Source: Deltaproteobacteria bacterium | GTDB taxonomy: Bacteria > UBA10199 > JACPAL01 | Assembly: GCA_016180845.1 (NCBI GenBank) | Contig: JACPAK010000001.1 | Location: 1-64,000 of the forward strand | Length of the DNA: 64,000 nt | Direction: 5' to 3' | Shown here: in pieces, positions 1 to 64,000 of the stretch | Layout: the number at the start of each line of letters is the position of its first letter | Numbering within the stretch: the stretch's first letter is position 1 | Notes under the pieces: model-generated | The model's input: only the letters and a program-made list of their open reading frames with translations | Told to the model about the DNA's origin: nothing | Database searches by the model: none | Translations under genes and position numbers: made by a program

Positions 1-2980
1 TATAATTCTCTTGTCCATTGAACCGGAGGGCGGTCTCAAGAATCCCGTCATTCCGCCATCTGGAGGAAGAGAGAGGACCGTAGAGACTCCCCTGATTCAG
101 CGGTGAGTTCCCGCTGAGGTCGCCAACTCCTGTGCCAGAAACCTCATCAAACGACCACCACCCGACCACTGAGTTGTCGGTCGAAAAGAGGCGGGTGAAG
201 TCGAACGTTTGACTACCCTGAGTCGCGGTTACCTTTAACTCAAAATCGGTATCAAACTGCGTTGCAGGATTAAATGGTTCAATAAGATAACCAGTGGTGG
301 TTTTGCCTCTGTCAATTGGACCGATCCACGGGAAAATACCCTGTCTCAATTCTTTGAAAGTCACCGAATACTCCAAATCATCATAAAGCAACTCCCCCTC
401 CCTCCCCCTCTCCCCCCTCCAGCTCCAGTAGGCGCGAGTGGGCGGAAGGACCTGATTTGGGAGTGGGGTGAGAATAATTGGTTCGCGGGGATCGGGGCAT
501 CCTCCTTCGCCGGAGGCTACGGAGGACGAGGTACGTCGACACGACTGCCGGATCTCATCGACCGTCAGTGCCCGGTTGTAGATCGCGATCTCATCGAGGG
601 ATCCCTGAAAATATCGCCACAACTCCCCATCCACCCCTATCTTCAGCGTCGATGTCGAATTCGGTACCGAACCGGTGAAAAACTCCGAGGAGATCTTCTC
701 CCCGTCCAGATAAAACTCCCACCGATCCCGATCCCTCACCAGCACGATCTGATGCCACTCACCCGTTGACAGGGAGGCGGTGGCCCCAAGATCTTCTGCA
801 ATACTCCCCTGCATGTGAAAGCCGATCCCTCCGGTCAGGGGATAGTTATAGCCGATCCCCCACTTGTCCTGGGATCCCCCTCCATTGGATTGACCGATCA
901 GGTTATGAATAGCGGCGAGATCACTGAAATTTGCCCAAAGCTCGATCGCGAAATCGCCTGAACCAAAATTCCAGAGGGGATTATCGGGAATCTCAACGTA
1001 ATCATTCACCCCGTCAAATTGAAGGGAACCGTCAGCCCAGTCCGGTGATCCGATGAGTGTCCCGTTATTCCCGTTCCCGCTCGAATCCTCAGTTGTCGTT
1101 CCGCTCCCTTCATCGAGTCTCCACCAGCCGATCAGGTTGTCGTCCGTAACAATACCGGAAGTAGAAGCGGAGACGGGAGAGATGTTATCGGAGGTTGTCA
1201 CGGTAACGGTATAACGAGTCCTCGCCGCAAGGGTTAGTGGGCTTGCCAATTCTCCATAAGTCTTTCGATCCACTAAGGAGAGGGAACAGTTTGTCGTAGA
1301 GCCTCCTTCAAGGAATGATCCTGAAATATTGGAACAGGTGATCGTAGGGCTACTATTCCCTTCCGGTGTCAAGGCAACCGTGGAGGTTAATCTGTCGCCA
1401 TCAGGGTCAGAAATAGTCCAGCCGATAGTAAAATTTTGGGGTTGGATTGCCGATCCATTGGTCGGGCTGAAGGTCACGCCTGAAATGCTGGGTGGGTTGT
1501 TGACAACTGTCACATCAAAATCGACCTGGGCCTGATCCCGAAAGTTCCCATTGGTAAAGGTCAAGACACAACTGACCCGACGCGAGCGCTGGGCAGCGGT
1601 GACATTCGGGGGAGTCAGGGAAACAATGGAACCTAATCCGGAGAAATTAAACCCTGAAGAATCGCTGCACAACCAGCTGTAGATCTTCGACTGGGAATCA
1701 AACGGCCCATCGCAGAGGGAAGCATCGAGTTGCAAAGCGGCAGTTTCAGCAACCGGACCGGAGGTCGGACTGCTATCCAACAACAATCTCGCGACCGCTC
1801 CGAAAACGGTCACAGGAGCGCTGTTTTGGAGTCTTACGGGAACAGTCTTGCGATCGGTATTCCCCAAAGAATCTGCTACAACCAATTCCACCTGATACGC
1901 CCCATCGGGAAGATCGGTCACCAGGTAATCGACCGACGCCGAAAAGCGCGTGGTGGAACTATCCTGATCGGTCAACGGAACCGTTACGGTGAACGGGTTG
2001 TCCTGATTCCGCAGGAGGACCGAAACAGAACTGATCCCGGAGGGGTCGTTTGCCTCCAGGCCAAAGCTCAACTTATCCCGAATGATCTGGTCGGCTGTGA
2101 GACCTGACTCGAGGATAGCAGGCCCAAGGTTGTCGATCGGGTTATAGGCAGCGAAAGTCAGGATCGTATCACGGACAATGTCGAACTCATCGGTCACCCG
2201 GACGGTCAAGGAGATCTGCCCAACATTCGGCCCTGCCACAAACCGGAGGGTGTTGAGCTTGATCTTCAGTTGTTTGTCATCGAAGTTGGTGGAAAGCAGC
2301 TCAAATCCGTAGTGAGGAGAGACCACCTCCATTGATTTCAGATCAAAAGGGGTCTCAGCCTCGAGGATCAGTTCTACCTCACCCCGAAGGGCAGCAATCG
2401 GATCGGAACCCGAAGGCGGGAGACCGACGGAGGGATTTACGCCCAACGGATCGTCCCGAGAACCGCTGACCCTTGCTCCTCGTGGGAGACTTTCCGTAGA
2501 ACGGGGATCGCTCCCATAACCAACCTCAATCAAGTTGTTGTAAGCATCCCCATCCAGATTGAGGTCATTCGGGACCCCAGGAGTCAGGTCAAACAGTGTC
2601 TGCCAGTTCTGTTCATCTCCCTGATACTTGACATCCATTGAGCTGCCAGAAGCAACAAGTCCTCTACGGATGTAATGAGCGATCTGTACCAACTCTCCGT
2701 CCGGCTCTTCAGCCTCATAGACGACAGTCAGGTCAAACGTTTCACCTGTCGGGACCTCAACCGAACCGGTGAACCGGTTCGTCGCCCTATCCAAGGTCAG
2801 GCTGAACTTCCGACCGGGATCAATGGAGGTAACAACATAGGCGGAGAGTGGAACACCGAGGGCTGTAAGTTTTGCCGGCGGGACAGACTGAAACGCCCCT
2901 TCCCGATCTGAAGAGCCGCCGCAGGAGGCAAGCAATCCTTCCGCAAGGACTAAGGCAAAGAGAAGTAACCGTTTATTCAT
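1..2980 (-). CDS. LamG-domain surface lipoprotein, 3' end beyond the window
   Basis: The reading frame is open from an ATG at 2980 to the window edge (at least 993 codons), so the C-terminus is missing. The N-terminus is a lipoprotein signal with lipobox LLASC (Cys20), followed by GGSS, so it is exported and lipid-anchored. Near residues 136-155 lies a calcium-loop-like segment (NDLNLDGDAYNNL) of thrombospondin type 3 or dockerin kind. Residues about 200-600 look like tandem Ig/cadherin-like beta domains. A LamG/concanavalin-like domain starts near residue 613 (GWWRLDEGSGT) and ends near 800 (LDEIAIYNRALTVDEI). A second begins near residue 940 (GWWSFDEVSGT). LamG domains usually bind glycans or proteins, so adhesion or surface binding is the inference. 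Its ATG overlaps the stop of the upstream PEGA gene (ATGA), so the two are translationally coupled. Confidence 0.85.
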   Translation of the reverse strand, partial: MNKRLLLFALVLAEGLLASCGGSSDREGAFQSVPPAKLTALGVPLSAYVVTSIDPGRKFSLTLDRATNRFTGSVEVPTGETFDLTVVYEAEEPDGELVQIAHYIRRGLVASGSSMDVKYQGDEQNWQTLFDLTPGVPNDLNLDGDAYNNLIEVGYGSDPRSTESLPRGARVSGSRDDPLGVNPSVGLPPSGSDPIAALRGEVELILEAETPFDLKSMEVVSPHYGFELLSTNFDDKQLKIKLNTLRFVAGPNVGQISLTVRVTDEFDIVRDTILTFAAYNPIDNLGPAILESGLTADQIIRDKLSFGLEANDPSGISSVSVLLRNQDNPFTVTVPLTDQDSSTTRFSASVDYLVTDLPDGAYQVELVVADSLGNTDRKTVPVRLQNSAPVTVFGAVARLLLDSSPTSGPVAETAALQLDASLCDGPFDSQSKIYSWLCSDSSGFNFSGLGSIVSLTPPNVTAAQRSRRVSCVLTFTNGNFRDQAQVDFDVTVVNNPPSISGVTFSPTNGSAIQPQNFTIGWTISDPDGDRLTSTVALTPEGNSSPTITCSNISGSFLEGGSTTNCSLSLVDRKTYGELASPLTLAARTRYTVTVTTSDNISPVSASTSGIVTDDNLIGWWRLDEGSGTTTEDSSGNGNNGTLIGSPDWADGSLQFDGVNDYVEIPDNPLWNFGSGDFAIELWANFSDLAAIHNLIGQSNGGGSQDKWGIGYNYPLTGGIGFHMQGSIAEDLGATASLSTGEWHQIVLVRDRDRWEFYLDGEKISSEFFTGSVPNSTSTLKIGVDGELWRYFQGSLDEIAIYNRALTVDEIRQSCRRTSSSVASGEGGCPDPREPIILTPLPNQVLPPTRAYWSWRGERGREGELLYDDLEYSVTFKELRQGIFPWIGPIDRGKTTTGYLIEPFNPATQFDTDFELKVTATQGSQTFDFTRLFSTDNSVVGWWSFDEVSGTGVGDLSGNSPLNQGSLYGPLSSSRWRNDGILETALRFNGQENY

Positions 2981-4269
2981 TTCGCCTCCAACACAGGTGC
3001 CGGCAGTTCGACTGAGATTGAGGTACCGTCACCACCACCCCCTACTCCGCCACCCAAGGCGAGCCCGAGACCGGTCCCTGTCCCGGCAAGGAGAAGTCCC
3101 CCCACAATCCAGAAGACCGGTTTCTTCCAGAAAGGTTTTCCTCCCTTCACTGTTTTTTCGGGGGTCACAACCGGTTGAAAGCTGTTCTTATTCTGTACGA
3201 CGTAGGTCGAATCTGAAAAATGCGCGAGGACGAGTCGACTCCCCTCTTCCACCGCTTCATCATGATTTGAGAATGTCCCCCTCTTCTGGACAAAGCTTCC
3301 TGGCTTGGAGAGATTGACCAACGTGATAGACAAAGAACCGCTCTCCTCGGAAACCTGCAAAAGGGCAACCTGCTGAACCATCAGCCACTGACCGGCGATC
3401 ACCCCCTTGCGAACGATCTCTTCTTGAGACTCTGAACCGGAAACAAGGATCCCAGCATCCGTCGGCTGCTGGTCGAGCTTTTCCTCTTGAAGCGAAAATG
3501 AATGCTCGAGGATTCCGCCGGAAGGGATCTCAACCGGTGTGACCGTCGGCTCGTACCCCTCCCTCTTCAACATCAGATAATGTCGGCCGGAAACAAGTTG
3601 TTCCAGTCGCAGAGGGGCGACCCCTCTGAAATTCCCATCGAGAAAAACCTCTGTCTTCTTTTGATCGGCATTCACCTTCAACCCCCCAACTGAAAATTTT
3701 CCATCCGAGACCTCCTGCCTTGCCCGTTCGAAGGTCGCCCGGACACGAGGTGAATGATCCCGTTCGTTTAAGACAGTCTCCGGAGAGAGACGAACCACCT
3801 CTCGAAAGGCACGAATCGCCTCCGTCGTCTCCTGAAAGGCGAGATGGATCGTCCCCATAAGAATATAAGCCGGCACGAGGTCATGAATCTCGATCGCCTT
3901 CAGCTCGCCGGATTCAATCTCTCGGATTTTTTTCTTCAGAAGACTCTTCGCGAGATCGAGCTCCATCCGGTAGTAGGCATCGGTCGACTTTCGGATGATC
4001 TGGGAAAGTTCCTGATCGGAATCCCCCTGCTCCTTGACCAGTTGACCCAAACCCCGAGCGGTCTCCTCACGACTCAGCACAACGAGAGAGGTCTCACGTG
4101 CGAGGTCATGCCGAACCCGATCGGCCATCTTCCTGACCAACGACCCCTCGCTCCCTGATGAATAGACCTCCAGAACGGCAATTTTTTTGGTGCCCTCTGC
4201 AGAGGCGAAAGACGGATAAATGGAGTAAAATAAGATCAGTAAAGAACCAACCCAGCTAACGAATCGCAT
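2977..4269 (-). CDS. PEGA-domain exported/membrane protein
   Basis: The chosen ATG at 4269 has GAGGG four bases upstream and directly precedes a signal peptide (MRFVSWVGSLLILFY, cleavage near ASA-EG). An in-frame ATG at 4338 would add 23 polar residues and is less likely. After the signal comes a CsgG-like or FlgO-like segment (KKIAVLEVYSSG) that may bind nucleotide or peptidoglycan, then a helical region with a TPR-like repeat near residues 130-180. A PEGA domain follows (about 195-260, with FLDGNFRGVAPLRL and HYLMLKREGYEP). A glycine-rich transmembrane helix lies near residues 385-410, with a short tail. PEGA domains occur in surface and sensor proteins of many bacteria. It is coupled by ATGA to the LamG lipoprotein, suggesting joint envelope function. 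The exact role is unknown. Confidence 0.8.
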   Translation of the reverse strand: MRFVSWVGSLLILFYSIYPSFASAEGTKKIAVLEVYSSGSEGSLVRKMADRVRHDLARETSLVVLSREETARGLGQLVKEQGDSDQELSQIIRKSTDAYYRMELDLAKSLLKKKIREIESGELKAIEIHDLVPAYILMGTIHLAFQETTEAIRAFREVVRLSPETVLNERDHSPRVRATFERARQEVSDGKFSVGGLKVNADQKKTEVFLDGNFRGVAPLRLEQLVSGRHYLMLKREGYEPTVTPVEIPSGGILEHSFSLQEEKLDQQPTDAGILVSGSESQEEIVRKGVIAGQWLMVQQVALLQVSEESGSLSITLVNLSKPGSFVQKRGTFSNHDEAVEEGSRLVLAHFSDSTYVVQNKNSFQPVVTPEKTVKGGKPFWKKPVFWIVGGLLLAGTGTGLGLALGGGVGGGGDGTSISVELPAPVLEAK

Positions 4270-4428
4270 GAATCCCTCAATTCTTAAAACGCGTGATTGA
4301 ATTATCGGTTGTACCCGCTTCATGTTGCTTGCTTTCATTGCCTTCTTTGCTTTCTTTCTTGAGAAGGGAATACAAACGGCGTGCCAAACTTAACTATTTG
4401 AAAAATAATGATTATTAAAAATGGTGAG

Positions 4429-4465
4429 CGTCCGAAAATCGGACGGAGCGTTTGATTTTCGGACG
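4429..4465 (-). terminator. Candidate terminator hairpin
   Basis: Perfect 12-nt arms (cgtccgaaaatc at 4429-4440 and gattttcggacg at 4454-4465) enclose a 13-nt loop. They sit just after the stop of the unknown gene ending at 4471. On the minus strand the stem is followed by CTCACCATTTTT, so the T-run lies several bases away and termination may be weak. It could instead be an operator for the downstream PEGA gene. Confidence 0.5.
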
Positions 4466-4470
4466 GAAAG

Positions 4471-5349
4471 CTAACCCAAAACCCCACGGGCAAAGAGGGC
4501 CAGGTATCCCATAAGCTCCTTCGAGCTACCAATTACCCAACAGGTCTCTCCTATCGGGAGTAATCGAACCGGCTCATCCCAAGTAAGAGGTTTTGAGTCG
4601 GGACGACCATGCCATGGTGGAAGGGAGGGTCGACCTTGAAAGGCTGCTGCTGGAGGTGTCTTGCCGGCGATCCTTGCTGCACGCTCAATCCTGCTTGAGA
4701 GTGTCGAATCGCCGAGACGTTCCAGGACATGTCGTAAATTCGCCGCATGAATTAAAGGATTACTTCCGACCGCCCCCATTTCAAGAAGCTCTAAGGTCGC
4801 ATCAACAGATCTCTCGACATCCCATACCCGTCTCGCCGCAGGGATTTCTGCCAGTGATCGTATCGCGGTCCCGACTCCGCCGGCGACAACATTCCTCCAA
4901 TCAAATGTCTGGGGACCCTTGGCCCTAAGGGTACGATTCCTCTCCAACACCCGGACAATGGAGTTGCCATAAAGGGCTGTGCGTAAGGCCTCCAGATCGG
5001 TATCCTTCCGCATTGTGCGTGTATGCATCAGTGTCCTTAGTTCCTGCACGAGACGATCCGCCTCACGTCGAAGTTGGAAATCCAATTTGTCTGGCCTCAC
5101 CCTTTCTGCTGAAAATCGAACCCAATAGGGAATTCTGAAGGGCCCAGGTTGGGCATGGGGCTCACCGGGAGCGGCATGGATCAGTGTGAGCCAAGGATTC
5201 GCCTTGGGGCCTTGAACCAGCTCAAATCCCCCCTCATCAACCATCCGAGCGAGGCGCCTGACAAAACGTTCAACCGGTTCTCCCGCCAGCCGCGTGGTAG
5301 CGGCAGAGGCAACGATACTAAATAGTGGTTTAGTAGAGATAGCTGGCAT
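4471..5349 (-). CDS. Unknown protein, 292 aa
   Basis: I do not recognise a family. The protein has no convincing signal peptide or transmembrane segment, although the N-terminus (MPAISTKPLFSIVASAATT) is mildly hydrophobic. Residues about 80-115 are Arg/Lys-rich and probably helical (QLRREADRLVQELRTLMHTR). The middle carries a Gly/Val patch (VVAGGVGTAIRSL) and the C-terminus is hydrophobic (CWVIGSSKELMGYLALFARG). Codon use resembles the neighbours. It stands alone between the BamE-like lipoprotein terminator upstream and its own candidate hairpin downstream, so it is probably a single-gene unit. Start ATG at 5349. Confidence 0.6.
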   Translation of the reverse strand: MPAISTKPLFSIVASAATTRLAGEPVERFVRRLARMVDEGGFELVQGPKANPWLTLIHAAPGEPHAQPGPFRIPYWVRFSAERVRPDKLDFQLRREADRLVQELRTLMHTRTMRKDTDLEALRTALYGNSIVRVLERNRTLRAKGPQTFDWRNVVAGGVGTAIRSLAEIPAARRVWDVERSVDATLELLEMGAVGSNPLIHAANLRHVLERLGDSTLSSRIERAARIAGKTPPAAAFQGRPSLPPWHGRPDSKPLTWDEPVRLLPIGETCWVIGSSKELMGYLALFARGVLG

Positions 5350-5403
5350 AAAAATTGGACAGTTGGTGTATCGACGAGAGAGAAAATTGGTTGCTAAGTG
5401 ACT

Positions 5404-5441
5404 TAAAAAAATCGGGGCAGCTTATAGAAGCTACCCCGATT
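5404..5441 (-). terminator. Rho-independent terminator of the BamE-like gene
   Basis: On the minus strand a 13-bp stem (ATCGGGGTAGCTT pairing with AAGCTGCCCCGAT, one G-T wobble) closes a CTAT loop and is followed directly by seven T residues. It begins about 25 bases after the stop of the gene ending at 5467. This is a textbook intrinsic terminator. Confidence 0.9.
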
Positions 5442-5466
5442 AAGAACAGCAAAACTTAGTGGTGGC

Positions 5467-5856
5467 TTATTCCTCTGACTGCTTGATTGTCCCGAATGGT
5501 GTCGCCGTCCCGCGCTCAACTGTCCCACCCCTGACCGCACGCTGCTGGCCTGGAGGGACACAACCGGCCTTTTTGATCTCCTTCGAGGCCCCTAGCTTAA
5601 AGAGCCTGATCCCACCCTTTTCCTCAGAGAGCTCTTTGGAAACAACCTTGTCGTCTTGCATCAAAATACAGCTGTGTTCACCGTAAAACCATGCCGAATA
5701 CCCCTCGGCATAAGGATCGATCCGTGATGGACCCCCCTTCATCTCTGTCATGACCATCTGACCCGTCATGCCGGGGACAATCTTGTCCCACTTGGGGCCA
5801 GCGGCACATGCGGCTAATGCCATAATGGCAACGCCGAGAATGACGATTGATTTCAT
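5467..5856 (-). CDS. SmpA/BamE-like small lipoprotein
   Basis: The ATG at 5856 is preceded by a strong AAGGAGG seven bases upstream; a longer frame to 5895 would add a basic leader ahead of the signal and is rejected. The signal peptide ends in lipobox LAAC (Cys near residue 16). The mature part has the pattern of the SmpA/OmlA (BamE) fold: a helix with PGMTGQMVMTEMKGGP followed by beta strands (AWFYGEHSCILMQDDKVV). Characterised BamE belongs to the outer-membrane beta-barrel assembly complex, but many lipoproteins share the fold. The C-terminal 40 residues are extra, polar and contain one Cys. It is a monocistronic gene with a clear terminator. Family assignment is moderate and the precise role is uncertain. 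Confidence 0.75.
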   Translation of the reverse strand: MKSIVILGVAIMALAACAAGPKWDKIVPGMTGQMVMTEMKGGPSRIDPYAEGYSAWFYGEHSCILMQDDKVVSKELSEEKGGIRLFKLGASKEIKKAGCVPPGQQRAVRGGTVERGTATPFGTIKQSEE

Positions 5857-5944
5857 ATGATTCCTCCTTGTTTTTCTATTTCTAGAGAGTGTCAAAATGC
5901 CACAATAGGAAAAAAAGTAAAGTTTTCTTTCAAACGGTCACCTC

Positions 5945-7201
5945 TTAAACTGTAAAAAGAAGATAAACGCCTGTTGCGATGATATTGAAAAGCGCAAGTG
6001 GCAACAGCCCCTTCCACCCAAAGGACATCACCTGATCATAACGAAATCGTGGCAGCGTCCAACGGACCCAGACAAAAAAGAAACAGAAAAGCGTCACCTT
6101 CGTGAGGAAGGACCCCATTTGACAGGCGGCAGCAAAAACCGATCGTGCCCAATCCGGCAGGATCGGGACCCCTACATAATAGAGATAAAATCCTAAACCG
6201 AATCCGACAAGGATCGCCGGAATCCCTAAAACAAACACTTCATAGTCACGAAGGTCTCGATATTTTCCACGTCGGAACTTCGACAGCAGAAGGAGACCGG
6301 CCAGGATCGAAATAACGCCTGCCGCGAGAAGGACCATTCTCAGATAAAAGGAGGCCCCTTCTTTTAACATCTCCGTCGAAAGAAATGGGACCTGCCAACC
6401 GCCGAAGAAAAGCGAGACAATCACGGCAGAAGCAACAACCATCGCCACATACTCGGCCATAAAAAAGAGGGCGAATTTCATGCTCGAATATTCGACATGA
6501 AAACCGGCGACCAACTCCGATTCCCCTTCAGGGAGGTCAAAAGGGATCCGATTCGTCTCGGCAAAGACTGCCATGACGAAGAGCACAAAGGCGAGCGGCT
6601 GTTTCAGAAAATACCAGTTCCAGGGCGCCGTCCCCTGAGAACGGACGATCTCGCCGAGACTCACAGACTCCGAAAGCATGAAGATGGAAACGATCGAAAG
6701 TCCGAGCGCCACCTCATAGCTGATCATCTGAGACGAGGCACGCAGTCCTCCAAGAAAGGAATACTTGTTGTTCGAGGACCACCCCGCCAACAGGATCCCA
6801 TAAATAGCGAGCGAGCTCATCGAGAAGAGGTAAAGAACACCGACGTTCAGATCAGCGACCTGGAGCGGAATCTTCCACTTCCCAAGCTGCAGCTCATCTC
6901 CAAAAGGGATCACGGCGACTGTCACGAAATAGATAAACATCGTGAGGAACGGGGCCAAGACAAAATAAAACTTGTTCGCCCCTGCCGGGATAAATTCCTC
7001 CTTCGTCAGGAGCTTGATGACATCGGCCAGATTATGAAGCATCCCACCAAGACGAATCCCGAAAATACTGGCGCGATTCGGACCACGCCGATCCTGCATA
7101 TACGCTGCCCCTTTTCGCTCAAACCAGATCAGCAGCGGGATAAAATTCAGAACAATGACGGGAATTAAAATGACCTTGATTAATGTGGTGGTGATTTCCA
7201 T
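5945..7201 (-). CDS. nuoH: NADH-quinone oxidoreductase subunit H, cluster 1
   Basis: This is the membrane subunit linking the quinone site to the proton-pumping arm of complex I. Family motifs are plain: FERKGAAYMQDRRGPNRA near residue 28, LAGWSSNNKYSFLGGLRASSQMIS near 140, and the loop AETNRIPFDLPEGESELVAG near 215. At 418 residues it is longer than the usual 320-350. The extra length lies mainly between the conserved middle and the C-terminal WVRWTLPRFRYDQ motif (about residues 300-375) and looks like one to two added membrane segments. Its start overlaps the end of nuoG by 22 bp, so the two are co-translated. A second, divergent nuoH lies at 27110-28318. Confidence 0.95.
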   Translation of the reverse strand: MEITTTLIKVILIPVIVLNFIPLLIWFERKGAAYMQDRRGPNRASIFGIRLGGMLHNLADVIKLLTKEEFIPAGANKFYFVLAPFLTMFIYFVTVAVIPFGDELQLGKWKIPLQVADLNVGVLYLFSMSSLAIYGILLAGWSSNNKYSFLGGLRASSQMISYEVALGLSIVSIFMLSESVSLGEIVRSQGTAPWNWYFLKQPLAFVLFVMAVFAETNRIPFDLPEGESELVAGFHVEYSSMKFALFFMAEYVAMVVASAVIVSLFFGGWQVPFLSTEMLKEGASFYLRMVLLAAGVISILAGLLLLSKFRRGKYRDLRDYEVFVLGIPAILVGFGLGFYLYYVGVPILPDWARSVFAAACQMGSFLTKVTLFCFFFVWVRWTLPRFRYDQVMSFGWKGLLPLALFNIIATGVYLLFTV

Positions 7202-8607
7202 TCTCTCTGGATCTCCTTAAAAATTTCGGAGGCCTGCCTCGCCTCGCCGGGTGGGGAGAAGGCAGGCAGGATTTCTTGTCTCATCCCCTTCTTGTTGGTG
7301 AAGGTTCCCTCGGACTCGGCCCAGCTCGCGATCGGGAAAATGAGATCGGCATATTCGTATTCGGAACTCTGGTGCGACACAAAAAGGGCGACCTTTCGAC
7401 CCTTTTCAAATGAAAGCGGTTGGATCACCGACTCAGCCACCCCTCCCAGGATCACAAACCCCTGATACCTCCGAAAATCGGAAGCCGGAATCGGATTCAT
7501 CCCTAATGCGGTAACGCCGGCACGATTTGGATTTTTATCTGGTGAAATCAGGAATTGATCTTGTGAAGGATGATCGACCTCTTTTGCATGGAAATAAAAA
7601 TCCTGGACACCGATCTCACGTAGACATTCCATCATTGCAAGATTGTCTTCATTGGTTCCCCAGGCAGAACCGATCCCGACAATGGCGCTCGAATCGATCC
7701 CGCGAAAAATTTGAACAAGCATCTCGATCGCCTTTTTCATCCGAACCCCCTCTAATCCTTTTTCCGTACGAACGAATGGCGTCCGGAGGCGATTCGGTTC
7801 ATTGACCTCTTTGTAGGTCATCCGCCCCTCGTCACACATCCAGCCTTGGTTCACCTCCGGATTCTCGCGGGGGAGGAGGCGATAAATGATACCTTTGTTG
7901 TGCTGGATCTTAATGTTGCAACCGGTCGAGCAACCGGGACAAATCGAATCGGTCGACTTCAGAAACCAGACACGCTGCTTGAATCGGAAATCGGAACTCG
8001 TGAGGGCACCGACTGGGCAAACATCCACCGTATTCAATGAATATGGATTGCCGAGTGCCTTGCCGGGATAACAGGTCAGTTCCGTATGATCTCCCCTCTC
8101 GATAAAACAGAGTTGGTCCTCGTGCGCGATCTCCTGACAAAAACGGATACAGCGCGAACAAAGGATACAACGCTCCATATCGAGCATCACATGAGGACCG
8201 AGCGGGATCGCCTTATCCTTATGAACCTTCTCCTCCTCCATCCTTGAGACCTTCAGGTCATGTTGCATGTAATACTCTTGGAGCTTACACTCACCCGCCT
8301 GATCACAGACAGGGCAGTCAATCGGATGATTGACTAAAATAAATTCGAGCACCCCCTGCCGCGCCTCAAGAACTCGGGGGTTCTTCGTGTGTACGACCAT
8401 CCCCTCGGTCGCCTTTGTATTACAGGCGATCTGAAGCTTCGGCATCTTTTCGATCTCGACCTGGCAGATCCGGCAGTTCCCGGCAATCGAGAGCTTCGGG
8501 TGGTAACAATAATGAGGGACCTCGGCCCCAACCTTGCGCGCTGCCTCGATCAGATTCGTCCCCTCAGGGACTTCAATTTGTTTACCGTCAATCGTTAGCT
8601 TGGGCAT
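7180..8607 (-). CDS. nuoG: NADH-quinone oxidoreductase subunit G (short form)
   Basis: This is the iron-sulfur protein of the NADH-oxidising arm. The start is ATG 8607, with AAAAGG upstream; a TTG two codons earlier is the alternative. Ligands for all expected clusters are visible: 2Fe-2S C34, C45, C48, C62; the His-ligated cluster H94, C98, C101, C107; a 4Fe-4S with C147, C150, C153, C197; and an N7-type set C223, C226, C230, C258 (CPGCSTGC and WMCDEG). The molybdopterin-like domain that follows is short: the protein is 475 residues, against 680-900 in Escherichia coli-type NuoG. It retains a FPIASWAESEGTFTNKKGM motif near the C-terminus. It is the first gene of a nuoG-nuoH pair, separated from nuoF by 3.2 kb of unrelated genes. 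Confidence 0.93.
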   Translation of the reverse strand: MPKLTIDGKQIEVPEGTNLIEAARKVGAEVPHYCYHPKLSIAGNCRICQVEIEKMPKLQIACNTKATEGMVVHTKNPRVLEARQGVLEFILVNHPIDCPVCDQAGECKLQEYYMQHDLKVSRMEEEKVHKDKAIPLGPHVMLDMERCILCSRCIRFCQEIAHEDQLCFIERGDHTELTCYPGKALGNPYSLNTVDVCPVGALTSSDFRFKQRVWFLKSTDSICPGCSTGCNIKIQHNKGIIYRLLPRENPEVNQGWMCDEGRMTYKEVNEPNRLRTPFVRTEKGLEGVRMKKAIEMLVQIFRGIDSSAIVGIGSAWGTNEDNLAMMECLREIGVQDFYFHAKEVDHPSQDQFLISPDKNPNRAGVTALGMNPIPASDFRRYQGFVILGGVAESVIQPLSFEKGRKVALFVSHQSSEYEYADLIFPIASWAESEGTFTNKKGMRQEILPAFSPPGEARQASEIFKEIQREWKSPPH

Positions 8608-8671
8608 GGGCAACCTTTTCTACATGTTTTCCCTAGAAAACAAATAAATAGATCGAGCTGTATTTGCCAGC

Positions 8672-8700
8672 AACTGCTTTCTGAAGAAGAGCGATATAAT
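8672..8700 (+). promoter_or_regulatory. Possible sigma70 promoter of the beta-helix lipoprotein gene
   Basis: A perfect TATAAT at 8695-8700 lies 15 bases before the ATG at 8716, with only a poor -35 match (aactgc) at 17-bp spacing. The leader would be about 10 nt with no clear ribosome-binding site. It lies in the 108-bp divergent gap facing nuoG. Confidence 0.3.
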
Positions 8701-8715
8701 TAATATAACGGTTTT

Positions 8716-10146
8716 ATGCAGAGATCTATTTTATTTTTCTTAGCAATCCCGCTTCTCCTGCTCGGTTGTTTGGAGAACTTGCCGGGAGATGATCAAGATC
8801 AGGAGCCTGGAATTACCGCCTCAGAAGGGGTAACAGAAGATACTTCAATAGAAGACGAAGAGTCTCAGGAACTCCCATTAATCACGACGGGAGGGATGCC
8901 TCTGCTACCGGCCTCCTCTCCACAGCCGGCCACGAAAAAATGGCAGCCGAATCCGGAGAAGAGCGCCCCTGTTTCAACCTGTTTCCCTGAAAAGATCGAG
9001 TTGGATGAAGGGCCCGGGCCACATTCAAATTCAATCGATACGAATAGCTGGAAGGGAGAGATTGTTTACGTCGGTGGTCAAACCGATGGTGATGGTCAAA
9101 AAGAGACGCCGTTTCGAGCCCTCAGTGAGGCATTGGATAAAACCAGAGATACGAAGACTCCAACACTAATCCTTGTCGCGGGGGGCACATACGAGGAGCC
9201 GAGTCTCTCTGTCGGAGGGGGACAGTATCTGATCGGCGGCTTCGATCCGAAAAACTGGGAACGAGACCTTTCCAGCCATCCTTCCGTCATTCAACTCACA
9301 AAAGGTTCCCTTTCCATTTCAAACAATTTTTCAATCGATTCGAAATCAAAACCGATACTGATCGATGGATTTGAGATCACTGGGGCAAAGACCAGGGAGC
9401 CGACGATCAAGATCGTCAATAACACCCGTGTCATCCTGCGCCACAACGTCATTTCGACAAACCTCGATGTCGTCACATGGGAGACGTATGGAGACACGCA
9501 TTATGGTTCGGCGATTGAAGGGATCGGCACCTCGCTACATGCCTACCATAACCGTTTTCTGGTCCCATCAGACTCACCCCAGCAGGTGATCTCGCGTGGC
9601 ATTGTTATGACGAGTAGCTGCCTCCTCCTTGAGAAAAATCACCTGATCAGTTTCAGGATCCCGATCAGCAGTTCGAATTCGACCGGCGTCATCTCCAGCA
9701 ATGTTATTGAAGATGGATACAACGGGATCTTCACGCGAGAAGAAGAGATCGCGATCGAGAATAATACGATCGGGCTCAAGGCGTACGAGAGCGGTTGCGG
9801 CTATGCGATTTATATAGAGACCCGAAACACTCAGAAAAAAACACGCCCCCGTATCGTCGACAACCAGATCTTATTAGAAGGAGGATCCGCTAAGGGGATC
9901 AATGAAGCGGACGTCTACTCCGACCCGCTGGTCTTGACTGGAAATCGTTTTGTCCTTTTGGATCTCGTTCCGCCAACCATGGGGACGCAAATGCTCTACG
10001 GAGACGCCGATGGACCGCATGGTCCGAATCGGGTCAATCAAATCCTCTCAAAGATTGAAGAGGTCGATCTTCTCTCCGACATTCCGGAGATCGGGGATAA
10101 CGTGATAGAAACCTCGGTTTCGGAGATCCTCCAGACGCAGTATTAG
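8716..10146 (+). CDS. Right-handed beta-helix surface lipoprotein
   Basis: The lipoprotein signal ends in LLLGC (Cys18), followed by an acidic, Thr/Pro-rich linker (about residues 20-100). From near residue 110 the sequence has the Asn/Ile/Val-rich periodicity of parallel beta-helix (pectate-lyase-like, DUF1565-like) proteins. The domain opens with YVGGQTDGDGQKETPFRAL, followed by rungs such as VILRHNVIS, GVISSNVIEDGYNGIF and IAIENNTIG. Such folds are found in surface polysaccharide-binding or degrading proteins; no catalytic triad can be assigned by eye. It faces nuoG divergently, and its last four bases overlap the stop of the convergent relE-like gene. It belongs to the segment that separates nuoF from nuoG. 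Confidence 0.75.
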   Translation: MQRSILFFLAIPLLLLGCLENLPGDDQDQEPGITASEGVTEDTSIEDEESQELPLITTGGMPLLPASSPQPATKKWQPNPEKSAPVSTCFPEKIELDEGPGPHSNSIDTNSWKGEIVYVGGQTDGDGQKETPFRALSEALDKTRDTKTPTLILVAGGTYEEPSLSVGGGQYLIGGFDPKNWERDLSSHPSVIQLTKGSLSISNNFSIDSKSKPILIDGFEITGAKTREPTIKIVNNTRVILRHNVISTNLDVVTWETYGDTHYGSAIEGIGTSLHAYHNRFLVPSDSPQQVISRGIVMTSSCLLLEKNHLISFRIPISSSNSTGVISSNVIEDGYNGIFTREEEIAIENNTIGLKAYESGCGYAIYIETRNTQKKTRPRIVDNQILLEGGSAKGINEADVYSDPLVLTGNRFVLLDLVPPTMGTQMLYGDADGPHGPNRVNQILSKIEEVDLLSDIPEIGDNVIETSVSEILQTQY

Positions 10147-10421
10147 AGGGATTTCAGGTAACGCTGGATATCATCATGGTTCCCGACACGATGGAAGCTG
10201 ATTGCGTTTGGTTCGAATCCAAAGAGCACCCTCAATCCAAGACCAATGCGTGCTTCAAAAACTCCAGAACGATGAATCTTGCGCAAGCCGAGTCCGCTGT
10301 GGAGATGAGGGTTCTTGAGGACCGCTGGCACCTTGAGCATGACGGAGAAGAGTTGTGCTTGCTCTTCATCTGACAAAGAGCCGACATCCCGTTGAAAACT
10401 CTCCGTCAGTTTGATCTGCAT
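10143..10421 (-). CDS. RelE-superfamily toxin
   Basis: This 92-residue basic protein matches the RelE/ParE toxin pattern: an N-terminal helix pair (FQRDVGSLSDEEQAQLFSVM), then LRKIHRSGVFEARIGLGLRV and LFGFEPNAISFHRVGNHDD, ending in a short helix. RelE family members are usually ribosome-dependent mRNA endonucleases, while ParE members act on gyrase. The GLRVLF strand and the HRVGNHDDI ending favour the RelE type. It lies 6 bp downstream of a Phd/YefM-type antitoxin gene, the standard antitoxin-first order, so the two form an operon. The 3' end overlaps the convergent beta-helix lipoprotein gene by 4 bp. Confidence 0.8.
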   Translation of the reverse strand: MQIKLTESFQRDVGSLSDEEQAQLFSVMLKVPAVLKNPHLHSGLGLRKIHRSGVFEARIGLGLRVLFGFEPNAISFHRVGNHDDIQRYLKSL

Positions 10422-10427
10422 GGATAT

Positions 10428-10691
10428 TCAGGAATGTTGTTTTCTGAGAAAGGTTATCGCCTTGGCAGGGTTTGAAAAAGTTCGGGGACTCTCGTCTTCC
10501 AGTTCTGCCCAGAAGCGCTTTGCCTGCTCATCGGTCAACGGGGAGTTGATCTGCAAGTCCCTTGAGTGGAGGGGAACCAGAGTGGCCACCACTTCGGAGC
10601 CGCGCATCAGGACAACCTGCTCTCCCGATTCGGCCGCCTCGACCAGCTGATGCAACCTCGCCTTCGCCTTGTTGAGTGTCACCGTGATCAT
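10428..10691 (-). CDS. Phd/YefM-type antitoxin
   Basis: The 87-residue protein has the Phd/YefM DNA-binding fold signature: an N-terminal TVTLNKAKARLHQLVEAAESGEQVVLMRGSEVVATLVPL pattern of strand-helix-strand, then a polar C-terminal toxin-binding tail (DEQAKRFWAELEDE). It would neutralise the RelE-like toxin encoded 6 bp downstream and autorepress the operon. The ATG at 10691 has GAGG four bases before it. An imperfect 17-bp inverted repeat just upstream (10705-10740) is the likely operator. Confidence 0.8.
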   Translation of the reverse strand: MITVTLNKAKARLHQLVEAAESGEQVVLMRGSEVVATLVPLHSRDLQINSPLTDEQAKRFWAELEDESPRTFSNPAKAITFLRKQHS

Positions 10692-10704
10692 GCCTCACAA
10701 TCGC

Positions 10705-10740
10705 AAAAAAGTAGGTCCCTTGTCAAGGACTTACTTTTTT
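10705..10740 (-). promoter_or_regulatory. Inverted repeat, likely antitoxin operator
   Basis: The arms aaaaaagtaggtcccttg (10705-10722) and caaggacttactttttt (10724-10740) are complementary apart from one wobble and one bulge, about a single-base centre. A TTGACA hexamer is embedded on the minus strand (10721-10726), though no good -10 follows at 16-18 bp. The site is 14 bp from the antitoxin start, fitting autoregulation by a Phd dimer. Confidence 0.5.
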
Positions 10741-10904
10741 ATAGATTCCGAGCGCCTGTCCACCAAAGCTTTAGCGGTTGTGAAAGACCACCCCTCTGTG
10801 GAGAGAAACTGGTCTCTTCAGAGAACAGTCAAGGATCCATGGCCGCACGCGGCGGCTGAAAACAAACAACTCTCGAATGAGAGTCTACGATAGATCCCTT
10901 GTCC

Positions 10905-11813
10905 ATGGCAGAAGCGACTTCACTATCGAAGAAGTACGAAGCGGTGCTCGGTCACCCATCGACCGATCCCTATGACCTTGGGGTCGCTCAATGCCTGAAT
11001 GTCATTGACCAGGCAAGAGAGGGACAAACCAAGTGGGATCAGATCGATCGGGACTTCAAATTAGTTCAAGAAGGAAGACTCTTCCAAACACAACAACCAG
11101 AGTTCCTTTGGGGGTTTGCCAGGGCCTGCCGATGGACAGGTCCTTTTTTAGGTGATCCCAAAAAACCAATCCCCGATCGGGAGATTGAAGAAACCTTGCA
11201 ACAAATTCAGAAAGGGTACGTTCCGCATCGACTTTTACTCAGAAAACAAAGAGTCGACCCCGCTGAGGCTGAAAAATCAACCTTGGCCGACCCAAAAACC
11301 TTCCTGAAATCGTCCCCAAAACCGGGGACCGATGGAAGAATTGTCCATCTTGTTGCGGTCATGCCGGCTTCTATTGACGAAGCGGCACGTATCTTGGGAC
11401 TTGAGGCGACGAAGATGAAACAGAGGTCTCCTAAATGCCTCCAATCGGATATTGTCGGTGACGTCCAACCCAATCTTGAAGGCAAGCCATTTCAGATGAG
11501 GGTTGGCCTAAAAATGCCGCCGTTATTTTTTAATCGTTTCTTTGATATCAAGGTTAAGGTCAAAAAATGGGGGAACCATGGTGATCCCAATGAGGGGATG
11601 CGGATTGATATGCGATACGTGGCTGACTCCGGAAATATCAACGCCTTCGAAGGAACAGCGGAAGTCTGGAGAATTGATCCTGAGAGATTTGTTATCTCCT
11701 TCCGACTTTACGTCGATGTGAATCTGCTTTTATCCGCTGACTGGATCCAAGATATGCAAACAAAGCATCTCGGTGAATTTGTGAAAAAGCTTGTTGCTGA
11801 GGTTAAGAGGTAG
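10905..11813 (+). CDS. Unknown protein with SRPBCC/START-like C-terminal half
   Basis: The ATG at 10905 is preferred over a TTG at 10899; neither has a strong ribosome-binding site. The N-terminal 145 residues are helical (KKYEAVLGHPSTDPYDLGVAQ, IEETLQQIQKGYVP), with no signal peptide. From about residue 145 the pattern resembles a SRPBCC/START lipid-binding fold: DGRIVHLVAVMPASIDEAARIL, a long strand set (FFDIKVKVKKWGN), an EGTAEVWRIDPERFVISFRLYV strand pair and a C-terminal amphipathic helix (LGEFVKKLVAEVKR). This is a by-eye assignment and needs a profile search. The gene is convergent with nuoF, overlapping its last 11 bases, and lies in the segment that splits nuoF from nuoG. Confidence 0.6.
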   Translation: MAEATSLSKKYEAVLGHPSTDPYDLGVAQCLNVIDQAREGQTKWDQIDRDFKLVQEGRLFQTQQPEFLWGFARACRWTGPFLGDPKKPIPDREIEETLQQIQKGYVPHRLLLRKQRVDPAEAEKSTLADPKTFLKSSPKPGTDGRIVHLVAVMPASIDEAARILGLEATKMKQRSPKCLQSDIVGDVQPNLEGKPFQMRVGLKMPPLFFNRFFDIKVKVKKWGNHGDPNEGMRIDMRYVADSGNINAFEGTAEVWRIDPERFVISFRLYVDVNLLLSADWIQDMQTKHLGEFVKKLVAEVKR

Positions 11814-13065
11814 CAGGGCAACTCTTTCCGATATGATTCTCAAACTCCTCGCGAAATTTCCCGATATGACTGGCGATCGGCATCGCAAGCGCATCGGCCA
11901 GGACGCATACCGTCATCCCGGTCATCTTTTTGCCGATATCCAGCAGGAGATCGATATCCTGCTCTGTCCCCTCCCCCTCTTCAAACCGTTTGAGAATCTT
12001 GTACGACCATCCGGTCCCTTCACGACAGGGGGAACATTGGCCACACGACTCATGCGCATAAAACCGCGCGAGGTTCATCAAGGCACGCACAATACAATAC
12101 CCCTCATCAATAACGATCACCCCGCCCGATCCAAGCATTGAACCTTTTGACTGCAGCGATTCGTAGTCGAGATTCACCTCTTCGACCTCCTGTGCGGTCA
12201 GAATCGGGACGGAGGAACCGCCCGGAATCACCGCCTTCAGGACCTTTCCATCAGCCATCCCACCGGCATACTCCCGAATCAGTGTGCGTAGCGGGGTCCC
12301 AAGCGGAACTTCGTAAACCCCCGGCTTTTTCACAGGCCCGCAAATAGAAAAAAGTTTTGCCCCTGGGCTTTTTTCGGTCCCGATCGCCTTGTAAGCAGCC
12401 GCCCCTTTCTCGATAATAAAAGGGACCGACGACAGGGTCTCCACATTATTCACGACCGTCGGACATCCGAAAAGTCCCTGCACCGCCGGGAACGGAGGCT
12501 TGATTCGCGGATAACCGCGTTTCCCCTCGAGTGACTCGATCAAAGCGGTCTCTTCACCACAGATATAGGCCCCCGCCCCTCGATGGATGTAAATTTCCAG
12601 ATCGTAGCCAGACCCAAAGATATTTTTGCCGAGATACCCTTTGCGATACGCTTCTTGAACAGCCGCTTCTATCCGCTTCAGTGAAAGATCAAATTCCCCA
12701 CGGATATAAATATAAGCGGTGTGACACTGAATCGCGTAGGAGGCGATCATCGCCCCTTCGATCAAGCGATGCGGATCTTTTTCCAAGATCGGTCGATCCT
12801 TGAAGGTCCCCGGCTCGCTCTCATCCGCATTCACACAGAGATAGGTCGGCTTACCGGTATTTTGAGGGACAAACCCCCACTTCATGCCGGCCGGAAAACC
12901 GGCACCACCACGCCCACGAAGGCCGGAGGACTTGACCTCGTTGATAACATCTGCCGGCTTCATCTGGAGCGCCTTTCGGACCGCCTGATAACCACCGGTT
13001 TTCTCGTAAACCGCGAGGGTCCAGGATTCGGGAAGGGAGAAATTTTTTGTGAGAACGAGTTCCAT
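11803..13065 (-). CDS. nuoF: NADH-quinone oxidoreductase subunit F
   Basis: This is the NADH- and FMN-binding subunit of the complex I electron-input module. The FMN/NADH glycine loop GLRGRGGAGFPAGMKW is at residues 48-63. NADESEPGTFKDR (79-91) and GAGAYICGEETALIESLEG (163-181) are intact. The N3 4Fe-4S cluster ligands are C341, C344, C347 (ESCGQCSPCREG) and C387. Length (420) is normal. The ATG shares one base with the nuoE stop (TAATG), giving tight coupling. It is the last gene of the nuoLMNABCDEF run. Its 3' end meets a convergent unknown gene rather than nuoG. No second copy exists in the window. Confidence 0.97.
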   Translation of the reverse strand: MELVLTKNFSLPESWTLAVYEKTGGYQAVRKALQMKPADVINEVKSSGLRGRGGAGFPAGMKWGFVPQNTGKPTYLCVNADESEPGTFKDRPILEKDPHRLIEGAMIASYAIQCHTAYIYIRGEFDLSLKRIEAAVQEAYRKGYLGKNIFGSGYDLEIYIHRGAGAYICGEETALIESLEGKRGYPRIKPPFPAVQGLFGCPTVVNNVETLSSVPFIIEKGAAAYKAIGTEKSPGAKLFSICGPVKKPGVYEVPLGTPLRTLIREYAGGMADGKVLKAVIPGGSSVPILTAQEVEEVNLDYESLQSKGSMLGSGGVIVIDEGYCIVRALMNLARFYAHESCGQCSPCREGTGWSYKILKRFEEGEGTEQDIDLLLDIGKKMTGMTVCVLADALAMPIASHIGKFREEFENHIGKSCPATS

Positions 13066-13538
13066 TATTTCAATTTTTCCAAAATCTGATCGACCTTTTC
13101 CGCCGTCAGCCCCTCATAATACTTCTCATTCACCATCATTGCGGGCCCAGTCCCACACGAGGCGAGGCACTCGACGGTGGTTAATGTAAATTTCTTATCC
13201 TCGGTGGTTTCGCCATCCTCGATCCCGAGTCTCTTTTTGAGATGTCCAATGATCGAATCAGACCCCATCAAGGCACACGGGAGTGTGCGACAGACCTGAA
13301 GGTGATATTCCCCGACCGGTTTTTTGTAGAGCATCGTATAAAAGGTCGCGACGCCGTAGACGTGGGCCGGTGAGAGGTCGAGACGCGCCGCGATCAGTTC
13401 CATGACCTCCTGAGAAATCCAACCAAACTGCTCCTGCGCGATCCAGAAAACCGGAAGCAGCGCCGCCTGGCGGGTTGGATAGTGCGAGAGGGCTTCCTGA
13501 ATCTTTTGTTCGGATTTTTCGGTGAAATTTGGTTTCAT
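13065..13538 (-). CDS. nuoE: NADH-quinone oxidoreductase subunit E
   Basis: This thioredoxin-like 2Fe-2S protein pairs with NuoF. Ligands C83, C88 (CRTLPC), C124 and C128 (CLASCGTGP) are present. The ATG at 13538 overlaps the nuoD stop as ATGA; extending the frame to 13646 would run 36 residues into nuoD and is rejected. The length is 157 residues, normal for the family. It is coupled upstream to nuoD and downstream to nuoF. Confidence 0.95.
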   Translation of the reverse strand: MKPNFTEKSEQKIQEALSHYPTRQAALLPVFWIAQEQFGWISQEVMELIAARLDLSPAHVYGVATFYTMLYKKPVGEYHLQVCRTLPCALMGSDSIIGHLKKRLGIEDGETTEDKKFTLTTVECLASCGTGPAMMVNEKYYEGLTAEKVDQILEKLK

Positions 13539-14698
13539 CGATCCAGCTCCCCGACAATAATATTCAGACTCCCCAACACCGCCACCGCATCCGCAATCAT
13601 CCCCCCTTCTACCATCTTCGAGAATGCCGAGGTGAGAAGGAAACAAGGAGGACGAACACGGACCCGATACGGCCTCCCTCCCCCATCACTGATAATATAA
13701 AAACCGAGTTCGCCATTCGCCGCCTCTGTCGCGGAATAAACCTCTCCAGCAGGGACCTTGATCCCATCCATCAGGAGCATGAAATGGTTCATGAGACCCT
13801 CAATATTCCGGTACACCTCTTGTTTCGGTGGCAGTGCAATGCGGGGATCCTTCACCATAACCGGTCCTTCCGGTATCATCCGAAACGCCTGTTCGATAAT
13901 CCTTGCCGATTGTCGCATCTCCTCAAATCGAACCATCAGTCGATCATAAACATCACCCACAGTTCCGACAGGAATCTCGAAATCAAAGGTATCGTAATGA
14001 TAATAGGGCTCCGCCCGCCTCAAATCATGGGGAACACCGGTTGCCCGAAGACAGGGGCCTGTAAAACCCCAGCTGATCGCATCCTCCTTCGAAATAATCC
14101 CGACCTTTTGCGTCCGATCCATAAAGATCTTATTTCTCTCCAGAAGCCGGCTCACATCCCGAATCGCCGATCCAAGATCCTTCAGGACCTTCCGGATCCC
14201 ATCCGCAAAATCAGGTGTCAGATCCCTCATCACCCCGCCAATTCTGGTGTAATTCGTGGTAAGTCTGGCCCCACAAAGTTTTTCGGTAAAATCGTAGATC
14301 GCCTCTCGCACATTGAAAAAGTACCAGAAATTCGAAAGCCCACCCAGATCGACCGCCGCGGCCCCCAAACAGATGAGATGATCCATGATACGTGACAGCT
14401 CACAGACAATCACACGGATAAACCGGGCCCTCTCCGGAATCTCGACACCGAGAAGTGTCTCGACCGCACGACAGTAACCGACATTGTTCATCATCGAGGA
14501 GCAGTAATTCAAACGATCGGTGTAGGGAATCACCTGTGTCCAGGTGCTCACCTCTGAGTGTTTCTCAAAGGCACGGTGCAGGTAGCCGATCTCGACATTT
14601 GATTTTTTGATCGTCTCTCCATCCAGCTCAACGAAAAACCGCAACGCCCCATGGGTCGCCGGATGCGAAGGACCGATGTTCAAGGCCATTTCCTTCAT
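13535..14698 (-). CDS. nuoD: NADH-quinone oxidoreductase subunit D, cluster 1
   Basis: This is the 49-kDa-type subunit that forms the quinone-reduction site with NuoB. The first quinone-site histidine lies in GPSHPATHGALR (H16), and the tyrosine in DRLNY (Y65); both are the residues known to contact quinone in this family. The start ATG shares one base with the nuoC stop (TGATG). The length of 387 is slightly short because the N-terminal extension seen in many NuoD proteins is absent. A divergent paralogue is at 28370-29491, also with both quinone-site residues. Confidence 0.95.
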   Translation of the reverse strand: MKEMALNIGPSHPATHGALRFFVELDGETIKKSNVEIGYLHRAFEKHSEVSTWTQVIPYTDRLNYCSSMMNNVGYCRAVETLLGVEIPERARFIRVIVCELSRIMDHLICLGAAAVDLGGLSNFWYFFNVREAIYDFTEKLCGARLTTNYTRIGGVMRDLTPDFADGIRKVLKDLGSAIRDVSRLLERNKIFMDRTQKVGIISKEDAISWGFTGPCLRATGVPHDLRRAEPYYHYDTFDFEIPVGTVGDVYDRLMVRFEEMRQSARIIEQAFRMIPEGPVMVKDPRIALPPKQEVYRNIEGLMNHFMLLMDGIKVPAGEVYSATEAANGELGFYIISDGGGRPYRVRVRPPCFLLTSAFSKMVEGGMIADAVAVLGSLNIIVGELDR

Positions 14699-15180
14699 CA
14701 GACAATCTCCCCAGGAATCGGAATTTTTTGGCGTTTGTTAATCGGATAGTCTTTTCGCAACGGATGCCCCTCAAACCCCTCGAAGAGCAGCAGGTGTTTC
14801 AAGTTCGGATGCCCCTCAAAACGGATTCCAAACATTTCCCAACACTCTCTCTCTGACCAATCCGCCGCCTTCCAGAGATCGACGACAGACGAAATCACCA
14901 GCTCCTCTTCAGGCACTTTGATATGGACACGCAGACGATGGTTATGGGTCAGTGAATAGAGCTGATAGACAACCTCAAATCGGGGGGATTCGTTTAATTT
15001 CAGCCGATCAACGCCGAAGAGGTCGATCAGGAATTCAAATTTCAAGGCTGGTTCGTCCCGCAAATAGGTGAAAAATTCATGGGATCTCTCTTTTTTGACG
15101 AAGGCAAAGAGATTTCCATACCCCTCACCCGTCTTGATAATCTCCAAAGGAAATTTCTCCTGTAATTGCTGTAGGATCAT
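14698..15180 (-). CDS. nuoC: NADH-quinone oxidoreductase subunit C, cluster 1
   Basis: This is the 30-kDa-type subunit of the complex I connecting module. The signature near the C-terminus, ERECWEMFGIRFEGHPNLKHLL and GHPLRKDYP, is intact, and the length of 160 residues is typical. It is a stand-alone NuoC, not fused to NuoD. It sits 3 bp after nuoB and overlaps nuoD by one base. A paralogue is at 29493-30008. Confidence 0.95.
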   Translation of the reverse strand: MILQQLQEKFPLEIIKTGEGYGNLFAFVKKERSHEFFTYLRDEPALKFEFLIDLFGVDRLKLNESPRFEVVYQLYSLTHNHRLRVHIKVPEEELVISSVVDLWKAADWSERECWEMFGIRFEGHPNLKHLLLFEGFEGHPLRKDYPINKRQKIPIPGEIV

Positions 15181-15183
15181 ACC

Positions 15184-15669
15184 TTAAGCGGCAACAACCT
15201 TGCCCCTTGCCTCTGCAACAATCTTCTCTTGAATCTTCATCACTCCGTTTAAAATCGCCTCGGGCCGTGGAGGACAACCGGGGACATAGACATCGACAGG
15301 AATCAATTCATCGATCCCCTGGATAACACTATAGTTGTCATAAAAACCACCGGAAGAGGCACAGGCACCGGCCGAGATCACCCACTTCGGTTCGCACATC
15401 TGTTCGTAGATTCTCTTTAAGATCGGCGCCTGTTTGTAGTTGATCGTCCCCAAGACAATCAGGAGGTCCGCTTGTCTGGGAGAGAACCGAACCAACTCGG
15501 CACCAAACCGCGAGATGTCAAAGTACGATGAAACAGTCCCCATGAATTCAATCCCGCAACAGGCGGTCGCATACGGCATCGGCCAGAGGGAGTTCTTCCG
15601 TCCCCAGGCAACCACTTCCTTCACGCGAGTCGTGATCACCGCACCGGCGAAGAGGTCTTTCATGGACAT
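15184..15669 (-). CDS. nuoB: NADH-quinone oxidoreductase subunit B, cluster 1
   Basis: This subunit holds the terminal 4Fe-4S cluster N2. All four ligands are present: the tandem C37-C38 (ATACCGIEF), C103 (GACASSGG) and C132 ([10 protein letters not shown]). The length of 161 is normal. The ATG at 15669 lies 55 bp after nuoA, the largest gap inside this run. No clear Shine-Dalgarno is seen; an in-frame ATG two codons later is equally possible. A divergent paralogue is at 30030-30536. Confidence 0.95.
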
Positions 15670-15724
15670 AATGAAATGAAGAGTAGAAGCGAGTGATTAC
15701 CTTGTCAAGCGTGGGATCAACCCT

Positions 15725-16093
15725 TTACTCCCACTTCAGTGCCCGGCGACCGTAGACATAGAGAAGACCGACAACAAGGACACCGAGAAAAACCGCCATC
15801 TCGACGAAGAGGAAAAGTCCCATCCCCTCTCGAACAAATTCCTTGAAGAGGACCGCCCAGGGATAAAGAAAAACGACTTCGATATCGAAGACGATGAAGA
15901 TCATCGCGACGAGATAAAATTTCACGGAGAAGCGGTGCCGTGGTTCATCGACCGGATTCACACCACATTCATACGGAAGCATCTTGGCCTCAGTCTTTTT
16001 GAGGGGACCCAAGAGATGGGAGACTAAAATAAAACCACCCGAGACAAGGGCGCCAAATAAAAAAAGAAGTAATAAAGAAATATAGGGGCTCAT
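15725..16093 (-). CDS. nuoA: NADH-quinone oxidoreductase subunit A, cluster 1
   Basis: A small membrane subunit with three hydrophobic segments and the family signatures LPYECGVNP and RFSVKFYLVAMIFIVFDIEVVFLYPW. The ATG at 16093 overlaps the nuoN stop as ATGA. An upstream in-frame ATG at 16141 would lie 52 bp inside nuoN and is rejected. The length is then 122, typical. Having nuoA directly follow nuoN is unusual, because nuoN normally ends the operon. Confidence 0.95.
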   Translation of the reverse strand: MSPYISLLLLFLFGALVSGGFILVSHLLGPLKKTEAKMLPYECGVNPVDEPRHRFSVKFYLVAMIFIVFDIEVVFLYPWAVLFKEFVREGMGLFLFVEMAVFLGVLVVGLLYVYGRRALKWE

Positions 16094-17562
16094 AGCAACA
16101 AGCCACTCGATTGGGTTATCCACCGCGCCAGTCCATTCCAAAAGATTCCTAAATAGAGGGTCAGAAATGCCAACCCAACGAGAATTGTCGAATGACGAGG
16201 TACCAGCGTTGGAAAGGGTCTCGAATCAGTCGGAGGGTCGAAATACATCACCTTGATAATCCGCACATAATAATAAAGAGAGACGACGCTATTCAGGACA
16301 CCCGCAATCGCCAGACCGTAAAGCCCCGATCGAATCACCGCGCCAAAAAGATAAAACTTCCCGACAAACCCGGCAAAAGGAGGAATGCCGGTCAGTGAAA
16401 AGAGGAAGATCGACATCGCCAGCGCCAGAAGCGTTCCCAGTGTGCCCCGTCGTCCCAAGCCTTTATAACCATCCAACTCCTCCACATCCAAATGATGAGA
16501 AACCACAATCACAACCAAAAAGGCGCCGAGGTTCATGATGACGTAGACCACGAGATAGAAAAGGATCGCCTGTAACGCCTCGTCATTCAGGGCGGCGAAA
16601 CCCATCAGCAGATACCCCGCATGGGCGATCGACGAATAGGCGAGCAACCTTTTCATATTCTTTTGACCAATAGCGGCGAGATTCCCCACAGTCATCGTCG
16701 CCACGGACAACATCATGATCATCTCAGGCCAGCCAGAAAATTTGATATCGACAAACCCGTGTTCTCCTCGCGAGGTCAAGGCGGTCAAAAAGAAACGGAT
16801 CAGGATCGCAAAGCCGGCTGCCTTCGGACCGACAGAGAGAAATGCGGTAAAGGGGGTTGGGGCCCCCTCATAGACATCGGGACACCACATCTGAAATGGA
16901 AAAGAGGCGATCTTGTATCCAATCCCTGCCATGATCAGCAGGACCGAAAGAAAAAGGACCGATCGATTCACCGCATGGTTCTGGAGGTACTCGGCTATCG
17001 CAGGGAACTCCATCGCCCCTGTTAAGCCATACAAGAGAGAGAAGCCGTACGCCATCACCCCTGAGGCAACACCCCCGTAGATCACATATTTTAAAGCCGC
17101 CTCTGAGGAGCGTCGCGATCCACGGACATATCCGGTCAGGATGTACGAGAGGACACTCACAAATTCGAGTGAGAGATAGAGCATCAAGAAGTGATTAGAG
17201 GTGGCAAGCAGCATCATCCCCAACGTCGTCGCGATAAGCAGTGTGTAATAACTCGTCTCATCCGTCTGAACGACTTCCTTCTGCTTTAATGAAAAAAGGA
17301 TCGCGAGAAGGGCCGCTCCACCAAAAAGGTAATTGAAAAAATAGGACATCCCGTCGAAGGTGACCATGCCGGAGAAGTAGCGGATCGGTGTGAGATTGTA
17401 CTGGAAACCGTTTGCGATCATCATCAAGACAAGACCGATGATCCCTAGTACAGGAACAGCTTCCTTCCCTTTTTCTCCCCCAAAAAACTCAACTAGAAAG
17501 AGAAAAACAATTGTCCCGACAAGAACCAAACCTGGCAAAAATAGCAGGAGATCACTCTTCAT
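16090..17562 (-). CDS. nuoN: NADH-quinone oxidoreductase subunit N
   Basis: An antiporter-like proton-pumping subunit of the complex I membrane arm, with hydrophobic segments throughout. The conserved core KIASFPFQMWCPDVYEGAPTPF (about residues 240-262) contains the lysine and proline-broken helix of the Mrp-antiporter family. MKRLLAYSSIAHAGYLLMG is also typical. It has 490 residues. The start ATG overlaps the nuoM stop by 4 bp (ATGA) and the end overlaps nuoA by 4 bp. No second copy is in the window. Confidence 0.95.
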   Translation of the reverse strand: MKSDLLLFLPGLVLVGTIVFLFLVEFFGGEKGKEAVPVLGIIGLVLMMIANGFQYNLTPIRYFSGMVTFDGMSYFFNYLFGGAALLAILFSLKQKEVVQTDETSYYTLLIATTLGMMLLATSNHFLMLYLSLEFVSVLSYILTGYVRGSRRSSEAALKYVIYGGVASGVMAYGFSLLYGLTGAMEFPAIAEYLQNHAVNRSVLFLSVLLIMAGIGYKIASFPFQMWCPDVYEGAPTPFTAFLSVGPKAAGFAILIRFFLTALTSRGEHGFVDIKFSGWPEMIMMLSVATMTVGNLAAIGQKNMKRLLAYSSIAHAGYLLMGFAALNDEALQAILFYLVVYVIMNLGAFLVVIVVSHHLDVEELDGYKGLGRRGTLGTLLALAMSIFLFSLTGIPPFAGFVGKFYLFGAVIRSGLYGLAIAGVLNSVVSLYYYVRIIKVMYFDPPTDSRPFPTLVPRHSTILVGLAFLTLYLGIFWNGLARWITQSSGLLL

Positions 17563-19058
17563 AGTCCAGCAACTTTCCAGGCTTCTAAAGCGCTATTCAA
17601 CGCCGTCAGAGAAATATTCTGTAGATCCAGGATAAATCGAGGATAGATCCCGACCGCAATCACAATAAGTCCCAAGGGGACCAGCGTAAACATCTCACGA
17701 CGATTGATCTCAGGGAGAGTCGCATACTTCTCATTCAGCTTCCCTAAAAAGATTCTCTGGTAGGTCCAGAGCATATAACCGGCCGTCAACACAACACCGG
17801 TAGAAGAAATGATCGTGTAGAGTCGAAAACTCTTGAAACCACCGAGGAAGCAGAGAATTTCGCTCACAAAACCGGAAAGTCCGGGGAGACCAAGCGCAGC
17901 GAAAAAGGCGAGCGCCGTCACGGTCGCATACTGCGGCATCGACTTCGCCAATCCCCCAAACGCATCAAGGTCACGCGTATGGGCGCGGTCATAGACCACA
18001 CCAACCAGCAAGAAGAGCATCGCGGTGATCGTGCCGTGATTGAACATCTGAAGGACCGCCCCATTGATCCCCTCTGGTGTAAAAGAGGCCATGCCGAGGA
18101 GACAGAATCCCATATGACTGACCGAAGAGTAGGCGATCAACTTTTTGAAATCCTTTTGAGCCATTGCACAGAGCGCACCGTAGACGATGTTGATCATCCC
18201 GATCACAACCATGAGTTCTGAAAAATAGATCGTGGCATCCGGGAGGAGTGGATATGAAATTCTCAGGATCCCATAGATCCCCATCTTCAGCAGGATTCCG
18301 GCCAGGATCACTGAAATAGCGGTCGGCGCCTCCACATGCGCATCCGGCAACCAGGTGTGAAACGGGACGGTCGGGACCTTGATCGCAAAACAGATAAAAA
18401 GCCCGAGCCAACAGAGGGTACGGAAGGTAGGTGATGTCAGCGGACCGAGATGCTTTTGCTGATCCGCAAGTTGAACAAGATTAAAGATGTTCCCATCACT
18501 GTAGAAATAGAAGGCCAACATGACAAGAAGCATCAGGACGGAGCCAAAAAGGGTGTAGAGAAAAAACTTGATCGCCGCATACTCGCGCCTCGGACCGCCC
18601 CAAATCCCGATCAAAAAATACATCGGCAGGAGCATCACTTCCCAAAAAACATAGAAGAGGAAAAAATCGAGGGCACAGAAGACCCCCATCATTCCAGCAT
18701 CCAAAAGAAGAAAGAGGGAGAAATATCCCTTTACTTGTTTATCGATCCCCCACGAGGCGGGAATACAAATAAAACAGATCAGGGCGGTCAAAAGGACCAT
18801 CGAGACAGAAACTCCGTCGATCCCCATATAGTATTGAATATGAAATGCCGGGATCCAATCGAATGGTCCTTCAACAAACTGCATTACCGACGTTGTTCGA
18901 TCAAAAAGGAAAAAAAGATTTGCCGCTGCCAGGAGCGGAGGGATGGTCGCCACCAAGGCGACCCACTTCACCCAATGATCTTTTCCCTTCGGCAAGAAGG
19001 GGATAATGATCGCCCCCAAGAGTGGGAAAAAAGTCATGAAGGATAGGTATGGGAACAT
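17559..19058 (-). CDS. nuoM: NADH-quinone oxidoreductase subunit M
   Basis: An antiporter-like proton-pumping subunit. The glutamate-bearing helix (VFWEVMLLPMYFLIGIWGG) and the core KVPTVPFHTWLPDAHVEAPT are intact, as is DFKKLIAYSSVSHMGFCLLG. It has 499 residues, normal length. It starts 12 bp after nuoL and overlaps nuoN by 4 bp. Only one copy is in the window, so both nuo clusters would have to share it or find another copy elsewhere. Confidence 0.96.
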   Translation of the reverse strand: MFPYLSFMTFFPLLGAIIIPFLPKGKDHWVKWVALVATIPPLLAAANLFFLFDRTTSVMQFVEGPFDWIPAFHIQYYMGIDGVSVSMVLLTALICFICIPASWGIDKQVKGYFSLFLLLDAGMMGVFCALDFFLFYVFWEVMLLPMYFLIGIWGGPRREYAAIKFFLYTLFGSVLMLLVMLAFYFYSDGNIFNLVQLADQQKHLGPLTSPTFRTLCWLGLFICFAIKVPTVPFHTWLPDAHVEAPTAISVILAGILLKMGIYGILRISYPLLPDATIYFSELMVVIGMINIVYGALCAMAQKDFKKLIAYSSVSHMGFCLLGMASFTPEGINGAVLQMFNHGTITAMLFLLVGVVYDRAHTRDLDAFGGLAKSMPQYATVTALAFFAALGLPGLSGFVSEILCFLGGFKSFRLYTIISSTGVVLTAGYMLWTYQRIFLGKLNEKYATLPEINRREMFTLVPLGLIVIAVGIYPRFILDLQNISLTALNSALEAWKVAGL

Positions 19059-19070
19059 AATGACTCCTTA

Positions 19071-21113
19071 TTAAAATAATCGATACAGTAATATCACCAC
19101 CACCGCACCCAACGCATAATAAAGATAACTCTGAATCTGTCCTGTCTGGATCCTTCGACTCCCGGCGCTGCCAAGAAAGGTCCCGTCGGCAACACTATTG
19201 ACAGCCCCGTCAACAAATGTTCGATCAAACCACCCCGAGGCAAATGAGGTCAATTTCGTGCCAAGGGCAGAGAGGTTTACGAGGCCGTCAATCACAACAA
19301 GATCGAAACGCCCCAGAAAATCCTTGAGCCACATCAGGCTCCGAACAACGACGGCAAAATACAATTCATCGACATAAAACTTATTGGAAACCAATTTGTA
19401 AAACCTTGGATAAGAAGCAACAATTCTTTGAGGGATATCGACACGACGGGTATAAAAATTAAATCCAAGATAACAGCCAAAAGCAGCAACAGCGAAGGAG
19501 AAGATCATGAGACCATATTCAACTGAATGCGGAAGAGACTCAGGAACCATCGTCGGTTCCGGCATCACCTCTGACAGCCAGTGATGGATCAGGTTGCTCT
19601 CGTGAAGGCCAAAGAGATGCCCCAAGGCGTCCGGAAAGCCGAGCAATCCACCAACAACCGAAAGGATCGCGAGCGTGACCAACACAAAGGTCATCGATAA
19701 GGGGGATTCATGGATATGATGACGCGCCTCTCCCTCAAGTCGTAATTTTCCATAAAAAGTCAGCGTCGCGAGCCGGAACATGTAGATCGCTGTCCCCAAG
19801 GCAGCAACAACACCGACCACCCAAAGTGCGGGGATTCGATTGAAGGTCTGCCACAAAATTTCGTCCTTCGAGAAAAAGCCGGCGAACGGAAAGATCCCCG
19901 CAATCGCGAGTGTCGCGACAAAGAAGGTCATAAATGTAATCGGGAGATGATGTTTGAGCCCTCCCATCCGTCTCATATCCTGTTCTCCACTTAAGGCATG
20001 GATCACGGAGCCCGATCCCAGAAAGAGACAGGCCTTGAAAAACGCGTGCGTGACGAGATGAAAAATACCGGCGGAATAAGCCCCAACCCCCATCGCCCCA
20101 AACATGAAACCGAGCTGGCTGATCGTCGAATAGGCGAGGACCTTTTTGATATCATTTTGGGCGAAGGCGATTGTCGCCGCAAAGGCAGCAGTCAAAAAAC
20201 CAACAACGGCAACGACATTTAAGGTAAAAGCAGACATCGAATAAAGAAAATTGAGTCGCGCGATCATATAGACACCGGCGGTCACCATCGTCGCGGCATG
20301 GATCAAGGCAGAGACCGGTGTCGGACCGGCCATCGCGTCGGGAAGCCAGACATAAAGAGGAATCTGCGCCGATTTTCCTGTCGCCCCGACGAAGAAAAAG
20401 AGCGTGATCAGTGTGACAGCAGGGACTCCCAACCAGAATTTCCCGGCAAGGAGAGGGGCTGCCTCACGAAGCTCTGTAAAGTTCATTGTCGGGAACCCAA
20501 CCTCGTAGAGACTCCAAAAGAGGAGGAGCACTCCAACGATGAATCCGAAGTCGCCGATCCGGTTCACGATAAACGCTTTCATACCGGCGACTGCCTTTTC
20601 CTTGTCAGCAAACCAGAATCCGATCAGCAGATAAGAGCAGAGCCCAACCCCCTCCCATCCAATGAAGAACATCAATAAATTTGATCCCATCACGAGGAGC
20701 AACATCGCGAAGCAGAAGAGATTCAGGTAAGAAAAGTAACGGGCATACCCGTCATCATGCGCCATGTAACCGATCGAATAGACATGGATCAGAAAACCGA
20801 CACCGGTCACGACCAGCATCATCGTCAGTGAAAGTGGATCGACCAGAAAGGCAACATCAACCCAAAAGGTCGAGGTCGTAATCCAGTTGAAGAAGGTCAC
20901 GGTCACCTCTCGAGATTCAGTCGGAAGCGAGAGAAAATGAAAGAAGGTCGCGGCGGTGATGACGAATGAGAGAAAAAGGGAACCACAGGCGATCCAATGC
21001 ACGATCGGACGGACCAGTTTCGCCCCACTGAAACTGTAAAATCCGTTCAGAATCGCCCCGATCAATGGAAGAATCGGAACGAACCCGACTAAATGACTAA
21101 CGTGTTCAAACAT
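19071..21113 (-). CDS. nuoL: NADH-quinone oxidoreductase subunit L
   Basis: This is the distal, largest antiporter-like subunit. GWEGVGLCSYLLIGFWF (near residue 155) and KSAQIPLYVWLPDAMAGPTP (near 245) are the conserved pump motifs. The C-terminal region, with a helix that lies along the membrane arm in solved structures, is present; total length is 680. It is the first gene of the run nuoL-M-N-A-B-C-D-E-F, the reverse of the usual position. No strong ribosome-binding site precedes the ATG at 21113, and no clear promoter was found in the 104-bp gap upstream. Confidence 0.96.
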   Translation of the reverse strand: MFEHVSHLVGFVPILPLIGAILNGFYSFSGAKLVRPIVHWIACGSLFLSFVITAATFFHFLSLPTESREVTVTFFNWITTSTFWVDVAFLVDPLSLTMMLVVTGVGFLIHVYSIGYMAHDDGYARYFSYLNLFCFAMLLLVMGSNLLMFFIGWEGVGLCSYLLIGFWFADKEKAVAGMKAFIVNRIGDFGFIVGVLLLFWSLYEVGFPTMNFTELREAAPLLAGKFWLGVPAVTLITLFFFVGATGKSAQIPLYVWLPDAMAGPTPVSALIHAATMVTAGVYMIARLNFLYSMSAFTLNVVAVVGFLTAAFAATIAFAQNDIKKVLAYSTISQLGFMFGAMGVGAYSAGIFHLVTHAFFKACLFLGSGSVIHALSGEQDMRRMGGLKHHLPITFMTFFVATLAIAGIFPFAGFFSKDEILWQTFNRIPALWVVGVVAALGTAIYMFRLATLTFYGKLRLEGEARHHIHESPLSMTFVLVTLAILSVVGGLLGFPDALGHLFGLHESNLIHHWLSEVMPEPTMVPESLPHSVEYGLMIFSFAVAAFGCYLGFNFYTRRVDIPQRIVASYPRFYKLVSNKFYVDELYFAVVVRSLMWLKDFLGRFDLVVIDGLVNLSALGTKLTSFASGWFDRTFVDGAVNSVADGTFLGSAGSRRIQTGQIQSYLYYALGAVVVILLYRLF

Positions 21114-21217
21114 AAGGAGAAATTGAGTCGGGACGCTATGATAAGAGACGCATCAGGTCAAGGAGATTGAAGCCTTGGAAACTTCTTGTGAATCAATAAC
21201 GATAGGAATTCGGTGTA

Positions 21218-22864
21218 TCATGGATCAACAGCGCAGATGGGTAGTTTTTTGTGGCCCTGTTTATTTTTGTAGGAGTCTTTACAGGTATATTCCGGAACCT
21301 TGGGCCACTTCTTAGTTCGGTGGGCTTTAATCAGCCATCGAACCGCCCCCCCAATCAGATCAATTGCATATATTTTACTCCCCGCAATAGGGGCATCGAG
21401 AATCCCTTGTTGAGTAGGCTCACTTGCTTCATATTTTCGATAAGAATCAGCTGCCGTCAGAATACCAACCAGATTTCCATTGAGATCGACAACAGGACCA
21501 CCACTGTTCCCTGGGAGGGCTACAGCGGTTGTTCGTAAGAGACCTTCGGCATTCGTCATAAACCGGTTCCCATAAACTCGGCCCGTCGAGGCAAGTAGAT
21601 CGGACCCCTCTTCTTGAGCAGGATAGCCAATGACAAACAATGGACCTGGGCGATACACGCGAAAAGTGGTGCTAAAGGGAATAACATAGCCAGTACCTAT
21701 CAGATGCTCATTCATTAACCTAATCTTGACAGGGGTATTGCTCTCAACAGTATCTAGAGTGGATATTCCATGCTCTTCTCCAAGAAAATTGGCCGCAAAT
21801 GAAATAGGTGGAACCGTTTCTGGCAAGGAAGGGACATAAAGCAGGACAAGATCAGCAGATTTAAGGTTCAAAAAGAGGCGCGATTCAATTTCGTCTGAAA
21901 AGGGGGGGAAAGAGATCACCTCAAAACTTCCCCTTAATTCTTGATCTCTTCCTTGATTACGAAACCTTATCGTTACCTGAGTTCTCGGAAAAGGAAATCT
22001 CTGAGGATCGTGGGACGCAAACAATCTTGAAAGCTCATGACGATTTGTCAGAATATAGTTTCGGTCCACCACAACACCACTTCCCCACCCTCTTTCTGTT
22101 TGAATCATCACTGCGGATTGCGCCGCTCGCTGAACGGTATCCGGCACTTGATCCAGGCGATAAAAGAGTCCCTTCATGACATAGTGAAGAGATGGAAGGT
22201 AATCGCACGGAGATTCGACCGCCATTGTTGAGCTTTGTACGCGCCCTTCTTCTGTTATTTCATCATGCAGATGATGATTCCGCCAACCATTGATCGCTCC
22301 GAGAAAACCAACGCGGAGCGCCTCTTCAGAGAGCCAGCAGTTGTTTGTCATGACCTCTGAGATCACTGCTTTGGTCCGATCCGGATACAATAAAGTGGGT
22401 GATGGAGTTGTAGGAAGAGGGTCGCGATCCGGAGACCAATGATCCAACGCCTCAAGAACGGCGCGTAACACCAACGCTTCGTCTGAATTTATTTCAGTAT
22501 CTTCAGACAAGAGAGGTTCTAGACTTTGCTCAAAGGCACGATCAAGAAACTTTCGTAACGCATCAGCCGCCGGATTCCCTGTCGTAGAAACGGAAGAACC
22601 TCGATCAAGAGTTTTTTTACGCTCCAAGAGAGTTCTGGCAGAATCCTTTCTAAAAAGTGGATTAGAAGAAGGAGAAGCAAGCCTTGCAAACCTCTGAAAA
22701 AATTCGAAAGGAACCCCAATTCTTTCAGATGCCTCACGGTAAAGGACTCTTTTGCCTGGATCACCCTCCTCCTGAGCTAGATAAATTCCAAGCTGTCCCA
22801 AATTCCATATCAAAACAGGATCATTCGGAAGCTCTAACCGGTCTCTCGAAACAGGGGGTGCCAT
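21218..22864 (-). CDS. Trypsin-like serine protease with a long novel N-terminal region
   Basis: The C-terminal half (about residues 245-515) is a chymotrypsin-fold protease. The triad is visible: His276 in YILTNRHELSR, Asp338 in LKSADLVLLYV, and Ser454 in ALPGNSGGPVVDLNGN, a GNSGGP motif of the HtrA/Glu-endopeptidase type. GWGSGVVVDRNY precedes the histidine. No PDZ domain follows. The first 240 residues are mainly helical and polar, not recognised, and contain a few Cys. No signal peptide is seen, so it may act in the cytoplasm, be exported in another way, or have a misplaced start. The C-terminal 30 residues are Lys/Cys-rich. It is probably monocistronic, between the nuoL run and a divergent toxin-antitoxin operon. 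Confidence 0.8.
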   Translation of the reverse strand: MAPPVSRDRLELPNDPVLIWNLGQLGIYLAQEEGDPGKRVLYREASERIGVPFEFFQRFARLASPSSNPLFRKDSARTLLERKKTLDRGSSVSTTGNPAADALRKFLDRAFEQSLEPLLSEDTEINSDEALVLRAVLEALDHWSPDRDPLPTTPSPTLLYPDRTKAVISEVMTNNCWLSEEALRVGFLGAINGWRNHHLHDEITEEGRVQSSTMAVESPCDYLPSLHYVMKGLFYRLDQVPDTVQRAAQSAVMIQTERGWGSGVVVDRNYILTNRHELSRLFASHDPQRFPFPRTQVTIRFRNQGRDQELRGSFEVISFPPFSDEIESRLFLNLKSADLVLLYVPSLPETVPPISFAANFLGEEHGISTLDTVESNTPVKIRLMNEHLIGTGYVIPFSTTFRVYRPGPLFVIGYPAQEEGSDLLASTGRVYGNRFMTNAEGLLRTTAVALPGNSGGPVVDLNGNLVGILTAADSYRKYEASEPTQQGILDAPIAGSKIYAIDLIGGAVRWLIKAHRTKKWPKVPEYTCKDSYKNKQGHKKLPICAVDP

Positions 22865-22927
22865 CTTGCCAATATTTTCGGCTTATCAGGGGTTTAAGTT
22901 GCTACCACTTTACTGACAAGATTCTAT

Positions 22928-22956
22928 TTGACATAAAATGCACATAGATGTACATT
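22928..22956 (+). promoter_or_regulatory. Promoter with overlapping operator for the Phd/PIN operon
   Basis: TTGACA (22928-22933) and TACATT (22951-22956) are spaced by 17 bp, a good sigma70 match. A near-perfect palindrome, AATGCACAT-AG-ATGTACATT (22937-22956), overlaps the -10 element, as expected for autorepression by the antitoxin. AAAGGAGA lies before the GTG start at 22979. Confidence 0.7.
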
Positions 22957-22978
22957 AAGGAGCATAAAGGAGACCTCC

Positions 22979-23209
22979 GTGAAAAAAGTGGCCTTCACCG
23001 ATTTCAGAAAAAGTGCCTCTGAGTTTTTTGACGAAGTGGAAGAAGGACAAACGATCCGGGTGTACCGCCACGGACGGGCCATTGCGGAAATCGTTCCCCC
23101 ATCGGACGAAAAACGGGCTCCTTCATGGAAAAAAAGTGGCCTGAAACTGACCGTCAAGGGGGCTTCCTTGAGCCGGGCTATTTTGGAGGAAAGGGAGCGG
23201 GGCCGGTGA
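22979..23209 (+). CDS. Phd/YefM-type antitoxin of a PIN toxin
   Basis: A 76-residue protein starting at GTG 22979 with AAAGGAGA upstream. MKKVAFTDFRKSASEFFDEVEEGQ followed by IRVYRHGRAIAEIVPP is the typical Phd/YefM DNA-binding fold. The basic C-terminal part (SGLKLTVKGASLSRAILEERERGR) is the likely toxin-binding tail. The stop TGA overlaps the GTG start of the toxin gene (GTGA), so the two are coupled. Phd-type antitoxins paired with PIN-domain toxins are a known combination. Confidence 0.85.
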   Translation: MKKVAFTDFRKSASEFFDEVEEGQTIRVYRHGRAIAEIVPPSDEKRAPSWKKSGLKLTVKGASLSRAILEERERGR

Positions 23210-23619
23210 AGGTTTTCTTTGATTCCTCCAGCTTCGCCAAGAGATACATCCGGGAGGAGGGGAGCGATGAGGTTGATGAAATTTTAAAGAAGGCGACAGC
23301 GCTGGGTCTTTCGGTGCTTTCTCTTCCGGAAGTCATCTCCGCTTTGTCCAGAAAACTCCGCGAGTCGATTCTCAATCGAGAGCAATATGCCTTGGCTAAA
23401 CAGGCCCTGCTGGCGGATACCCAGGATGCTGACATCGTTAATGTAACTCCGCAGGTGGTGGGACATGCCATCACCCTTCTGGAAGACAATTCCGTTCGAG
23501 CCTTGGATGCCCTTCATATCGGGAGCGCCTTGGGGTGGAAGGCGGATACGTTTATCTCCTCAGATAAAAAACAGCTGGAAGCAGCCTCCCACTCCGGTCT
23601 TAAGACAAAGCTGGTTTGA
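23206..23619 (+). CDS. PIN-domain (VapC-like) toxin
   Basis: The GTG at 23206 overlaps the antitoxin stop; a longer frame from 23125 would overlap the antitoxin and lacks family resemblance. The protein has 137 residues. The acidic residues expected for the PIN nuclease site are visible: Asp6 in VFFDSSSFAKRY, Glu in LPEVISALSRK, Asp in VRALDALHIGSAL, and Asp in FISSDKKQL. PIN toxins usually cleave tRNA or rRNA using metal ions. The gene is convergent with the lipoprotein gene ending at 23639, with a 19-bp gap and no obvious terminator between. Confidence 0.88.
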   Translation: MKVFFDSSSFAKRYIREEGSDEVDEILKKATALGLSVLSLPEVISALSRKLRESILNREQYALAKQALLADTQDADIVNVTPQVVGHAITLLEDNSVRALDALHIGSALGWKADTFISSDKKQLEAASHSGLKTKLV

Positions 23620-23638
23620 ATCATTCCCGGATGATCGG

Positions 23639-25114
23639 CTACTCAGGTAAAATCTCTGAAAGAGAGGCGACCTTGATCTCATCATCGGTCGCGACAAAGG
23701 CCCTCTCTCCATAAGAGGTGATGTCGTAGGCACGGCCAAAACCGTCGGAAACGAGCATGCTGGAGGCGCTTGTCGACATCGTCGTCCAGACCTCAGGGAG
23801 GTCTCCGAGCGGCCAGAGATCCAACGGCTCATTCGGGACAAAATAGAGAACCCCGTTCTCATCGTCTCCTGCCAGGACCGTCATGGAGACAGCGTCATTC
23901 GAAAAAACGAGGGCTGAGTTGATGATCCTCCCCTCGGGGTTAAAACCGGGTGAGAGTGGGTTGTAGTCCCCCCTAACCCTCGTAAGCGTCTCTTCGGGGG
24001 TGTCCCTCCACGCATCCATCGCCTCATCATAGGGCCAACGCAGGATTCCACGCGGCAAAAAACCATCGTCTGACTGATGAAATGGAATCACCAGATGTCT
24101 TGATCGCGGGACCTCGACATGGGGAATCGCATCGGCAACGATCGGCACAGACATCTCACCCGAAAAGACCGCCAGACTGGCCGATAACATCCGAAACCTG
24201 GTCGAAGATTCCGGGGAGGAGACGAGGAGATTCAGGACCGATTGTTCACCCGCCCCCCTTGCCGTTCCATCGTTGGTCGTCACACCAAGGCAGTTACCAC
24301 CCATATTGGAGGCGAGTGCGAGAGTACCAATCCCATCCGCCTTCACCGCCACATAGTTTTCGGAAGGATAACATTGAAAATCGATTCCAGGAACGGTGCA
24401 AAAAACAAAAAGAAGATAGGGATGTTCCGTCCCCGAAACATCCCTCCCTGTCGTTGTGATACAGATGTTTCCATTTAGGGGAGCCGCATCAGCACCAGAG
24501 AGTCGGCTGCGATCAAAATAAACCAGATTCCCATCGAGATCCTCAAGCGGAGGAAGTCCATTCAGGGTCACCTGTTCCTGAATCTCCCCTGTTTCATGAT
24601 TCAAGGCGAGCAGGCCATTCGTTTGGCCAACCAAAAGAGTGGTGCCCCAGTTCATTAAATTAACCGGCTGCATCTCGGCTGCCACTAACAAGGGATTCCA
24701 ATTCGGTTCCCCATCCACCATCTCGGGCGTCCCGTCCGGATTGAAACTCAAACGATAGATGGTGGAGGGATTTTCATAGGCCAGAAAGAGATAACGAAGC
24801 GGTTCGGTTGGTGGCAGATTCGCGTTCCATGGAGGATACGTCGCCAGGGCTGCGACAGTCCCTTGAGCGGTTGATGGATAAGCAACAAACGAGTCAACAG
24901 AGGGCCCCGGGATACGAATCGCCTCTCCCAACCCTCTCGTTTTTCCCCGATCAGGATCGGTATCAATCGAAACCTTGTCGTCATCGGTTGGAGGCTTAGG
25001 AGAACCGGCATCAGGCAAGGGCTGATCTGCCTCTTGGAAATCGACACCCCCTGAAGCAAGACAGGATGCGAGACCCACAACAAGCCCAGAAAGTTTTTGG
25101 TAGCTCACCCTCAT
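23639..25114 (-). CDS. Unknown exported lipoprotein, 491 aa
   Basis: The N-terminus is a lipoprotein-type signal (YQKLSGLVVGLASC, Cys18) followed by a Pro/Asp-rich linker (residues 25-60). The rest is rich in beta-strand, Gly and Asp, with loosely repeated blocks (RYLFLAYENPSTIYRLSFN, GTTLLVGQTNGLLALNHETG, VLYFVPNEPLDLWPLG) that resemble beta-propeller blades. Six or more Cys in the middle could form disulfides. I do not recognise a named family. It would be lipid-anchored at the cell envelope. It runs toward the Phd/PIN operon and is 110 bp downstream of the unknown gene at 25225-25716. Confidence 0.65.
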   Translation of the reverse strand: MRVSYQKLSGLVVGLASCLASGGVDFQEADQPLPDAGSPKPPTDDDKVSIDTDPDRGKTRGLGEAIRIPGPSVDSFVAYPSTAQGTVAALATYPPWNANLPPTEPLRYLFLAYENPSTIYRLSFNPDGTPEMVDGEPNWNPLLVAAEMQPVNLMNWGTTLLVGQTNGLLALNHETGEIQEQVTLNGLPPLEDLDGNLVYFDRSRLSGADAAPLNGNICITTTGRDVSGTEHPYLLFVFCTVPGIDFQCYPSENYVAVKADGIGTLALASNMGGNCLGVTTNDGTARGAGEQSVLNLLVSSPESSTRFRMLSASLAVFSGEMSVPIVADAIPHVEVPRSRHLVIPFHQSDDGFLPRGILRWPYDEAMDAWRDTPEETLTRVRGDYNPLSPGFNPEGRIINSALVFSNDAVSMTVLAGDDENGVLYFVPNEPLDLWPLGDLPEVWTTMSTSASSMLVSDGFGRAYDITSYGERAFVATDDEIKVASLSEILPE

Positions 25115-25224
25115 ATTGTCTACCTCAAAAAACTGAATCGAGATTTAAATCGATGAATAAATATATCTGTTGTGAGGAATATCTTATTGAAGTCTATTTT
25201 CTGTACCCCCATGGTGTACGTCTT

Positions 25225-25716
25225 TCATGGGCAAACCCGATAGGTTGTCAGTGCCGCATGCAACAAAAGATCATTCGAATCGGGAATCCGACAATCAATC
25301 TGATTCGGGAACCAGCGACGCGCCATCTGACCCTTTTCATCCCAAAGAACAGCCGCAAAGCGCCCTTCTTCATCATTCTGAGGATAATATTGAAACTGGA
25401 GCAGACGCTTTACAGGAATACGGGTATAGTGACCGGGGCTATCCTTCTTCAAGACAACATCGGGGACCTCGAGGCTATAAAAATCGACACGCCTTCCATC
25501 TTCATATTCCACAGGGGTCGGTTGGGAACTGACCTCCATGGAACCTTCCAGATAGTCCACTCGAAGTTTCCGATACATTTGACCGATCGGTTCCGTGGTC
25601 GATTGCAATTCAGGTGCTGGAGGTCCTGAAAAATGATCGATCAAAAACAGACTCGCAATACCCCCGAGTCCAAGACCAAAAGCTGTCGGGAAATTCAGTC
25701 TTATCCTGTTGAGCAT
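25225..25716 (-). CDS. Unknown membrane-anchored protein, 163 aa
   Basis: The protein begins with a basic residue pair and one hydrophobic stretch (FGLGLGGIASLFLIDHF, residues 13-29), which fits a signal anchor. The remainder is a soluble, probably beta-rich domain with many charged and aromatic residues (LEGSMEVSSQPTPVEYEDGRR, FQYYPQNDEEGRFAAVLWDE). I do not recognise a family. It lies 102 bp downstream of nuoK and could be the tail of the cluster 2 transcript. The intervening bases hold nothing I can name. Confidence 0.6.
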   Translation of the reverse strand: MLNRIRLNFPTAFGLGLGGIASLFLIDHFSGPPAPELQSTTEPIGQMYRKLRVDYLEGSMEVSSQPTPVEYEDGRRVDFYSLEVPDVVLKKDSPGHYTRIPVKRLLQFQYYPQNDEEGRFAAVLWDEKGQMARRWFPNQIDCRIPDSNDLLLHAALTTYRVCP

Positions 25717-25818
25717 AACGTCGTCTGACTCGGTACTCTTCGAAAGAAGTTGCTAGCAAGTACGTCGCAAGGAGTGCCAACGAAGGCAACGAAGCAAATG
25801 GACTTTTGCAGAGGCTTC

Positions 25819-26124
25819 CTATCCCTTCAACGTCGTCGCCTCACTCGCCTCAATCGTATGGAACTGCCGATAGATCGAGACGACGATGGCAAGCGCCACC
25901 GCTGCTTCGGAGGCAGCAAGGACAATCAGAAAGAGGGAGAAGATGTTTCCGGCGATGTCATTCCCATTGAAATGCGCGAAGGCGACCATGTTGATCGAGG
26001 CGGCGTTCAGGATCAGCTCAACCCCCATCAGGATCCCGATCGAGTTGTTTCGGGTGAAGATATTGTAGAGGCCGAGCGAGAAGAGGATCGCGGTGACGAT
26101 GAGATAGGATTGAAGGGAGACCAT
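25819..26124 (-). CDS. nuoK: NADH-quinone oxidoreductase subunit K
   Basis: A small three-helix membrane subunit of complex I. The two functionally important glutamates are visible in GILMGVELILNAASINMV (near residue 36) and LAASEAAVALAIVVSIYR (near 73). The length of 101 is exact for the family. The ATG shares one base with the nuoJ stop (TAATG). It is the last nuo gene of cluster 2 and the only nuoK in the window. Confidence 0.96.
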   Translation of the reverse strand: MVSLQSYLIVTAILFSLGLYNIFTRNNSIGILMGVELILNAASINMVAFAHFNGNDIAGNIFSLFLIVLAASEAAVALAIVVSIYRQFHTIEASEATTLKG

Positions 26125-26633
26125 TATTTTACCTCCCTCTTGATCAACACAATCGCCCCCACAAGTGCACCGAGGAGAACGATCGAAACAACCTCAAACG
26201 GCAGGAGATACTTGGAGAGCAAGGCATCGCCAATCGGCTTTACCATCGAGCGATACTCTTCTTTTTCCACAACAAGCCAGGTCCCCTTCGCAAGGGTAGA
26301 GAGGAGGAAGAGGGTAAAAAGAGTTATGATCGGAATGCCGATCTTCCGATTCACCGAAAGATTCGTCAACTTCACATCTCCGATCTTCGAGGTCAGCATG
26401 ATCGCGAAGAGGATCAGGACAAGGATCCCGCCAACATAAATGAGCAGCTGTGTTGCTGCGACGAAATCAGAGGAGAGCAGGACGAAGAGTCCTACCGCAC
26501 CTGCAAAGCTCCCCAGCAGGGCAAAACCGGAATAAACAATACTTCGTGAAAACGAGACAATCGCCGCTGAGACAAGCGTGAATCCTGCTATGCCTAAGAA
26601 AACGAGATCTTTAATTTCAGGCAGCGGCAACAT
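26124..26633 (-). CDS. nuoJ: NADH-quinone oxidoreductase subunit J
   Basis: A membrane subunit with five hydrophobic segments. The conserved third-helix region AATQLLIYVGGILVLILFAIMLTS is intact. The ATG at 26633 has AAAAGG upstream and overlaps the end of nuoI by 17 bp. A longer frame up to 26816 lies fully within nuoI and is rejected. The length is then 169, typical. It is followed by nuoK with a TAATG junction. Confidence 0.93.
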   Translation of the reverse strand: MLPLPEIKDLVFLGIAGFTLVSAAIVSFSRSIVYSGFALLGSFAGAVGLFVLLSSDFVAATQLLIYVGGILVLILFAIMLTSKIGDVKLTNLSVNRKIGIPIITLFTLFLLSTLAKGTWLVVEKEEYRSMVKPIGDALLSKYLLPFEVVSIVLLGALVGAIVLIKREVK

Positions 26634-27108
26634 CCTCTTTTTCCTTTTTAGGCGCCTTGTACGGCATGATCCTCTGACCACCGGGGACAAATTTATAAAC
26701 CAGATCGGCCAACGTCTCCGTCGCTCGCTCAAACTGACGCGTAAAATGAATCGCGCCGGTCGGGCAAGGTTCTGTGCAAAGCCCACAATACATACACTTC
26801 GCCATATCGATATCAAACTGTGTCAGAAGCCTCTCCTTCGAGGCCTCGTCCTTCTCGGTCACGATCTTGATGCAGTCAATCGGACAGTCATTCATGCAGG
26901 CGAGACAGGCGGTGCAGATCTCCATGTCGACTTTCAAGAAACCGCGAAATCTTTCCGGAAGTGTTTCGGACAATTTCTTTGGAATCCGATCGGGATACTG
27001 GATCGTGACCGGTCTCCTGAAGAGATGGGAAAAGGTCACCGCCATCCCCTCGAAAATTGTCGAGGTAGCGTGAGAGATGTTTTTGAAGTAGGAAACAAAT
27101 GTATCCAT
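26617..27108 (-). CDS. nuoI: NADH-quinone oxidoreductase subunit I
   Basis: A two-4Fe-4S ferredoxin-like subunit (clusters N6a and N6b) that passes electrons from the input arm to NuoB. Ligand sets are C65, C68, C71, C75 (CTACLACMNDCP) and C105, C108, C111, C115 (CMYCGLCTEPCP). The ATG at 27108 directly follows the nuoH stop; a TTG at 27117 is the alternative. It has 163 residues, ending in a Lys/Glu/Ala-rich tail. It is the only nuoI in the window, so cluster 1 depends on it or on a copy elsewhere. Confidence 0.95.
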   Translation of the reverse strand: MDTFVSYFKNISHATSTIFEGMAVTFSHLFRRPVTIQYPDRIPKKLSETLPERFRGFLKVDMEICTACLACMNDCPIDCIKIVTEKDEASKERLLTQFDIDMAKCMYCGLCTEPCPTGAIHFTRQFERATETLADLVYKFVPGGQRIMPYKAPKKEKEDVAAA

Positions 27109-27109
27109 A

Positions 27110-28318
27110 TTATACAAACGGATTCAGATGCACCCTCACGTTTGCCGCCTTCAATTGATACCACACCCGATAGAAAAAATAACCCCCTGTCACCACGGCC
27201 CCACCGAAAAGGGTGTAACTCACCAAAGGGACTCCTTTTGGAAACAAGACCATCCATAAGGCGGTCCCTAACGCACAGGCAAAACCAAATGGCAAAAGAT
27301 ATTTCCAACAGAGAATCATGAGTTGATCGACCCTCACACGCGGGAGTGTCCACCGGATCCAGATGACAACAAAGACAATCGCGATCGCTTTGATGAAGAA
27401 GGTCAAGAACTCCAGGAGATGGGGAAGGATAAAATGAGTCGCAGCCCCCCATTGACGAACTGCCGGTGGAATCTGCCACCCGCCGAGGAAGAGCGCCGTC
27501 CCGACAGCGGCAATCAGATAAATATTGGCCCACTCCTCAAAATAAAAGAAAACGAATCGCATCCCGCTATACTCTGTCGAATAACCGGAAACGAGCTCGC
27601 TCTCCGCCTCCGGGATATCAAAAGGGGCACGATTTCCTTCGGCCAGGGCCGAGATAAAGAGGATGAAAAAGGTCATCGCCGTAAATGGGTTTGAAAAGAG
27701 GAACCACTCCCAGGGATACGCCCCCTGTGCCGCAATGATCTCCTGCATGGAAAGACTCCCTGACAAGAGGACAATCACGAGGATCGCAAGCCCTGTCGGA
27801 ATCTCATAGGAGACAATCTGGGCCGCCGACCGCATGCCTCCCAACAGGGAATATTTGTTATTCGAGGCCCAACCACTCATCATGATCCCGACCGTTACGA
27901 TTGATGTGACCGCAATGAGATAAAAAATACCGATATTCAGATCGGCAATGATCAACTTGCTCGAAAAAGGAACAACCACGAAAGCAACAAACATCCCGAT
28001 GAAAACGAGATACGGCGCCAAACGAAAGAGAATCGGATCGGCGTTCGTCGGAATAATATCCTCCTTCAGAAGTGATTTGATCCCATCGGCAAGCCACTGT
28101 AGAAAACCCTGGGGTCCTACCCTGTTCGGTCCGACTCGATCCATCATTCGGGCAGCCACCCGTCGCTCTACCCAAGAGATGATGCCGGCAAACGGGGCCA
28201 CAAAGAGCATCAGCATCAGGAGGGCAAATATCAACTGAACCCCGATATAAAGGTATTCCGTGGGCAAGAATGCTGGATACGGAATTTTCGTGAGGAGCCA
28301 ATTGGCAAATTGTTGCAT
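27110..28318 (-). CDS. nuoH: NADH-quinone oxidoreductase subunit H, cluster 2
   Basis: The second NuoH of the window. Motifs WVERRVAARMMDRVGPNRVG, MSGWASNNKYSLLGGMRSAA and the loop LAEGNRAPFDIPEAESELVSG are complete. Its 402 residues include a C-terminal extension after WIRWTLPRVRVDQL, with two hydrophobic stretches and a short basic tail. It therefore differs from the cluster 1 NuoH, whose extra length is internal. AGAGGAG lies before the ATG at 28318. A palindrome-related repeat fills the gap between this gene and nuoD. Confidence 0.95.
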   Translation of the reverse strand: MQQFANWLLTKIPYPAFLPTEYLYIGVQLIFALLMLMLFVAPFAGIISWVERRVAARMMDRVGPNRVGPQGFLQWLADGIKSLLKEDIIPTNADPILFRLAPYLVFIGMFVAFVVVPFSSKLIIADLNIGIFYLIAVTSIVTVGIMMSGWASNNKYSLLGGMRSAAQIVSYEIPTGLAILVIVLLSGSLSMQEIIAAQGAYPWEWFLFSNPFTAMTFFILFISALAEGNRAPFDIPEAESELVSGYSTEYSGMRFVFFYFEEWANIYLIAAVGTALFLGGWQIPPAVRQWGAATHFILPHLLEFLTFFIKAIAIVFVVIWIRWTLPRVRVDQLMILCWKYLLPFGFACALGTALWMVLFPKGVPLVSYTLFGGAVVTGGYFFYRVWYQLKAANVRVHLNPFV

Positions 28319-28338
28319 AATTTTAAAATCTCCTCTTA

Positions 28339-28372
28339 CCCCACTTTGAAAAAGGGGGGTTGGGGGGATTTA
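28339..28372 (-). repeat. Copy of an AAATCCCCCC-type interspersed repeat
   Basis: On the minus strand the gap between nuoD and nuoH begins TAAATCCCCCCAACCCCCC, then TTTTTCAAAGTGGGG. The nuoD stop codon TAA is part of the repeat edge. The same consensus ends (AAATCCCCCC and CAAAG...GGGG) occur in the larger palindromic copy inside metH at 49013-49065, so this is a second, shorter member of the same family. Confidence 0.65.
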
Positions 28373-29491
28373 CCTATCTATCTCCGGTGCCACAACATCC
28401 AAACTCGCAATAAACGCCACCAAATCAGCAATCATCATCCCTCGACTGATCTTCTCGACGATACTCATCGCCGTAAAGGAGCCAGCCCTGAATTTGACCC
28501 GATACGGCTTGTCACTTCCATCGCTGACGAGATAACAACCGAGATCTCCCCGTGTACTTTCTGTCCGGACATAAACCTCACCGGCAGGGGGACGAACCTT
28601 CTTGGGGACCTTCACCTGAGCCTCCCCCTCCGCAGGGATTTTTTCAAAACATTGTCGGAGGATCTTGCAAGACTCCCTCATCTCCTTGATTCGAACCATG
28701 TAGCGATCGTAACAATCACCCAACGCACCACCTTCACCGGTCCCAACCGGGATCTCAAAATCAAACTCCGGATAAACCGAATAGGGAATATCCTTCCGAA
28801 GGTCCCATTTCACTCCGGAGCCGCGGAGGTTGGGCCCCACGAGGTTATAGTTAATCGCATCCTCTTTCGTAATCACACCAATCCCGCGAAGCCGATGGAT
28901 CAGGATCTTGTTATCGGTCAGCAAACGATTGAACTCCTCGAGGAGAGGTTCGAACTGGTTGATAAATGAAAGGACCTTTTTATCCCATCCCGGCGGCATA
29001 TCGTAGATAACTCCACCCACACGGGCATAGTTATAGGTAAGCCTCTGACCGCAAAGCTCTTCGATCAGGTCATTCACCTTCTCTCGCTCGCGAAGCCCAT
29101 GAACGAACGGCGTATAGGCCCCCACATCCATCCCGAGGGCGCCGACAGCGAGCAGATGTGAAATGATTCGATTCAGTTCCATGGAAATGACACGCAAGAA
29201 TTCGGCACGGCGACTTGTCTCGATCCCCGCCAATCTCTCAACCGCCAGCGCATAGGTGTAGTTGCAGTTCATCGCCGCGAGATAATCGACCCGATCGGTC
29301 CACGGCATGAAGCCATGATAGGTCGCCTTCTCCGCAATCTTTTCGATCGAACGATGGAGATAGCCGACATCCGGGACCGCCGTCGTCATCACCTCACCAT
29401 CAGTCTTCACGACGAAGCGGATGACGCCATGGGTGCTCGGATGCTGAGGGCCCATATTCAAAAGCATTTCTTGTGTGCGAAGTTCGCCCAT
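28370..29491 (-). CDS. nuoD: NADH-quinone oxidoreductase subunit D, cluster 2
   Basis: The second quinone-site subunit. [12 protein letters not shown] (H21) and DRVDY (Y70) keep the two quinone-binding residues, so it should be catalytically competent. The length of 373 is typical of the short form. By eye it differs widely from the cluster 1 copy outside the motifs, so the two are old paralogues rather than a recent duplication. It starts one base after the nuoC stop. The stop codon lies at the edge of a G/C-tract repeat. Confidence 0.95.
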
Positions 29492-29492
29492 A

Positions 29493-30008
29493 CTATTGTA
29501 TCAACGGTGGTCGCGTTGTCGCGATCCCATGATAATCCTCTTGCTCCTTATAATCCTTACGCAGTGGATGCCCCACCCAATCATCCGGGAGCATGATCCG
29601 TCTCAAATCACTGTGCTGATCAAACTTGATCCCAAACAGGTCGTAGACCTCTCGCTCGAACCAATTCGCGCAACCCCAAAGCGACTCAACTGTAGAAAGA
29701 TGTGCGGTGTCCCCTCTCTCCAGATAGATCTTCAGGGTAACGTTGTGCCGATGTTTGTAGGAAAACAGATGATAGACCACCTCGAAACGCTGATTCGCAA
29801 AACGATCAACAGCGGTAAGACTGGAAAGACAATCAAAAGAGAACTCTTCCCGTGTCTTCAAAACCTTGGCAATCTCCAAAATCTTCGCAGCGGGGACAAC
29901 AAGAAAAGGATCTCCACTCGTCGCCGAAGTGACAGGAAGTTTCGCCCCCTCTACCCATTCGATTTGGGAATGTTTTATTAACTCTCTGTAGATCTCTTCG
30001 GGTGTCAT
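29493..30008 (-). CDS. nuoC: NADH-quinone oxidoreductase subunit C, cluster 2
   Basis: The second NuoC, 171 residues. The signature [22 protein letters not shown] and [11 protein letters not shown] are intact. It ends with a tail containing [10 protein letters not shown], which the cluster 1 NuoC lacks. It lies 21 bp downstream of nuoB and 1 bp upstream of nuoD. Confidence 0.94.
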
Positions 30009-30029
30009 GGTTTTTTCCTTGAAAGCGAA

Positions 30030-30536
30030 TCAGGCAACCATTTGGGTTTTCTCTCGGTTGCGCAATAAGAATTTTTCCCGTTTCATTTTTTCCTGAATCT
30101 TCAAAAGTCCCTCGGTCAATGCCTCCGGGCGCGGCGGGCAACCAGGGACATAGACATCGACAGGAATGATCTTGTCGACCCCTTTCACGACGGAATAGGC
30201 TGGCTGAAAAAGCCCTCCGCAATTCGCGCAACTTCCCATCGAAAGAACATACTTTGGCTCCGGCATCTGGTCGTAAAGAATCTTCGTCCGAAGCGCCATC
30301 TTGTAGGTCAATGTCCCGGCGACAATCATCAGATCTGACTGACGAGGTGAGGCGCGAGGGACAGCGCCGAAACGATCCAGGTCGGTTCTGGGCCCGCCGG
30401 TCTGCATCATTTCAATCGCACAACAAGCCAACCCGAAGAGCATATACCAAAGCGATGAAAGCCGTCCCCAATTCAGCAGGCTATCCACACCGGCCGTAAT
30501 CACATTCTCCGGAATCTTGTTTTTTAATGTCAGCAT
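30030..30536 (-). CDS. nuoB: NADH-quinone oxidoreductase subunit B, cluster 2
   Basis: The second NuoB, with the full N2 cluster ligand set: C38-C39 (LACCAIEMM), C103 (GSCANCGG) and C133 ([10 protein letters not shown]). The sequence follows the common proteobacterial form ([19 protein letters not shown]) more closely than the cluster 1 copy ([20 protein letters not shown]). It has 168 residues including a basic C-terminal tail. It is 9 bp downstream of nuoA. Confidence 0.95.
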
Positions 30537-30545
30537 CTCAACCCC

Positions 30546-30983
30546 TTAAGGCACATAACTCGCCTTCGGAACAATCGACTCTCCTTGTCCTTCGGGCTCA
30601 ATCGCCACCTTCTTCATCCACTCGAGATCCCCCTTTTTCCAGACATAGACGAGGCCCAAAAGCAAGATGAAAACAAAAATCGCGATCTCGACAAACGCCA
30701 ACATCCCCTTCCCCTCTCCAATCCAGGCCTTGAAGACAGTTCCGACCGGAAGCATCAGTGCAATCTCAACATCAAAAATGATAAAGAGGAGGGCGAGGAT
30801 ATAAAAACGGATATTAAAATTAATCCGTCCCCCTTCGGTCGGGATCTCACCACATTCATAGGTCATAAGTTTTTCTTTAAACGGCACCTGCGGACGAAGC
30901 AGTCGACCGATCAGGAGCGAGGCAAAGACAAACCCGGCCCCAACAATCAGAAACATCAATATATTCGCGAAGTTAAAAAGCAT
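30546..30983 (-). CDS. nuoA: NADH-quinone oxidoreductase subunit A, cluster 2
   Basis: The second NuoA, 145 residues with three hydrophobic segments. LMTYECGEIP and FNIRFYILALLFIIFDVEIALMLP are the family signatures. The C-terminal 25 residues (KKVAIEPEGQGESIVPKASYVP) are an extra polar tail absent from the cluster 1 copy. It is the first gene of cluster 2, preceded by a good promoter candidate. Confidence 0.95.
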   Translation of the reverse strand: MLFNFANILMFLIVGAGFVFASLLIGRLLRPQVPFKEKLMTYECGEIPTEGGRINFNIRFYILALLFIIFDVEIALMLPVGTVFKAWIGEGKGMLAFVEIAIFVFILLLGLVYVWKKGDLEWMKKVAIEPEGQGESIVPKASYVP

Positions 30984-31005
30984 ATAAGCCCTTTCAAGCA
31001 GGGCT

Positions 31006-31035
31006 ATCTTAAGCCCGTCCCTGTAAATTTGTCAA
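31006..31035 (-). promoter_or_regulatory. Sigma70-like promoter of nuo cluster 2
   Basis: On the minus strand TTGACA (31035-31030) and TAAGAT (31011-31006) are separated by 18 bp. The predicted start of transcription near 30999 lies about 16 bases before the nuoA ATG. The region is shared with the divergent metallo-hydrolase gene. Confidence 0.55.
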
Positions 31036-31112
31036 TTTAAGACGGCAAAAATTCTGGTCTCAACGACAAATCTGGAGTAATATTCAATAGCTTGAAGCGA
31101 CGTGGGGGAAAA

Positions 31113-31934
31113 TTGCAGGTCCGATTTTGGGGGACGCGCGGTTCGATTCCGTCGCCCGGCAGGTCAACCCTTCTTTACGGCGGAAACACCTCATGTCTTG
31201 AAATTATTTACGGTGATCATTCACTCATCCTCGACGGGGGAACCGGCATCCGTCTCCTGGGACAATCGCTTCCGAAACACTCGAAAAAACCGGTTAATAT
31301 TCTCATCAGCCATACCCATATGGATCATATTGGTGGAATCCCGTTCTTTACCCCTGCCCTGAATAACGGCCAACCAATCAGGATCTATGGCCCCCCAGGA
31401 TTAAAACGGTCCCTTAAAAATCTTTTCCCCTTCCCCAAACTCCAATCCAGAAAAAAAGTCCTCGAAATCAAACCACACTCTTTTCGAATCCCCCCCTTTC
31501 GAATTAGTTGCCGTTGGGTCAATCATCCGGGGGGCAATTTGGGATACAAGATCCAAACCCCCTCTGGACATTCTGTCGTTTATATCAGTGATCATGAACC
31601 ATCCCTTTCCTGTCGTCATGGGAAATGGGCTCCTTTAGACGAGGAGATTGCCCGATGGATCGATCACACTGATCTCCTCATCATGGATGCCCAATATTTC
31701 GAAAACGAATACAAAAAACGTCTGGGATGGGGCCACAGTCCTATTTCTTATACAATTCAACTTGCGATTCATGGGGGGGCAAAAAAACTTTGTCTCTTTC
31801 ATCATGATCCGAATCATTCCGATGCTACCCTAAAACAAAAATTGAAGCTGGCGCGAGCATTGATCACCCATTCCGGCACCAAATTACCTTGTTCTCTGGC
31901 ACAAGAAGGGGCGGTGATCACCCTCTCATCATGA
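31113..31934 (+). CDS. Metallo-beta-lactamase-fold hydrolase
   Basis: The TTG at 31113 follows GGGGGAAAA, and the resulting N-terminus MQVRFWGTRGSIPSPG is exactly the family start; a TTG at 31092 is the alternative. Metal ligands of the HxHxDH motif are H67, H69, D71 and H72 (SHTHMDHIGG). Later ligands are in NHPGG, YISDHE and FHHDPNH. This subfamily includes class II cyclic-nucleotide phosphodiesterase-like and RNase Z-like enzymes; the substrate cannot be read from sequence alone. Its stop overlaps the ATG of an adenylate cyclase gene (ATGA), so cyclic-nucleotide turnover or signalling is a reasonable inference. No signal peptide is seen, so it is cytoplasmic. Confidence 0.85.
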   Translation: MQVRFWGTRGSIPSPGRSTLLYGGNTSCLEIIYGDHSLILDGGTGIRLLGQSLPKHSKKPVNILISHTHMDHIGGIPFFTPALNNGQPIRIYGPPGLKRSLKNLFPFPKLQSRKKVLEIKPHSFRIPPFRISCRWVNHPGGNLGYKIQTPSGHSVVYISDHEPSLSCRHGKWAPLDEEIARWIDHTDLLIMDAQYFENEYKKRLGWGHSPISYTIQLAIHGGAKKLCLFHHDPNHSDATLKQKLKLARALITHSGTKLPCSLAQEGAVITLSS

Positions 31935-34015
31935 AGAAAGCGATCCTTCTTCCTCTAGTCCTCACCGCTTTTGGTCTCCTCCTCTCTTTTCTGAGACCCC
32001 CTTTTTTTGAGACCCTTGAAGGGAAACTCTACGACATCCACTTCACACTCCGAGGCCCTGTCCCTATCTCAAATCAGGTCGTTATCACGATGATCGATGA
32101 AAAAAGCATCGGCCAGATTGGTCGTTGGCCTTGGCCACGGGCTATTTTTGCGGATTTGTTCGAAGAATTAGTGGCCCAAGGGGCGAAGGTCGTCGCCCCC
32201 GATATCTTTTTTTCCGATCCTTCAATCGGTGAACAAGGAGCCCAGCAAGACACCCTTCTGGCAACCACCCTGCGTCAGTCTCCTCAAATCTACACCGGCT
32301 ACTACTTTCTCATGACACCTGAAGAGATAAAAGAGAGCGCGCTTGATCGAGAGACTTTGAATCAAAATTTTGAAGATGTCCAAAATGATGCCCTCGATGT
32401 CGCCTATAATCCAGATAAAAGTCTTGAGGCGCTCGGGATCCAAAACATGTATGCCCCATTCTCACACTTCTTGGGCGAGAAACGACAGGGTTTTTTCAAT
32501 ATTGTCCATGGTCTCGATGGGACCGTCCGTGCCCTTCCGCTTCTCATTGCTTATCGGGAAAAAGTCTTCCCCTCCTTCCCCCTTCAGATCGCGTTGGGAA
32601 CAATCGCCAAAAACGACCCGTTGAATTTTCTGAAACAGCTCCGGCTCGATTCCCAAGGCAAATTCCTTGTCAATTTTCGAGGTCGGGGAAGCTCCTTTAC
32701 ACGCATCAGCGCCGTGGATGTCCTGGAAGGGGATCAAACAACTGTCCTCAAAGATCGGATCGTCCTGGTTGGCGCGACGGCAGCCGGCCTGGAAGACCAG
32801 CACCCCACCCCGGTCGATCCTGCGATGGCGTCAGTAAATCTCGCTGCCAATGTCCTGGATAACATGATCAAGGGAGACCTCTTAAGACATGACCTCATCA
32901 CAGAGATTTTCTCTGCCCTTCTGATCCTCTTGATTGGAACCAGTCTCGCGTTCTCGCTCTCAAGATTGAATGCGGCGTTTGGATTCCTATTTTTTCTTGG
33001 AGTGACCGTCTTTCAAGCCTTCCTGCTCCACTTCGTCTTTATTAAGTTTCAATGGGTCTTGCAGAATATCTATCCCATCTTTTCTGGATTCCTGGTTTAC
33101 GGCGGCACAACCCTCTATCGATATTTCGGAGAGGAAAAAGAAAAAAGATTTATCAGTGAAACATTCCAACACTATCTTTCGCCTGATGTCATACGGGAGC
33201 TGACCGACAACCCTCAAAAGCTCCGATTGGGGGGAGAAAGAAAAGAACTCACCGTCTTCTTTAGTGACATCCGAAATTTTTCATCGATGGTAGAAACAAC
33301 GCCCCCTGAAACCCTTGTCAGTTTCTTGAATGGCTATCTGACACCGGTCACCAATATTATCCTCGAACACAAGGGGCTCCTTGATAAATACATTGGAGAC
33401 GCCGTCATGGCGGTTTTTGGGGCCCCTCTCCCGGAACCAGAACATCCACGTCTCGCCTGTGAGTCCGCTGTAGAAACCATCAGACTGGTCAAGGCCTTCC
33501 AGGAAAAATGGGAAAAGGAGTTCAATGTCCCGAGGCTTCGGATCGGCATCGGGATCAATACAGGGGTGATGACTGTCGGAAATATGGGGTCGGAGAGACG
33601 ATTTGATTATACGGTCCTCGGTGATGCCGTTAATTTGGCCTCGCGGCTTGAGGGGCTCAACAAATACTACACGACAAATATCCTGATCAGTCAGTGGACC
33701 TATGAAAAAGTCAAAGAGCATTTCCTCTTTCGTGAGCTTGACGATGTCCAGGTGAAGGGAAAGCGTGCGACAGTTCGAATCTTTGAGCTCCTCGTCGATC
33801 CCCTCTCGGCAGAGGAAAAGATGCTCCCGATCTTTGCCGAGGCGCTCCATCTCTATCGGCGTGGGAGCTTCCGGGAGGCGAGGGGACTCTTCGAGAAATG
33901 TCTGCTCCTTGACCCGAAAGATGGCCCCTCACAACTTTTTGTTGAACGTTGCCAGCAATATGAGAAGAATCCTCCGGAAGATTGGGAGGGAGTCACTGCG
34001 TTTAAGGTGAAATGA
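31931..34015 (+). CDS. CHASE2-domain class III adenylate cyclase
   Basis: The ATG at 31931 overlaps the upstream stop (ATGA) and opens a signal anchor (MKKAILLPLVLTAFGLLLSF). An extracytoplasmic CHASE2 sensor spans about residues 25-305 (VVITMIDEKSIGQIGRWPWPR, VGATAAGLEDQHPTPVDPAM). Three or four hydrophobic segments follow (about 320-405), then the cyclase domain (about 430-620). Metal aspartates lie in VFFSDIRNFS and KYIGDAVMAVFG. The adenine-selecting Lys (LLDKYIG) and Asp (FDYTVLGD), and the transition-state Asn/Arg (NLASRLE), are present, so ATP is the likely substrate. A short TPR-like tail follows (AEALHLYRRGSFREARGLFEKCLLLDP). It probably senses an envelope signal and makes cAMP. Confidence 0.93.
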   Translation: MKKAILLPLVLTAFGLLLSFLRPPFFETLEGKLYDIHFTLRGPVPISNQVVITMIDEKSIGQIGRWPWPRAIFADLFEELVAQGAKVVAPDIFFSDPSIGEQGAQQDTLLATTLRQSPQIYTGYYFLMTPEEIKESALDRETLNQNFEDVQNDALDVAYNPDKSLEALGIQNMYAPFSHFLGEKRQGFFNIVHGLDGTVRALPLLIAYREKVFPSFPLQIALGTIAKNDPLNFLKQLRLDSQGKFLVNFRGRGSSFTRISAVDVLEGDQTTVLKDRIVLVGATAAGLEDQHPTPVDPAMASVNLAANVLDNMIKGDLLRHDLITEIFSALLILLIGTSLAFSLSRLNAAFGFLFFLGVTVFQAFLLHFVFIKFQWVLQNIYPIFSGFLVYGGTTLYRYFGEEKEKRFISETFQHYLSPDVIRELTDNPQKLRLGGERKELTVFFSDIRNFSSMVETTPPETLVSFLNGYLTPVTNIILEHKGLLDKYIGDAVMAVFGAPLPEPEHPRLACESAVETIRLVKAFQEKWEKEFNVPRLRIGIGINTGVMTVGNMGSERRFDYTVLGDAVNLASRLEGLNKYYTTNILISQWTYEKVKEHFLFRELDDVQVKGKRATVRIFELLVDPLSAEEKMLPIFAEALHLYRRGSFREARGLFEKCLLLDPKDGPSQLFVERCQQYEKNPPEDWEGVTAFKVK

Positions 34016-34222
34016 ATGGAACCAATTGAAGAAGTCACACATGAAATGTTAAAGAAGGCAGTCGGACATCCGATCGAAGTCGTCGCCTTCGGGATCTGTT
34101 ATCGTGGGAAGCTGACCCAGTTTGATCCAAAGTTGGGGACAATCCGGATTGTCGATGAAAAGAAAAATTATGCCGTCCTGGAGATTGAAAGGATCGAGGG
34201 GTTTACAAAGCTGGATGAATAA
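34016..34222 (+). CDS. Small SH3-like protein of unknown function
   Basis: A 68-residue protein whose ATG directly follows the cyclase stop (TGAATG). The strand pattern (IEVVAFGICYRGKLTQFDPKLGTIRIVDEKKNYAVLEIERIEGF) is that of a small SH3-like or Sm-like barrel. No metal site or signal is visible. It is coupled between the cyclase and the next exported protein, whose start overlaps its end by 8 bp. Function unknown. Confidence 0.7.
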   Translation: MEPIEEVTHEMLKKAVGHPIEVVAFGICYRGKLTQFDPKLGTIRIVDEKKNYAVLEIERIEGFTKLDE

Positions 34223-34568
34223 AACCATGCTCAAAGTATTGGGTCTGTTTTTCTGCTTGTCTTTACAACAAATCTGTCTGGCCCAAACCTCAGAGCCTCA
34301 AACCAGCGGCATTCAGATCGTCCTCGTGAAGATCAGCTCCTATACGGAGTCCCAGGAAATCCGCAACGAGATCCTGAAAATCTCGGGGGTCGATTCGATC
34401 ACCACCCGATCGGAGGCGAAGGAGCTCATCACATTGAGGATCCTTTATTCAGGTCCCTCGGAGAACCTCATCGAGGCACTCCGAACAACCTTTCAAGGCC
34501 GTTATTCGATCACACCCAAAAAACTGGCGTCAGGAATTGTAGAAATCAACTTAAGTCTTGGGGGATAA
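34215..34568 (+). CDS. Small exported protein, unknown
   Basis: The ATG at 34215 overlaps the upstream gene by 8 bp; a second ATG at 34227 is possible. The N-terminus is a signal peptide (MLKVLGLFFCLSLQQICLAQ). The mature part, about 90 residues, has a beta-alpha-beta pattern (GIQIVLVKISSYTESQEI, LITLRILYSGPSENLIEAL, ISPKK-like strand, IVEINLSLGG) and no Cys, probably a small ferredoxin-like periplasmic domain. No family recognised. It sits in the cyclase operon. Confidence 0.65.
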   Translation: MNKTMLKVLGLFFCLSLQQICLAQTSEPQTSGIQIVLVKISSYTESQEIRNEILKISGVDSITTRSEAKELITLRILYSGPSENLIEALRTTFQGRYSITPKKLASGIVEINLSLGG

Positions 34569-34574
34569 ACTTGC

Positions 34575-36029
34575 ATGATGACTCATCACAAATGTTTCAA
34601 GCTCGGTGTTGTTCTCCTGACAGCCTGTCTGCTCTCTTGTGATAGCGGATCTGGCACCTCAACAACATCGGAAGTCGTATCGGATCCCTCTGAATTTGAC
34701 GATGTCGATTTTGTCCCGGCGGATATCTCCCTCATGAACCTTATAGGGACATCGACAACGACAAGCACACTTGAATTTGAACCTGCTGAGATCGGAAGTT
34801 CATCCCTTATGGGCTGCCAGGCCCATCAGCTTCTCAAGGAGGTCGAAAGAATTGGCCAGCAAGCTACTTTATTTCAATGCTATATCAGTAATGCCACCGC
34901 CTTGCTGCCGCTCGCAGGAATTTTTCTGTCGCTCGATGAATATACTTACGTAACACTCGAACTCAAAGGCGAGGCGTTAAATACCAAGGGATATATTGGC
35001 GATGACGGCAAAATGAAATTCCGAATAAAAAAGGGGGTCGCAACTTCGAAGGTTGGAACACTCGCAGTAGAACTATGTCAGAACGATACACAAACAGACG
35101 CTTTTTTTCTCCAGATTGATCTCAGCACCGGAGCCGTTTCACTCAACCTGACCCACCGCTACAGGCATAATCTGGACGACCCGGCTCTGGATGATTGGAC
35201 ACAAGTCACCGGGACAGTCCTCATTGATCCGGCTCAAAAAGGAACCAATGTCTTCGCAAAAGTGGAATCATTGGCGAATATTATTTATGCCCTTTATCAA
35301 ATCAAATTTGATGGAACTTTTGGCGCCGGTCATATGCAATTTCAGTACGACAACGATGGCGGCCCTGATGAGAAGGCCAACAATTTTGCTTCAGGATGTT
35401 TTGATGGTAATTTCTCGGGAACGGATCAGTTTTTAACATGCATGCTCTCCCTTTTTAACTCTGAAGAGGGATCAGGGAAATTTGCTGCAACCGGAAACTT
35501 CCCTGGCATTACGTTTCAAAATTTGCCTAAATTCCCCGGTTTGATTGCCGCTGGTGAAGGCACAATTTATTGCCCCATCAGTGGTTGCAATCCGGTAACA
35601 CAAGCTCAACAGGACACATGCAAAACCCCGACCCCCGCGGTATCTTGTTTTTGTCTGGAGACAAAACCTGTCGCTGAGGGCTGCTCTTTTACGGCCGATC
35701 GTACTGAGCATTTTACGATCTCCTCCTCTGAAGGAACACCAACATTTACCGTAGCAAACAGTTCTATCTTTTCGTCTCTCGTCGAAAATTTCAGTATGCC
35801 CACAGCTGTTGAAACCCTCAGCAAAAATTTTGGTGATTATGCGTGGGATTGCAAAACCCCTTCAAAAGCAGCGTCTGCTTCCATTCAAACAAGCAGCTTC
35901 GATTTCAATGGAACAACGTGTGACAAGGTCTATGCGAAAGCGAATTTTGAGGAATCAGAACAGACCTCTTGCTTTCAAGACGAGGGGGCAGATCTCGTCT
36001 CAGATATTGCCAAACAACTTGGATTATAA
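34575..36029 (+). CDS. Unknown Cys-containing lipoprotein, 484 aa
   Basis: The lipoprotein signal LLTACLLSC (Cys22) is followed by an acidic Ser/Thr linker. The mature part is beta-rich with about 15 Cys in scattered pairs (YCPISGC, CFCLETK, DKVYAKANFEESEQTSC), which suggests disulfides and an extracytoplasmic location. No family is recognised. It begins 6 bp after the small exported protein and so likely ends the five-gene cyclase operon. The stop TAA lies only 2 bp from the 3' end of the convergent tRNA-Arg gene, so its transcript would run antisense through the tRNA unless stopped. Confidence 0.65.
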   Translation: MMTHHKCFKLGVVLLTACLLSCDSGSGTSTTSEVVSDPSEFDDVDFVPADISLMNLIGTSTTTSTLEFEPAEIGSSSLMGCQAHQLLKEVERIGQQATLFQCYISNATALLPLAGIFLSLDEYTYVTLELKGEALNTKGYIGDDGKMKFRIKKGVATSKVGTLAVELCQNDTQTDAFFLQIDLSTGAVSLNLTHRYRHNLDDPALDDWTQVTGTVLIDPAQKGTNVFAKVESLANIIYALYQIKFDGTFGAGHMQFQYDNDGGPDEKANNFASGCFDGNFSGTDQFLTCMLSLFNSEEGSGKFAATGNFPGITFQNLPKFPGLIAAGEGTIYCPISGCNPVTQAQQDTCKTPTPAVSCFCLETKPVAEGCSFTADRTEHFTISSSEGTPTFTVANSSIFSSLVENFSMPTAVETLSKNFGDYAWDCKTPSKAASASIQTSSFDFNGTTCDKVYAKANFEESEQTSCFQDEGADLVSDIAKQLGL

Positions 36030-36031
36030 TG

Positions 36032-36105
36032 TGCGCCTGGCAGGATTCGAACCTGCGACCCCTTGCTTCGTAGGCAAGTGCTCTAATCCACTGAGCTACA
36101 GGCGC
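36032..36105 (-). tRNA. tRNA-Arg (anticodon ACG)
   Basis: The minus strand folds into a full cloverleaf of 74 nt: acceptor GCGCCTG pairing with CAGGCGC, D-arm GCTCAGTGGATTAGAGC, anticodon stem CTTGC/GCAAG with loop CTACGAA giving ACG, and T-arm GCAGGTTCGAATCCTGC. The discriminator base is A. CCA is not encoded. ACG reads CGU and, after A34 deamination to inosine, CGC and CGA. Confidence 0.97.
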
Positions 36106-36143
36106 AAAACGTTTCCTGTATATCGTATATTGGGGGATCGAAT

Positions 36144-36665
36144 TCAAATACCTTTTTTTGAATCCGAAAAGACAGAAAGAAGACCGGTAAACAAAAGGAA
36201 GGCGATCGTTAACTTACCTGTTGTTTGTGAGCTAAAAACTCTTATGGCCCTCTGAAAGGCATCGTTCACTCCAGAGTAAAAGAGACCAATGACAAATGCC
36301 GATCGATGCTGAGGCCACCCAGACTGGTTCATCGCTCCATAAGCTCGCCGCATTTCATACGAAATAATTCCAAGGTCATCGTACCACCGCCGTAACTCCT
36401 CTGCCGAAAGAGTTGCACTGGGAAGCGGGTATCTTTTCTGATGAGCAGCGGCACGATTTGCTGCAGATACGAGACGACGGTAATGATACCTCGCTTTTAT
36501 TTCAAATCGTGAATCCCCTAATCGATCAGCCCAAGGTTGGACCTTCGCCTTGAGTTCTCCAGGAAGTCTTTCCATCCCATCGGCAGGGGTAATCAGGCGC
36601 AGCCCGGAAAGTGCCCGAGCATACCGACCGATCCCAATCACGGCATCCTGCTGTCCCCCATCCAT
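36144..36665 (-). CDS. Unknown protein with C-terminal transmembrane segment
   Basis: A protein of 173 residues from the ATG at 36665, which lacks a ribosome-binding site. The frame stays open upstream through codons reading SSQRYFVKDDAPVR up to the atp terminator, without a usable start. The N-terminus may therefore be missing. The central part is basic and helical (FEIKARYHYRRLVSAANRAAAH, LRRWYDDLGIISYEMRRAY). A hydrophobic helix (KLTIAFLLFTGLLSVF) near the C-terminus would anchor it. No family recognised. It lies between tRNA-Arg and the atpE terminator. Confidence 0.5.
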   Translation of the reverse strand: MDGGQQDAVIGIGRYARALSGLRLITPADGMERLPGELKAKVQPWADRLGDSRFEIKARYHYRRLVSAANRAAAHQKRYPLPSATLSAEELRRWYDDLGIISYEMRRAYGAMNQSGWPQHRSAFVIGLFYSGVNDAFQRAIRVFSSQTTGKLTIAFLLFTGLLSVFSDSKKGI

Positions 36666-36714
36666 TCTAACAGGAGCGTCGTCTTTGACAAAATAACGTT
36701 GCGAGGAAAATACA

Positions 36715-36752
36715 AAAAAAAGCCCCCACGCCAGAAAGGCGAGGGGGCTTTT
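36715..36752 (-). terminator. Rho-independent terminator of the F0 ATPase operon
   Basis: On the minus strand AAAAGCCCCCTCGCC and GGCGTGGGGGCTTTT form a stem with a TTTCT loop, followed by a run of eight T. It begins about 18 bases after the atpE stop. Confidence 0.92.
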
Positions 36753-36769
36753 CGCTCTATACCATGACC

Positions 36770-37114
36770 TTAGATCTTCCCCTGTAGCAAAAACGCAATA
36801 ACCAGTGCGTAAATGACGAGGGATTCGATGAGCGCCAATGCGATGATCATCGGGGTTTGGACCTTTGCGGCAGCACCTGGGTTTCGTGCGATTCCTTCAA
36901 GTGCAGCGGCAGCAGCTCGGCTCTGGCCTAAGGCACCGCCGAAAGCAGCGATACCAATTGCAAAACCTGAGGCGAGCGCCAACATCGGCTTGACCCACAG
37001 GCTGTCACCCGCCGCAGCAGAGGCCACCTCAGCTCCATGCTCTTGGGCAAACGTGACCGCAGAGACGAGAAGAAAAGAACAGAGTCCGCTTAAGAAAGTA
37101 ATAATCCGCTTCAT
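36770..37114 (-). CDS. atpE: F-type ATP synthase subunit c
   Basis: This is the rotor-ring subunit. The ATG at 37114 has a perfect AAGGAGG eight bases upstream; a GTG three codons earlier overlaps that site and is rejected. Two transmembrane helices flank the polar loop ARNPGAAAK. The ion-carrying carboxylate is Glu97 in [10 protein letters not shown], and Gln64 lies on the first helix. The protein is 114 residues, longer than the usual 75-90, because of an N-terminal signal-like segment of about 24 residues (cleavage near TFA-QE), as known in some other phyla. It is followed by a strong terminator and lies 92 bp downstream of atpB. Confidence 0.95.
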
Positions 37115-37206
37115 GATATTCACCTCCTTCCTTCTGAAAGTCCCTGCAGTCTCTCTTGCGTGTCTAAACAGTCCAAAAAATCGGACAAATCGTAGCTTTT
37201 ATCTAG

Positions 37207-37908
37207 TTAATGTCCCTCTTCATGTGCCGTCGCGAGCGCGATATAGATCATCGACAGCAAAGAAAAGACAAAAGCCTGGATAAAGGCGACAAACAGACCC
37301 AGGGCCATAAAAACAACCGGTACCAGGACCGGTACCAAATCTGAAAAAATTCCCAAAACCAGATGATCGCCCGTAATGTTCCCAAAAAGACGCAGTGAGA
37401 GCGAAACAGGGCGCACCAGATGACCGATCATTTCAATCACAAACATGAGCGGTGCGAGCCAGACAATCGGTCCCATGAAATGTTTGAGGTAGTTTTTAAG
37501 ACCATGGGCGCGAATCCCCATCGCATTGTAATAGACAAAGACGGTAATCGCACAGGCGAAATTGGTATTAATGTTATCTGTCGGGGGTACAAAACCGGGG
37601 ATGACCGAAAGGAGATTGCAAAGAAAGATATAGATGAAAAGCGCCCCAATGAGTGGGAAATATTTCGGGGCCTCATGACCCATGACCCCTTCCATGAGTC
37701 CGAGAATATTTTCGACAGCCGCTTCAAAAATATTGGTGAGACTCATCTTCCCCTCTGGAATCAAACGAGACTCAGGATTCTTCAATTTTCGGTGGGCAAG
37801 AAATGAGGCGATCACAATCAAAAGGACAATAAAGGCAGACGAAAAGATATGGACGTTGTGATGATCAATCTTGTCCGTAATCAGGCTGAACCACGTAAAG
37901 TCATGCAT
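37207..37908 (-). CDS. atpB: F-type ATP synthase subunit a
   Basis: The stator proton-channel subunit. The essential arginine is R173 in VSLSLRLFGNITGDH. Other family features are LCNLLSVIPGFVPPTDNINTN and the C-terminal helix AFIQAFVFSLLSMIYIALA. It has 233 residues with five to six hydrophobic segments. The start overlaps the upstream atpI-like gene by 28 bp. The remaining ATPase genes (b, delta, alpha, gamma, beta, epsilon) are not in the window, so the operon is split. Confidence 0.96.
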   Translation of the reverse strand: MHDFTWFSLITDKIDHHNVHIFSSAFIVLLIVIASFLAHRKLKNPESRLIPEGKMSLTNIFEAAVENILGLMEGVMGHEAPKYFPLIGALFIYIFLCNLLSVIPGFVPPTDNINTNFACAITVFVYYNAMGIRAHGLKNYLKHFMGPIVWLAPLMFVIEMIGHLVRPVSLSLRLFGNITGDHLVLGIFSDLVPVLVPVVFMALGLFVAFIQAFVFSLLSMIYIALATAHEEGH

Positions 37909-38141
37909 AAGTAAACCACCAAAGGGACCGAAAAACCTCCCAAAAACGCGAGGGGGGTAACATGCCCCTTCCAGAGAATCAAGGAGATAATCCCGAAGAG
38001 AAAGAGGAACTTAGCCACGACCAACAGACCGAGCCTCCCCTTCCCCTTCTCCTGTCCGATTCTTCGAACAATTTTCGCGAGGAAGTATAGATTAATCCCC
38101 GCAATAATCCCTCCCAAGAGAAAACTCGTTATGATTTTCAC
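37881..38141 (-). CDS. AtpI-like ATP synthase accessory membrane protein
   Basis: An 86-residue protein with three hydrophobic segments (IITSFLLGGIIAGINLYFLAKIV, LGLLVVAKFLFLFGIISLIL, TPLAFLGGFSVPLVVYLC), which fits subunit I of the F0 operon (helps assembly of the c-ring in characterised species). The start is GTG 38141 with AGAGGAAG upstream, one base after the atpZ stop. It overlaps atpB by 28 bp. The assignment rests on hydrophobic pattern and context. Confidence 0.7.
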   Translation of the reverse strand: MKIITSFLLGGIIAGINLYFLAKIVRRIGQEKGKGRLGLLVVAKFLFLFGIISLILWKGHVTPLAFLGGFSVPLVVYLCMTLRGSA

Positions 38142-38142
38142 G

Positions 38143-38370
38143 TTACTTCCTCTTCTCCTTCCAAGTCGCAATCCGGATCAGATTATAAAAACCGCCGATC
38201 GACCCAAGGATCAGCCCGATCAGGGTCAACCACGGCATCGTCCCCCACTTCCGATCGAGCCATTGTCCGAGCAAGAGTCCACCGATCACCATGCTGGCGA
38301 GCTGAAACCCGATCGCACCGTAGATTCCCCAGGCGACGATGAAGCTGTCTTTTGGAGGTTCTTTTTTCAT
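38143..38370 (-). CDS. atpZ: AtpZ/AtpI-family F0 accessory protein
   Basis: A 75-residue protein with two hydrophobic helices and the family pattern [49 protein letters not shown]. Members lie at the start of many bacterial F-ATPase operons and are linked to ion uptake or c-ring assembly. The ATG overlaps the hemL stop (ATGA), which ties hemL into this operon. Confidence 0.85.
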
Positions 38371-39644
38371 TCAAATGCCTTTTCTGCTGCCTTCACCGTC
38401 TTCTCAATATCTTTTTCACTATGCCCCATCGACACAAACGCCGCCTCAAACTGCGAGGGGGGGAGATAAACCCCGTTCTCCAACATCCCATGAAAGAATT
38501 TGGCAAACCGCTTTGTATCACAACTCCTCGCTGATTCCGCATCGAGAATCTCTTTCTCTGTAAAAAAAAGGGTAAACATCGAACCGGCCCTTTCAACCTT
38601 CACCGAAATGTTTTTCGCCTTTGCCACCTCTTCCAAACCTTGGGTCAGTTTCTGAGTCAAGGTGTTGAGAAAAGCGTAAGGCTTTTTCTTCTTCAAGACC
38701 TTGAGGGTCGCAAGCCCCGCTGTCATCGCAACAGGATTTCCCGACAATGTCCCCGCCTGATAGACAGGCCCTTCAGGGGCGACCAACCCCATGATCTCTC
38801 GTCGTCCGCCATACGCCCCGACTGGAAAACCTCCACCAATAATCTTCCCCAACGTGGTGAGATCCGGAGAAACCCGATAGAGCTCCTGCACCCCCCCATA
38901 CGCAACACGGAATCCCGTCATGACCTCATCGAAGATAAGAAGCGCCCCTTCTCGCTGACACAGTTTTTTGAGGCTGGTGAGAAAATCCCTCCTCGGCAGA
39001 ATCACACCCATATTTCCGACGATCGGTTCGACAATCACCGCGGCAATCTCTCCTGGGAATTTTTGAAAATGCCTTTCGACAGAGGCAACGTCGTTAAAGT
39101 TGGCCACGAGCGTCAAGGAGGCGAACTCCTCGGGGACGCCGGCACTGTTCGGCACACCCAGTGTCGCTGCGCCGGAACCGGCCTGTACGAGCAGAAAGTC
39201 GGCATGTCCGTGATAACAACCATCGAACTTGACGATCCTCTTTCGCTTCGTAAAACCACGAGCAACACGCACCGCCCCCATGACCGCCTCGGTCCCTGAA
39301 TTGACAAAGCGAACTTTTTCTATGGAAGGAAAGGCCTCGCAAACCTCCTGGGCCAGTTCGACCTCTGTCTCCGTCGGGGCCCCGTAACTTGTCCCCTTTT
39401 TTAATTGTTTCTTAACGGCATCAACAACATCCGGGTAAGAGTGCCCCAGGATCATCGGCCCCCAACTGCCAACATAGTCGATGTACTCGTTCCGATCGAC
39501 ATCCCAGATCTTCGCTCCTTTTGCTCGTTGAATAAAAAGGGGAGTCCCTCCGACAGACTTGAAGGCGCGAACGGGGGAGTTCACACCTCCGGGCATGAGC
39601 TTAAGGGCTGATTGGAAGAGACCCTCTGACTTGGAAGAGTTCAT
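38367..39644 (-). CDS. hemL: Glutamate-1-semialdehyde 2,1-aminomutase
   Basis: A PLP enzyme of the C5 pathway that makes 5-aminolevulinate for haem and corrinoids. The Schiff-base lysine is K267 in [18 protein letters not shown]; the pyridine-binding Asp is D239 ([12 protein letters not shown]); [17 protein letters not shown] binds phosphate. The ATG at 39644 overlaps the upstream stop (ATGA), giving 425 residues; a start at 39686 would run into the neighbour. The gene is coupled on both sides, to an unknown protein upstream and atpZ downstream. Confidence 0.97.
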
Positions 39645-40315
39645 CTTCTGCGAACCCACGACTCGCAGGCATAAAGCAGGCGACAAGACTTTGCAAAGAC
39701 ACGTTGAGACTTATCCAGGAGAACCATATCATCAACCATTGCCCGATCACGAGGTCCTCTCACAATTCTCGCCTGAAGTTTCCCGATCCTTTCGGTCAGC
39801 AAATCAAAAAATGCCTGCTCCCTTCCCCTCAAGGGCCGTTCGGATCGTCTCATGCGACGACGTAATTCACTCATGACCGCTTCAGCCACATCGGGATTCC
39901 CCGTATATCGGCCAACGGTCACCTGAACTTTTTCCATTTTACGGTGGGCAAACACAGAAGCAAGAACGGCCAAATCCCAGTTGGACGGTTTCAATCGATC
40001 CAGTTTTTGAGTGGTTAAATTGTATTCCGCCCCCCTGCGAGGTGGATGGAACCGTGGCCGTGGACTCGGACCGATCCTTGCTTCACCACGCCCTCGAACA
40101 TTCGGCGCATACCCCCTCGCCGCTGCGGCCCGATGGGAGAAGGTTCCTGTTCCTACAGTCGGTTGGAGGCCAGCCCAAGGGGACCTGGAATGAACAAGTC
40201 CTGCGAAACGATCAACACCCGGTGTGGGTCGCCCTCCAAAAACGGCACGCGTGACGTGACGAGCAACACGCCCTCCCAGTGCGACAGCAGCTCTACTTAT
40301 AGAATGGATGGCCAT
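39641..40315 (-). CDS. Unknown basic protein, 224 aa
   Basis: Not recognised. The first 100 residues are Arg/Gly/Pro-rich and probably disordered ([39 protein letters not shown]). From about residue 105 it is helical and charged ([58 protein letters not shown]). Strongly basic, with two late Cys. The stop overlaps the hemL ATG, so it is translated in the same operon. The base composition is slightly richer in G and C than the neighbours in its first half. Confidence 0.6.
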
Positions 40316-40369
40316 AATGAGATCTTCCTATTGCAGATACAACTACGAAATTAAAAAAACAACAAAGAG

Positions 40370-41314
40370 TTAGGAAACAAACCCTCTTAGAAATTCCTTC
40401 ACAAACGATTCTGAGAGCGGTGGAGTACTCGCTGATAAATCCCACGCCCTTTCTAGCTGGGCCCGGGCAAAATAAAAATCCCCCGATGGATCTTCCTCCC
40501 AAAAAATCCGGAGGAGCGGATCTTCTTTTCTTCTGTAAAGTAACATCAGGTCGGCATGGAGTTGATGTGGTGTTGGAGGGACGGAAGTAAAATATCCGAC
40601 CAGATAGCCATCAGGAATCGCACCCGTTTTGAGAAATCCCTCATAGTGGGGTGAGCTTCGATGTACATAATCACTATAGTAATCAGCGGGACGAGATCGC
40701 AATACCCGCTCCATCGCCTCTCGAGCCGCCTTTTGGGCGTCTCCTTTCAGACGAAAGGTCAGTGTCCCTGAATAAACCTCCCGTCCATCATGAAACTCAA
40801 GTCGTGGAGCCGCACGGAGGATTCTTTGCTGCCATGGCTTCCCTCGGGCGTTCATGACATCTGCCAAATAAAACAGATTCCTGAGCAGGGAATCGGCAAT
40901 AATTCTTGAGCCAATAGCACCTCCAATTAAGGCAATCGCGGTGGGAACCAGCGAATTGGTTTCAGGAGAAACCATCGAATATCTGAACTCATTCACAGTA
41001 GCATAAAAAATTATACCCGCCACGAGCAATACCGGATGATGGGAGATCATCAGGCAGGTGGCAGCCAGCTCTGAAACATCAAATCCAAATTCATGAAGCG
41101 CCACACCTGTGGAAACTTCACGGCTTGAATGGAAATAATTGGCAACCGTACGGGCCATCACTATAGCCCCCCCAAAGAGGGCAACATATTTCGCACGACT
41201 CCACCTCGGAGATTCCTTATGAACTGCGTGCGAAAACCCCTGTGTCACTGCCAACTGCAGAAGACTCCCTGTACAAGCAGAAAGGGGAAAAGAGGGGGGG
41301 ATCAAATCAACCAT
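40370..41314 (-). CDS. Unknown multi-pass membrane protein
   Basis: A 314-residue protein with several hydrophobic segments in the first 170 residues (AKYVALFGGAIVMARTVANYF, SELAATCLMISHHPVLLVAGIIFYATV, VPTAIALIGGAIGSRIIADSL). A soluble C-terminal domain of about 140 residues follows (YSGTLTFRLKGDAQKAAREAM, PHQLHADLMLLYRRKEDP). No family recognised. It lies 54 bp upstream of the unknown basic protein and probably heads the operon leading to hemL and the F0 genes. It is divergent from hpnH. Confidence 0.6.
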   Translation of the reverse strand: MVDLIPPSFPLSACTGSLLQLAVTQGFSHAVHKESPRWSRAKYVALFGGAIVMARTVANYFHSSREVSTGVALHEFGFDVSELAATCLMISHHPVLLVAGIIFYATVNEFRYSMVSPETNSLVPTAIALIGGAIGSRIIADSLLRNLFYLADVMNARGKPWQQRILRAAPRLEFHDGREVYSGTLTFRLKGDAQKAAREAMERVLRSRPADYYSDYVHRSSPHYEGFLKTGAIPDGYLVGYFTSVPPTPHQLHADLMLLYRRKEDPLLRIFWEEDPSGDFYFARAQLERAWDLSASTPPLSESFVKEFLRGFVS

Positions 41315-41395
41315 CGTTCAATCTATCGGCAAATACCCACAAACGTTGCTTTTTGTCTTGATTGGAGAGCGAAGCAAGACTAATCCCTCTCCCTT

Positions 41396-42442
41396 ATGTC
41401 GGTTCCTGTTTCCCAGGCCGTGCGGATCATGAGTTATGTGTTGATCCAGAAATATCTGAGACACCGAAAGCGCTATCCGCTCGTCCTGATGCTCGAGCCG
41501 CTTTTTCGATGCAATCTGGAGTGTGCCGGTTGCGGAAAGATCCAATTCCCAGAAGAAATACTGAAACAAAGTCTGACCCCGGAACAATGCCTGAAGGCGG
41601 TCGATGAGTGTGGGGCCCCGGTCGTCAGTATCCCCGGGGGGGAACCGCTGATCCATCCGCAGATCAAAGAGATCGTCGAAGGGATTGTCGCACGAAAGAA
41701 GTACGTTTATCTTTGCACGAACGCAATCCTTCTGAAAAAGAAGTTGGACTTGTTTACCCCTTCAAAATTTCTGACCTTTAGCGTCCATATGGATGGGCTG
41801 AAAGAGGAACATGACCATGCCGTTTGTCGTGAAGGGATTTTTGATCTCGCTGTCGAGGCGATCCGTGAGGTCAAGAAAAGGGGTTTTCGAGTCACCACGA
41901 ATACCACCCTGTTCGATGACGCGGACCCCGAGCGGGTTCGCGAGATGTTTGATTATCTCTCGGAACTCGGTGTGGAAGGGATGATGATCTCACCCGGCTA
42001 CTCTTACGAAAAGGCGCCGGATCAGGAACATTTCCTGAAACGCGAAAGAACCCGTCAGCTCTTTTCCCAAATCCTGTCAAACCCGAAGAAAAAATGGCAG
42101 TTCAATCAATCACCTCTTTTCTTACGATTTCTGCAGGGAAAGGAAGACTACGAGTGCACCCCTTGGGGAAATCCCACCTATAACGTCTTTGGTTGGCAAA
42201 AGCCGTGCTACCTGCTGAGTGACGCTGGTTATGCAAAGACCTTCAAGGAACTGATGGAAGAAACCCCATGGCAAAAGTATGGCACGGGCCGCTATGAGAA
42301 ATGTGCCGATTGCATGGTCCATTGCGGCTATGAGGCATCGGCAGTCGAAGAGACCTTCTCCTCATGGAAAGGTTTTTCAAAAACGGTCCGCATGACCCTT
42401 TTTGGGGACAAGGAACCCCAGGTAGGTCCCGTCTCAAATTGA
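41396..42442 (+). CDS. hpnH: Adenosyl-hopene transferase (radical SAM)
   Basis: HpnH joins the 5'-deoxyadenosyl group of SAM to diploptene, the first step of C35 hopanoid side-chain synthesis. The radical SAM motif is C39, C43, C46 ([13 protein letters not shown]), preceded by the strongly conserved [31 protein letters not shown] and the SPASM-like C-terminal cysteines ([13 protein letters not shown]) all match the family. The length of 348 is typical. There is no clear ribosome-binding site before the ATG at 41396, but the N-terminus fits the family. The next hopanoid gene, hpnG, is 3.8 kb downstream on the same strand. Confidence 0.93.
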
Positions 42443-42535
42443 TAAAATTATCATTCTGAGAAAGGGGGTTAGAAGGGAGGAGCCGTTAAGCAGATGATAT
42501 CTGCAACCTTTGTATCACGGCCCTCAGACGGCTTT

Positions 42536-42551
42536 TGGCATGAGAATTGCT
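42536..42551 (+). promoter_or_regulatory. Sigma54-like -24/-12 element
   Basis: TGGCAT-N5-TTGCT has the invariant GG (42537-42538) and GC (42549-42550) exactly 12 bp apart. It lies 14 bases before the ATG of the large exported protein. Transcription would start near 42562, leaving almost no leader. A chance match is possible. Confidence 0.4.
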
Positions 42552-42564
42552 TATCTAGTCTAGT

Positions 42565-45500
42565 ATGGATCTTAGAGGAGTGCTGTTCTGGCTCCTCGGG
42601 GGTCTCGTAAGTATCGTCTGTTGTCCCCCCACCCTCGTTGCAGGCCCATCAAAACAAATCGGACAAGTTCTACCAAAAACCTGTGCGGGACTTCAAAAAG
42701 GGATCGTGGATCATTGTTGCGATAACTTTAAAGGAAAGAAGGTTCAAAAAACTTCGACGACAGCAAATCCACTTCAAAACGAGGTTCGGGTCAGAAATAT
42801 CACCGTCACCGATTGTCTCGGAGGTCACTACAAAGTCAAATGTGTCGATCAACATGGAAACGATCTGACACACCTTCCACACGACAAGAGAAACAAGAAA
42901 AAATTTACGAAGACCAAGCTAAAGGGTTCCTCCGACCCTACTTGTCTTGTTTACGAAAAGGAATTTACAAAACGAGGTTGTGAAAAGAAAATCCCGGAAA
43001 TTGTCTGCCCTGCAGAGGTCACGAGTGAATCGGTTACGATAGCCAACATACCAACCTGCCAGGAGGTACAAAATCGGGCAAGGATCACCTGTCCAAAACT
43101 CCCAGAAATTAATACGGAGGCGCTCGATACCTCCGTGAGCCTTGAACCGACAGCAGGGTCATCCGCCACCCCCTTCTCTACCGATGACAACCCCGAAAAT
43201 ACCTATACAGGGGAGATCCCTTCTGTCTTTACAAACATCCCCGAGGAAGATCGGCATCAAGTTTTGGATGTCCTTCGATTCGAGCTTCCTGCAAATTCTC
43301 TTCGATATTGGATTGCCCGATCTGCCTTTCGCGTCGCTGTCCAGCAACTCCCCGATGCCGCTGTCTTGGGGGGTGCGTTGGAGGGAGCCTTGTCGTGTGA
43401 CACGGATCAACTATTCTGTGAAATAAGACCGCTGGGGCTTATCGATCTGGATGAGGCCTTGAGCGCATCACTTTCAGAATTGGAAAGCGACACCGAGTAC
43501 CGTGATGACATGAGAGAGTTTCGGATCACCGGTCTCTCCTACTCAGAGGATTGGATCGATATCGACTGGACAGGCTGGATTTCGATCACATCCACGGGGG
43601 ATTGGGGATTTGATCTCAAGAACCAGGCACGATTCAATTTTCTCCCCACACACTTTCCTGAAAATGGATACGAAACAAGCACTGAGAACAACCCCCTCGC
43701 AACCACTCAGATGATCAATGGACTCCCATGGTCGCTTTGTAGCGCCACAGCCGCCTTGGCAGAAAATGGACAGTATTATGGATACAAAAAACCATTTTCC
43801 ACCACCTGCAATAGCACGACAAATCAGTATAAAAATTTTGGTATCCTTGATGAATTTCCTCGACCGATCGACCCGCTTCCCCTTTCGGAACATATCGAGG
43901 AGTCTGAGGAGGCGGGAGGAAATCCTTTTTCATTTGCGACACGTTGCTATGACATGCCTTGGGCCTCCATCGTTGCCGCTGGCCCATCTGGTGCTATGCC
44001 TCTGATGGATAATGCAGACCTCACCTTCCCCGTAACCAATGCCACTGGGACCTTAACTGAACCTGAATTCACATCTCTACGGACGAGCACAGCCCAATTT
44101 GGTTGTGCTGGCCAAGAGTACGCATTTAGAAGCGACCTGCCAGGACTTGCCTATCTACCTATTGAATCGGATTTCATTGAGCTGGGACTTGCACTCGAAC
44201 ATTACGTCGTCTCTGCCGCTGGAACTGATTTCGCCGCAACCCTGAAGCTAGGTGGATTTGAAGCAAATATCCATCCGGGGGTTTTAAATATCGAATTTCG
44301 CGTTTTGGTCGAGATCTCTGAGTGGATCGAAGAGAATGTCTGGGGGGGATGGCTGATCGGCTGGGCCCTGCGGTGGGTCGAGAGAATCTTCTCCGGCCTT
44401 GTCACCATCATGGCCAATGGATTTAATATGACGATTCTCTGGTCGCTCCCCTCCACCTATGAGATTGAGGCAAATGACATCACCGCCAACATCCATGGAG
44501 TCATCCGACAGATCCCCTATCTGGATGATGGAATCACCGAGGAAGCGAGACAAGAGGGGATCGCGATCGGAACACGACGTCTCGTCACGTCAACACCAAG
44601 CGTCACGCGCCCTGCCATCTCCTCCAGCTGGTATTTTGACGAATGCTCCGAGAGCTACACCGCATTGGGAGAGGGACGCTTTATCGATGCGCTTCTCTCG
44701 TTGCTGGGAGGCTGCCTCTTCGAACAGGCAGCCAACCTCATTCGGTATGTGACCTCACCGATTGTGACCGTCTTCATCGATTTTGCCGATTGGTTATTTG
44801 ATTTCATGAACGCTATCCAAGGCGCCATTAATCAAACCCTGATCACAAATGTCGACCGTATCCAGGAACAGAACGACTTCGCAGGACTCATTCAGACGTC
44901 AGTGGAACAAAGTTATTACCAAAGCAGTTACCTGACAGAGGAGGTCGTCCCGCCTGATGCCGAATCGATCGTGAACCGCCTTCCCTATCCTTATAGCCAA
45001 GCCTGCACGATCGCAGGTCCTGAATCAGGGGCCTGTGAAATCATGGAACTGATGCTGGGAGGACCACTCGTCGCAAGACACAGCAGTCGTCTAGAAATCA
45101 ATCGTATCGGGGCCAAGACACACTACCGAAGCTACAGTGACTTTACCGATTATTTGGAGTCTGGAGAGGAATTGGATTTTAATTTTCCACCGGTTCGATT
45201 CTGCACGGGAGGAGACAACCCCCCTGCCGATGAATCGGTCTATCCCTTCACGAAGGCGGAGATTGATAGTTTTAGTACCTTCGAAGAGATCAAGATTGAC
45301 ACCCCTGGAAATTGGCAAAATCAGTGTGCCTATTTTATCGATGTCAAACCACAATTCTGTATTGCCGTGGATAATCCGACTCCCGTTCCAACCCCGACGG
45401 AAGAATCGTATGGACTTTTTTTCGCCCCGACGTTGCAAACGGTTCTTCTGGTCAATGAAATCTTCTTCTGCCCTGAAAATTCCTGGTGCAATATCAGACT

Positions 45501-45822
45501 CCCAAACCTGAGACGGCGGGCTGAGGCAGCGGCCTGCTCTGTTCTCGCGGATACCTGGTACCATCAGATCGTCCTCCCCGGTGACGCAACAACCCCTTCA
45601 GACGTTAACCTGCTCCAATCACTCACAGGGAGTGATAGCAGCGCGAGGACAACCGTCGAAGAGGTACTCGGGAGGGCAGGATATAGTGACGAAGAGATCG
45701 AGCGGATGATCGGTTTTGCCAGCAGCTGCCGGACGGTTTTTGAAGAGGCAGGCGGCACGATCCCAACAGCCCCCGAAAGGAACCCCTGTCAGCCACCTGC
45801 TGAGGAGGGGGGATCTCCATGA
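42565..45822 (+). CDS. Large Cys-rich exported protein, 1085 aa, unknown
   Basis: An N-terminal signal peptide (GVLFWLLGGLVSIVCC, cleavage near LVAG) directs export. Residues 28-200 carry many Cys, including CC and paired motifs, and are Lys-rich. The central region is beta-rich (WIDIDWTGWISITSTGDWGFDL). Two strongly hydrophobic or amphipathic blocks, about residues 590-625 and 708-760 (YVTSPIVTVFIDFADWLFDF), could insert in a membrane or form a hydrophobic core. The C-terminal third again has paired Cys. I recognise no family. It lies between hpnH and hpnG and overlaps the next gene by 4 bp (ATGA). An outer-membrane or surface location is inferred; a role in hopanoid handling is speculation from position. 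Confidence 0.7.
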   Translation: MDLRGVLFWLLGGLVSIVCCPPTLVAGPSKQIGQVLPKTCAGLQKGIVDHCCDNFKGKKVQKTSTTANPLQNEVRVRNITVTDCLGGHYKVKCVDQHGNDLTHLPHDKRNKKKFTKTKLKGSSDPTCLVYEKEFTKRGCEKKIPEIVCPAEVTSESVTIANIPTCQEVQNRARITCPKLPEINTEALDTSVSLEPTAGSSATPFSTDDNPENTYTGEIPSVFTNIPEEDRHQVLDVLRFELPANSLRYWIARSAFRVAVQQLPDAAVLGGALEGALSCDTDQLFCEIRPLGLIDLDEALSASLSELESDTEYRDDMREFRITGLSYSEDWIDIDWTGWISITSTGDWGFDLKNQARFNFLPTHFPENGYETSTENNPLATTQMINGLPWSLCSATAALAENGQYYGYKKPFSTTCNSTTNQYKNFGILDEFPRPIDPLPLSEHIEESEEAGGNPFSFATRCYDMPWASIVAAGPSGAMPLMDNADLTFPVTNATGTLTEPEFTSLRTSTAQFGCAGQEYAFRSDLPGLAYLPIESDFIELGLALEHYVVSAAGTDFAATLKLGGFEANIHPGVLNIEFRVLVEISEWIEENVWGGWLIGWALRWVERIFSGLVTIMANGFNMTILWSLPSTYEIEANDITANIHGVIRQIPYLDDGITEEARQEGIAIGTRRLVTSTPSVTRPAISSSWYFDECSESYTALGEGRFIDALLSLLGGCLFEQAANLIRYVTSPIVTVFIDFADWLFDFMNAIQGAINQTLITNVDRIQEQNDFAGLIQTSVEQSYYQSSYLTEEVVPPDAESIVNRLPYPYSQACTIAGPESGACEIMELMLGGPLVARHSSRLEINRIGAKTHYRSYSDFTDYLESGEELDFNFPPVRFCTGGDNPPADESVYPFTKAEIDSFSTFEEIKIDTPGNWQNQCAYFIDVKPQFCIAVDNPTPVPTPTEESYGLFFAPTLQTVLLVNEIFFCPENSWCNIRLPNLRRRAEAAACSVLADTWYHQIVLPGDATTPSDVNLLQSLTGSDSSARTTVEEVLGRAGYSDEEIERMIGFASSCRTVFEEAGGTIPTAPERNPCQPPAEEGGSP

Positions 45823-46202
45823 AACGCATTCTCATTTTGTTGGGAAGCCTCCTTGTCATATTAGTGAGCCTCTGGTTTTTTCTTCAACCGCGAATCACTC
45901 AACTCAAGAAAACAGGGCTAAAATTTGAATCCAGAGATTTTGAGAAGATCGAGACAACACGAAACCTTCAAGGCCAATATCTCACCTTAAAAGAACACTA
46001 CCAATCCTTCCTGGGACGAAAGGAGAAAAGAGAACCAAGGCGACATTTCCCTCTTTCTCATGCCGTTGGAATTTACGACTCCAGAAAATTAATGACCCTC
46101 TCTTCGGCACGGCGAAATCGTTTAGAGGAGAAAGCTGCCAAGATAAAAAAGCGTCTCGGAAAAGCAGACCTTGTCTCGGTTCTCCGATCTTTACAGCGTT
46201 AG
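45819..46202 (+). CDS. Small membrane-anchored protein, unknown
   Basis: A 127-residue protein whose ATG overlaps the stop of the large exported protein (ATGA). It starts with one transmembrane helix (ILILLGSLLVILVSLWFFL) followed by a basic, coiled-coil-prone segment (LQGQYLTLKEHYQSFLGRKEK, ARRNRLEEKAAKIKKRLGK). No family recognised. Tight coupling suggests it works with the large exported protein. It ends 21 bp before hpnG. Confidence 0.65.
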   Translation: MKRILILLGSLLVILVSLWFFLQPRITQLKKTGLKFESRDFEKIETTRNLQGQYLTLKEHYQSFLGRKEKREPRRHFPLSHAVGIYDSRKLMTLSSARRNRLEEKAAKIKKRLGKADLVSVLRSLQR

Positions 46203-46223
46203 AATTTACGGTAAAGAGGGATC

Positions 46224-46850
46224 GTGCCTGCACTCATCTACGCCTTGAGCGATGAGATCAAACCATTTCTCAAAAAAAATCGAGAGGGATCACCCCTCCT
46301 CCTCTGTCGTTGTGGTATCGGGATGGGGAATGCGCATGAGGCGACTGAAATTCTGATTGACCGTTCTCATCCCGACTTTATCCTCTCCGCCGGATATGCT
46401 GGAGGCCTCCGGGAGGGGATGCGGCCGGGTGATATTGTGCTGCCCACTGAAATCTGGTGTGAGTCTCCGGATCGTTTTTCTCCAGATCCAACATTAAGGA
46501 ATCGGCTCAAGGACGAGATCCAGAAATCGGATCTGCCACTTCACGAAGGTCCACTGCTGACTGTTTTTAATCCCCTCAAATCACCCGAAGAGAAAAGAGA
46601 GGCTGGCAAGAGAGGGGCGATCGCCGTCGACATGGAGACCGTCGCGATCGCCGCGGTTTGTTCCAAGAAGGGGGTCTCGTTCGTCTCGCTTCGTGTCGTT
46701 TTCGATCCCGTAGAGATGGAGGCACCGGAATTCGAGCCGAGTAAGGTCATCCAAAAATCCCCGCTTAAGATTCCGAAATTGTTTTGGATGAATCAGAATT
46801 GCCGCAAAAATCTGTCGACTCTTTTAGAGAGGTTTTTCAAACTCGTCTGA
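46224..46850 (+). CDS. hpnG: Nucleoside phosphorylase-like enzyme, probable adenosylhopane nucleosidase/phosphorylase
   Basis: A 208-residue protein of the purine nucleoside phosphorylase/MTAN superfamily: CGIGMGNAHEATEIL, ILSAGYAGGLREGMRPGDIVLP, and the substrate-binding end IAVDMETVAIAAVC, with the conserved Met-Glu pair. HpnG removes adenine from adenosylhopane made by HpnH. The presence of hpnH on the same strand nearby supports this over a general MTA/SAH nucleosidase. The start is GTG 46224, with AGAGGG three bases upstream. The 3' end overlaps the convergent gene at 46837 by 14 bp. Confidence 0.8.
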   Translation: MPALIYALSDEIKPFLKKNREGSPLLLCRCGIGMGNAHEATEILIDRSHPDFILSAGYAGGLREGMRPGDIVLPTEIWCESPDRFSPDPTLRNRLKDEIQKSDLPLHEGPLLTVFNPLKSPEEKREAGKRGAIAVDMETVAIAAVCSKKGVSFVSLRVVFDPVEMEAPEFEPSKVIQKSPLKIPKLFWMNQNCRKNLSTLLERFFKLV

Positions 46851-47346
46851 AAAGTGCCGAACTCCATCGAAGCCCCGACATCCCTTTCCCTAAAGAATCG
46901 GCCGCCTCCAGAACCCCTCGAACCATCTGACGGATAACATCATCCACTGATGATTCTGTCATCGTCAGGAGTTTCCGTCTCTCATCACACACCCACCAGT
47001 CCGTCCCTACCAGAACCCCCTTTTTCAGTTTGATGAGCGCGTCTTGTCGGGCCAAGGTCGCGGAGGCAACCAAATGAAAACCTGTCGTCGGTCCTAAGCT
47101 CAGCAGTCTTCGGACATCGATCCCCGATCCAAGCATCCGCGCCCGTTGAACCTCCAAATGGACCATCTCTGGCCTGACAAAACCCCTGACATAAACCGGC
47201 TCATAAACTCTTCCTGTATCACCAAAAGGGAGCAAGACAGCGCGAGACATGGAACTGTCTCCTGGTAGATGCACTTGAGGAGACAACCGACCCAGGTCCA
47301 ATTCCTCAAAAAGAGTCGTCACGAGTTGTACCGGATAGATTTCCAT
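46837..47346 (-). CDS. Unknown protein linked to metH
   Basis: A 169-residue soluble protein without signal or membrane segments. Strands and helices alternate (VQLVTTLFEELDLGRLSP, GFHLVASATLARQDALIKL, VLVGTDWWVCDERRKLL, VDDVIRQMVRGVLEAADSLG). I recognise no family. Its ATG shares one base with the metH stop (TAATG), so it is translated directly after methionine synthase. A role in methyl transfer or cobalamin metabolism is possible, but nothing in the sequence shows it. Confidence 0.6.
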   Translation of the reverse strand: MEIYPVQLVTTLFEELDLGRLSPQVHLPGDSSMSRAVLLPFGDTGRVYEPVYVRGFVRPEMVHLEVQRARMLGSGIDVRRLLSLGPTTGFHLVASATLARQDALIKLKKGVLVGTDWWVCDERRKLLTMTESSVDDVIRQMVRGVLEAADSLGKGMSGLRWSSALFRRV

Positions 47347-50300
47347 TAGATTACAAAATACTTACAATCCGGATGATGCAAAACAATCGCCGAGACGGAG
47401 GCCTCAGGCTCCATCATCATCCCTTCGGTTAATTGTACCCCAATATCTTCGGGATGGAGAAGCTTCCAAATCCCCTTCTGATCGTCGAGATCAGGACAGG
47501 CAGGATAACCAAAGCTGTAACGATTCCCGCGATACTTGGCCTGCAACCGATCTTTCATCGTCATCGTAACGGGATCGGGAAACCCCCAATCCTCACGAAT
47601 CCGGCGATGAAGCCATTCCGCAGCCGCCTCAGCCGTTTCAATCGCCAACGCCTGAAGGGCATGGGATTTGAGATACTCCCCCTTCGCCTTGAATTCCTCC
47701 GACTTCTCACGAATTCCCTGACCGGCACCAACGACAAAAAGCACGACATGGTCTCTTGGAGGTAGAACATAATCGGCCAGGCAAAGCCCCTCCTCTTTTC
47801 TCTGTCGATGAAAGTGAAACGTATGAATGGGGCTTTTGACATTCGGAGCGAAGAGATGCAGGTCGTTTCCCTCCGACGCCACCTCAAAGAACTGCCAGAC
47901 CGCCTTCACCTTCATGAACTTTCTCGCGTCTCCCTTAACCTCTTCAATGATCCTTTGCAGTTCGAGCGCCTTCGGATCACGCCCCTTCAAACTCTCCTCG
48001 AATTTTCCCTTGAAACCCAAATGCCTCACAAAGAGCATCTGGGGATTGATATACTCCCAGATCTCATCAAGCTGTGGAACATCGCGGATCTTGCGCTCGA
48101 GGTAGGGGGCCGGTGGAACCGGAATGTTCAGTGAAACCTGTCGGCTGCGAACAGTGGTCTCCGGTAGGGGCGCTGCTTGCTGCGCCCTATTGCTGAGGGC
48201 GAGGCTAGCCTCGCCCCTATGTAATCCCGCTTCAATCTTCTTCCTTTCCTCCCCATCCATCAGTTTATTCGCAAGACCCAACCCCGTCATCGCATCCTTC
48301 GCGTACAGGACAAGTTTTGTGTAGGATGGGGCAATTTTCTCACGTGTGTATTTATCCGAAAGCGCCGCTCCTCCCACCAGAAGAGGAACGGTAATCCCAG
48401 CCATTTTTAAATCCTCTGCCGTCACCGCCATCTGTTGCGCCGACTTCACGAGAAGCCCTGAAAGCCCAATGATGTCCGGCTGGTGCTCATGATACGCCTT
48501 GATCAACTCCTCAGGCGGCACTTTGATCCCAAGATTGATCACCTCATAACCATTATTATTCAAAATGATCTCGACAAGATTTTTTCCGATGTCGTGGACA
48601 TCCCCCTTCACCGTCGCAAGGATCACCTTCCCCTTTTTCGTCACGTCGGCCTTCTCCATAAATTGTTCGAGATAGGAAACCGCCGTCTTCATCGCCTCGG
48701 CTGATTGTAAGACCTCAGCAACAATCAATTCATTCTGATTAAAGAGCCGCCCCACCTCATCCATCCCCTTCATCAGAGGACCGTTGATGATCTGAAGCGG
48801 TGTCGCCCCCTCTTTTCGTTTGAGCTCGAGGTCTGTAATCAGACCATCCTTTGATCCTTCAATAATATACTGCGCCAGCCGCTCATCGAGTGGGAGATCG
48901 ACCCGCTGTTTCTTCTCCACCTTTACCCGATCCCGGAAGTGGGCAGCAATGGCAGCGATGTTGGATTGATTGATCGCGATACGTTGGTCGCGAGTTTGAC
49001 TTCGCCAATCAGAAATCCCCCCCTCGCTCCCCCTCTTTGACAAAGAGGGGGATGGGGGGAGATTTTCAGACCAATTAAACAACACCCTCTCCGCCAGCTT
49101 CCTCTCCTCCTCCGGAATACTCGCATACCTCTCCAACTTCTCGGAATTCACGATCGCAAGATCGAGACCAGCCTTCGTCGCATGATAGAGAAAAACCGCA
49201 TTCACCACCTCACGTGCCTGAGGCGGCAAACCAAAGGAAATATTTGAGACACCGAGGATTGTGCGGCAATTCGGAAACTCCTTCTTGATCAGACGAACCC
49301 CTTCGATCGTCTCAACCGCCCCCCCGATGTAGTTTGCATCCCCCGTGGCACATGGGAAGACGAGTGGATCAAAAATAATATCTTCTTCTGGAATCCCATA
49401 TTGATTCGTCAGGAGATCATGGGACCGCTTCGCTATGCCAAGCTTTCTCTCCCGCGTGAAGGCCTGCGCCTGCACCGGATCTTCATCGATACAACCAACG
49501 ACAAGCGCCCCCCCGTATTTTTTTGCTAACGGGCAGACCTTTTGAAACCGCGTCTCCCCCTCTTCCAGATTGATGGAGTTAATGATCGACTTTCCTTGGG
49601 CATACGTCAGCGCCTTCTCAATCGTACGTGGGTCTGTCGTGTCGATCATGAGTGGGGCTTTGATCTTCCGGACAAGTTTTTCGTAAAAGGGCTCAATGTC
49701 GTTGAGCTCATCCCGATCGGTACTCTGGAGACAGACATCGACAATCTGCGCCCCATTTTTGACCTGACGACGCCCGATATCGGTCGCCTCTTCCCACTTC
49801 TCCTCATTGACAAGCCCCTTGAAGAGACGGGATCCGATGACATTGGTCCGCTCTCCCACAATCAACGGTCGGTTATCTTCAGTTGATTCAACCAGCTCAA
49901 TGCCACTGTAAAAACACCTTCCTCTCTTGAGTTGAAGAGGACGCGGCTTCTTGCCTATAACCATTTGGGCAATGGCCCGAATATGTTTTTCCGTCGTCCC
50001 GCAACAGCCACCGACAATATTGAGCCAGCCGTTTTCAATGAATCGCTCCAACTGCCTCGCCAACGACTCTGGGGTTTCCAGATATTTCCCGTCTTCATTC
50101 GGAAGGCCGGCATTCGGATAACAGGAGACGGCAGTATTTGCGAATTCATGAATCGTCCGGATATGGTCCGTCATAAATTCCGGACCTGTGGCGCAATTGA
50201 GACCGATCGCAAAAAGATCAATGTGAGACGTCGAAACGACCAACGCATCGGCCGCCTGACCCGCGAGCATCGTCCCCATTGGTTCGATCGTCCCGGAGAT

Positions 50301-50876
50301 AATCAGAGGGACCTTTTTCCCAAACTCCTGAAGGCATTTCTGAATCCCAATCACCGCTGCCTTGATATTTCGGGTGTCCTGACAGGTCTCGATCATCAGG
50401 AGATCCACACCACCATCGAGCAGTCCCAAGACTTGATGATAAAAATGATCGATTAATTGCTCAAAGCTCACACCACCTGTCACGGAAATCGCCTTCGTCG
50501 TCGGGCCGATCGATCCGGCGACAAACCGCGGTTTGGCTGGAGTTGAAAACTCCTCTGCCGCTTTTCTCGCAAGATCCGCTGCTGTTTTATTGATCAAATG
50601 GGTTTTATCCTGAAGACCATACTCTCCCAAAACGAGTGGTGTCGCACCAAAGGTATCGGTCTCGACAATATCCGATCCCGACTCAAAATATTTTCGATGG
50701 ATATCGAGGATGACATCGGGGCGGGTCAAAACGAGATTCTCATTACACCCCTCAAGCTGAGGTCCGCCAAAATCGGTGGCCGTGAGATGACGCTGCTGGA
50801 GCATCGTCCCCATCGCGCCATCGAGGACGAGGATCCGTTCTTGAAGCAGTTCTTGAAGTTCTTTTGATCGACTCAT
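47346..50876 (-). CDS. metH: Cobalamin-dependent methionine synthase
   Basis: Makes methionine from homocysteine and methyl-tetrahydrofolate. Start ATG 50876 overlaps the trmJ stop (ATGA); a start 7 codons earlier lacks support. Domains in order: homocysteine domain (about 1-310, zinc ligands C228 and the CC pair near 291 in VGGCCGTT); pterin domain (about 335-600); cobalamin module (about 650-885, with the axial His in GDVHDIGKN near 761); and SAM-activation domain (about 920-1176, RPAPGYP region replaced by RYSFGYPACPDL). All four modules are present. Two linkers hold in-frame palindromic elements: one between the pterin and cobalamin modules (residues near 605-625, PPSPSLSKRG), the other between the cobalamin and activation modules (near 885-910). 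Both lie in interdomain positions that tolerate insertion. Confidence 0.97.
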   Translation of the reverse strand: MSRSKELQELLQERILVLDGAMGTMLQQRHLTATDFGGPQLEGCNENLVLTRPDVILDIHRKYFESGSDIVETDTFGATPLVLGEYGLQDKTHLINKTAADLARKAAEEFSTPAKPRFVAGSIGPTTKAISVTGGVSFEQLIDHFYHQVLGLLDGGVDLLMIETCQDTRNIKAAVIGIQKCLQEFGKKVPLIISGTIEPMGTMLAGQAADALVVSTSHIDLFAIGLNCATGPEFMTDHIRTIHEFANTAVSCYPNAGLPNEDGKYLETPESLARQLERFIENGWLNIVGGCCGTTEKHIRAIAQMVIGKKPRPLQLKRGRCFYSGIELVESTEDNRPLIVGERTNVIGSRLFKGLVNEEKWEEATDIGRRQVKNGAQIVDVCLQSTDRDELNDIEPFYEKLVRKIKAPLMIDTTDPRTIEKALTYAQGKSIINSINLEEGETRFQKVCPLAKKYGGALVVGCIDEDPVQAQAFTRERKLGIAKRSHDLLTNQYGIPEEDIIFDPLVFPCATGDANYIGGAVETIEGVRLIKKEFPNCRTILGVSNISFGLPPQAREVVNAVFLYHATKAGLDLAIVNSEKLERYASIPEEERKLAERVLFNWSENLPPSPSLSKRGSEGGISDWRSQTRDQRIAINQSNIAAIAAHFRDRVKVEKKQRVDLPLDERLAQYIIEGSKDGLITDLELKRKEGATPLQIINGPLMKGMDEVGRLFNQNELIVAEVLQSAEAMKTAVSYLEQFMEKADVTKKGKVILATVKGDVHDIGKNLVEIILNNNGYEVINLGIKVPPEELIKAYHEHQPDIIGLSGLLVKSAQQMAVTAEDLKMAGITVPLLVGGAALSDKYTREKIAPSYTKLVLYAKDAMTGLGLANKLMDGEERKKIEAGLHRGEASLALSNRAQQAAPLPETTVRSRQVSLNIPVPPAPYLERKIRDVPQLDEIWEYINPQMLFVRHLGFKGKFEESLKGRDPKALELQRIIEEVKGDARKFMKVKAVWQFFEVASEGNDLHLFAPNVKSPIHTFHFHRQRKEEGLCLADYVLPPRDHVVLFVVGAGQGIREKSEEFKAKGEYLKSHALQALAIETAEAAAEWLHRRIREDWGFPDPVTMTMKDRLQAKYRGNRYSFGYPACPDLDDQKGIWKLLHPEDIGVQLTEGMMMEPEASVSAIVLHHPDCKYFVI
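48165..48219. repeat. Compound palindromic element inside metH
   Basis: A 55-bp element bounded by perfect 8-bp terminal inverted repeats (taggggcg and cgccccta). It contains two hairpins: GGGCGC/GCGCCC arms in the left half and a perfect 20-bp palindrome, gggcgaggctagcctcgccc, at 48197-48216. It lies in frame in the linker before the SAM-activation domain. The right end matches the palindrome in pabB. Confidence 0.8.
49013..49065. repeat. AAATCCCCCC-type palindromic repeat inside metH
   Basis: A 53-bp imperfect palindrome: it starts aaatcccccc, has a central stem with perfect 10-nt arms (49029-49038 and 49042-49051) around gac, and ends ggggggagattt. It is read in frame as a Pro/Ser-rich then Gly-rich insert between the pterin and cobalamin modules of MetH. 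Confidence 0.8.
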
Positions 50877-51595
50877 AACGCCCTCTGTATTCTCCACAGC
50901 ACTTGATGACAGATTCCTCGCATCATCCGAATTTCTCTTATTGTCAAATTCGTTCGTGAGAAGAGCCGTCTCAATTTTCTCATCACCGACGTTGGATTCT
51001 GATGTGGGAAAAAACCGATCGACCCAAGCATCTCCTGGAAATGACCGAACATCCCCTCCACATCCTTCAAAGAGGCGAGTTGTCTGTCTTTGAGGTGTAA
51101 TTTTTTCTGCGGCACCTGAAACTGATTTCGCGACAGTTCATACGCCATGAGCATGACCGACTGGGCCAGATTGATCGACGTAAATCGAGGATTCACCGGA
51201 ACCGAGACGACCTGCTGACACTTCATCAGCTCCTGCGTCGTGAGACCCTTATCCTCAGGACCAAAAAGAACCCCGATCTTTTTTCCGACCGGGAGACGCT
51301 CAGACAATTCTGTCACCGGGAGAAACTGTCCCCTTTTTTTCCCGTAGCGACAACTCGTTCCGATCAGCAGATGAAACCCTTGGATCGCCTCCTCTAAGGT
51401 TTTATAAATCTTCGCCTTCCGCAAGATGTCGGCCGCCCCCACCGCGAGCCGCTTCGCCTCCGGATCGGTCGGTTTTGCCCGCGGAGAAACAAGGATCAGT
51501 TTCGAAAACCCCATATTCTTGAGCGCCCGTGCGGCGGCCCCGATATTTCCGGGATAGAGAGGGCGAACCAGAATGAACGCCACTTCCGACCTCAC
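50873..51595 (-). CDS. trmJ: tRNA (cytidine/uridine-2'-O-)-methyltransferase TrmJ
   Basis: A SPOUT-fold methyltransferase that modifies position 32 of tRNA. The N-terminus AFILVRPLYPGNIGAAARALKNMGF, the SAM-site loop LFGPEDKGLTTQEL and the knot region VPVNPRFTSINLAQSVMLMAYEL all match. The C-terminal extension of about 70 residues is the typical dimerisation helix region. 240 residues. It overlaps the upstream small lipoprotein and downstream metH by 4 bp each. Confidence 0.93.
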   Translation of the reverse strand: MRSEVAFILVRPLYPGNIGAAARALKNMGFSKLILVSPRAKPTDPEAKRLAVGAADILRKAKIYKTLEEAIQGFHLLIGTSCRYGKKRGQFLPVTELSERLPVGKKIGVLFGPEDKGLTTQELMKCQQVVSVPVNPRFTSINLAQSVMLMAYELSRNQFQVPQKKLHLKDRQLASLKDVEGMFGHFQEMLGSIGFFPHQNPTSVMRKLRRLFSRTNLTIREIRMMRGICHQVLWRIQRAL

Positions 51596-51864
51596 TTTTC
51601 ACCCCTTAATATCTTCTCTTGTTCCCGCGTTTCTCTCATTTTGAGGAAGAACTTCCGCTCTTCAGAACTGATCTGACCATCCTGATTGTAGTCAAACCCT
51701 TTTTCACGTCGATGGAAGACGCGGCCGATGACATTTTTCTTTGGCGGTTCCTGTTGCGCCTCTTCCTCTTCAATCACCCGCTTGCCGTACATCCACGGCC
51801 AAAAGGAGGCGCATGAGAAATAGAAAGGTAAAAGAAGAAAAAAGAATAAAAAAAGTTTCTTCAT
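51592..51864 (-). CDS. Small lipoprotein with EF-hand-like loop
   Basis: A 90-residue protein with a lipoprotein signal ending FYFSC (Cys18), an acidic stretch (EEEEAQQEPPKK) and one calcium-loop-like motif DYNQDGQISSEE, followed by a charged helix. A single EF-hand-like loop suggests calcium binding but does not prove it. The stop overlaps the trmJ start (ATGA), so it is the first gene of the trmJ-metH run. An envelope lipoprotein coupled to a tRNA methylase is odd. Confidence 0.7.
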   Translation of the reverse strand: MKKLFLFFFLLLPFYFSCASFWPWMYGKRVIEEEEAQQEPPKKNVIGRVFHRREKGFDYNQDGQISSEERKFFLKMRETREQEKILRGEK

Positions 51865-51877
51865 GAAACATGCATTG

Positions 51878-51895
51878 TGGAGCTGAGGGGGATCG
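51878..51895 (-). other. Duplicated 3' end of the tRNA-Ala gene
   Basis: The 18 bases tggagctgagggggatcg repeat exactly the 3' terminal part of the tRNA-Ala gene at 52039-52056, 161 bp away in the same orientation, with partial similarity extending further into the flank. No rest of a tRNA is present. The 143 bases between the copies hold several short G/C-rich inverted repeats but no gene. Confidence 0.75.
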
Positions 51896-52038
51896 CCCTC
51901 CGCCTAAACACGTTGTTATTTACGGCTTCGGGCGTCGGCACCTCACTGCCGCTCGCCGGAGTTGGCTCGCTTTTCCTCCCTCACCGGTCGGCGTTCGGTG
52001 CCGTTCGACCCCCAACGAAAAAACATATACATCCACTA

Positions 52039-52111
<73 letters not shown>

Positions 52112-52138
52112 AGTACCGTTGACGTTATTAATAAAAGA

Positions 52139-52624
52139 TTACTGAATCGTCGATGAGATTTTTTCGAGGGCCTCTTGGGCAAGCAAATATTCCGGATCCC
52201 GTTCAAGGGCCTTTTGATACTCCTCTTGCGCCTTAAACATCATCCCCTTGATCTCATAGGCCCTGCCCAGATTGTAATGTGGGAAACAGTAGCTCTCATA
52301 CCGAGGAGCACCGAGCGCCTTCTGAAGATAAGGGATCGCCTCATCGATCTTCCCCTTTTCGATCAGATAGGCCCCGATATCATTGTAGGGATTCCCATAT
52401 TCAGGATCGACCTGAATCGCTTTTTCACACAATTCGATCGCCCGTTCGAAATCCCCCAAGAGACTAAAGGTCCAACCAAGAAAGGTATAGGCCTCGGCTG
52501 TCGGACAAGACTCAATCGATCTTTGGTAGAGTTGAATCGCCTCAGAGAAACTCCCAGACATCTGGGCTTCGTAACCCCGCTGAAAATATTCAATCGCTAC
52601 CTTTCGTCTCTGATCACCATTCAT
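52139..52624 (-). CDS. TPR-repeat protein
   Basis: A 161-residue protein made of about four tetratricopeptide repeats, with the usual W/L-G-Y-A-P spacing ([80 protein letters not shown]). No signal peptide; a cytoplasmic protein-protein adaptor is likely. It lies 10 bp downstream of erpA and just upstream of tRNA-Ala on the same strand. Confidence 0.85.
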
Positions 52625-52634
52625 ATTCTAAATT

Positions 52635-53012
52635 TTAAGCTGAGAATGATGTCCCGCACCCACAACTTGAGGTCGCATTGGGATTTTGAACGACAAAACC
52701 GGACCCTTTAAAGTCCTCAAAATAATCGACCACAGAACCCTTCAAATACTGAAGGCTTGTCGGATCGACTAAAACCTTAAGTCCGTTAGGGGCATCGACG
52801 ATAAGGTCATCGTCCCTCTGATCATCAAACCGAAATCCGTACTGGAAGCCTGAGCATCCGCCTCCTTCAATATAGACGCGGAAAAACTTCCCCTCCGCCT
52901 CCTTGTTGTTTTGGGCATATGCCTTCACCTTCGCCACCGCCTTTTCGGTCACCTTCACGGTCGGTGAGTCCTGAATGGTCGGTAATTCAAAAGAATCTAC
53001 TTGTGGCTCCAT
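52635..53012 (-). CDS. erpA: Iron-sulfur cluster insertion protein, ErpA/IscA type
   Basis: An A-type carrier that delivers Fe-S clusters to apo-enzymes. The three ligand cysteines are in [12 protein letters not shown] and SSCGCGTSF. The ATG at 53012 has GGGAGGAG upstream; a longer frame to 53060 is rejected. 125 residues, with a short N-terminal extension ([15 protein letters not shown]). The many Fe-S proteins in the window (complex I, QueG, HpnH) are plausible clients. The choice between ErpA and IscA is by context and remains uncertain. Confidence 0.88.
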
Positions 53013-53056
53013 AATCTCCTCCCTTTTGATAAATATAGGGAGTAGCGCCCAAACTG

Positions 53057-54058
53057 TCAACGCCCCTTATTATTTCTGCAGGCCTCCAGATTTCGTCTCC
53101 ATTGGCCCCACCGGATCCTCTCCATGGCACTCCCCTGCCGGATCGCCTCAAACCCTCTTTCATCGACTTTCGCCAACTCCTCTAAATCAGGCGATCGAAA
53201 CAGCTCCCTTGGGTAGAACTCTAAGTGGCTTGATGCTTGAATCCGATCATTATAAGGACAGACCTCCTGACAGATGTCACAGCCGTAGAGGTGATTGCCG
53301 ACCATCTGTTTCTGTTGATCGGTAAACTCCCCTTTGTATTCAATCGTCAAATAAGAGATGCATTTTGTCGCATCGAGAATCCCCGGCTCGGGCAAGGCAC
53401 CGGTGGGACAGGCATCGAGACACTTTGTGCAACTCCCACATTGATCGAACGTCGGTCGATCATAGTCGAGGAGAAGGCTCGTCAGGATCTCACCAATAAA
53501 GAAAAAAGAGCCTAATCCGTTATTAATGAGGCAGGTATTCTTGCCAATCCAGCCAAGGCCCGCTTGGGCGGCATAACTCCTTTCGAGAATCGGGCCGGTG
53601 TCGACATAGGTTTTTGTCTGCGCTCCCGGATCAATTTCTTTTTGGATGAATTCAGCAAGTTGGGCAAGCTTCTCACCAACAATCCGGTGATAGTCCTCGC
53701 CCCAAGCGTAGGAAGAAATCCTAGCTCTATAGCTTTCAGGAGCGGGTGGCTGGGGGTCGGGCGCCCGGTCGCGCGCAACGGGTGAGCACGACTGGGCGGA
53801 ACCCCCAGCCAGGACCCGCTCCTGACCTGAGTAGTAGTTCAACCCACAACAGATGATCGACCGAACCCCCGGTAGGACCAGTTCTGGATCTCCCCTCTTC
53901 TCCAACCCCCTCTTGAGATAATTCATTGAGCTGGCAAACCCTTGATCAAGCCACCAACGGAAGAAATCAAAGTCGGAAACCGATTTCGCGGGGGAAATAC
54001 CGACGAGTTCGAAACCAAGTGCGTGGGCTTTTGATTTGATTCGATCGGAAGGTTGCAT
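53057..54058 (-). CDS. queG: Epoxyqueuosine reductase
   Basis: Performs the last step of queuosine synthesis in tRNA; characterised members use cobalamin and two 4Fe-4S clusters. Cluster ligands are C207, C210, C213, C217 ([12 protein letters not shown]) and C260, C263, C267 ([11 protein letters not shown]). The catalytic Asp is in [10 protein letters not shown] (D153). Between CCGLNYYS and [10 protein letters not shown] there is an extra segment (residues 79-110, [14 protein letters not shown] then [10 protein letters not shown]) encoded by a long hairpin element. The gene is divergent from the reductase-like gene at 54103, with a perfect hairpin in the gap. Confidence 0.94.
53737..53824. 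repeat. Palindromic element inside queG
   Basis: Two arms, caggagcgggt-ggctgggggt (53737-53757) and acccccagcc-agg-acccgctcctg (53801-53824), pair over 21 bp with a single 3-nt bulge. The 43-nt loop holds a smaller G/C palindrome (gggcgcccg). The element is read through in frame and adds about 29 residues absent from the family's usual sequence. Confidence 0.8.
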
Positions 54059-54061
54059 ATC

Positions 54062-54086
54062 CCACTCTCTTACATTAAGAGAGTGG
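54062..54086. promoter_or_regulatory. Perfect hairpin between queG and the divergent reductase gene
   Basis: The arms ccactctctta (54062-54072) and taagagagtgg (54076-54086) are perfectly complementary around a 3-nt loop. They occupy most of the 44-bp divergent gap. A symmetric DNA site for a dimeric regulator of both genes is the simplest reading; no T-run follows on either strand, so it is not a terminator. Confidence 0.6.
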
Positions 54087-54102
54087 TAAAGGAAACAACC
54101 CG

Positions 54103-54840
54103 ATGCCCCTCGAACCGATTACCGCTACCCTCGAACAGGTCGTTGACCTCACACCGACGGTCAAGCATTTCAAGATCGGTTTCCCGAGAGGGAATCGTCC
54201 CACTTTTCAAGCCGGCCAGTTCTGCAGCATCCATATTCCGGAAATATGTGGCCTGGACTCAAAAACAGGGAAGCCGCTCCGACGGGCCTATTCGATCGCG
54301 TCACCTCCTCATGAAGAGGGATTCGTTGATCTTTGCATCAAGAGGGTTGAAGGAGGCCCGGCAACCAACTGGCTCTGGCAACAAGAAGAGGGGGCAAGTG
54401 TTCTTGTCAGCATTCCGTATGGAAAATTTTTGATGAAGGAGCCGGTGAACTACACCCCCGTCTTTGTCGCAACAGGAACCGGCATCGCCCCGCTTCGAAG
54501 CATGCTCTTCGACCTTTATTATAAGAAGGGGCTCGCCACCGGGCAGGAAGTCTGGCTGATCTTCGGAGTCCGTCACGATGATGAAATCCTCTATCAAGAC
54601 GAGTGGAAGAAGTTAGAAAAAGATCATAAAGAATTTCACTTTATCCCGACCGTCTCCCGCCCCAAGAAGTGGCCCGGAGAGGTTGGCTATGTCCAGGACA
54701 AGCTCAAAAAATTCATCACAGACCCTATGGGCAAAGAAATCTACATCTGCGGCCTCGGTGCGATGGTGAAGGCGGTACAGGAAACGGCGCTATCGATCGG
54801 GTTCAAGAAGGAACAGATTCATTTCGAGCGATATGATTGA
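54103..54840 (+). CDS. FAD/NAD(P)-binding oxidoreductase, ferredoxin-reductase type
   Basis: A 245-residue flavoprotein of the ferredoxin-NADP reductase superfamily. The FAD motif is RRAYSIASPP (near residue 60). VSIPYGKFLM precedes the nicotinamide site, and VATGTGIAPLRSML (near 122) is the NAD(P) loop. ICGLGAMVKAVQETA near the C-terminus fits the family. It may reduce ferredoxin or flavodoxin; the partner is not shown by sequence. AAAGGAA lies before the ATG. Its end overlaps pabB by 8 bp. Confidence 0.88.
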   Translation: MPLEPITATLEQVVDLTPTVKHFKIGFPRGNRPTFQAGQFCSIHIPEICGLDSKTGKPLRRAYSIASPPHEEGFVDLCIKRVEGGPATNWLWQQEEGASVLVSIPYGKFLMKEPVNYTPVFVATGTGIAPLRSMLFDLYYKKGLATGQEVWLIFGVRHDDEILYQDEWKKLEKDHKEFHFIPTVSRPKKWPGEVGYVQDKLKKFITDPMGKEIYICGLGAMVKAVQETALSIGFKKEQIHFERYD

Positions 54841-56182
54841 TCTGCAACTGACTCCCGATCAGCTTCCTCGTGAGCTCTTTGAACAACCTTATTTTTTCCT
54901 CCTGGAAACAACATTGCCTGACAGTCGAAACCGATGGACGATCGCCGGATGGAATCCCACACTCATTCTTTCGTCAACTTCAGAACCAAACCTTCTGGAG
55001 AGGCTTCGAAAAGAATTAATAAAAGAAACATCTGAAAGGGCGTATCGCGATACGCCCCTACTACCTTTTCAAGGCGGATGGATCGGTTACATCGGTTACG
55101 AGTTTTACCGCTTTCTGGGGGAGAAAATCCCCTCTCGGAAATCAGACCTGATCCCTGAAGGACTGTTTGGGTATTATGAAAAATTTTATGCTTATGATCA
55201 TGAGAAAAAGAAAGCCTACCGGGCGCCAAAAGACCAGGAGCTTCCCTCCTGGTTTCTGCGAAAATCGCAGCACCATTCGAGTCATGTCCCTCTGGTCCAA
55301 GGCTTCCCGGCGGGTCATGACTCGAGTTTAATGGTAGCGACGTCCTCGAAACCATCCGGGAAGGCTCCTGATCTTTTCAGCAATTTCTCAAAAAAAGCTT
55401 ACCTTCGGACAATTGACAAAATCAAAAACTACATCACCGCCGGTGATTGTTATCAGGTTAATCTGTCACAGAGGTTTTCTTGTGCCGTGAAGGAATCCCC
55501 GTATGACATCTATCAACGCTTAAAACAAATCAGCCCCGCCCCTTATTCGGCATTCCTGAATCTCGGTGACACCCAAATCATCTCCTCCTCTCCCGAATCT
55601 TTTCTGCAGGTGAAAAACAAAGAGGTCACAACACGGCCGATCAAAGGAACACGCCCTCGTGGAAAAACTGTCGCCGATGACGCTCGATTAAAAGAGGAAT
55701 TGACCATCAGTACGAAAGATCGAGCCGAACTCCTCATGATTACCGATCTGCTCCGTAATGATTTAGGAAAAGTCTGTGAAAAGGGATCGATTCATGTCCC
55801 CTCCCTCTGTGAAGTCGAGAGTTTTGCCCAGGTCCATCACCTGGTCTCGACGATACAAGGGACTCTCAAAGAGGATACCGACGTTATCGATCTCCTGAAG
55901 GCAACATTCCCAGGTGGTTCGATCACAGGGGCCCCGAAGATTCGGGCGATGGAAATTATCCATGAACTCGAAACGGTGCCAAGAAACGTCTATACAGGTG
56001 CGATCGGTTTTATCAGCCTGAATGGTCATGCCGAGTTCAATATTGCGATTCGAACAATGGTTATTAAGGAAGGACAGGCCTATTTCTGGGGTGGAGGGGG
56101 GATCGTCTCCGATTCGTCCCCTGAAGAAGAATACCTGGAAACAACGGTCAAGGTGGAAGGACTCGTCTCGTCAGTTTCTTAA
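54833..56182 (+). CDS. pabB: Aminodeoxychorismate synthase component I
   Basis: Converts chorismate to 4-amino-4-deoxychorismate for folate. The chorismate-binding domain spans about residues 185-445. The lysine in TTRPIKGTRPRG distinguishes PabB from anthranilate synthase (PIAGT). FPGGSITGAPKIRAME and the metal-binding Glu residues near the C-terminus are present. The N-terminal domain (FLLETTLPDSRNRWTIAGW, GGWIGYIGYEF) carries an insert at residues 68-76 encoded by a palindromic element. The ATG at 54833 is inside the upstream gene. No pabA is seen nearby; pabC is 5.4 kb downstream. Confidence 0.92.
   Translation: MIDLQLTPDQLPRELFEQPYFFLLETTLPDSRNRWTIAGWNPTLILSSTSEPNLLERLRKELIKETSERAYRDTPLLPFQGGWIGYIGYEFYRFLGEKIPSRKSDLIPEGLFGYYEKFYAYDHEKKKAYRAPKDQELPSWFLRKSQHHSSHVPLVQGFPAGHDSSLMVATSSKPSGKAPDLFSNFSKKAYLRTIDKIKNYITAGDCYQVNLSQRFSCAVKESPYDIYQRLKQISPAPYSAFLNLGDTQIISSSPESFLQVKNKEVTTRPIKGTRPRGKTVADDARLKEELTISTKDRAELLMITDLLRNDLGKVCEKGSIHVPSLCEVESFAQVHHLVSTIQGTLKEDTDVIDLLKATFPGGSITGAPKIRAMEIIHELETVPRNVYTGAIGFISLNGHAEFNIAIRTMVIKEGQAYFWGGGGIVSDSSPEEEYLETTVKVEGLVSSVS
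55038..55057. repeat. 20-bp perfect palindrome inside pabB
   Basis: gggcgtatcgcgatacgccc is self-complementary and is followed by ccta. It shares its ends (GGGCG and CGCCCCTA) with the palindrome inside metH at 48197-48219, while the inner five bases differ. It is read in frame in the N-terminal domain of PabB. Confidence 0.75.
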
Positions 56183-56224
56183 ATAAATTAATAAATATTT
56201 GATTTTATTAACTACTTTATAAAT

Positions 56225-56245
56225 AGGCCACCAGTGGCCTGTTTT
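56225..56245 (+). terminator. Weak candidate terminator after pabB
   Basis: AGGCCA-CCAG-TGGCCT forms a 6-bp stem and is followed by GTTTTC, 43 bases after the pabB stop. The T-run is short, so termination is uncertain. The rest of the 216-base gap is A/T-rich near pabB and otherwise shows only the hairpin at 56344. Confidence 0.4.
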
Positions 56246-56343
56246 CTGAAGTAAACAAAAATTGCCCATTCCAAGCAACATCCGGTTGGCTTGAGCCGAT
56301 AAGTAATCTTAGAAGGACGAGTGAAATTATGACCAAGTCCGGG

Positions 56344-56364
56344 CACCCCCGCGCTGCGGGGGTG
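56344..56364 (+). promoter_or_regulatory. Stable hairpin in the leader of the TIGR02147-type gene
   Basis: cacccccgc-gct-gcgggggtg is a perfect 9-bp stem of mostly G-C pairs with a 3-nt loop, 34 bases before the ATG at 56399. No T-run follows. It could control translation or mRNA stability, or be a protein-binding DNA site. Confidence 0.5.
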
Positions 56365-56398
56365 GACGCGGAAATGGTTGGAGACGGAGTCGGAAACC

Positions 56399-57223
56399 AT
56401 GGCCAACATCTACGATTATCTCGACTACAGGCGTTTTCTGAAGGATCGGGTAGAAAATCTTCGGATCAATGGTCGCTTTTCCTTCCGAAACTTCAACCGC
56501 CGCTCCGGTTTTCGATCCTCGGCAGCCCTCAAGTTGGTCATGGATGGGAGGAGAAACCTGGCTCAGGAGGGGATTTTCAAGGTCACGAAGGGTTTTAAAT
56601 TAACCTCGACCGAGGCGAAATTCTTTACCCACCTGGTCCAGATGACCCAGGCGACAACCCACGAAGAAAAAGATTTTCACTTCAGACAACTTGCCGCCTA
56701 TCGCCCTTTCCGCAAGGCAAAGGAACTCACAGCACTTCAGTATGATTGCCTCTCTCATTGGTACTACGCCGCTATCCTTGAACTCGTTCGGCTTCATAAC
56801 TTTCAGGAAAATCCTGAGTGGATCGTCCGTCGACTCGGCGGAAACGTCACCCTTTCTGAAGTCCGAAGGGCCTTGACCGATCTCGAACAACTTAAATTTC
56901 TGCAACGAAACAAAGAGGGAAAAATTGAGAGAACAGAACAGACATTGGTCACACCGGATGAAGTCAGAAGCCTCTCTGTCGTCAATTTTCATCGGCAGAT
57001 GTGTGATCTTGCCAAAAAGGCGGTTTCAGAAGTTCCGTCAGATCGTCGAGAGTTTTCTTCGATCACGATTGCCCTCTCTGAAGAAGGGTTTTCGAAAATC
57101 AAGGCGAGATTTCAGGAGTTCAAAAGAGAACTGGATTCCTATTTAGAGGAAAATCAAACCCAGAAAAACCAGGTCATCCAAATCAACCTGCAAGTTTTTC
57201 CGCTCACAACGAAGGAGAGCTAA
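56399..57223 (+). CDS. TIGR02147-family protein (probable transcriptional regulator)
   Basis: The N-terminus MANIYDYLDYRRFLKDRVENL is the hallmark of TIGR02147 proteins; the ATG at 56399 is preferred over a TTG at 56378. An N-terminal helix-turn-helix-like region (SFRNFNRRSGFRSSAALKLVMDGRRNL) resembles DNA-binding repressors. The C-terminal 150 residues (DUF4423-like) are helical with a winged-helix-like segment (VRRLGGNVTLSEVRRALTDLEQLKFLQRN). Members are often beside large lipoprotein genes, as here (1 bp gap), and are thought to regulate them. The family is common in Fibrobacter and Bdellovibrio-type bacteria. Confidence 0.85.
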   Translation: MANIYDYLDYRRFLKDRVENLRINGRFSFRNFNRRSGFRSSAALKLVMDGRRNLAQEGIFKVTKGFKLTSTEAKFFTHLVQMTQATTHEEKDFHFRQLAAYRPFRKAKELTALQYDCLSHWYYAAILELVRLHNFQENPEWIVRRLGGNVTLSEVRRALTDLEQLKFLQRNKEGKIERTEQTLVTPDEVRSLSVVNFHRQMCDLAKKAVSEVPSDRREFSSITIALSEEGFSKIKARFQEFKRELDSYLEENQTQKNQVIQINLQVFPLTTKES

Positions 57224-57224
57224 G

Positions 57225-58931
57225 ATGAAACGAAAAATAGCCATTTTGGTCGCCTTATTTCTTATCCTGTCAGGTTGTTTTGGATCGAAGAAAAAAGATC
57301 CCGTTGGCCCCGGCGACCCCGAAGGAACGATTATTGGAAATCCAGCCCCCTCCGCCCCTCCTGCTGGAACGTTTAATATTTATACGGACGCCGGTGCGCT
57401 TCGTTACCGGGTAGTCGTGCAGATTGACGGGTCAGCAGATGTCACGATTTACAATGACGACGGAACCGTTCAAGAAACGACCTCCGGCCGTTTTACACAG
57501 ACAGAAACCTCTGAGAGTTCGTCAACATTTGCACTAGAAATTAATTTATCAGATGGAAGTCGAGTTGTCATAACCCTCACCAGCAACACAGATAATACGA
57601 TCACAGACGTTTCTCTTTCCCTAAACGGTCAGCCAGCCAGCGCGGTCGTGGAGTTTGTGATGCCTGGAGGGGCAACCACCACCTTTACCTTGACGGGAGA
57701 GGTCAGTATCGAACCTCCACCCCCCTGCCCTTCGGCTTCAGAATGTTTTGATTTGGCGATGACCGCCTTGGGAACTGCCCAGATCACGACGGCCCAAACC
57801 TATTTTGATCAAGCGGTTGTTTTCGATACCAGTCATTCCAGCTCCCATTTCGGTGCCGCCTTGGCCCGAATCCTCCTCTTACCCCAATCAGTGCCGGTGA
57901 TTTCACTTCAAGATGGACTCGGTCAGGAACATTTCACAACCGACGATGCGGTGGGGCCAAACAGCTATCTAGACCAGTTGAACGAATTTAATGCCGGTCG
58001 TCGCGCGGAAGATCCTGATCTCTCGCGATTCCCCTATGGTTATCTCAGAGAACCCAGGGAGGGTCCGAGCGATAACTTCAGCCTGGGAGAGATCCTCGCA
58101 CGCGCCCTCAACGGATTTACTGCAGAAGATGCGCAGCAGAACCTCGCAACACTTCGAACCGGGATGGATGCCATTATCGACTCGCTCGATTCCGCCCGCG
58201 AGGATGCGAGTTTCGAATTCACAATCCCCGGTGCGCTTTACTATTCGGATGACAATATTGTGGTCGGAAGAGCCGATGTCACGCTGCTTCTCTCTGGATT
58301 CTACTTTGCCCAAAGCAGCCTCTCATTTGCCAATACCTGGAGATTCGATATCGATCTTGGAATCCTCTATACGGCTGAGGGAAACAATGAAACGGACCCG
58401 GAAACACTGATTGGAACCTTCAATCAATTCTTCCGACTCCGTAGCACCGATGAGTTAGCTGAGGCCCAATCGGCCCTTGCAAACGCCTTGACCACGCTGA
58501 TTGAAGGGCTTGGTCAATTACCTACCGACCCAGCGCCCGGCGTTTTTGAGACAAGCGCGCTTACCAGTGCGGGTCTTACCGAATTGGCCGATCTAGCGCG
58601 AGCGATCAATCTATCATTCGGGGGACTCACTACCCTACCCGGCACCACTCCTGTCACGTCGATTAATCTCTCGAACCTCTTCTCAGATCCCCCCGATCTT
58701 GACGATATCGGTATTGACCCGTTCGTCGTGGATGATGGGAGAGTGGAACTCGTCGAAGCGTTCTTCCAAGAGATGATTAACCGTGCCTTGGTCGGCTTTG
58801 ACCTCGATCAAGAGTCGTTCGAGATCCTGGCCTCTATTACTGGTGATGCCAGTGAGGCCTTTTATCAAGACCTCTTCTCGGAATTCCGAGATTTCACCGT
58901 CTCGGGAGAAAATTTATGGGAGAGCCGATGA
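57225..58931 (+). CDS. Large lipoprotein paired with the TIGR02147 gene
   Basis: A 568-residue protein. The signal ends with the lipobox LILSGC (Cys18), then a charged/Pro linker (KKKDPVGPGDPEG). Residues 45-165 form a beta-rich domain (GALRYRVVVQIDGSADVTIYNDDG). From about 170 on it is helical with TPR-like elements (CFDLAMTALGTAQITTAQTYFDQAV) and long acidic loops. Homologues with TIGR02147 partners are usually of unknown function. The stop overlaps the start of the MlaC-like gene (ATGA), suggesting an envelope-related three-gene operon. Confidence 0.75.
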   Translation: MKRKIAILVALFLILSGCFGSKKKDPVGPGDPEGTIIGNPAPSAPPAGTFNIYTDAGALRYRVVVQIDGSADVTIYNDDGTVQETTSGRFTQTETSESSSTFALEINLSDGSRVVITLTSNTDNTITDVSLSLNGQPASAVVEFVMPGGATTTFTLTGEVSIEPPPPCPSASECFDLAMTALGTAQITTAQTYFDQAVVFDTSHSSSHFGAALARILLLPQSVPVISLQDGLGQEHFTTDDAVGPNSYLDQLNEFNAGRRAEDPDLSRFPYGYLREPREGPSDNFSLGEILARALNGFTAEDAQQNLATLRTGMDAIIDSLDSAREDASFEFTIPGALYYSDDNIVVGRADVTLLLSGFYFAQSSLSFANTWRFDIDLGILYTAEGNNETDPETLIGTFNQFFRLRSTDELAEAQSALANALTTLIEGLGQLPTDPAPGVFETSALTSAGLTELADLARAINLSFGGLTTLPGTTPVTSINLSNLFSDPPDLDDIGIDPFVVDDGRVELVEAFFQEMINRALVGFDLDQESFEILASITGDASEAFYQDLFSEFRDFTVSGENLWESR

Positions 58932-59506
58932 TAAAAACCATCCGAATCCTTATCGGACTTCTACTGTTCTGGCCCTCACTCACAGTCGCCTCGACACCAC
59001 TCGAAACGGCGCGCTCCTTTCTGAAAGAACTCGTCACTGTCTCCACTCTCCAGACGATTGAAGAGCGAACCGACAGGATCAGAGGGCTGGTCCAAGGGCA
59101 CTTCGACTTCAACAGTTTCTATCAAAAGACACTGGCTGATCATTGGACTCAATGGACCCTTCTGGAACAACTCAGCTTTGATCATTCCTTTCGGGGAAAA
59201 TTTGTCGAGCATCTTGCAAAGAATGCCAACCGTATAAAGTCGCTTCATGAGACCCAGATTCGCTTCAAGCTCTCCAAACTCCCAAACCAAGTAGTTAAGG
59301 TCACCGCGACGGGAACCCACGGTGGAGAAAGGATCCCGGTCTCGCTCTACCTTGTTTTTCGAAATGGTGACTGGAAGGTCTACGACCTCGATGTCGCGGG
59401 CGCGAATCTTTCACGGAATTATAAGGGGAGGTTTAACTACCTGATCCGAAATGAAGGGTACAGCGGGCTTCTTGCAAAACTTTCAACTACAACTCCACAC
59501 CCATAG
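58928..59506 (+). CDS. MlaC/Ttg2D-like periplasmic protein
   Basis: A 192-residue exported protein. The signal is MIKTIRILIGLLLFWPSLTVAS. The mature fold follows the MlaC pattern: TPLETARSFLKELVTVSTLQ, a long helix (DFNSFYQKTLADHWTQWT), then strands VVKVTATGTHGGERIPVSLYLVFRNGDWKVYDLDVAGANLSRNY. MlaC carries phospholipid between outer and inner membranes in the Mla system; no mla permease genes are in the window, so it may act in another lipid pathway. The ATG at 58928 overlaps the lipoprotein stop. Convergent with the next gene, overlapping by 20 bp. Confidence 0.85.
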   Translation: MIKTIRILIGLLLFWPSLTVASTPLETARSFLKELVTVSTLQTIEERTDRIRGLVQGHFDFNSFYQKTLADHWTQWTLLEQLSFDHSFRGKFVEHLAKNANRIKSLHETQIRFKLSKLPNQVVKVTATGTHGGERIPVSLYLVFRNGDWKVYDLDVAGANLSRNYKGRFNYLIRNEGYSGLLAKLSTTTPHP

Positions 59507-60230
59507 CAAGTCCACCCAGCAGAATGGTCGGGTCATCTAATTCCCTGCGAAGCCCGCTATCGAGGATGACGCTCAATCCTGCATAAGGTCGGACAAAGAG
59601 GTATTTTTGAGGCTTCCAGGTGAGCGACGCCGCCACAAGATGGGCATTGAGGGCGGACCTGGAAGGACCAACCATGACCTCATTAAATAGGGGAGAACCC
59701 CAGCCAATCGACGTCGACGATTTAAACGAGAGTTGCGAACCCCAGTTGCGGTCATAGGAGATCCCAACCTCTCCGAAATACATCCCTGGGTGAGCGATAA
59801 GATCGGCGACATGACTTGTAAAAATGCGGATAATAGAAATGGGATAAGAAACGGTGAGACCTGCAAAACTCGTTGGCGATACGTCTTGATTCGGAAAAAA
59901 GAAAAAGCCCAGCCAAGGATTGAAGGAGATTTGACGCCACTCATGTGTTGAATCCAGAAAAAAATCGACTTCATTAAATTGACCCTCATTTGTTTCTTCG
60001 ATCAATACGAGATTCCCTCGAGTCCTCAATGTGACCTTATTCAGAGAGACCCATGCCGAGGGTTGAAGGACTGGCCCATCGCTGAGCGGGATCCCTACCC
60101 AGACATAGCGAGAGGCAAAGTTCGTCTCGGCACCGTAGGAAAGATTCCCTTTGTTCTCTGCAAGGAGGTTGCCTCCCAAAAAGAGAAGAGATAGGAAAAA
60201 TGAAAAAAGAATAAATGTTTTTTTGAGCAT
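59487..60230 (-). CDS. Probable outer-membrane beta-barrel protein
   Basis: A 247-residue protein with a signal peptide (FILFSFFLSLLFLGGNLLAE). Alternating polar/hydrophobic strands with aromatic ends (ETNFASRYVWVGIPLSD, EVGISYDRNWGSQLSFKSST, YLFVRPYAGLSVIL) fit a transmembrane beta-barrel. The ATG at 60230 is preferred to one at 60245. No family name can be given. It is 5 bp downstream of a small membrane protein gene. Confidence 0.7.
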   Translation of the reverse strand: MLKKTFILFSFFLSLLFLGGNLLAENKGNLSYGAETNFASRYVWVGIPLSDGPVLQPSAWVSLNKVTLRTRGNLVLIEETNEGQFNEVDFFLDSTHEWRQISFNPWLGFFFFPNQDVSPTSFAGLTVSYPISIIRIFTSHVADLIAHPGMYFGEVGISYDRNWGSQLSFKSSTSIGWGSPLFNEVMVGPSRSALNAHLVAASLTWKPQKYLFVRPYAGLSVILDSGLRRELDDPTILLGGLAMGVEL

Positions 60231-60235
60231 AGGGG

Positions 60236-60562
60236 TTAGATCCAATACGTCGGAATGATCTCTGAGAATTCAGTCTGGACCGGCAAAGCCCCCTTTTCAG
60301 GGAAGACCATCAGGTACAAGACACGGGTGACCAGGAAGAAGTTATAGATCCAGACCGGGTAGAAGTAGGTGAGAAGGATCACAAAACCGACCAGAAAGAG
60401 AAAAAGGCCGCTCGCCCGGTGGGCCTTAGAGATCTTTTTCTGAAGTCTTTTCGGGAGCTTAGCATACTTCTTCTGGAGTTTTAGCGTCCACCGAGGGTGA
60501 AAGATCAACCCCATCCCCCATGTGAGCGGCAGGAGACCCCAAGCAGTGACCAGTAGACCCAT
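60236..60562 (-). CDS. Small membrane protein, unknown
   Basis: A 108-residue protein with two or three hydrophobic segments (LLVTAWGLLPLTWGMGLIF, ASGLFLFLVGFVILLTYFYP, YNFFLVTRVLYLMVF) joined by a very basic loop (LQKKYAKLPKRLQKKISKAH). No family recognised. Located just before the barrel gene on the same strand, 91 bp after the unknown gene ending at 60653. Confidence 0.65.
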   Translation of the reverse strand: MGLLVTAWGLLPLTWGMGLIFHPRWTLKLQKKYAKLPKRLQKKISKAHRASGLFLFLVGFVILLTYFYPVWIYNFFLVTRVLYLMVFPEKGALPVQTEFSEIIPTYWI

Positions 60563-60652
60563 TATTGTTTACCTCTTTCCTTAAGTTGGAGAATTCGTCT
60601 CACATTAAAGTTATCGGCTTCTCGCGGAAAAGGTTTCTGGTCATTCTTCAAA

Positions 60653-61501
60653 TTAATGTGGCCAGTCACAATTTCCTGTCCTTCTCTGCTCCCCAGTCGC
60701 GGGATCTTCTTCCCAACACTTATTCGCTTCCTTAGCCGCTTCGCGGCATTTGTTGTAGTTTGGATAGTAGGCAGCAGGATCACTCAGAAAGATCAGGAGA
60801 AAGGTGTGAGGTCCTACAATATATTTAAATGGAAAAGTATCCAGCAGCCCCTCAAAATGCCTTCCAATTTTCCTGTGATAACCTGACTCAAAGTAATACC
60901 TCTTCGCAGGATCAAAGGTATACCAACGGCTCAAGTCCTGCGCATATTTTTCGACCTCGACCGGATTCCCGGGATAAAGTTTTCCTGGCAGGGCGGATAG
61001 AGACAGGACCACCTCTGGATCTCCGAACGGCGTTGGAAAAGGTGAAAAAGGCTGGGAAGGATCATCTTCGGATAATTTCCCAAAAGAGGCCAATGGAATC
61101 CCCGAGAGACCAGGACGAGCCGGTTCACGACGTCTCACGTGCACCTTGGGGGGAGACGGTGGTGGTGGGAGGGGTGGCAACGGCGGTGGGGGGATTGCCG
61201 CACAAATCGGCGCTAACTCATATCCCTCTTCCTCTGGATCCCAACATTTCTCAGTACAGCGTTGACTTCGAATATATCTCGCCAGAAATGTTTTGAAATC
61301 ATCAAACCGACTTCCCCATCGGCTGAGATCGTGTCCTGCCAGGCTCTTGGCAGTATACTGAAAATCTTCCTCTGAAAATTCGTCGTCGGGGCCCCGATTC
61401 AGAGTCCGAAGCCAACTTTTAAGTTGAGTTTTATTGTCCCAGTGGACAACACACTCGGGGATTTGATCAAAACGGATGGAACTGATGGGCGCCTCAGACA
61501 T
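60653..61501 (-). CDS. Unknown protein with proline-rich linker
   Basis: A 282-residue protein without signal or membrane segment. An N-terminal helical domain (1-100) has several Cys (RSQRCTEKCWDPEE). A Pro-rich linker (residues 104-118, IPPPPLPPLPPPPSPP) leads to a second domain of about 140 residues ending in a Cys-containing tail (KCREAAKEANKCWEEDP). No family recognised. The proline tract is encoded by a run of G/C-rich repeats at 61145-61195. Confidence 0.6.
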   Translation of the reverse strand: MSEAPISSIRFDQIPECVVHWDNKTQLKSWLRTLNRGPDDEFSEEDFQYTAKSLAGHDLSRWGSRFDDFKTFLARYIRSQRCTEKCWDPEEEGYELAPICAAIPPPPLPPLPPPPSPPKVHVRRREPARPGLSGIPLASFGKLSEDDPSQPFSPFPTPFGDPEVVLSLSALPGKLYPGNPVEVEKYAQDLSRWYTFDPAKRYYFESGYHRKIGRHFEGLLDTFPFKYIVGPHTFLLIFLSDPAAYYPNYNKCREAAKEANKCWEEDPATGEQRRTGNCDWPH

Positions 61502-61592
61502 CCTCGCCCTCCATCAATATTATCGGCTGAAAAAACAACATGTTGCTTTAAGTATTGAAATTTAAAAGAACGCACGCTAACGCTCCCACCTC

Positions 61593-62465
61593 GTGAAACC
61601 TTTCGTATCCATTAATAGCCGGCTTATCCCACTTCAGAAGGCACGGATCTCCGTCCTGAATGCCGGCTATCTTTACGGCGAGGGGCTCTTCGAGACGCTT
61701 TTGGCGGTCGAGGGAAAGGTCCTATTTTTTGAAAAACATCTTGAACGACTATTGAATGGGACAAAGGCACTGCAGATCACCCTCCCGATGTCCGGTCCGA
61801 AAATCAAACAGGAAATCCTCCGACTCCTGAAAACGAACAAACTCTCGAAGAAGGTCGCCTACGTCCGTCTCTGCCTTTCGGCCGATGAGGAACAGGTTGG
61901 CTCCAGAAATCGGAGCAACAGCGCATTGAAAAGGAGAAAGACAACACTGGTTATTTTTGCCATCCCTTTTCACCCGTTCTCGCCCGAGTTCTTCAAAAAA
62001 GGGGGACGACTGATCTTGATCCGTTCGACACGAAACGACGACTTCCCGGTCGTCGGAGTCAAATCAACGAACTACCTGACCCGGATGATGGCGCGTCGGG
62101 AAATTCTGAAGAGAGGTGCCGTCGAGGGACTTCTGATGAATCAATCAGGACGCCTTACCGAAGGGGCCTCGAGCAATTTCTTTCTGGTCAAAAAAGGGGT
62201 CTTGATCACACCTCCCCTCTCGGAAGGACTCCTGCCGGGAGTCACGCGAGACGTGATTATCCGTTTAGCCAAAAAAATAAAAATCCCATTCCAGGAAAAA
62301 CCGGTCACCATCAAAGATCTACGAAACGCCGATGAGATTTTTGTGACGAGCACGCTGAAAGGGGTGATGCCGATTCGAAATTTTGAAGGTGCCAATAAAA
62401 AACCGGGGGAAATCTCTGCTACTCTGATGTCCGCCTACGAATCCAGCTGGTCACGTAGTCCTTAG
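61593..62465 (+). CDS. pabC: Class IV PLP enzyme, probable aminodeoxychorismate lyase
   Basis: A 290-residue fold-type IV PLP enzyme. The Schiff-base lysine is K157 (GVKSTNYL), and E190 in SGRLTEGASSNFF contacts the cofactor. LNAGYLYGEGLFETL and RDVIIRLAKK are typical. PabC releases pyruvate from aminodeoxychorismate to give p-aminobenzoate; D-amino-acid or branched-chain aminotransferases are the alternatives. The pabB gene nearby favours PabC. Start GTG 61593. The 3' end overlaps thiD on the other strand by 47 bp. Confidence 0.8.
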   Translation: MKPFVSINSRLIPLQKARISVLNAGYLYGEGLFETLLAVEGKVLFFEKHLERLLNGTKALQITLPMSGPKIKQEILRLLKTNKLSKKVAYVRLCLSADEEQVGSRNRSNSALKRRKTTLVIFAIPFHPFSPEFFKKGGRLILIRSTRNDDFPVVGVKSTNYLTRMMARREILKRGAVEGLLMNQSGRLTEGASSNFFLVKKGVLITPPLSEGLLPGVTRDVIIRLAKKIKIPFQEKPVTIKDLRNADEIFVTSTLKGVMPIRNFEGANKKPGEISATLMSAYESSWSRSP

Positions 62466-63168
62466 CGAGTTTCGCCGACCTCTCGATCGATTGCCCCCGC
62501 GCCAGGTAAGAAGCCAAAGCGGCGGAGTAAACACACCCGGTCCCGTGAACTTTTTTTGTGAATTGAACATGGGAGGTATAGAAATGCCATTTCTCCCCAT
62601 CATAGAGGACATCGGTCGCCTCTTCTTCCAGATGTCCCCCCTTCACCAGAACCGCCTTCACACCACGGCATCCTTGATGAAGATAGAGGGCTGCCGCCTT
62701 CATCTCTTCGATCGTCCTCACCCGAAGACCGGTCAGAACCTCCGCCTCATCCAGATTCGGTGTCACGACAGTTACCTTCGGAATCAGTAACTGCTTCAGG
62801 ATCGCAACCCCTTTCGGGTCGAGGAGGATCGCCCCCGTGGAGGAACGGATAATCGGATCCAGAACAACCTTCGCATTTTTCTCAGATTCCAAAAACCGAT
62901 AAACGGCGAGGACATTCTGTTCTGTCCCCAACATGCCGATCTTGATCACCGATGGCTTGAAGTGGGGGGTAATTGATCGAAGTTGTTCTCTCAAGAGGGT
63001 CGAGGCGACCGGATTCATCGAATAAAACCGCGCCTCGTTTTGAGCGGTCAGAGCAGTGATCGCCGAGATCCCATTCACTTTTAATGAATGAAAGACCTGG
63101 AGATCGACCTGAATCCCCGCTCCACCAGAAGGGTCAGAACCAGCAATAGTGAGGACAATACGCAACAT
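62419..63168 (-). CDS. thiD: Hydroxymethylpyrimidine (phosphate) kinase
   Basis: Phosphorylates the pyrimidine precursor of thiamin. The N-terminus TIAGSDPSGGAGIQVDL is diagnostic; VVLDPIIRSSTG, VTPNLDEAEVLTG, VLVKGGH and the anion-hole region HGTGCVYSAALASYLARG are intact. 249 residues. It follows thiE on the same strand after an 83-bp gap where I see no TPP riboswitch. Its 3' end lies antisense to pabC for 47 bp. Confidence 0.95.
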   Translation of the reverse strand: MLRIVLTIAGSDPSGGAGIQVDLQVFHSLKVNGISAITALTAQNEARFYSMNPVASTLLREQLRSITPHFKPSVIKIGMLGTEQNVLAVYRFLESEKNAKVVLDPIIRSSTGAILLDPKGVAILKQLLIPKVTVVTPNLDEAEVLTGLRVRTIEEMKAAALYLHQGCRGVKAVLVKGGHLEEEATDVLYDGEKWHFYTSHVQFTKKVHGTGCVYSAALASYLARGQSIERSAKLAKDYVTSWIRRRTSE

Positions 63169-63251
63169 TTTTAAATCAGTGCCGATAACTCCTATAGATG
63201 ACCACTTGGGCTTTTACAGCAGAATGTCTCGATCCTTCATACGACCCTAAT

Positions 63252-63887
63252 TCAACTTCTACCTTTGAAAAGACCCCTGTAAAACTTCACCTCGTCTACA
63301 GTGCTAACGCCCGGTCGGAGCAAGGCGGAGATCATTGCGACCATCGAGACACCAGTCGACAAAACCCTCTTTATATTGTCGCGTCCAATCCCACCTATCG
63401 CAACGACGGGAACATTTAGAAGGCTGACAACCTCCCGCAACTTTTCAATTCCTTGCACCGGATGATCATGCCCTTTCGATGGAGAGGGAAAGATCGCCCC
63501 AAACGCCACATAATCGGCCCCCCTCTTTTCCGCCTCTAACGCCTCGGCAACCGAATGTGACGAATACCCGATCAATTTCCGAGGCCCTAAAATTCGGCGC
63601 GCCTCTTCGATTGACGGATCTTCTTTTCCTCCATGGTACCCATCGGCATTGATCTCTCGGGCCACTTCCAGAGAATCATTCACAATCAAGCGGAAATTAA
63701 ATAACTCCTTCAACCCAACAATCTCGCGAGCCGCCTGAAAAACTTGATCAGCAGGAGCCCCTTTCATCCGGAGCTGGAGGGTCGTCGCCCCCCCCTGAAG
63801 GTACATTAAGGCAATCTCTCTCGGCGAAAGGTTTCTAGAGGAATGAGTATCAGCAATCGTGTAAAGTCCTGCCAGATTTTCATTCAT
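63252..63887 (-). CDS. thiE: Thiamin-phosphate synthase
   Basis: Joins the pyrimidine and thiazole halves of thiamin. LQLRMKG, LIVNDSLEVAREINADGYH, IGYSSHSVAEA, FGAIFPSPSKGHDHPVQG and VVAIGGIGRDNI follow the ThiE barrel. Some normally invariant residues differ slightly (GYHGGKED for GVHLGQED, FGAIFPS for VGPIFPT), so a TenI-like activity cannot be fully excluded, but adjacent thiD supports ThiE. It starts 4 bases after the stop of the incomplete gene upstream. Confidence 0.88.
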   Translation of the reverse strand: MNENLAGLYTIADTHSSRNLSPREIALMYLQGGATTLQLRMKGAPADQVFQAAREIVGLKELFNFRLIVNDSLEVAREINADGYHGGKEDPSIEEARRILGPRKLIGYSSHSVAEALEAEKRGADYVAFGAIFPSPSKGHDHPVQGIEKLREVVSLLNVPVVAIGGIGRDNIKRVLSTGVSMVAMISALLRPGVSTVDEVKFYRGLFKGRS

Positions 63888-63891
63888 AAAA

Positions 63892-64000
63892 TCACCCCGC
63901 GGCGTGTAAAACCTTCCCTAAAAGATACATCCAGAAAAGACCGAAAAGGAAACTCACAAATAGCGTTACCCTCCTGTCAGAATATTTATGGATCTCCGGT
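63892..64000 (-). CDS. C-terminal end of a membrane protein gene, start beyond the window
   Basis: The minus-strand frame from the window edge to the TGA at 63892-63894 reads a charged segment (EIHKYSDRRVT) and one transmembrane helix (FVSFLFGLFWMYLLGKVL), ending HAAG. The stop lies just before the thiE start, so it is likely cotranscribed with thiE. Too short to name. Confidence 0.5.
   Translation of the reverse strand, partial: PEIHKYSDRRVTLFVSFLFGLFWMYLLGKVLHAAG

Follow-up and report, generated by a model that had tools for sequence, protein, structure and literature searches.

A repeated palindromic element in frame within queG and other enzyme genes

A hairpin within queG

The window, the 64-kb stretch of DNA analyzed here, carries on its minus strand an ORF (53057-54058) that matches TIGR00276 (E 2.5e-97) and encodes the epoxyqueuosine reductase QueG. 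Within this gene lies a palindromic element with the following parts.

53057..54058, minus strand: queG, epoxyqueuosine reductase, 333 aa with the insert
~53736..53825, plus strand: whole palindromic element in queG; its core on the plus strand of the window is antisense to queG
53736..53743, plus strand: left outer arm TCAGGAGC, copy-specific
53744..53817, plus strand: conserved core, GGGTGGC...CCAGGACCC, 74-nt type, from the 31-copy alignment and covariance model R1
53818..53825, plus strand: right outer arm GCTCCTGA, the reverse complement of the left arm
53750..53803, minus strand: QueG residues 86-103, with pLDDT < 50 in the AlphaFold model

The core corresponds to QueG residues 81-105 and stays in frame within the ORF. 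The hairpin has the lowest folding energy in the window, -59.8 kcal/mol (90-nt windows, 15-nt steps), against a mean of -19.5 kcal/mol (SD 5.9), and full-length copies of the element occupy 23 places in the genome, so that the original prediction of an in-frame hairpin in queG is confirmed. That prediction also counted four intragenic palindromes in 6 kb. This count is borne out in part: queG and two sites in metH, which have the second and third lowest folding energies in the window (-44.1 and -42.0 kcal/mol), are prominent, whereas pabB is weaker, with no value below -41.

The two strong metH palindromes lie at 48164-48220 and 49016-49064. The former has a 24-nt stretch in common with positions 55506-55529 of contig C4 of the same genome, inside a biotin carboxylase ORF that also carries a queG-type copy (L004). 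The weaker palindromic stretches of pabB lie at 55035-55065 and 55222-55345, and the first of these contains CGCCCCTAC, the reverse complement of the metH palindrome's GTAGGGGCG motif. Elsewhere in the window, a 28-nt repeat (51868-51895 and 52029-52056, 89% identity, 161 nt apart) is possibly a partial tRNA copy; its second unit adjoins a tRNA-like sequence.

A QueG match was found in 36 of the 40 genomes searched, its own genome included. In a 29-locus alignment the insert is absent from three genomes of the same order (G002, G003, and G004), and nothing corresponding to residues 87-98 is present in the 71 usable sequences among 80 named homologues fetched, the closest named QueG found being that of a Deltaproteobacteria metagenome-assembled genome (46% identity). 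No homologue from an unrelated phylum among these 71 carries the same segment without the palindrome. Both the homologues lacking the segment and the further copies in the genome support the reading of the hairpin as an inserted element. The insert is not exactly 88 bp, as first proposed, and the net gain in length differs from homologue to homologue because the QueG loop is variable. This variation between relatives would suit an ordinary lineage-specific loop that happens to be palindromic, but much the same core at 23 places in one genome refutes that account and the folding energy, 6.8 SD below the mean, speaks against it, leaving it a practically negligible probability.

An AlphaFold model of QueG built with 40 named homologues has a mean pLDDT of 91.7, and residues 86-103 are the only segment of at least 3 residues with pLDDT below 50. 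The enzyme is predicted to fold well around a disordered insert.

Copies, host genes, and insertion sites

The genome of the window (G000) was compared with other genomes of its class (G001 and so on; loci are labeled L plus a number), many of which are draft assemblies. Two DNA searches of G000 gave 31 and 29 matches, partial copies counted. Covariance model R1 was built from 31 aligned copies with 45 invariant columns, the partial copies L026-L030 being left out of the alignments. It returned 24 rows in G000, one of them the reverse strand of another, and hence 23 distinct full-length places. ORFs of at least 255 aa span 19 of these, including L025, whose status is uncertain as it lies very near the ORF start; two more are at gene 3' ends (L015 and L021) and two are intergenic (L003 and L012). 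All 12 strong places in G003 fall within ORFs, with L036 and L045 close to the ORF start. L045 and a second G003 copy, L044, have a longer, rearranged 97-nt form with an extra piece.

The hosts, named by our reading of Pfam matches, are mostly conserved enzymes with no common pathway. In G000 they include biotin carboxylase, DnaX, a class I tRNA synthetase (read as ValS), CcmF, a GcvT-domain protein, PurL, RsmE, HemB, TilS, a CtaA-UbiA fusion, and a carotenoid enzyme; in G003, they include squalene-hopene cyclase, HisF, TruA, and MnmE. Many inserts are flanked on either side by Pfam domain sequence that remains in frame. The purL and rsmE copies (L017 and L018) have an additional outer inverted arm in common, resembling ACTGTTGATTTTGG and lying 15-30 nt beyond the core, which may be a second, nested element.

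Of the six possible reading frames of the core, one contains a stop, and the 20 exact 72-nt cores in ORFs are all read in one or another of the five open ones, a count that is partly circular since ORFs were the selection; frames were not taken from two false pattern matches (L037 and L043) or from the short rows L022-L024. As five different frames are in use, the encoded peptides differ from copy to copy. Given a coding share of ~93% in the window (a crude estimate), random insertion would place ~79% of copies in genes if, within genes, survival were limited to in-frame copies with an open frame (~1/3 x 5/6). The observed share is 19/23 (83%). This suggests either that in-frame insertion costs the host almost nothing or that genes are preferred targets.

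Other hosts were compared with their relatives in the same way. The HemB insert adds ~27 residues relative to G002, G003, and G005, and the site is empty in 6 of 8 relatives. The HisF insert is common to G003 and G005, and again 6 of 8 relatives are empty, while the RsmE insert is absent from 11/11 aligned loci. MnmE and TilS have extra residues at the insert compared with solved homologues. DnaE of G019 has 48 more residues than that of G042, from the same genus, and the corresponding 144-nt insert includes both arms. At one site of an RluA-type enzyme, the element is complete in G003 and shortened in G000. Elements at a single site of the carotenoid enzyme lie in opposite orientation in G000 and G001, which argues for independent insertions. 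The copy-specific arms had suggested insertion into pre-existing hairpins, an idea we rejected because the HemB insert (~81 nt) exceeds the 72-nt core and the DnaE insert takes in the arms.

Several of these loops hold different palindromes in different genomes. Unrelated palindromes sit in frame at the QueG insertion place in G026 and G031 (L066 and L068), at the HemB site in G001 and G004 (L168 and L169), and in the HisF loop of G017 (L180). The QueG insert of G001 has ends that by eye resemble the queG-element family in opposite orientation, with no covariance-model match. Because different palindromes are found at the same loops, and unrelated families would hardly have a target sequence in common, these loci argue that the tolerance of the protein loop, and not the DNA target, may set the insertion site.

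The loop might conceivably be adaptive, improving or regulating the enzyme that carries it, as the retention of the hisF copy in two genera might suggest. However, the five reading frames yield unrelated peptides, unrelated palindromes occupy the same loops in other genomes, and the QueG loop is predicted to be disordered, and we consider such adaptive inserts very improbable.

A class-wide family with paired arms

At an E-value of 0.01 the covariance model, whose E-values are rough, identifies 18 of 46 class genomes as carriers; at 0.001 the number is 15/46, versus 1/195 genomes outside the class, where the match is weak. The matches inspected seldom depart from a layout of GGGTGRC towards one end and GRCAGGACCC towards the other; they also share an inner motif, while the middle varies. 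The inner motif recurs in matches from 18/46 genomes. A conserved G-U pair is present in 28 of 31 copies, and the internal loops have fixed sequences; together these may point to a role for the single strand, possibly as RNA. A related group, family f13 (G019, G042, and G029), has longer arms, often perfect and 21-27 bp in length, and most of its copies lie outside long genes, although one is in dnaE. In G015, two loci that are alike (L195 and L211, 82% over 376 nt) each have two related hairpins in inverted orientation and appear composite-like.

Compared with Rfam, 8 loci gave no match at the gathering score; the 6 weak matches concerned microRNA and snoRNA families. The inner-core pattern had 0 exact matches in one-genome-per-species or viral contig collections, from which its own and near genomes may be absent. 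Among the titles and abstract openings of a limited literature collection, no description of a queG-type palindrome family was recognized. On an informal look, the ends of the element did not resemble the end motifs of integron attC sites, and this candidate was set aside. The best reading is that queG-type palindromes form a structured superfamily with no Rfam match and separate from Rickettsia palindromic elements (RPEs), given the absence of a GTAG/CGTC tag, of a Y1 transposase in G000, and of an Rfam match.

Outside the core, the arms differ from copy to copy and yet stay paired. Counting outward from the core in the 34 copies of G000, G003, and G005, positions 1 to 5 are paired in 33, 32, 32, 29, and 23 of them, whereas 26, 16.5, 18.8, 14.6, and 10.2 would be expected if arms were mixed between copies. 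In alignment A2, which leaves out L013 and L022-L024, 97.6% of cells pair, and there are 59 double changes compared with 16.9 in shuffled and at most 8 in slid alignments. Alignment A4 comprises 13 f13 copies whose core is exactly 72 nt; it omits those with a core of different length and some that escaped the pattern. In it, 98.9% of cells pair, with 133 double changes, 5 single changes, and 4 unpaired cells; shuffling gives 36.8 double changes and sliding at most 44. Double-change counts such as these are inflated by relatedness, whereas orthologue pairs are direct.

One such pair, L212 in G042 and L223 in G019, has changed at 9 of 26 arm pairs, in every case on both sides and with 0 one-sided changes, while the core differs at 3/72 positions and the flanks are 86-90% identical. 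A second same-genus pair differs by substitutions and a one-base indel that are mirrored in the two arms, and by one change that is not. A third (L193/L222) has 25 pairs the same, one one-sided difference, and no mirrored change. The more distant hisF pair has 2 of 26 positions mirrored and 14 unmirrored, most of the latter beyond its short arms. The remnant L027, in G000, forms a near-perfect palindrome: in place of the usual 3' end, it has a second half that is a mirror of the first (18/20). As single-side states are nearly absent and an indel is mirrored, the sequences favor a DNA-level process in which one arm serves as the template for the other, i.e., quasipalindrome correction, over stepwise compensation; this process has been studied in Escherichia coli (PMC7202029). 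Replacement with another copy could also have changed the arms.

The strong covariation, with the conserved internal loops, the G-U pair, and the wide recurrence of the inner motif, is also what would be expected of a functional RNA, be it a regulatory or catalytic mRNA structure or an element that is excised from the transcript or skipped during translation, and 14 of the 19 in-ORF copies in G000 lie in the core's sense. Against this stand the hosts, which have no pathway in common, the lack of an Rfam family, and the long arms, in which 5 single-side against 133 double changes leave few intermediates for stepwise compensation. In-ORF copies moreover stay in frame and free of stops, neither of which splicing or bypass would require, and for the kept frame self-splicing or bypass was set aside as the main reading. 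Overall, a functional RNA appears unlikely.

Mobility and relation to known elements

The element is repeated throughout the genome, is missing from homologous genes elsewhere, and keeps the frame of its host, and its conserved core with fixed internal loops is capped by copy-specific, near-perfectly paired arms that change together. We conclude that the queG hairpin is probably one copy of a mobile palindrome, non-autonomous and presumably selfish, that is translated inside enzymes and tolerated. The host would translate the element as an unstructured loop that the enzyme tolerates, and the surviving insertions would be those that are a multiple of three in length, have an open frame, and fall in a surface loop that accepts them. 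At the DNA level, template switching or hairpin copying may keep the arms identical, while the core may be maintained by selection for whatever moves the element. The hisF copy kept across the genera of G003 and G005 indicates that long persistence is possible and also fits a retained function. The location of most f13 copies outside long genes counts against the main reading.

Like MITEs, the element has terminal inverted repeats and no transposase of its own. No direct repeat of at least 3 nt exceeded shuffled controls around the 31 copies, giving no sign of a target-site duplication, and a 2-nt repeat signal (16/31; shuffled maximum, 14) touches the core and is attributed to its palindromic RY ends. 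In several G019 elements, such as L222 and L223, a TAATAA-like sequence flanks one side and a conserved ACTCC the other, and the true ends of elements of this family may lie further out.

REP elements moved by RAYT, a Y1 transposase, are of a kind known inside Rickettsia and Opitutus genes; intragenic REPs have been published (PMC3733652), and Y1 transposase genes occur in 34/46 class genomes. Yet no Y1 match was found in five carriers (G000, G005, G042, G029, and G017), and REP-type foot tags are rare, with GTAG within 12 nt of 1/31 copies and CGTC/GACG of 3/31. The core also exceeds the 20-40 bp that PMC3733652 states for REPs, and an origin as a RAYT-mobilized REP seems distinctly unlikely. 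REPs nonetheless resemble the queG type in being palindromes that in some cases lie in genes, among them dnaE and a recB site shared by two Xanthomonas species, as described in the same source; they differ in their tag, their shorter core, and the lack of a Y1 gene in several queG-type carriers.

As a possible, tentative alternative for its spread, the mobile palindrome might move via a folded single strand, with the structured core recognized by the mobilizing machinery and with snap-back synthesis turning the outer arms into mirror copies of each other whenever the element moves or afterwards. If so, each copy would have its own matched palindrome and no target-site duplication, and it would be compact enough for translation in enzymes.

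The closest parallel in behavior is with the palindromic elements of Rickettsia and Wolbachia, described as short, present in many copies, in frame in conserved enzymes, and tolerated (PMC2229807, PMC10969869). However, the queG-type core is 72-74 nt, compared with the 105-146 bp given for RPEs (PMC2229807), and its arms stay matched, whereas RPEs are reported to lose arm identity over time (PMC6649704). RPEs are also restricted to Rickettsiales, while queG-type carriers belong to one other class of bacteria. The element works like an RPE but is not classed as one, as it lies outside that restriction; its inner-core pattern had no exact match in the one-genome-per-species collection, from which its own and very near genomes may be absent. 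Correia/NEMIS, ERIC, and other bacterial MITEs are likewise non-autonomous and folded, some with open frames fused to genes according to PMC2229807; the queG type differs in that no target-site duplication was found and its copies in G000 are mostly intragenic (19/23). In nematomorph mitochondria, inverted repeats in coding sequence undergo concerted arm evolution, for which template switching has been proposed (PMC6649704). There, both arms are described as encoding conserved protein regions (PMC6649704), in contrast to the inserted, repeated element seen here.

In-frame palindromes in core genes have so far come mainly from Rickettsia, along with scattered intragenic REPs from several bacteria. 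The present case involves a separate bacterial class, a different element, many core enzymes, and several palindrome families in the same permissive loops. These genomes offer a natural experiment on which loops accept foreign sequence, on how selfish DNA can add protein without killing its host, and on how arms remain matched. They also carry a warning for annotation, as extra protein loops in such genomes may be mobile DNA. Taken as translated, the queG-type element would add a floppy loop of ~25-30 aa to each protein, apparently without breaking the host gene.
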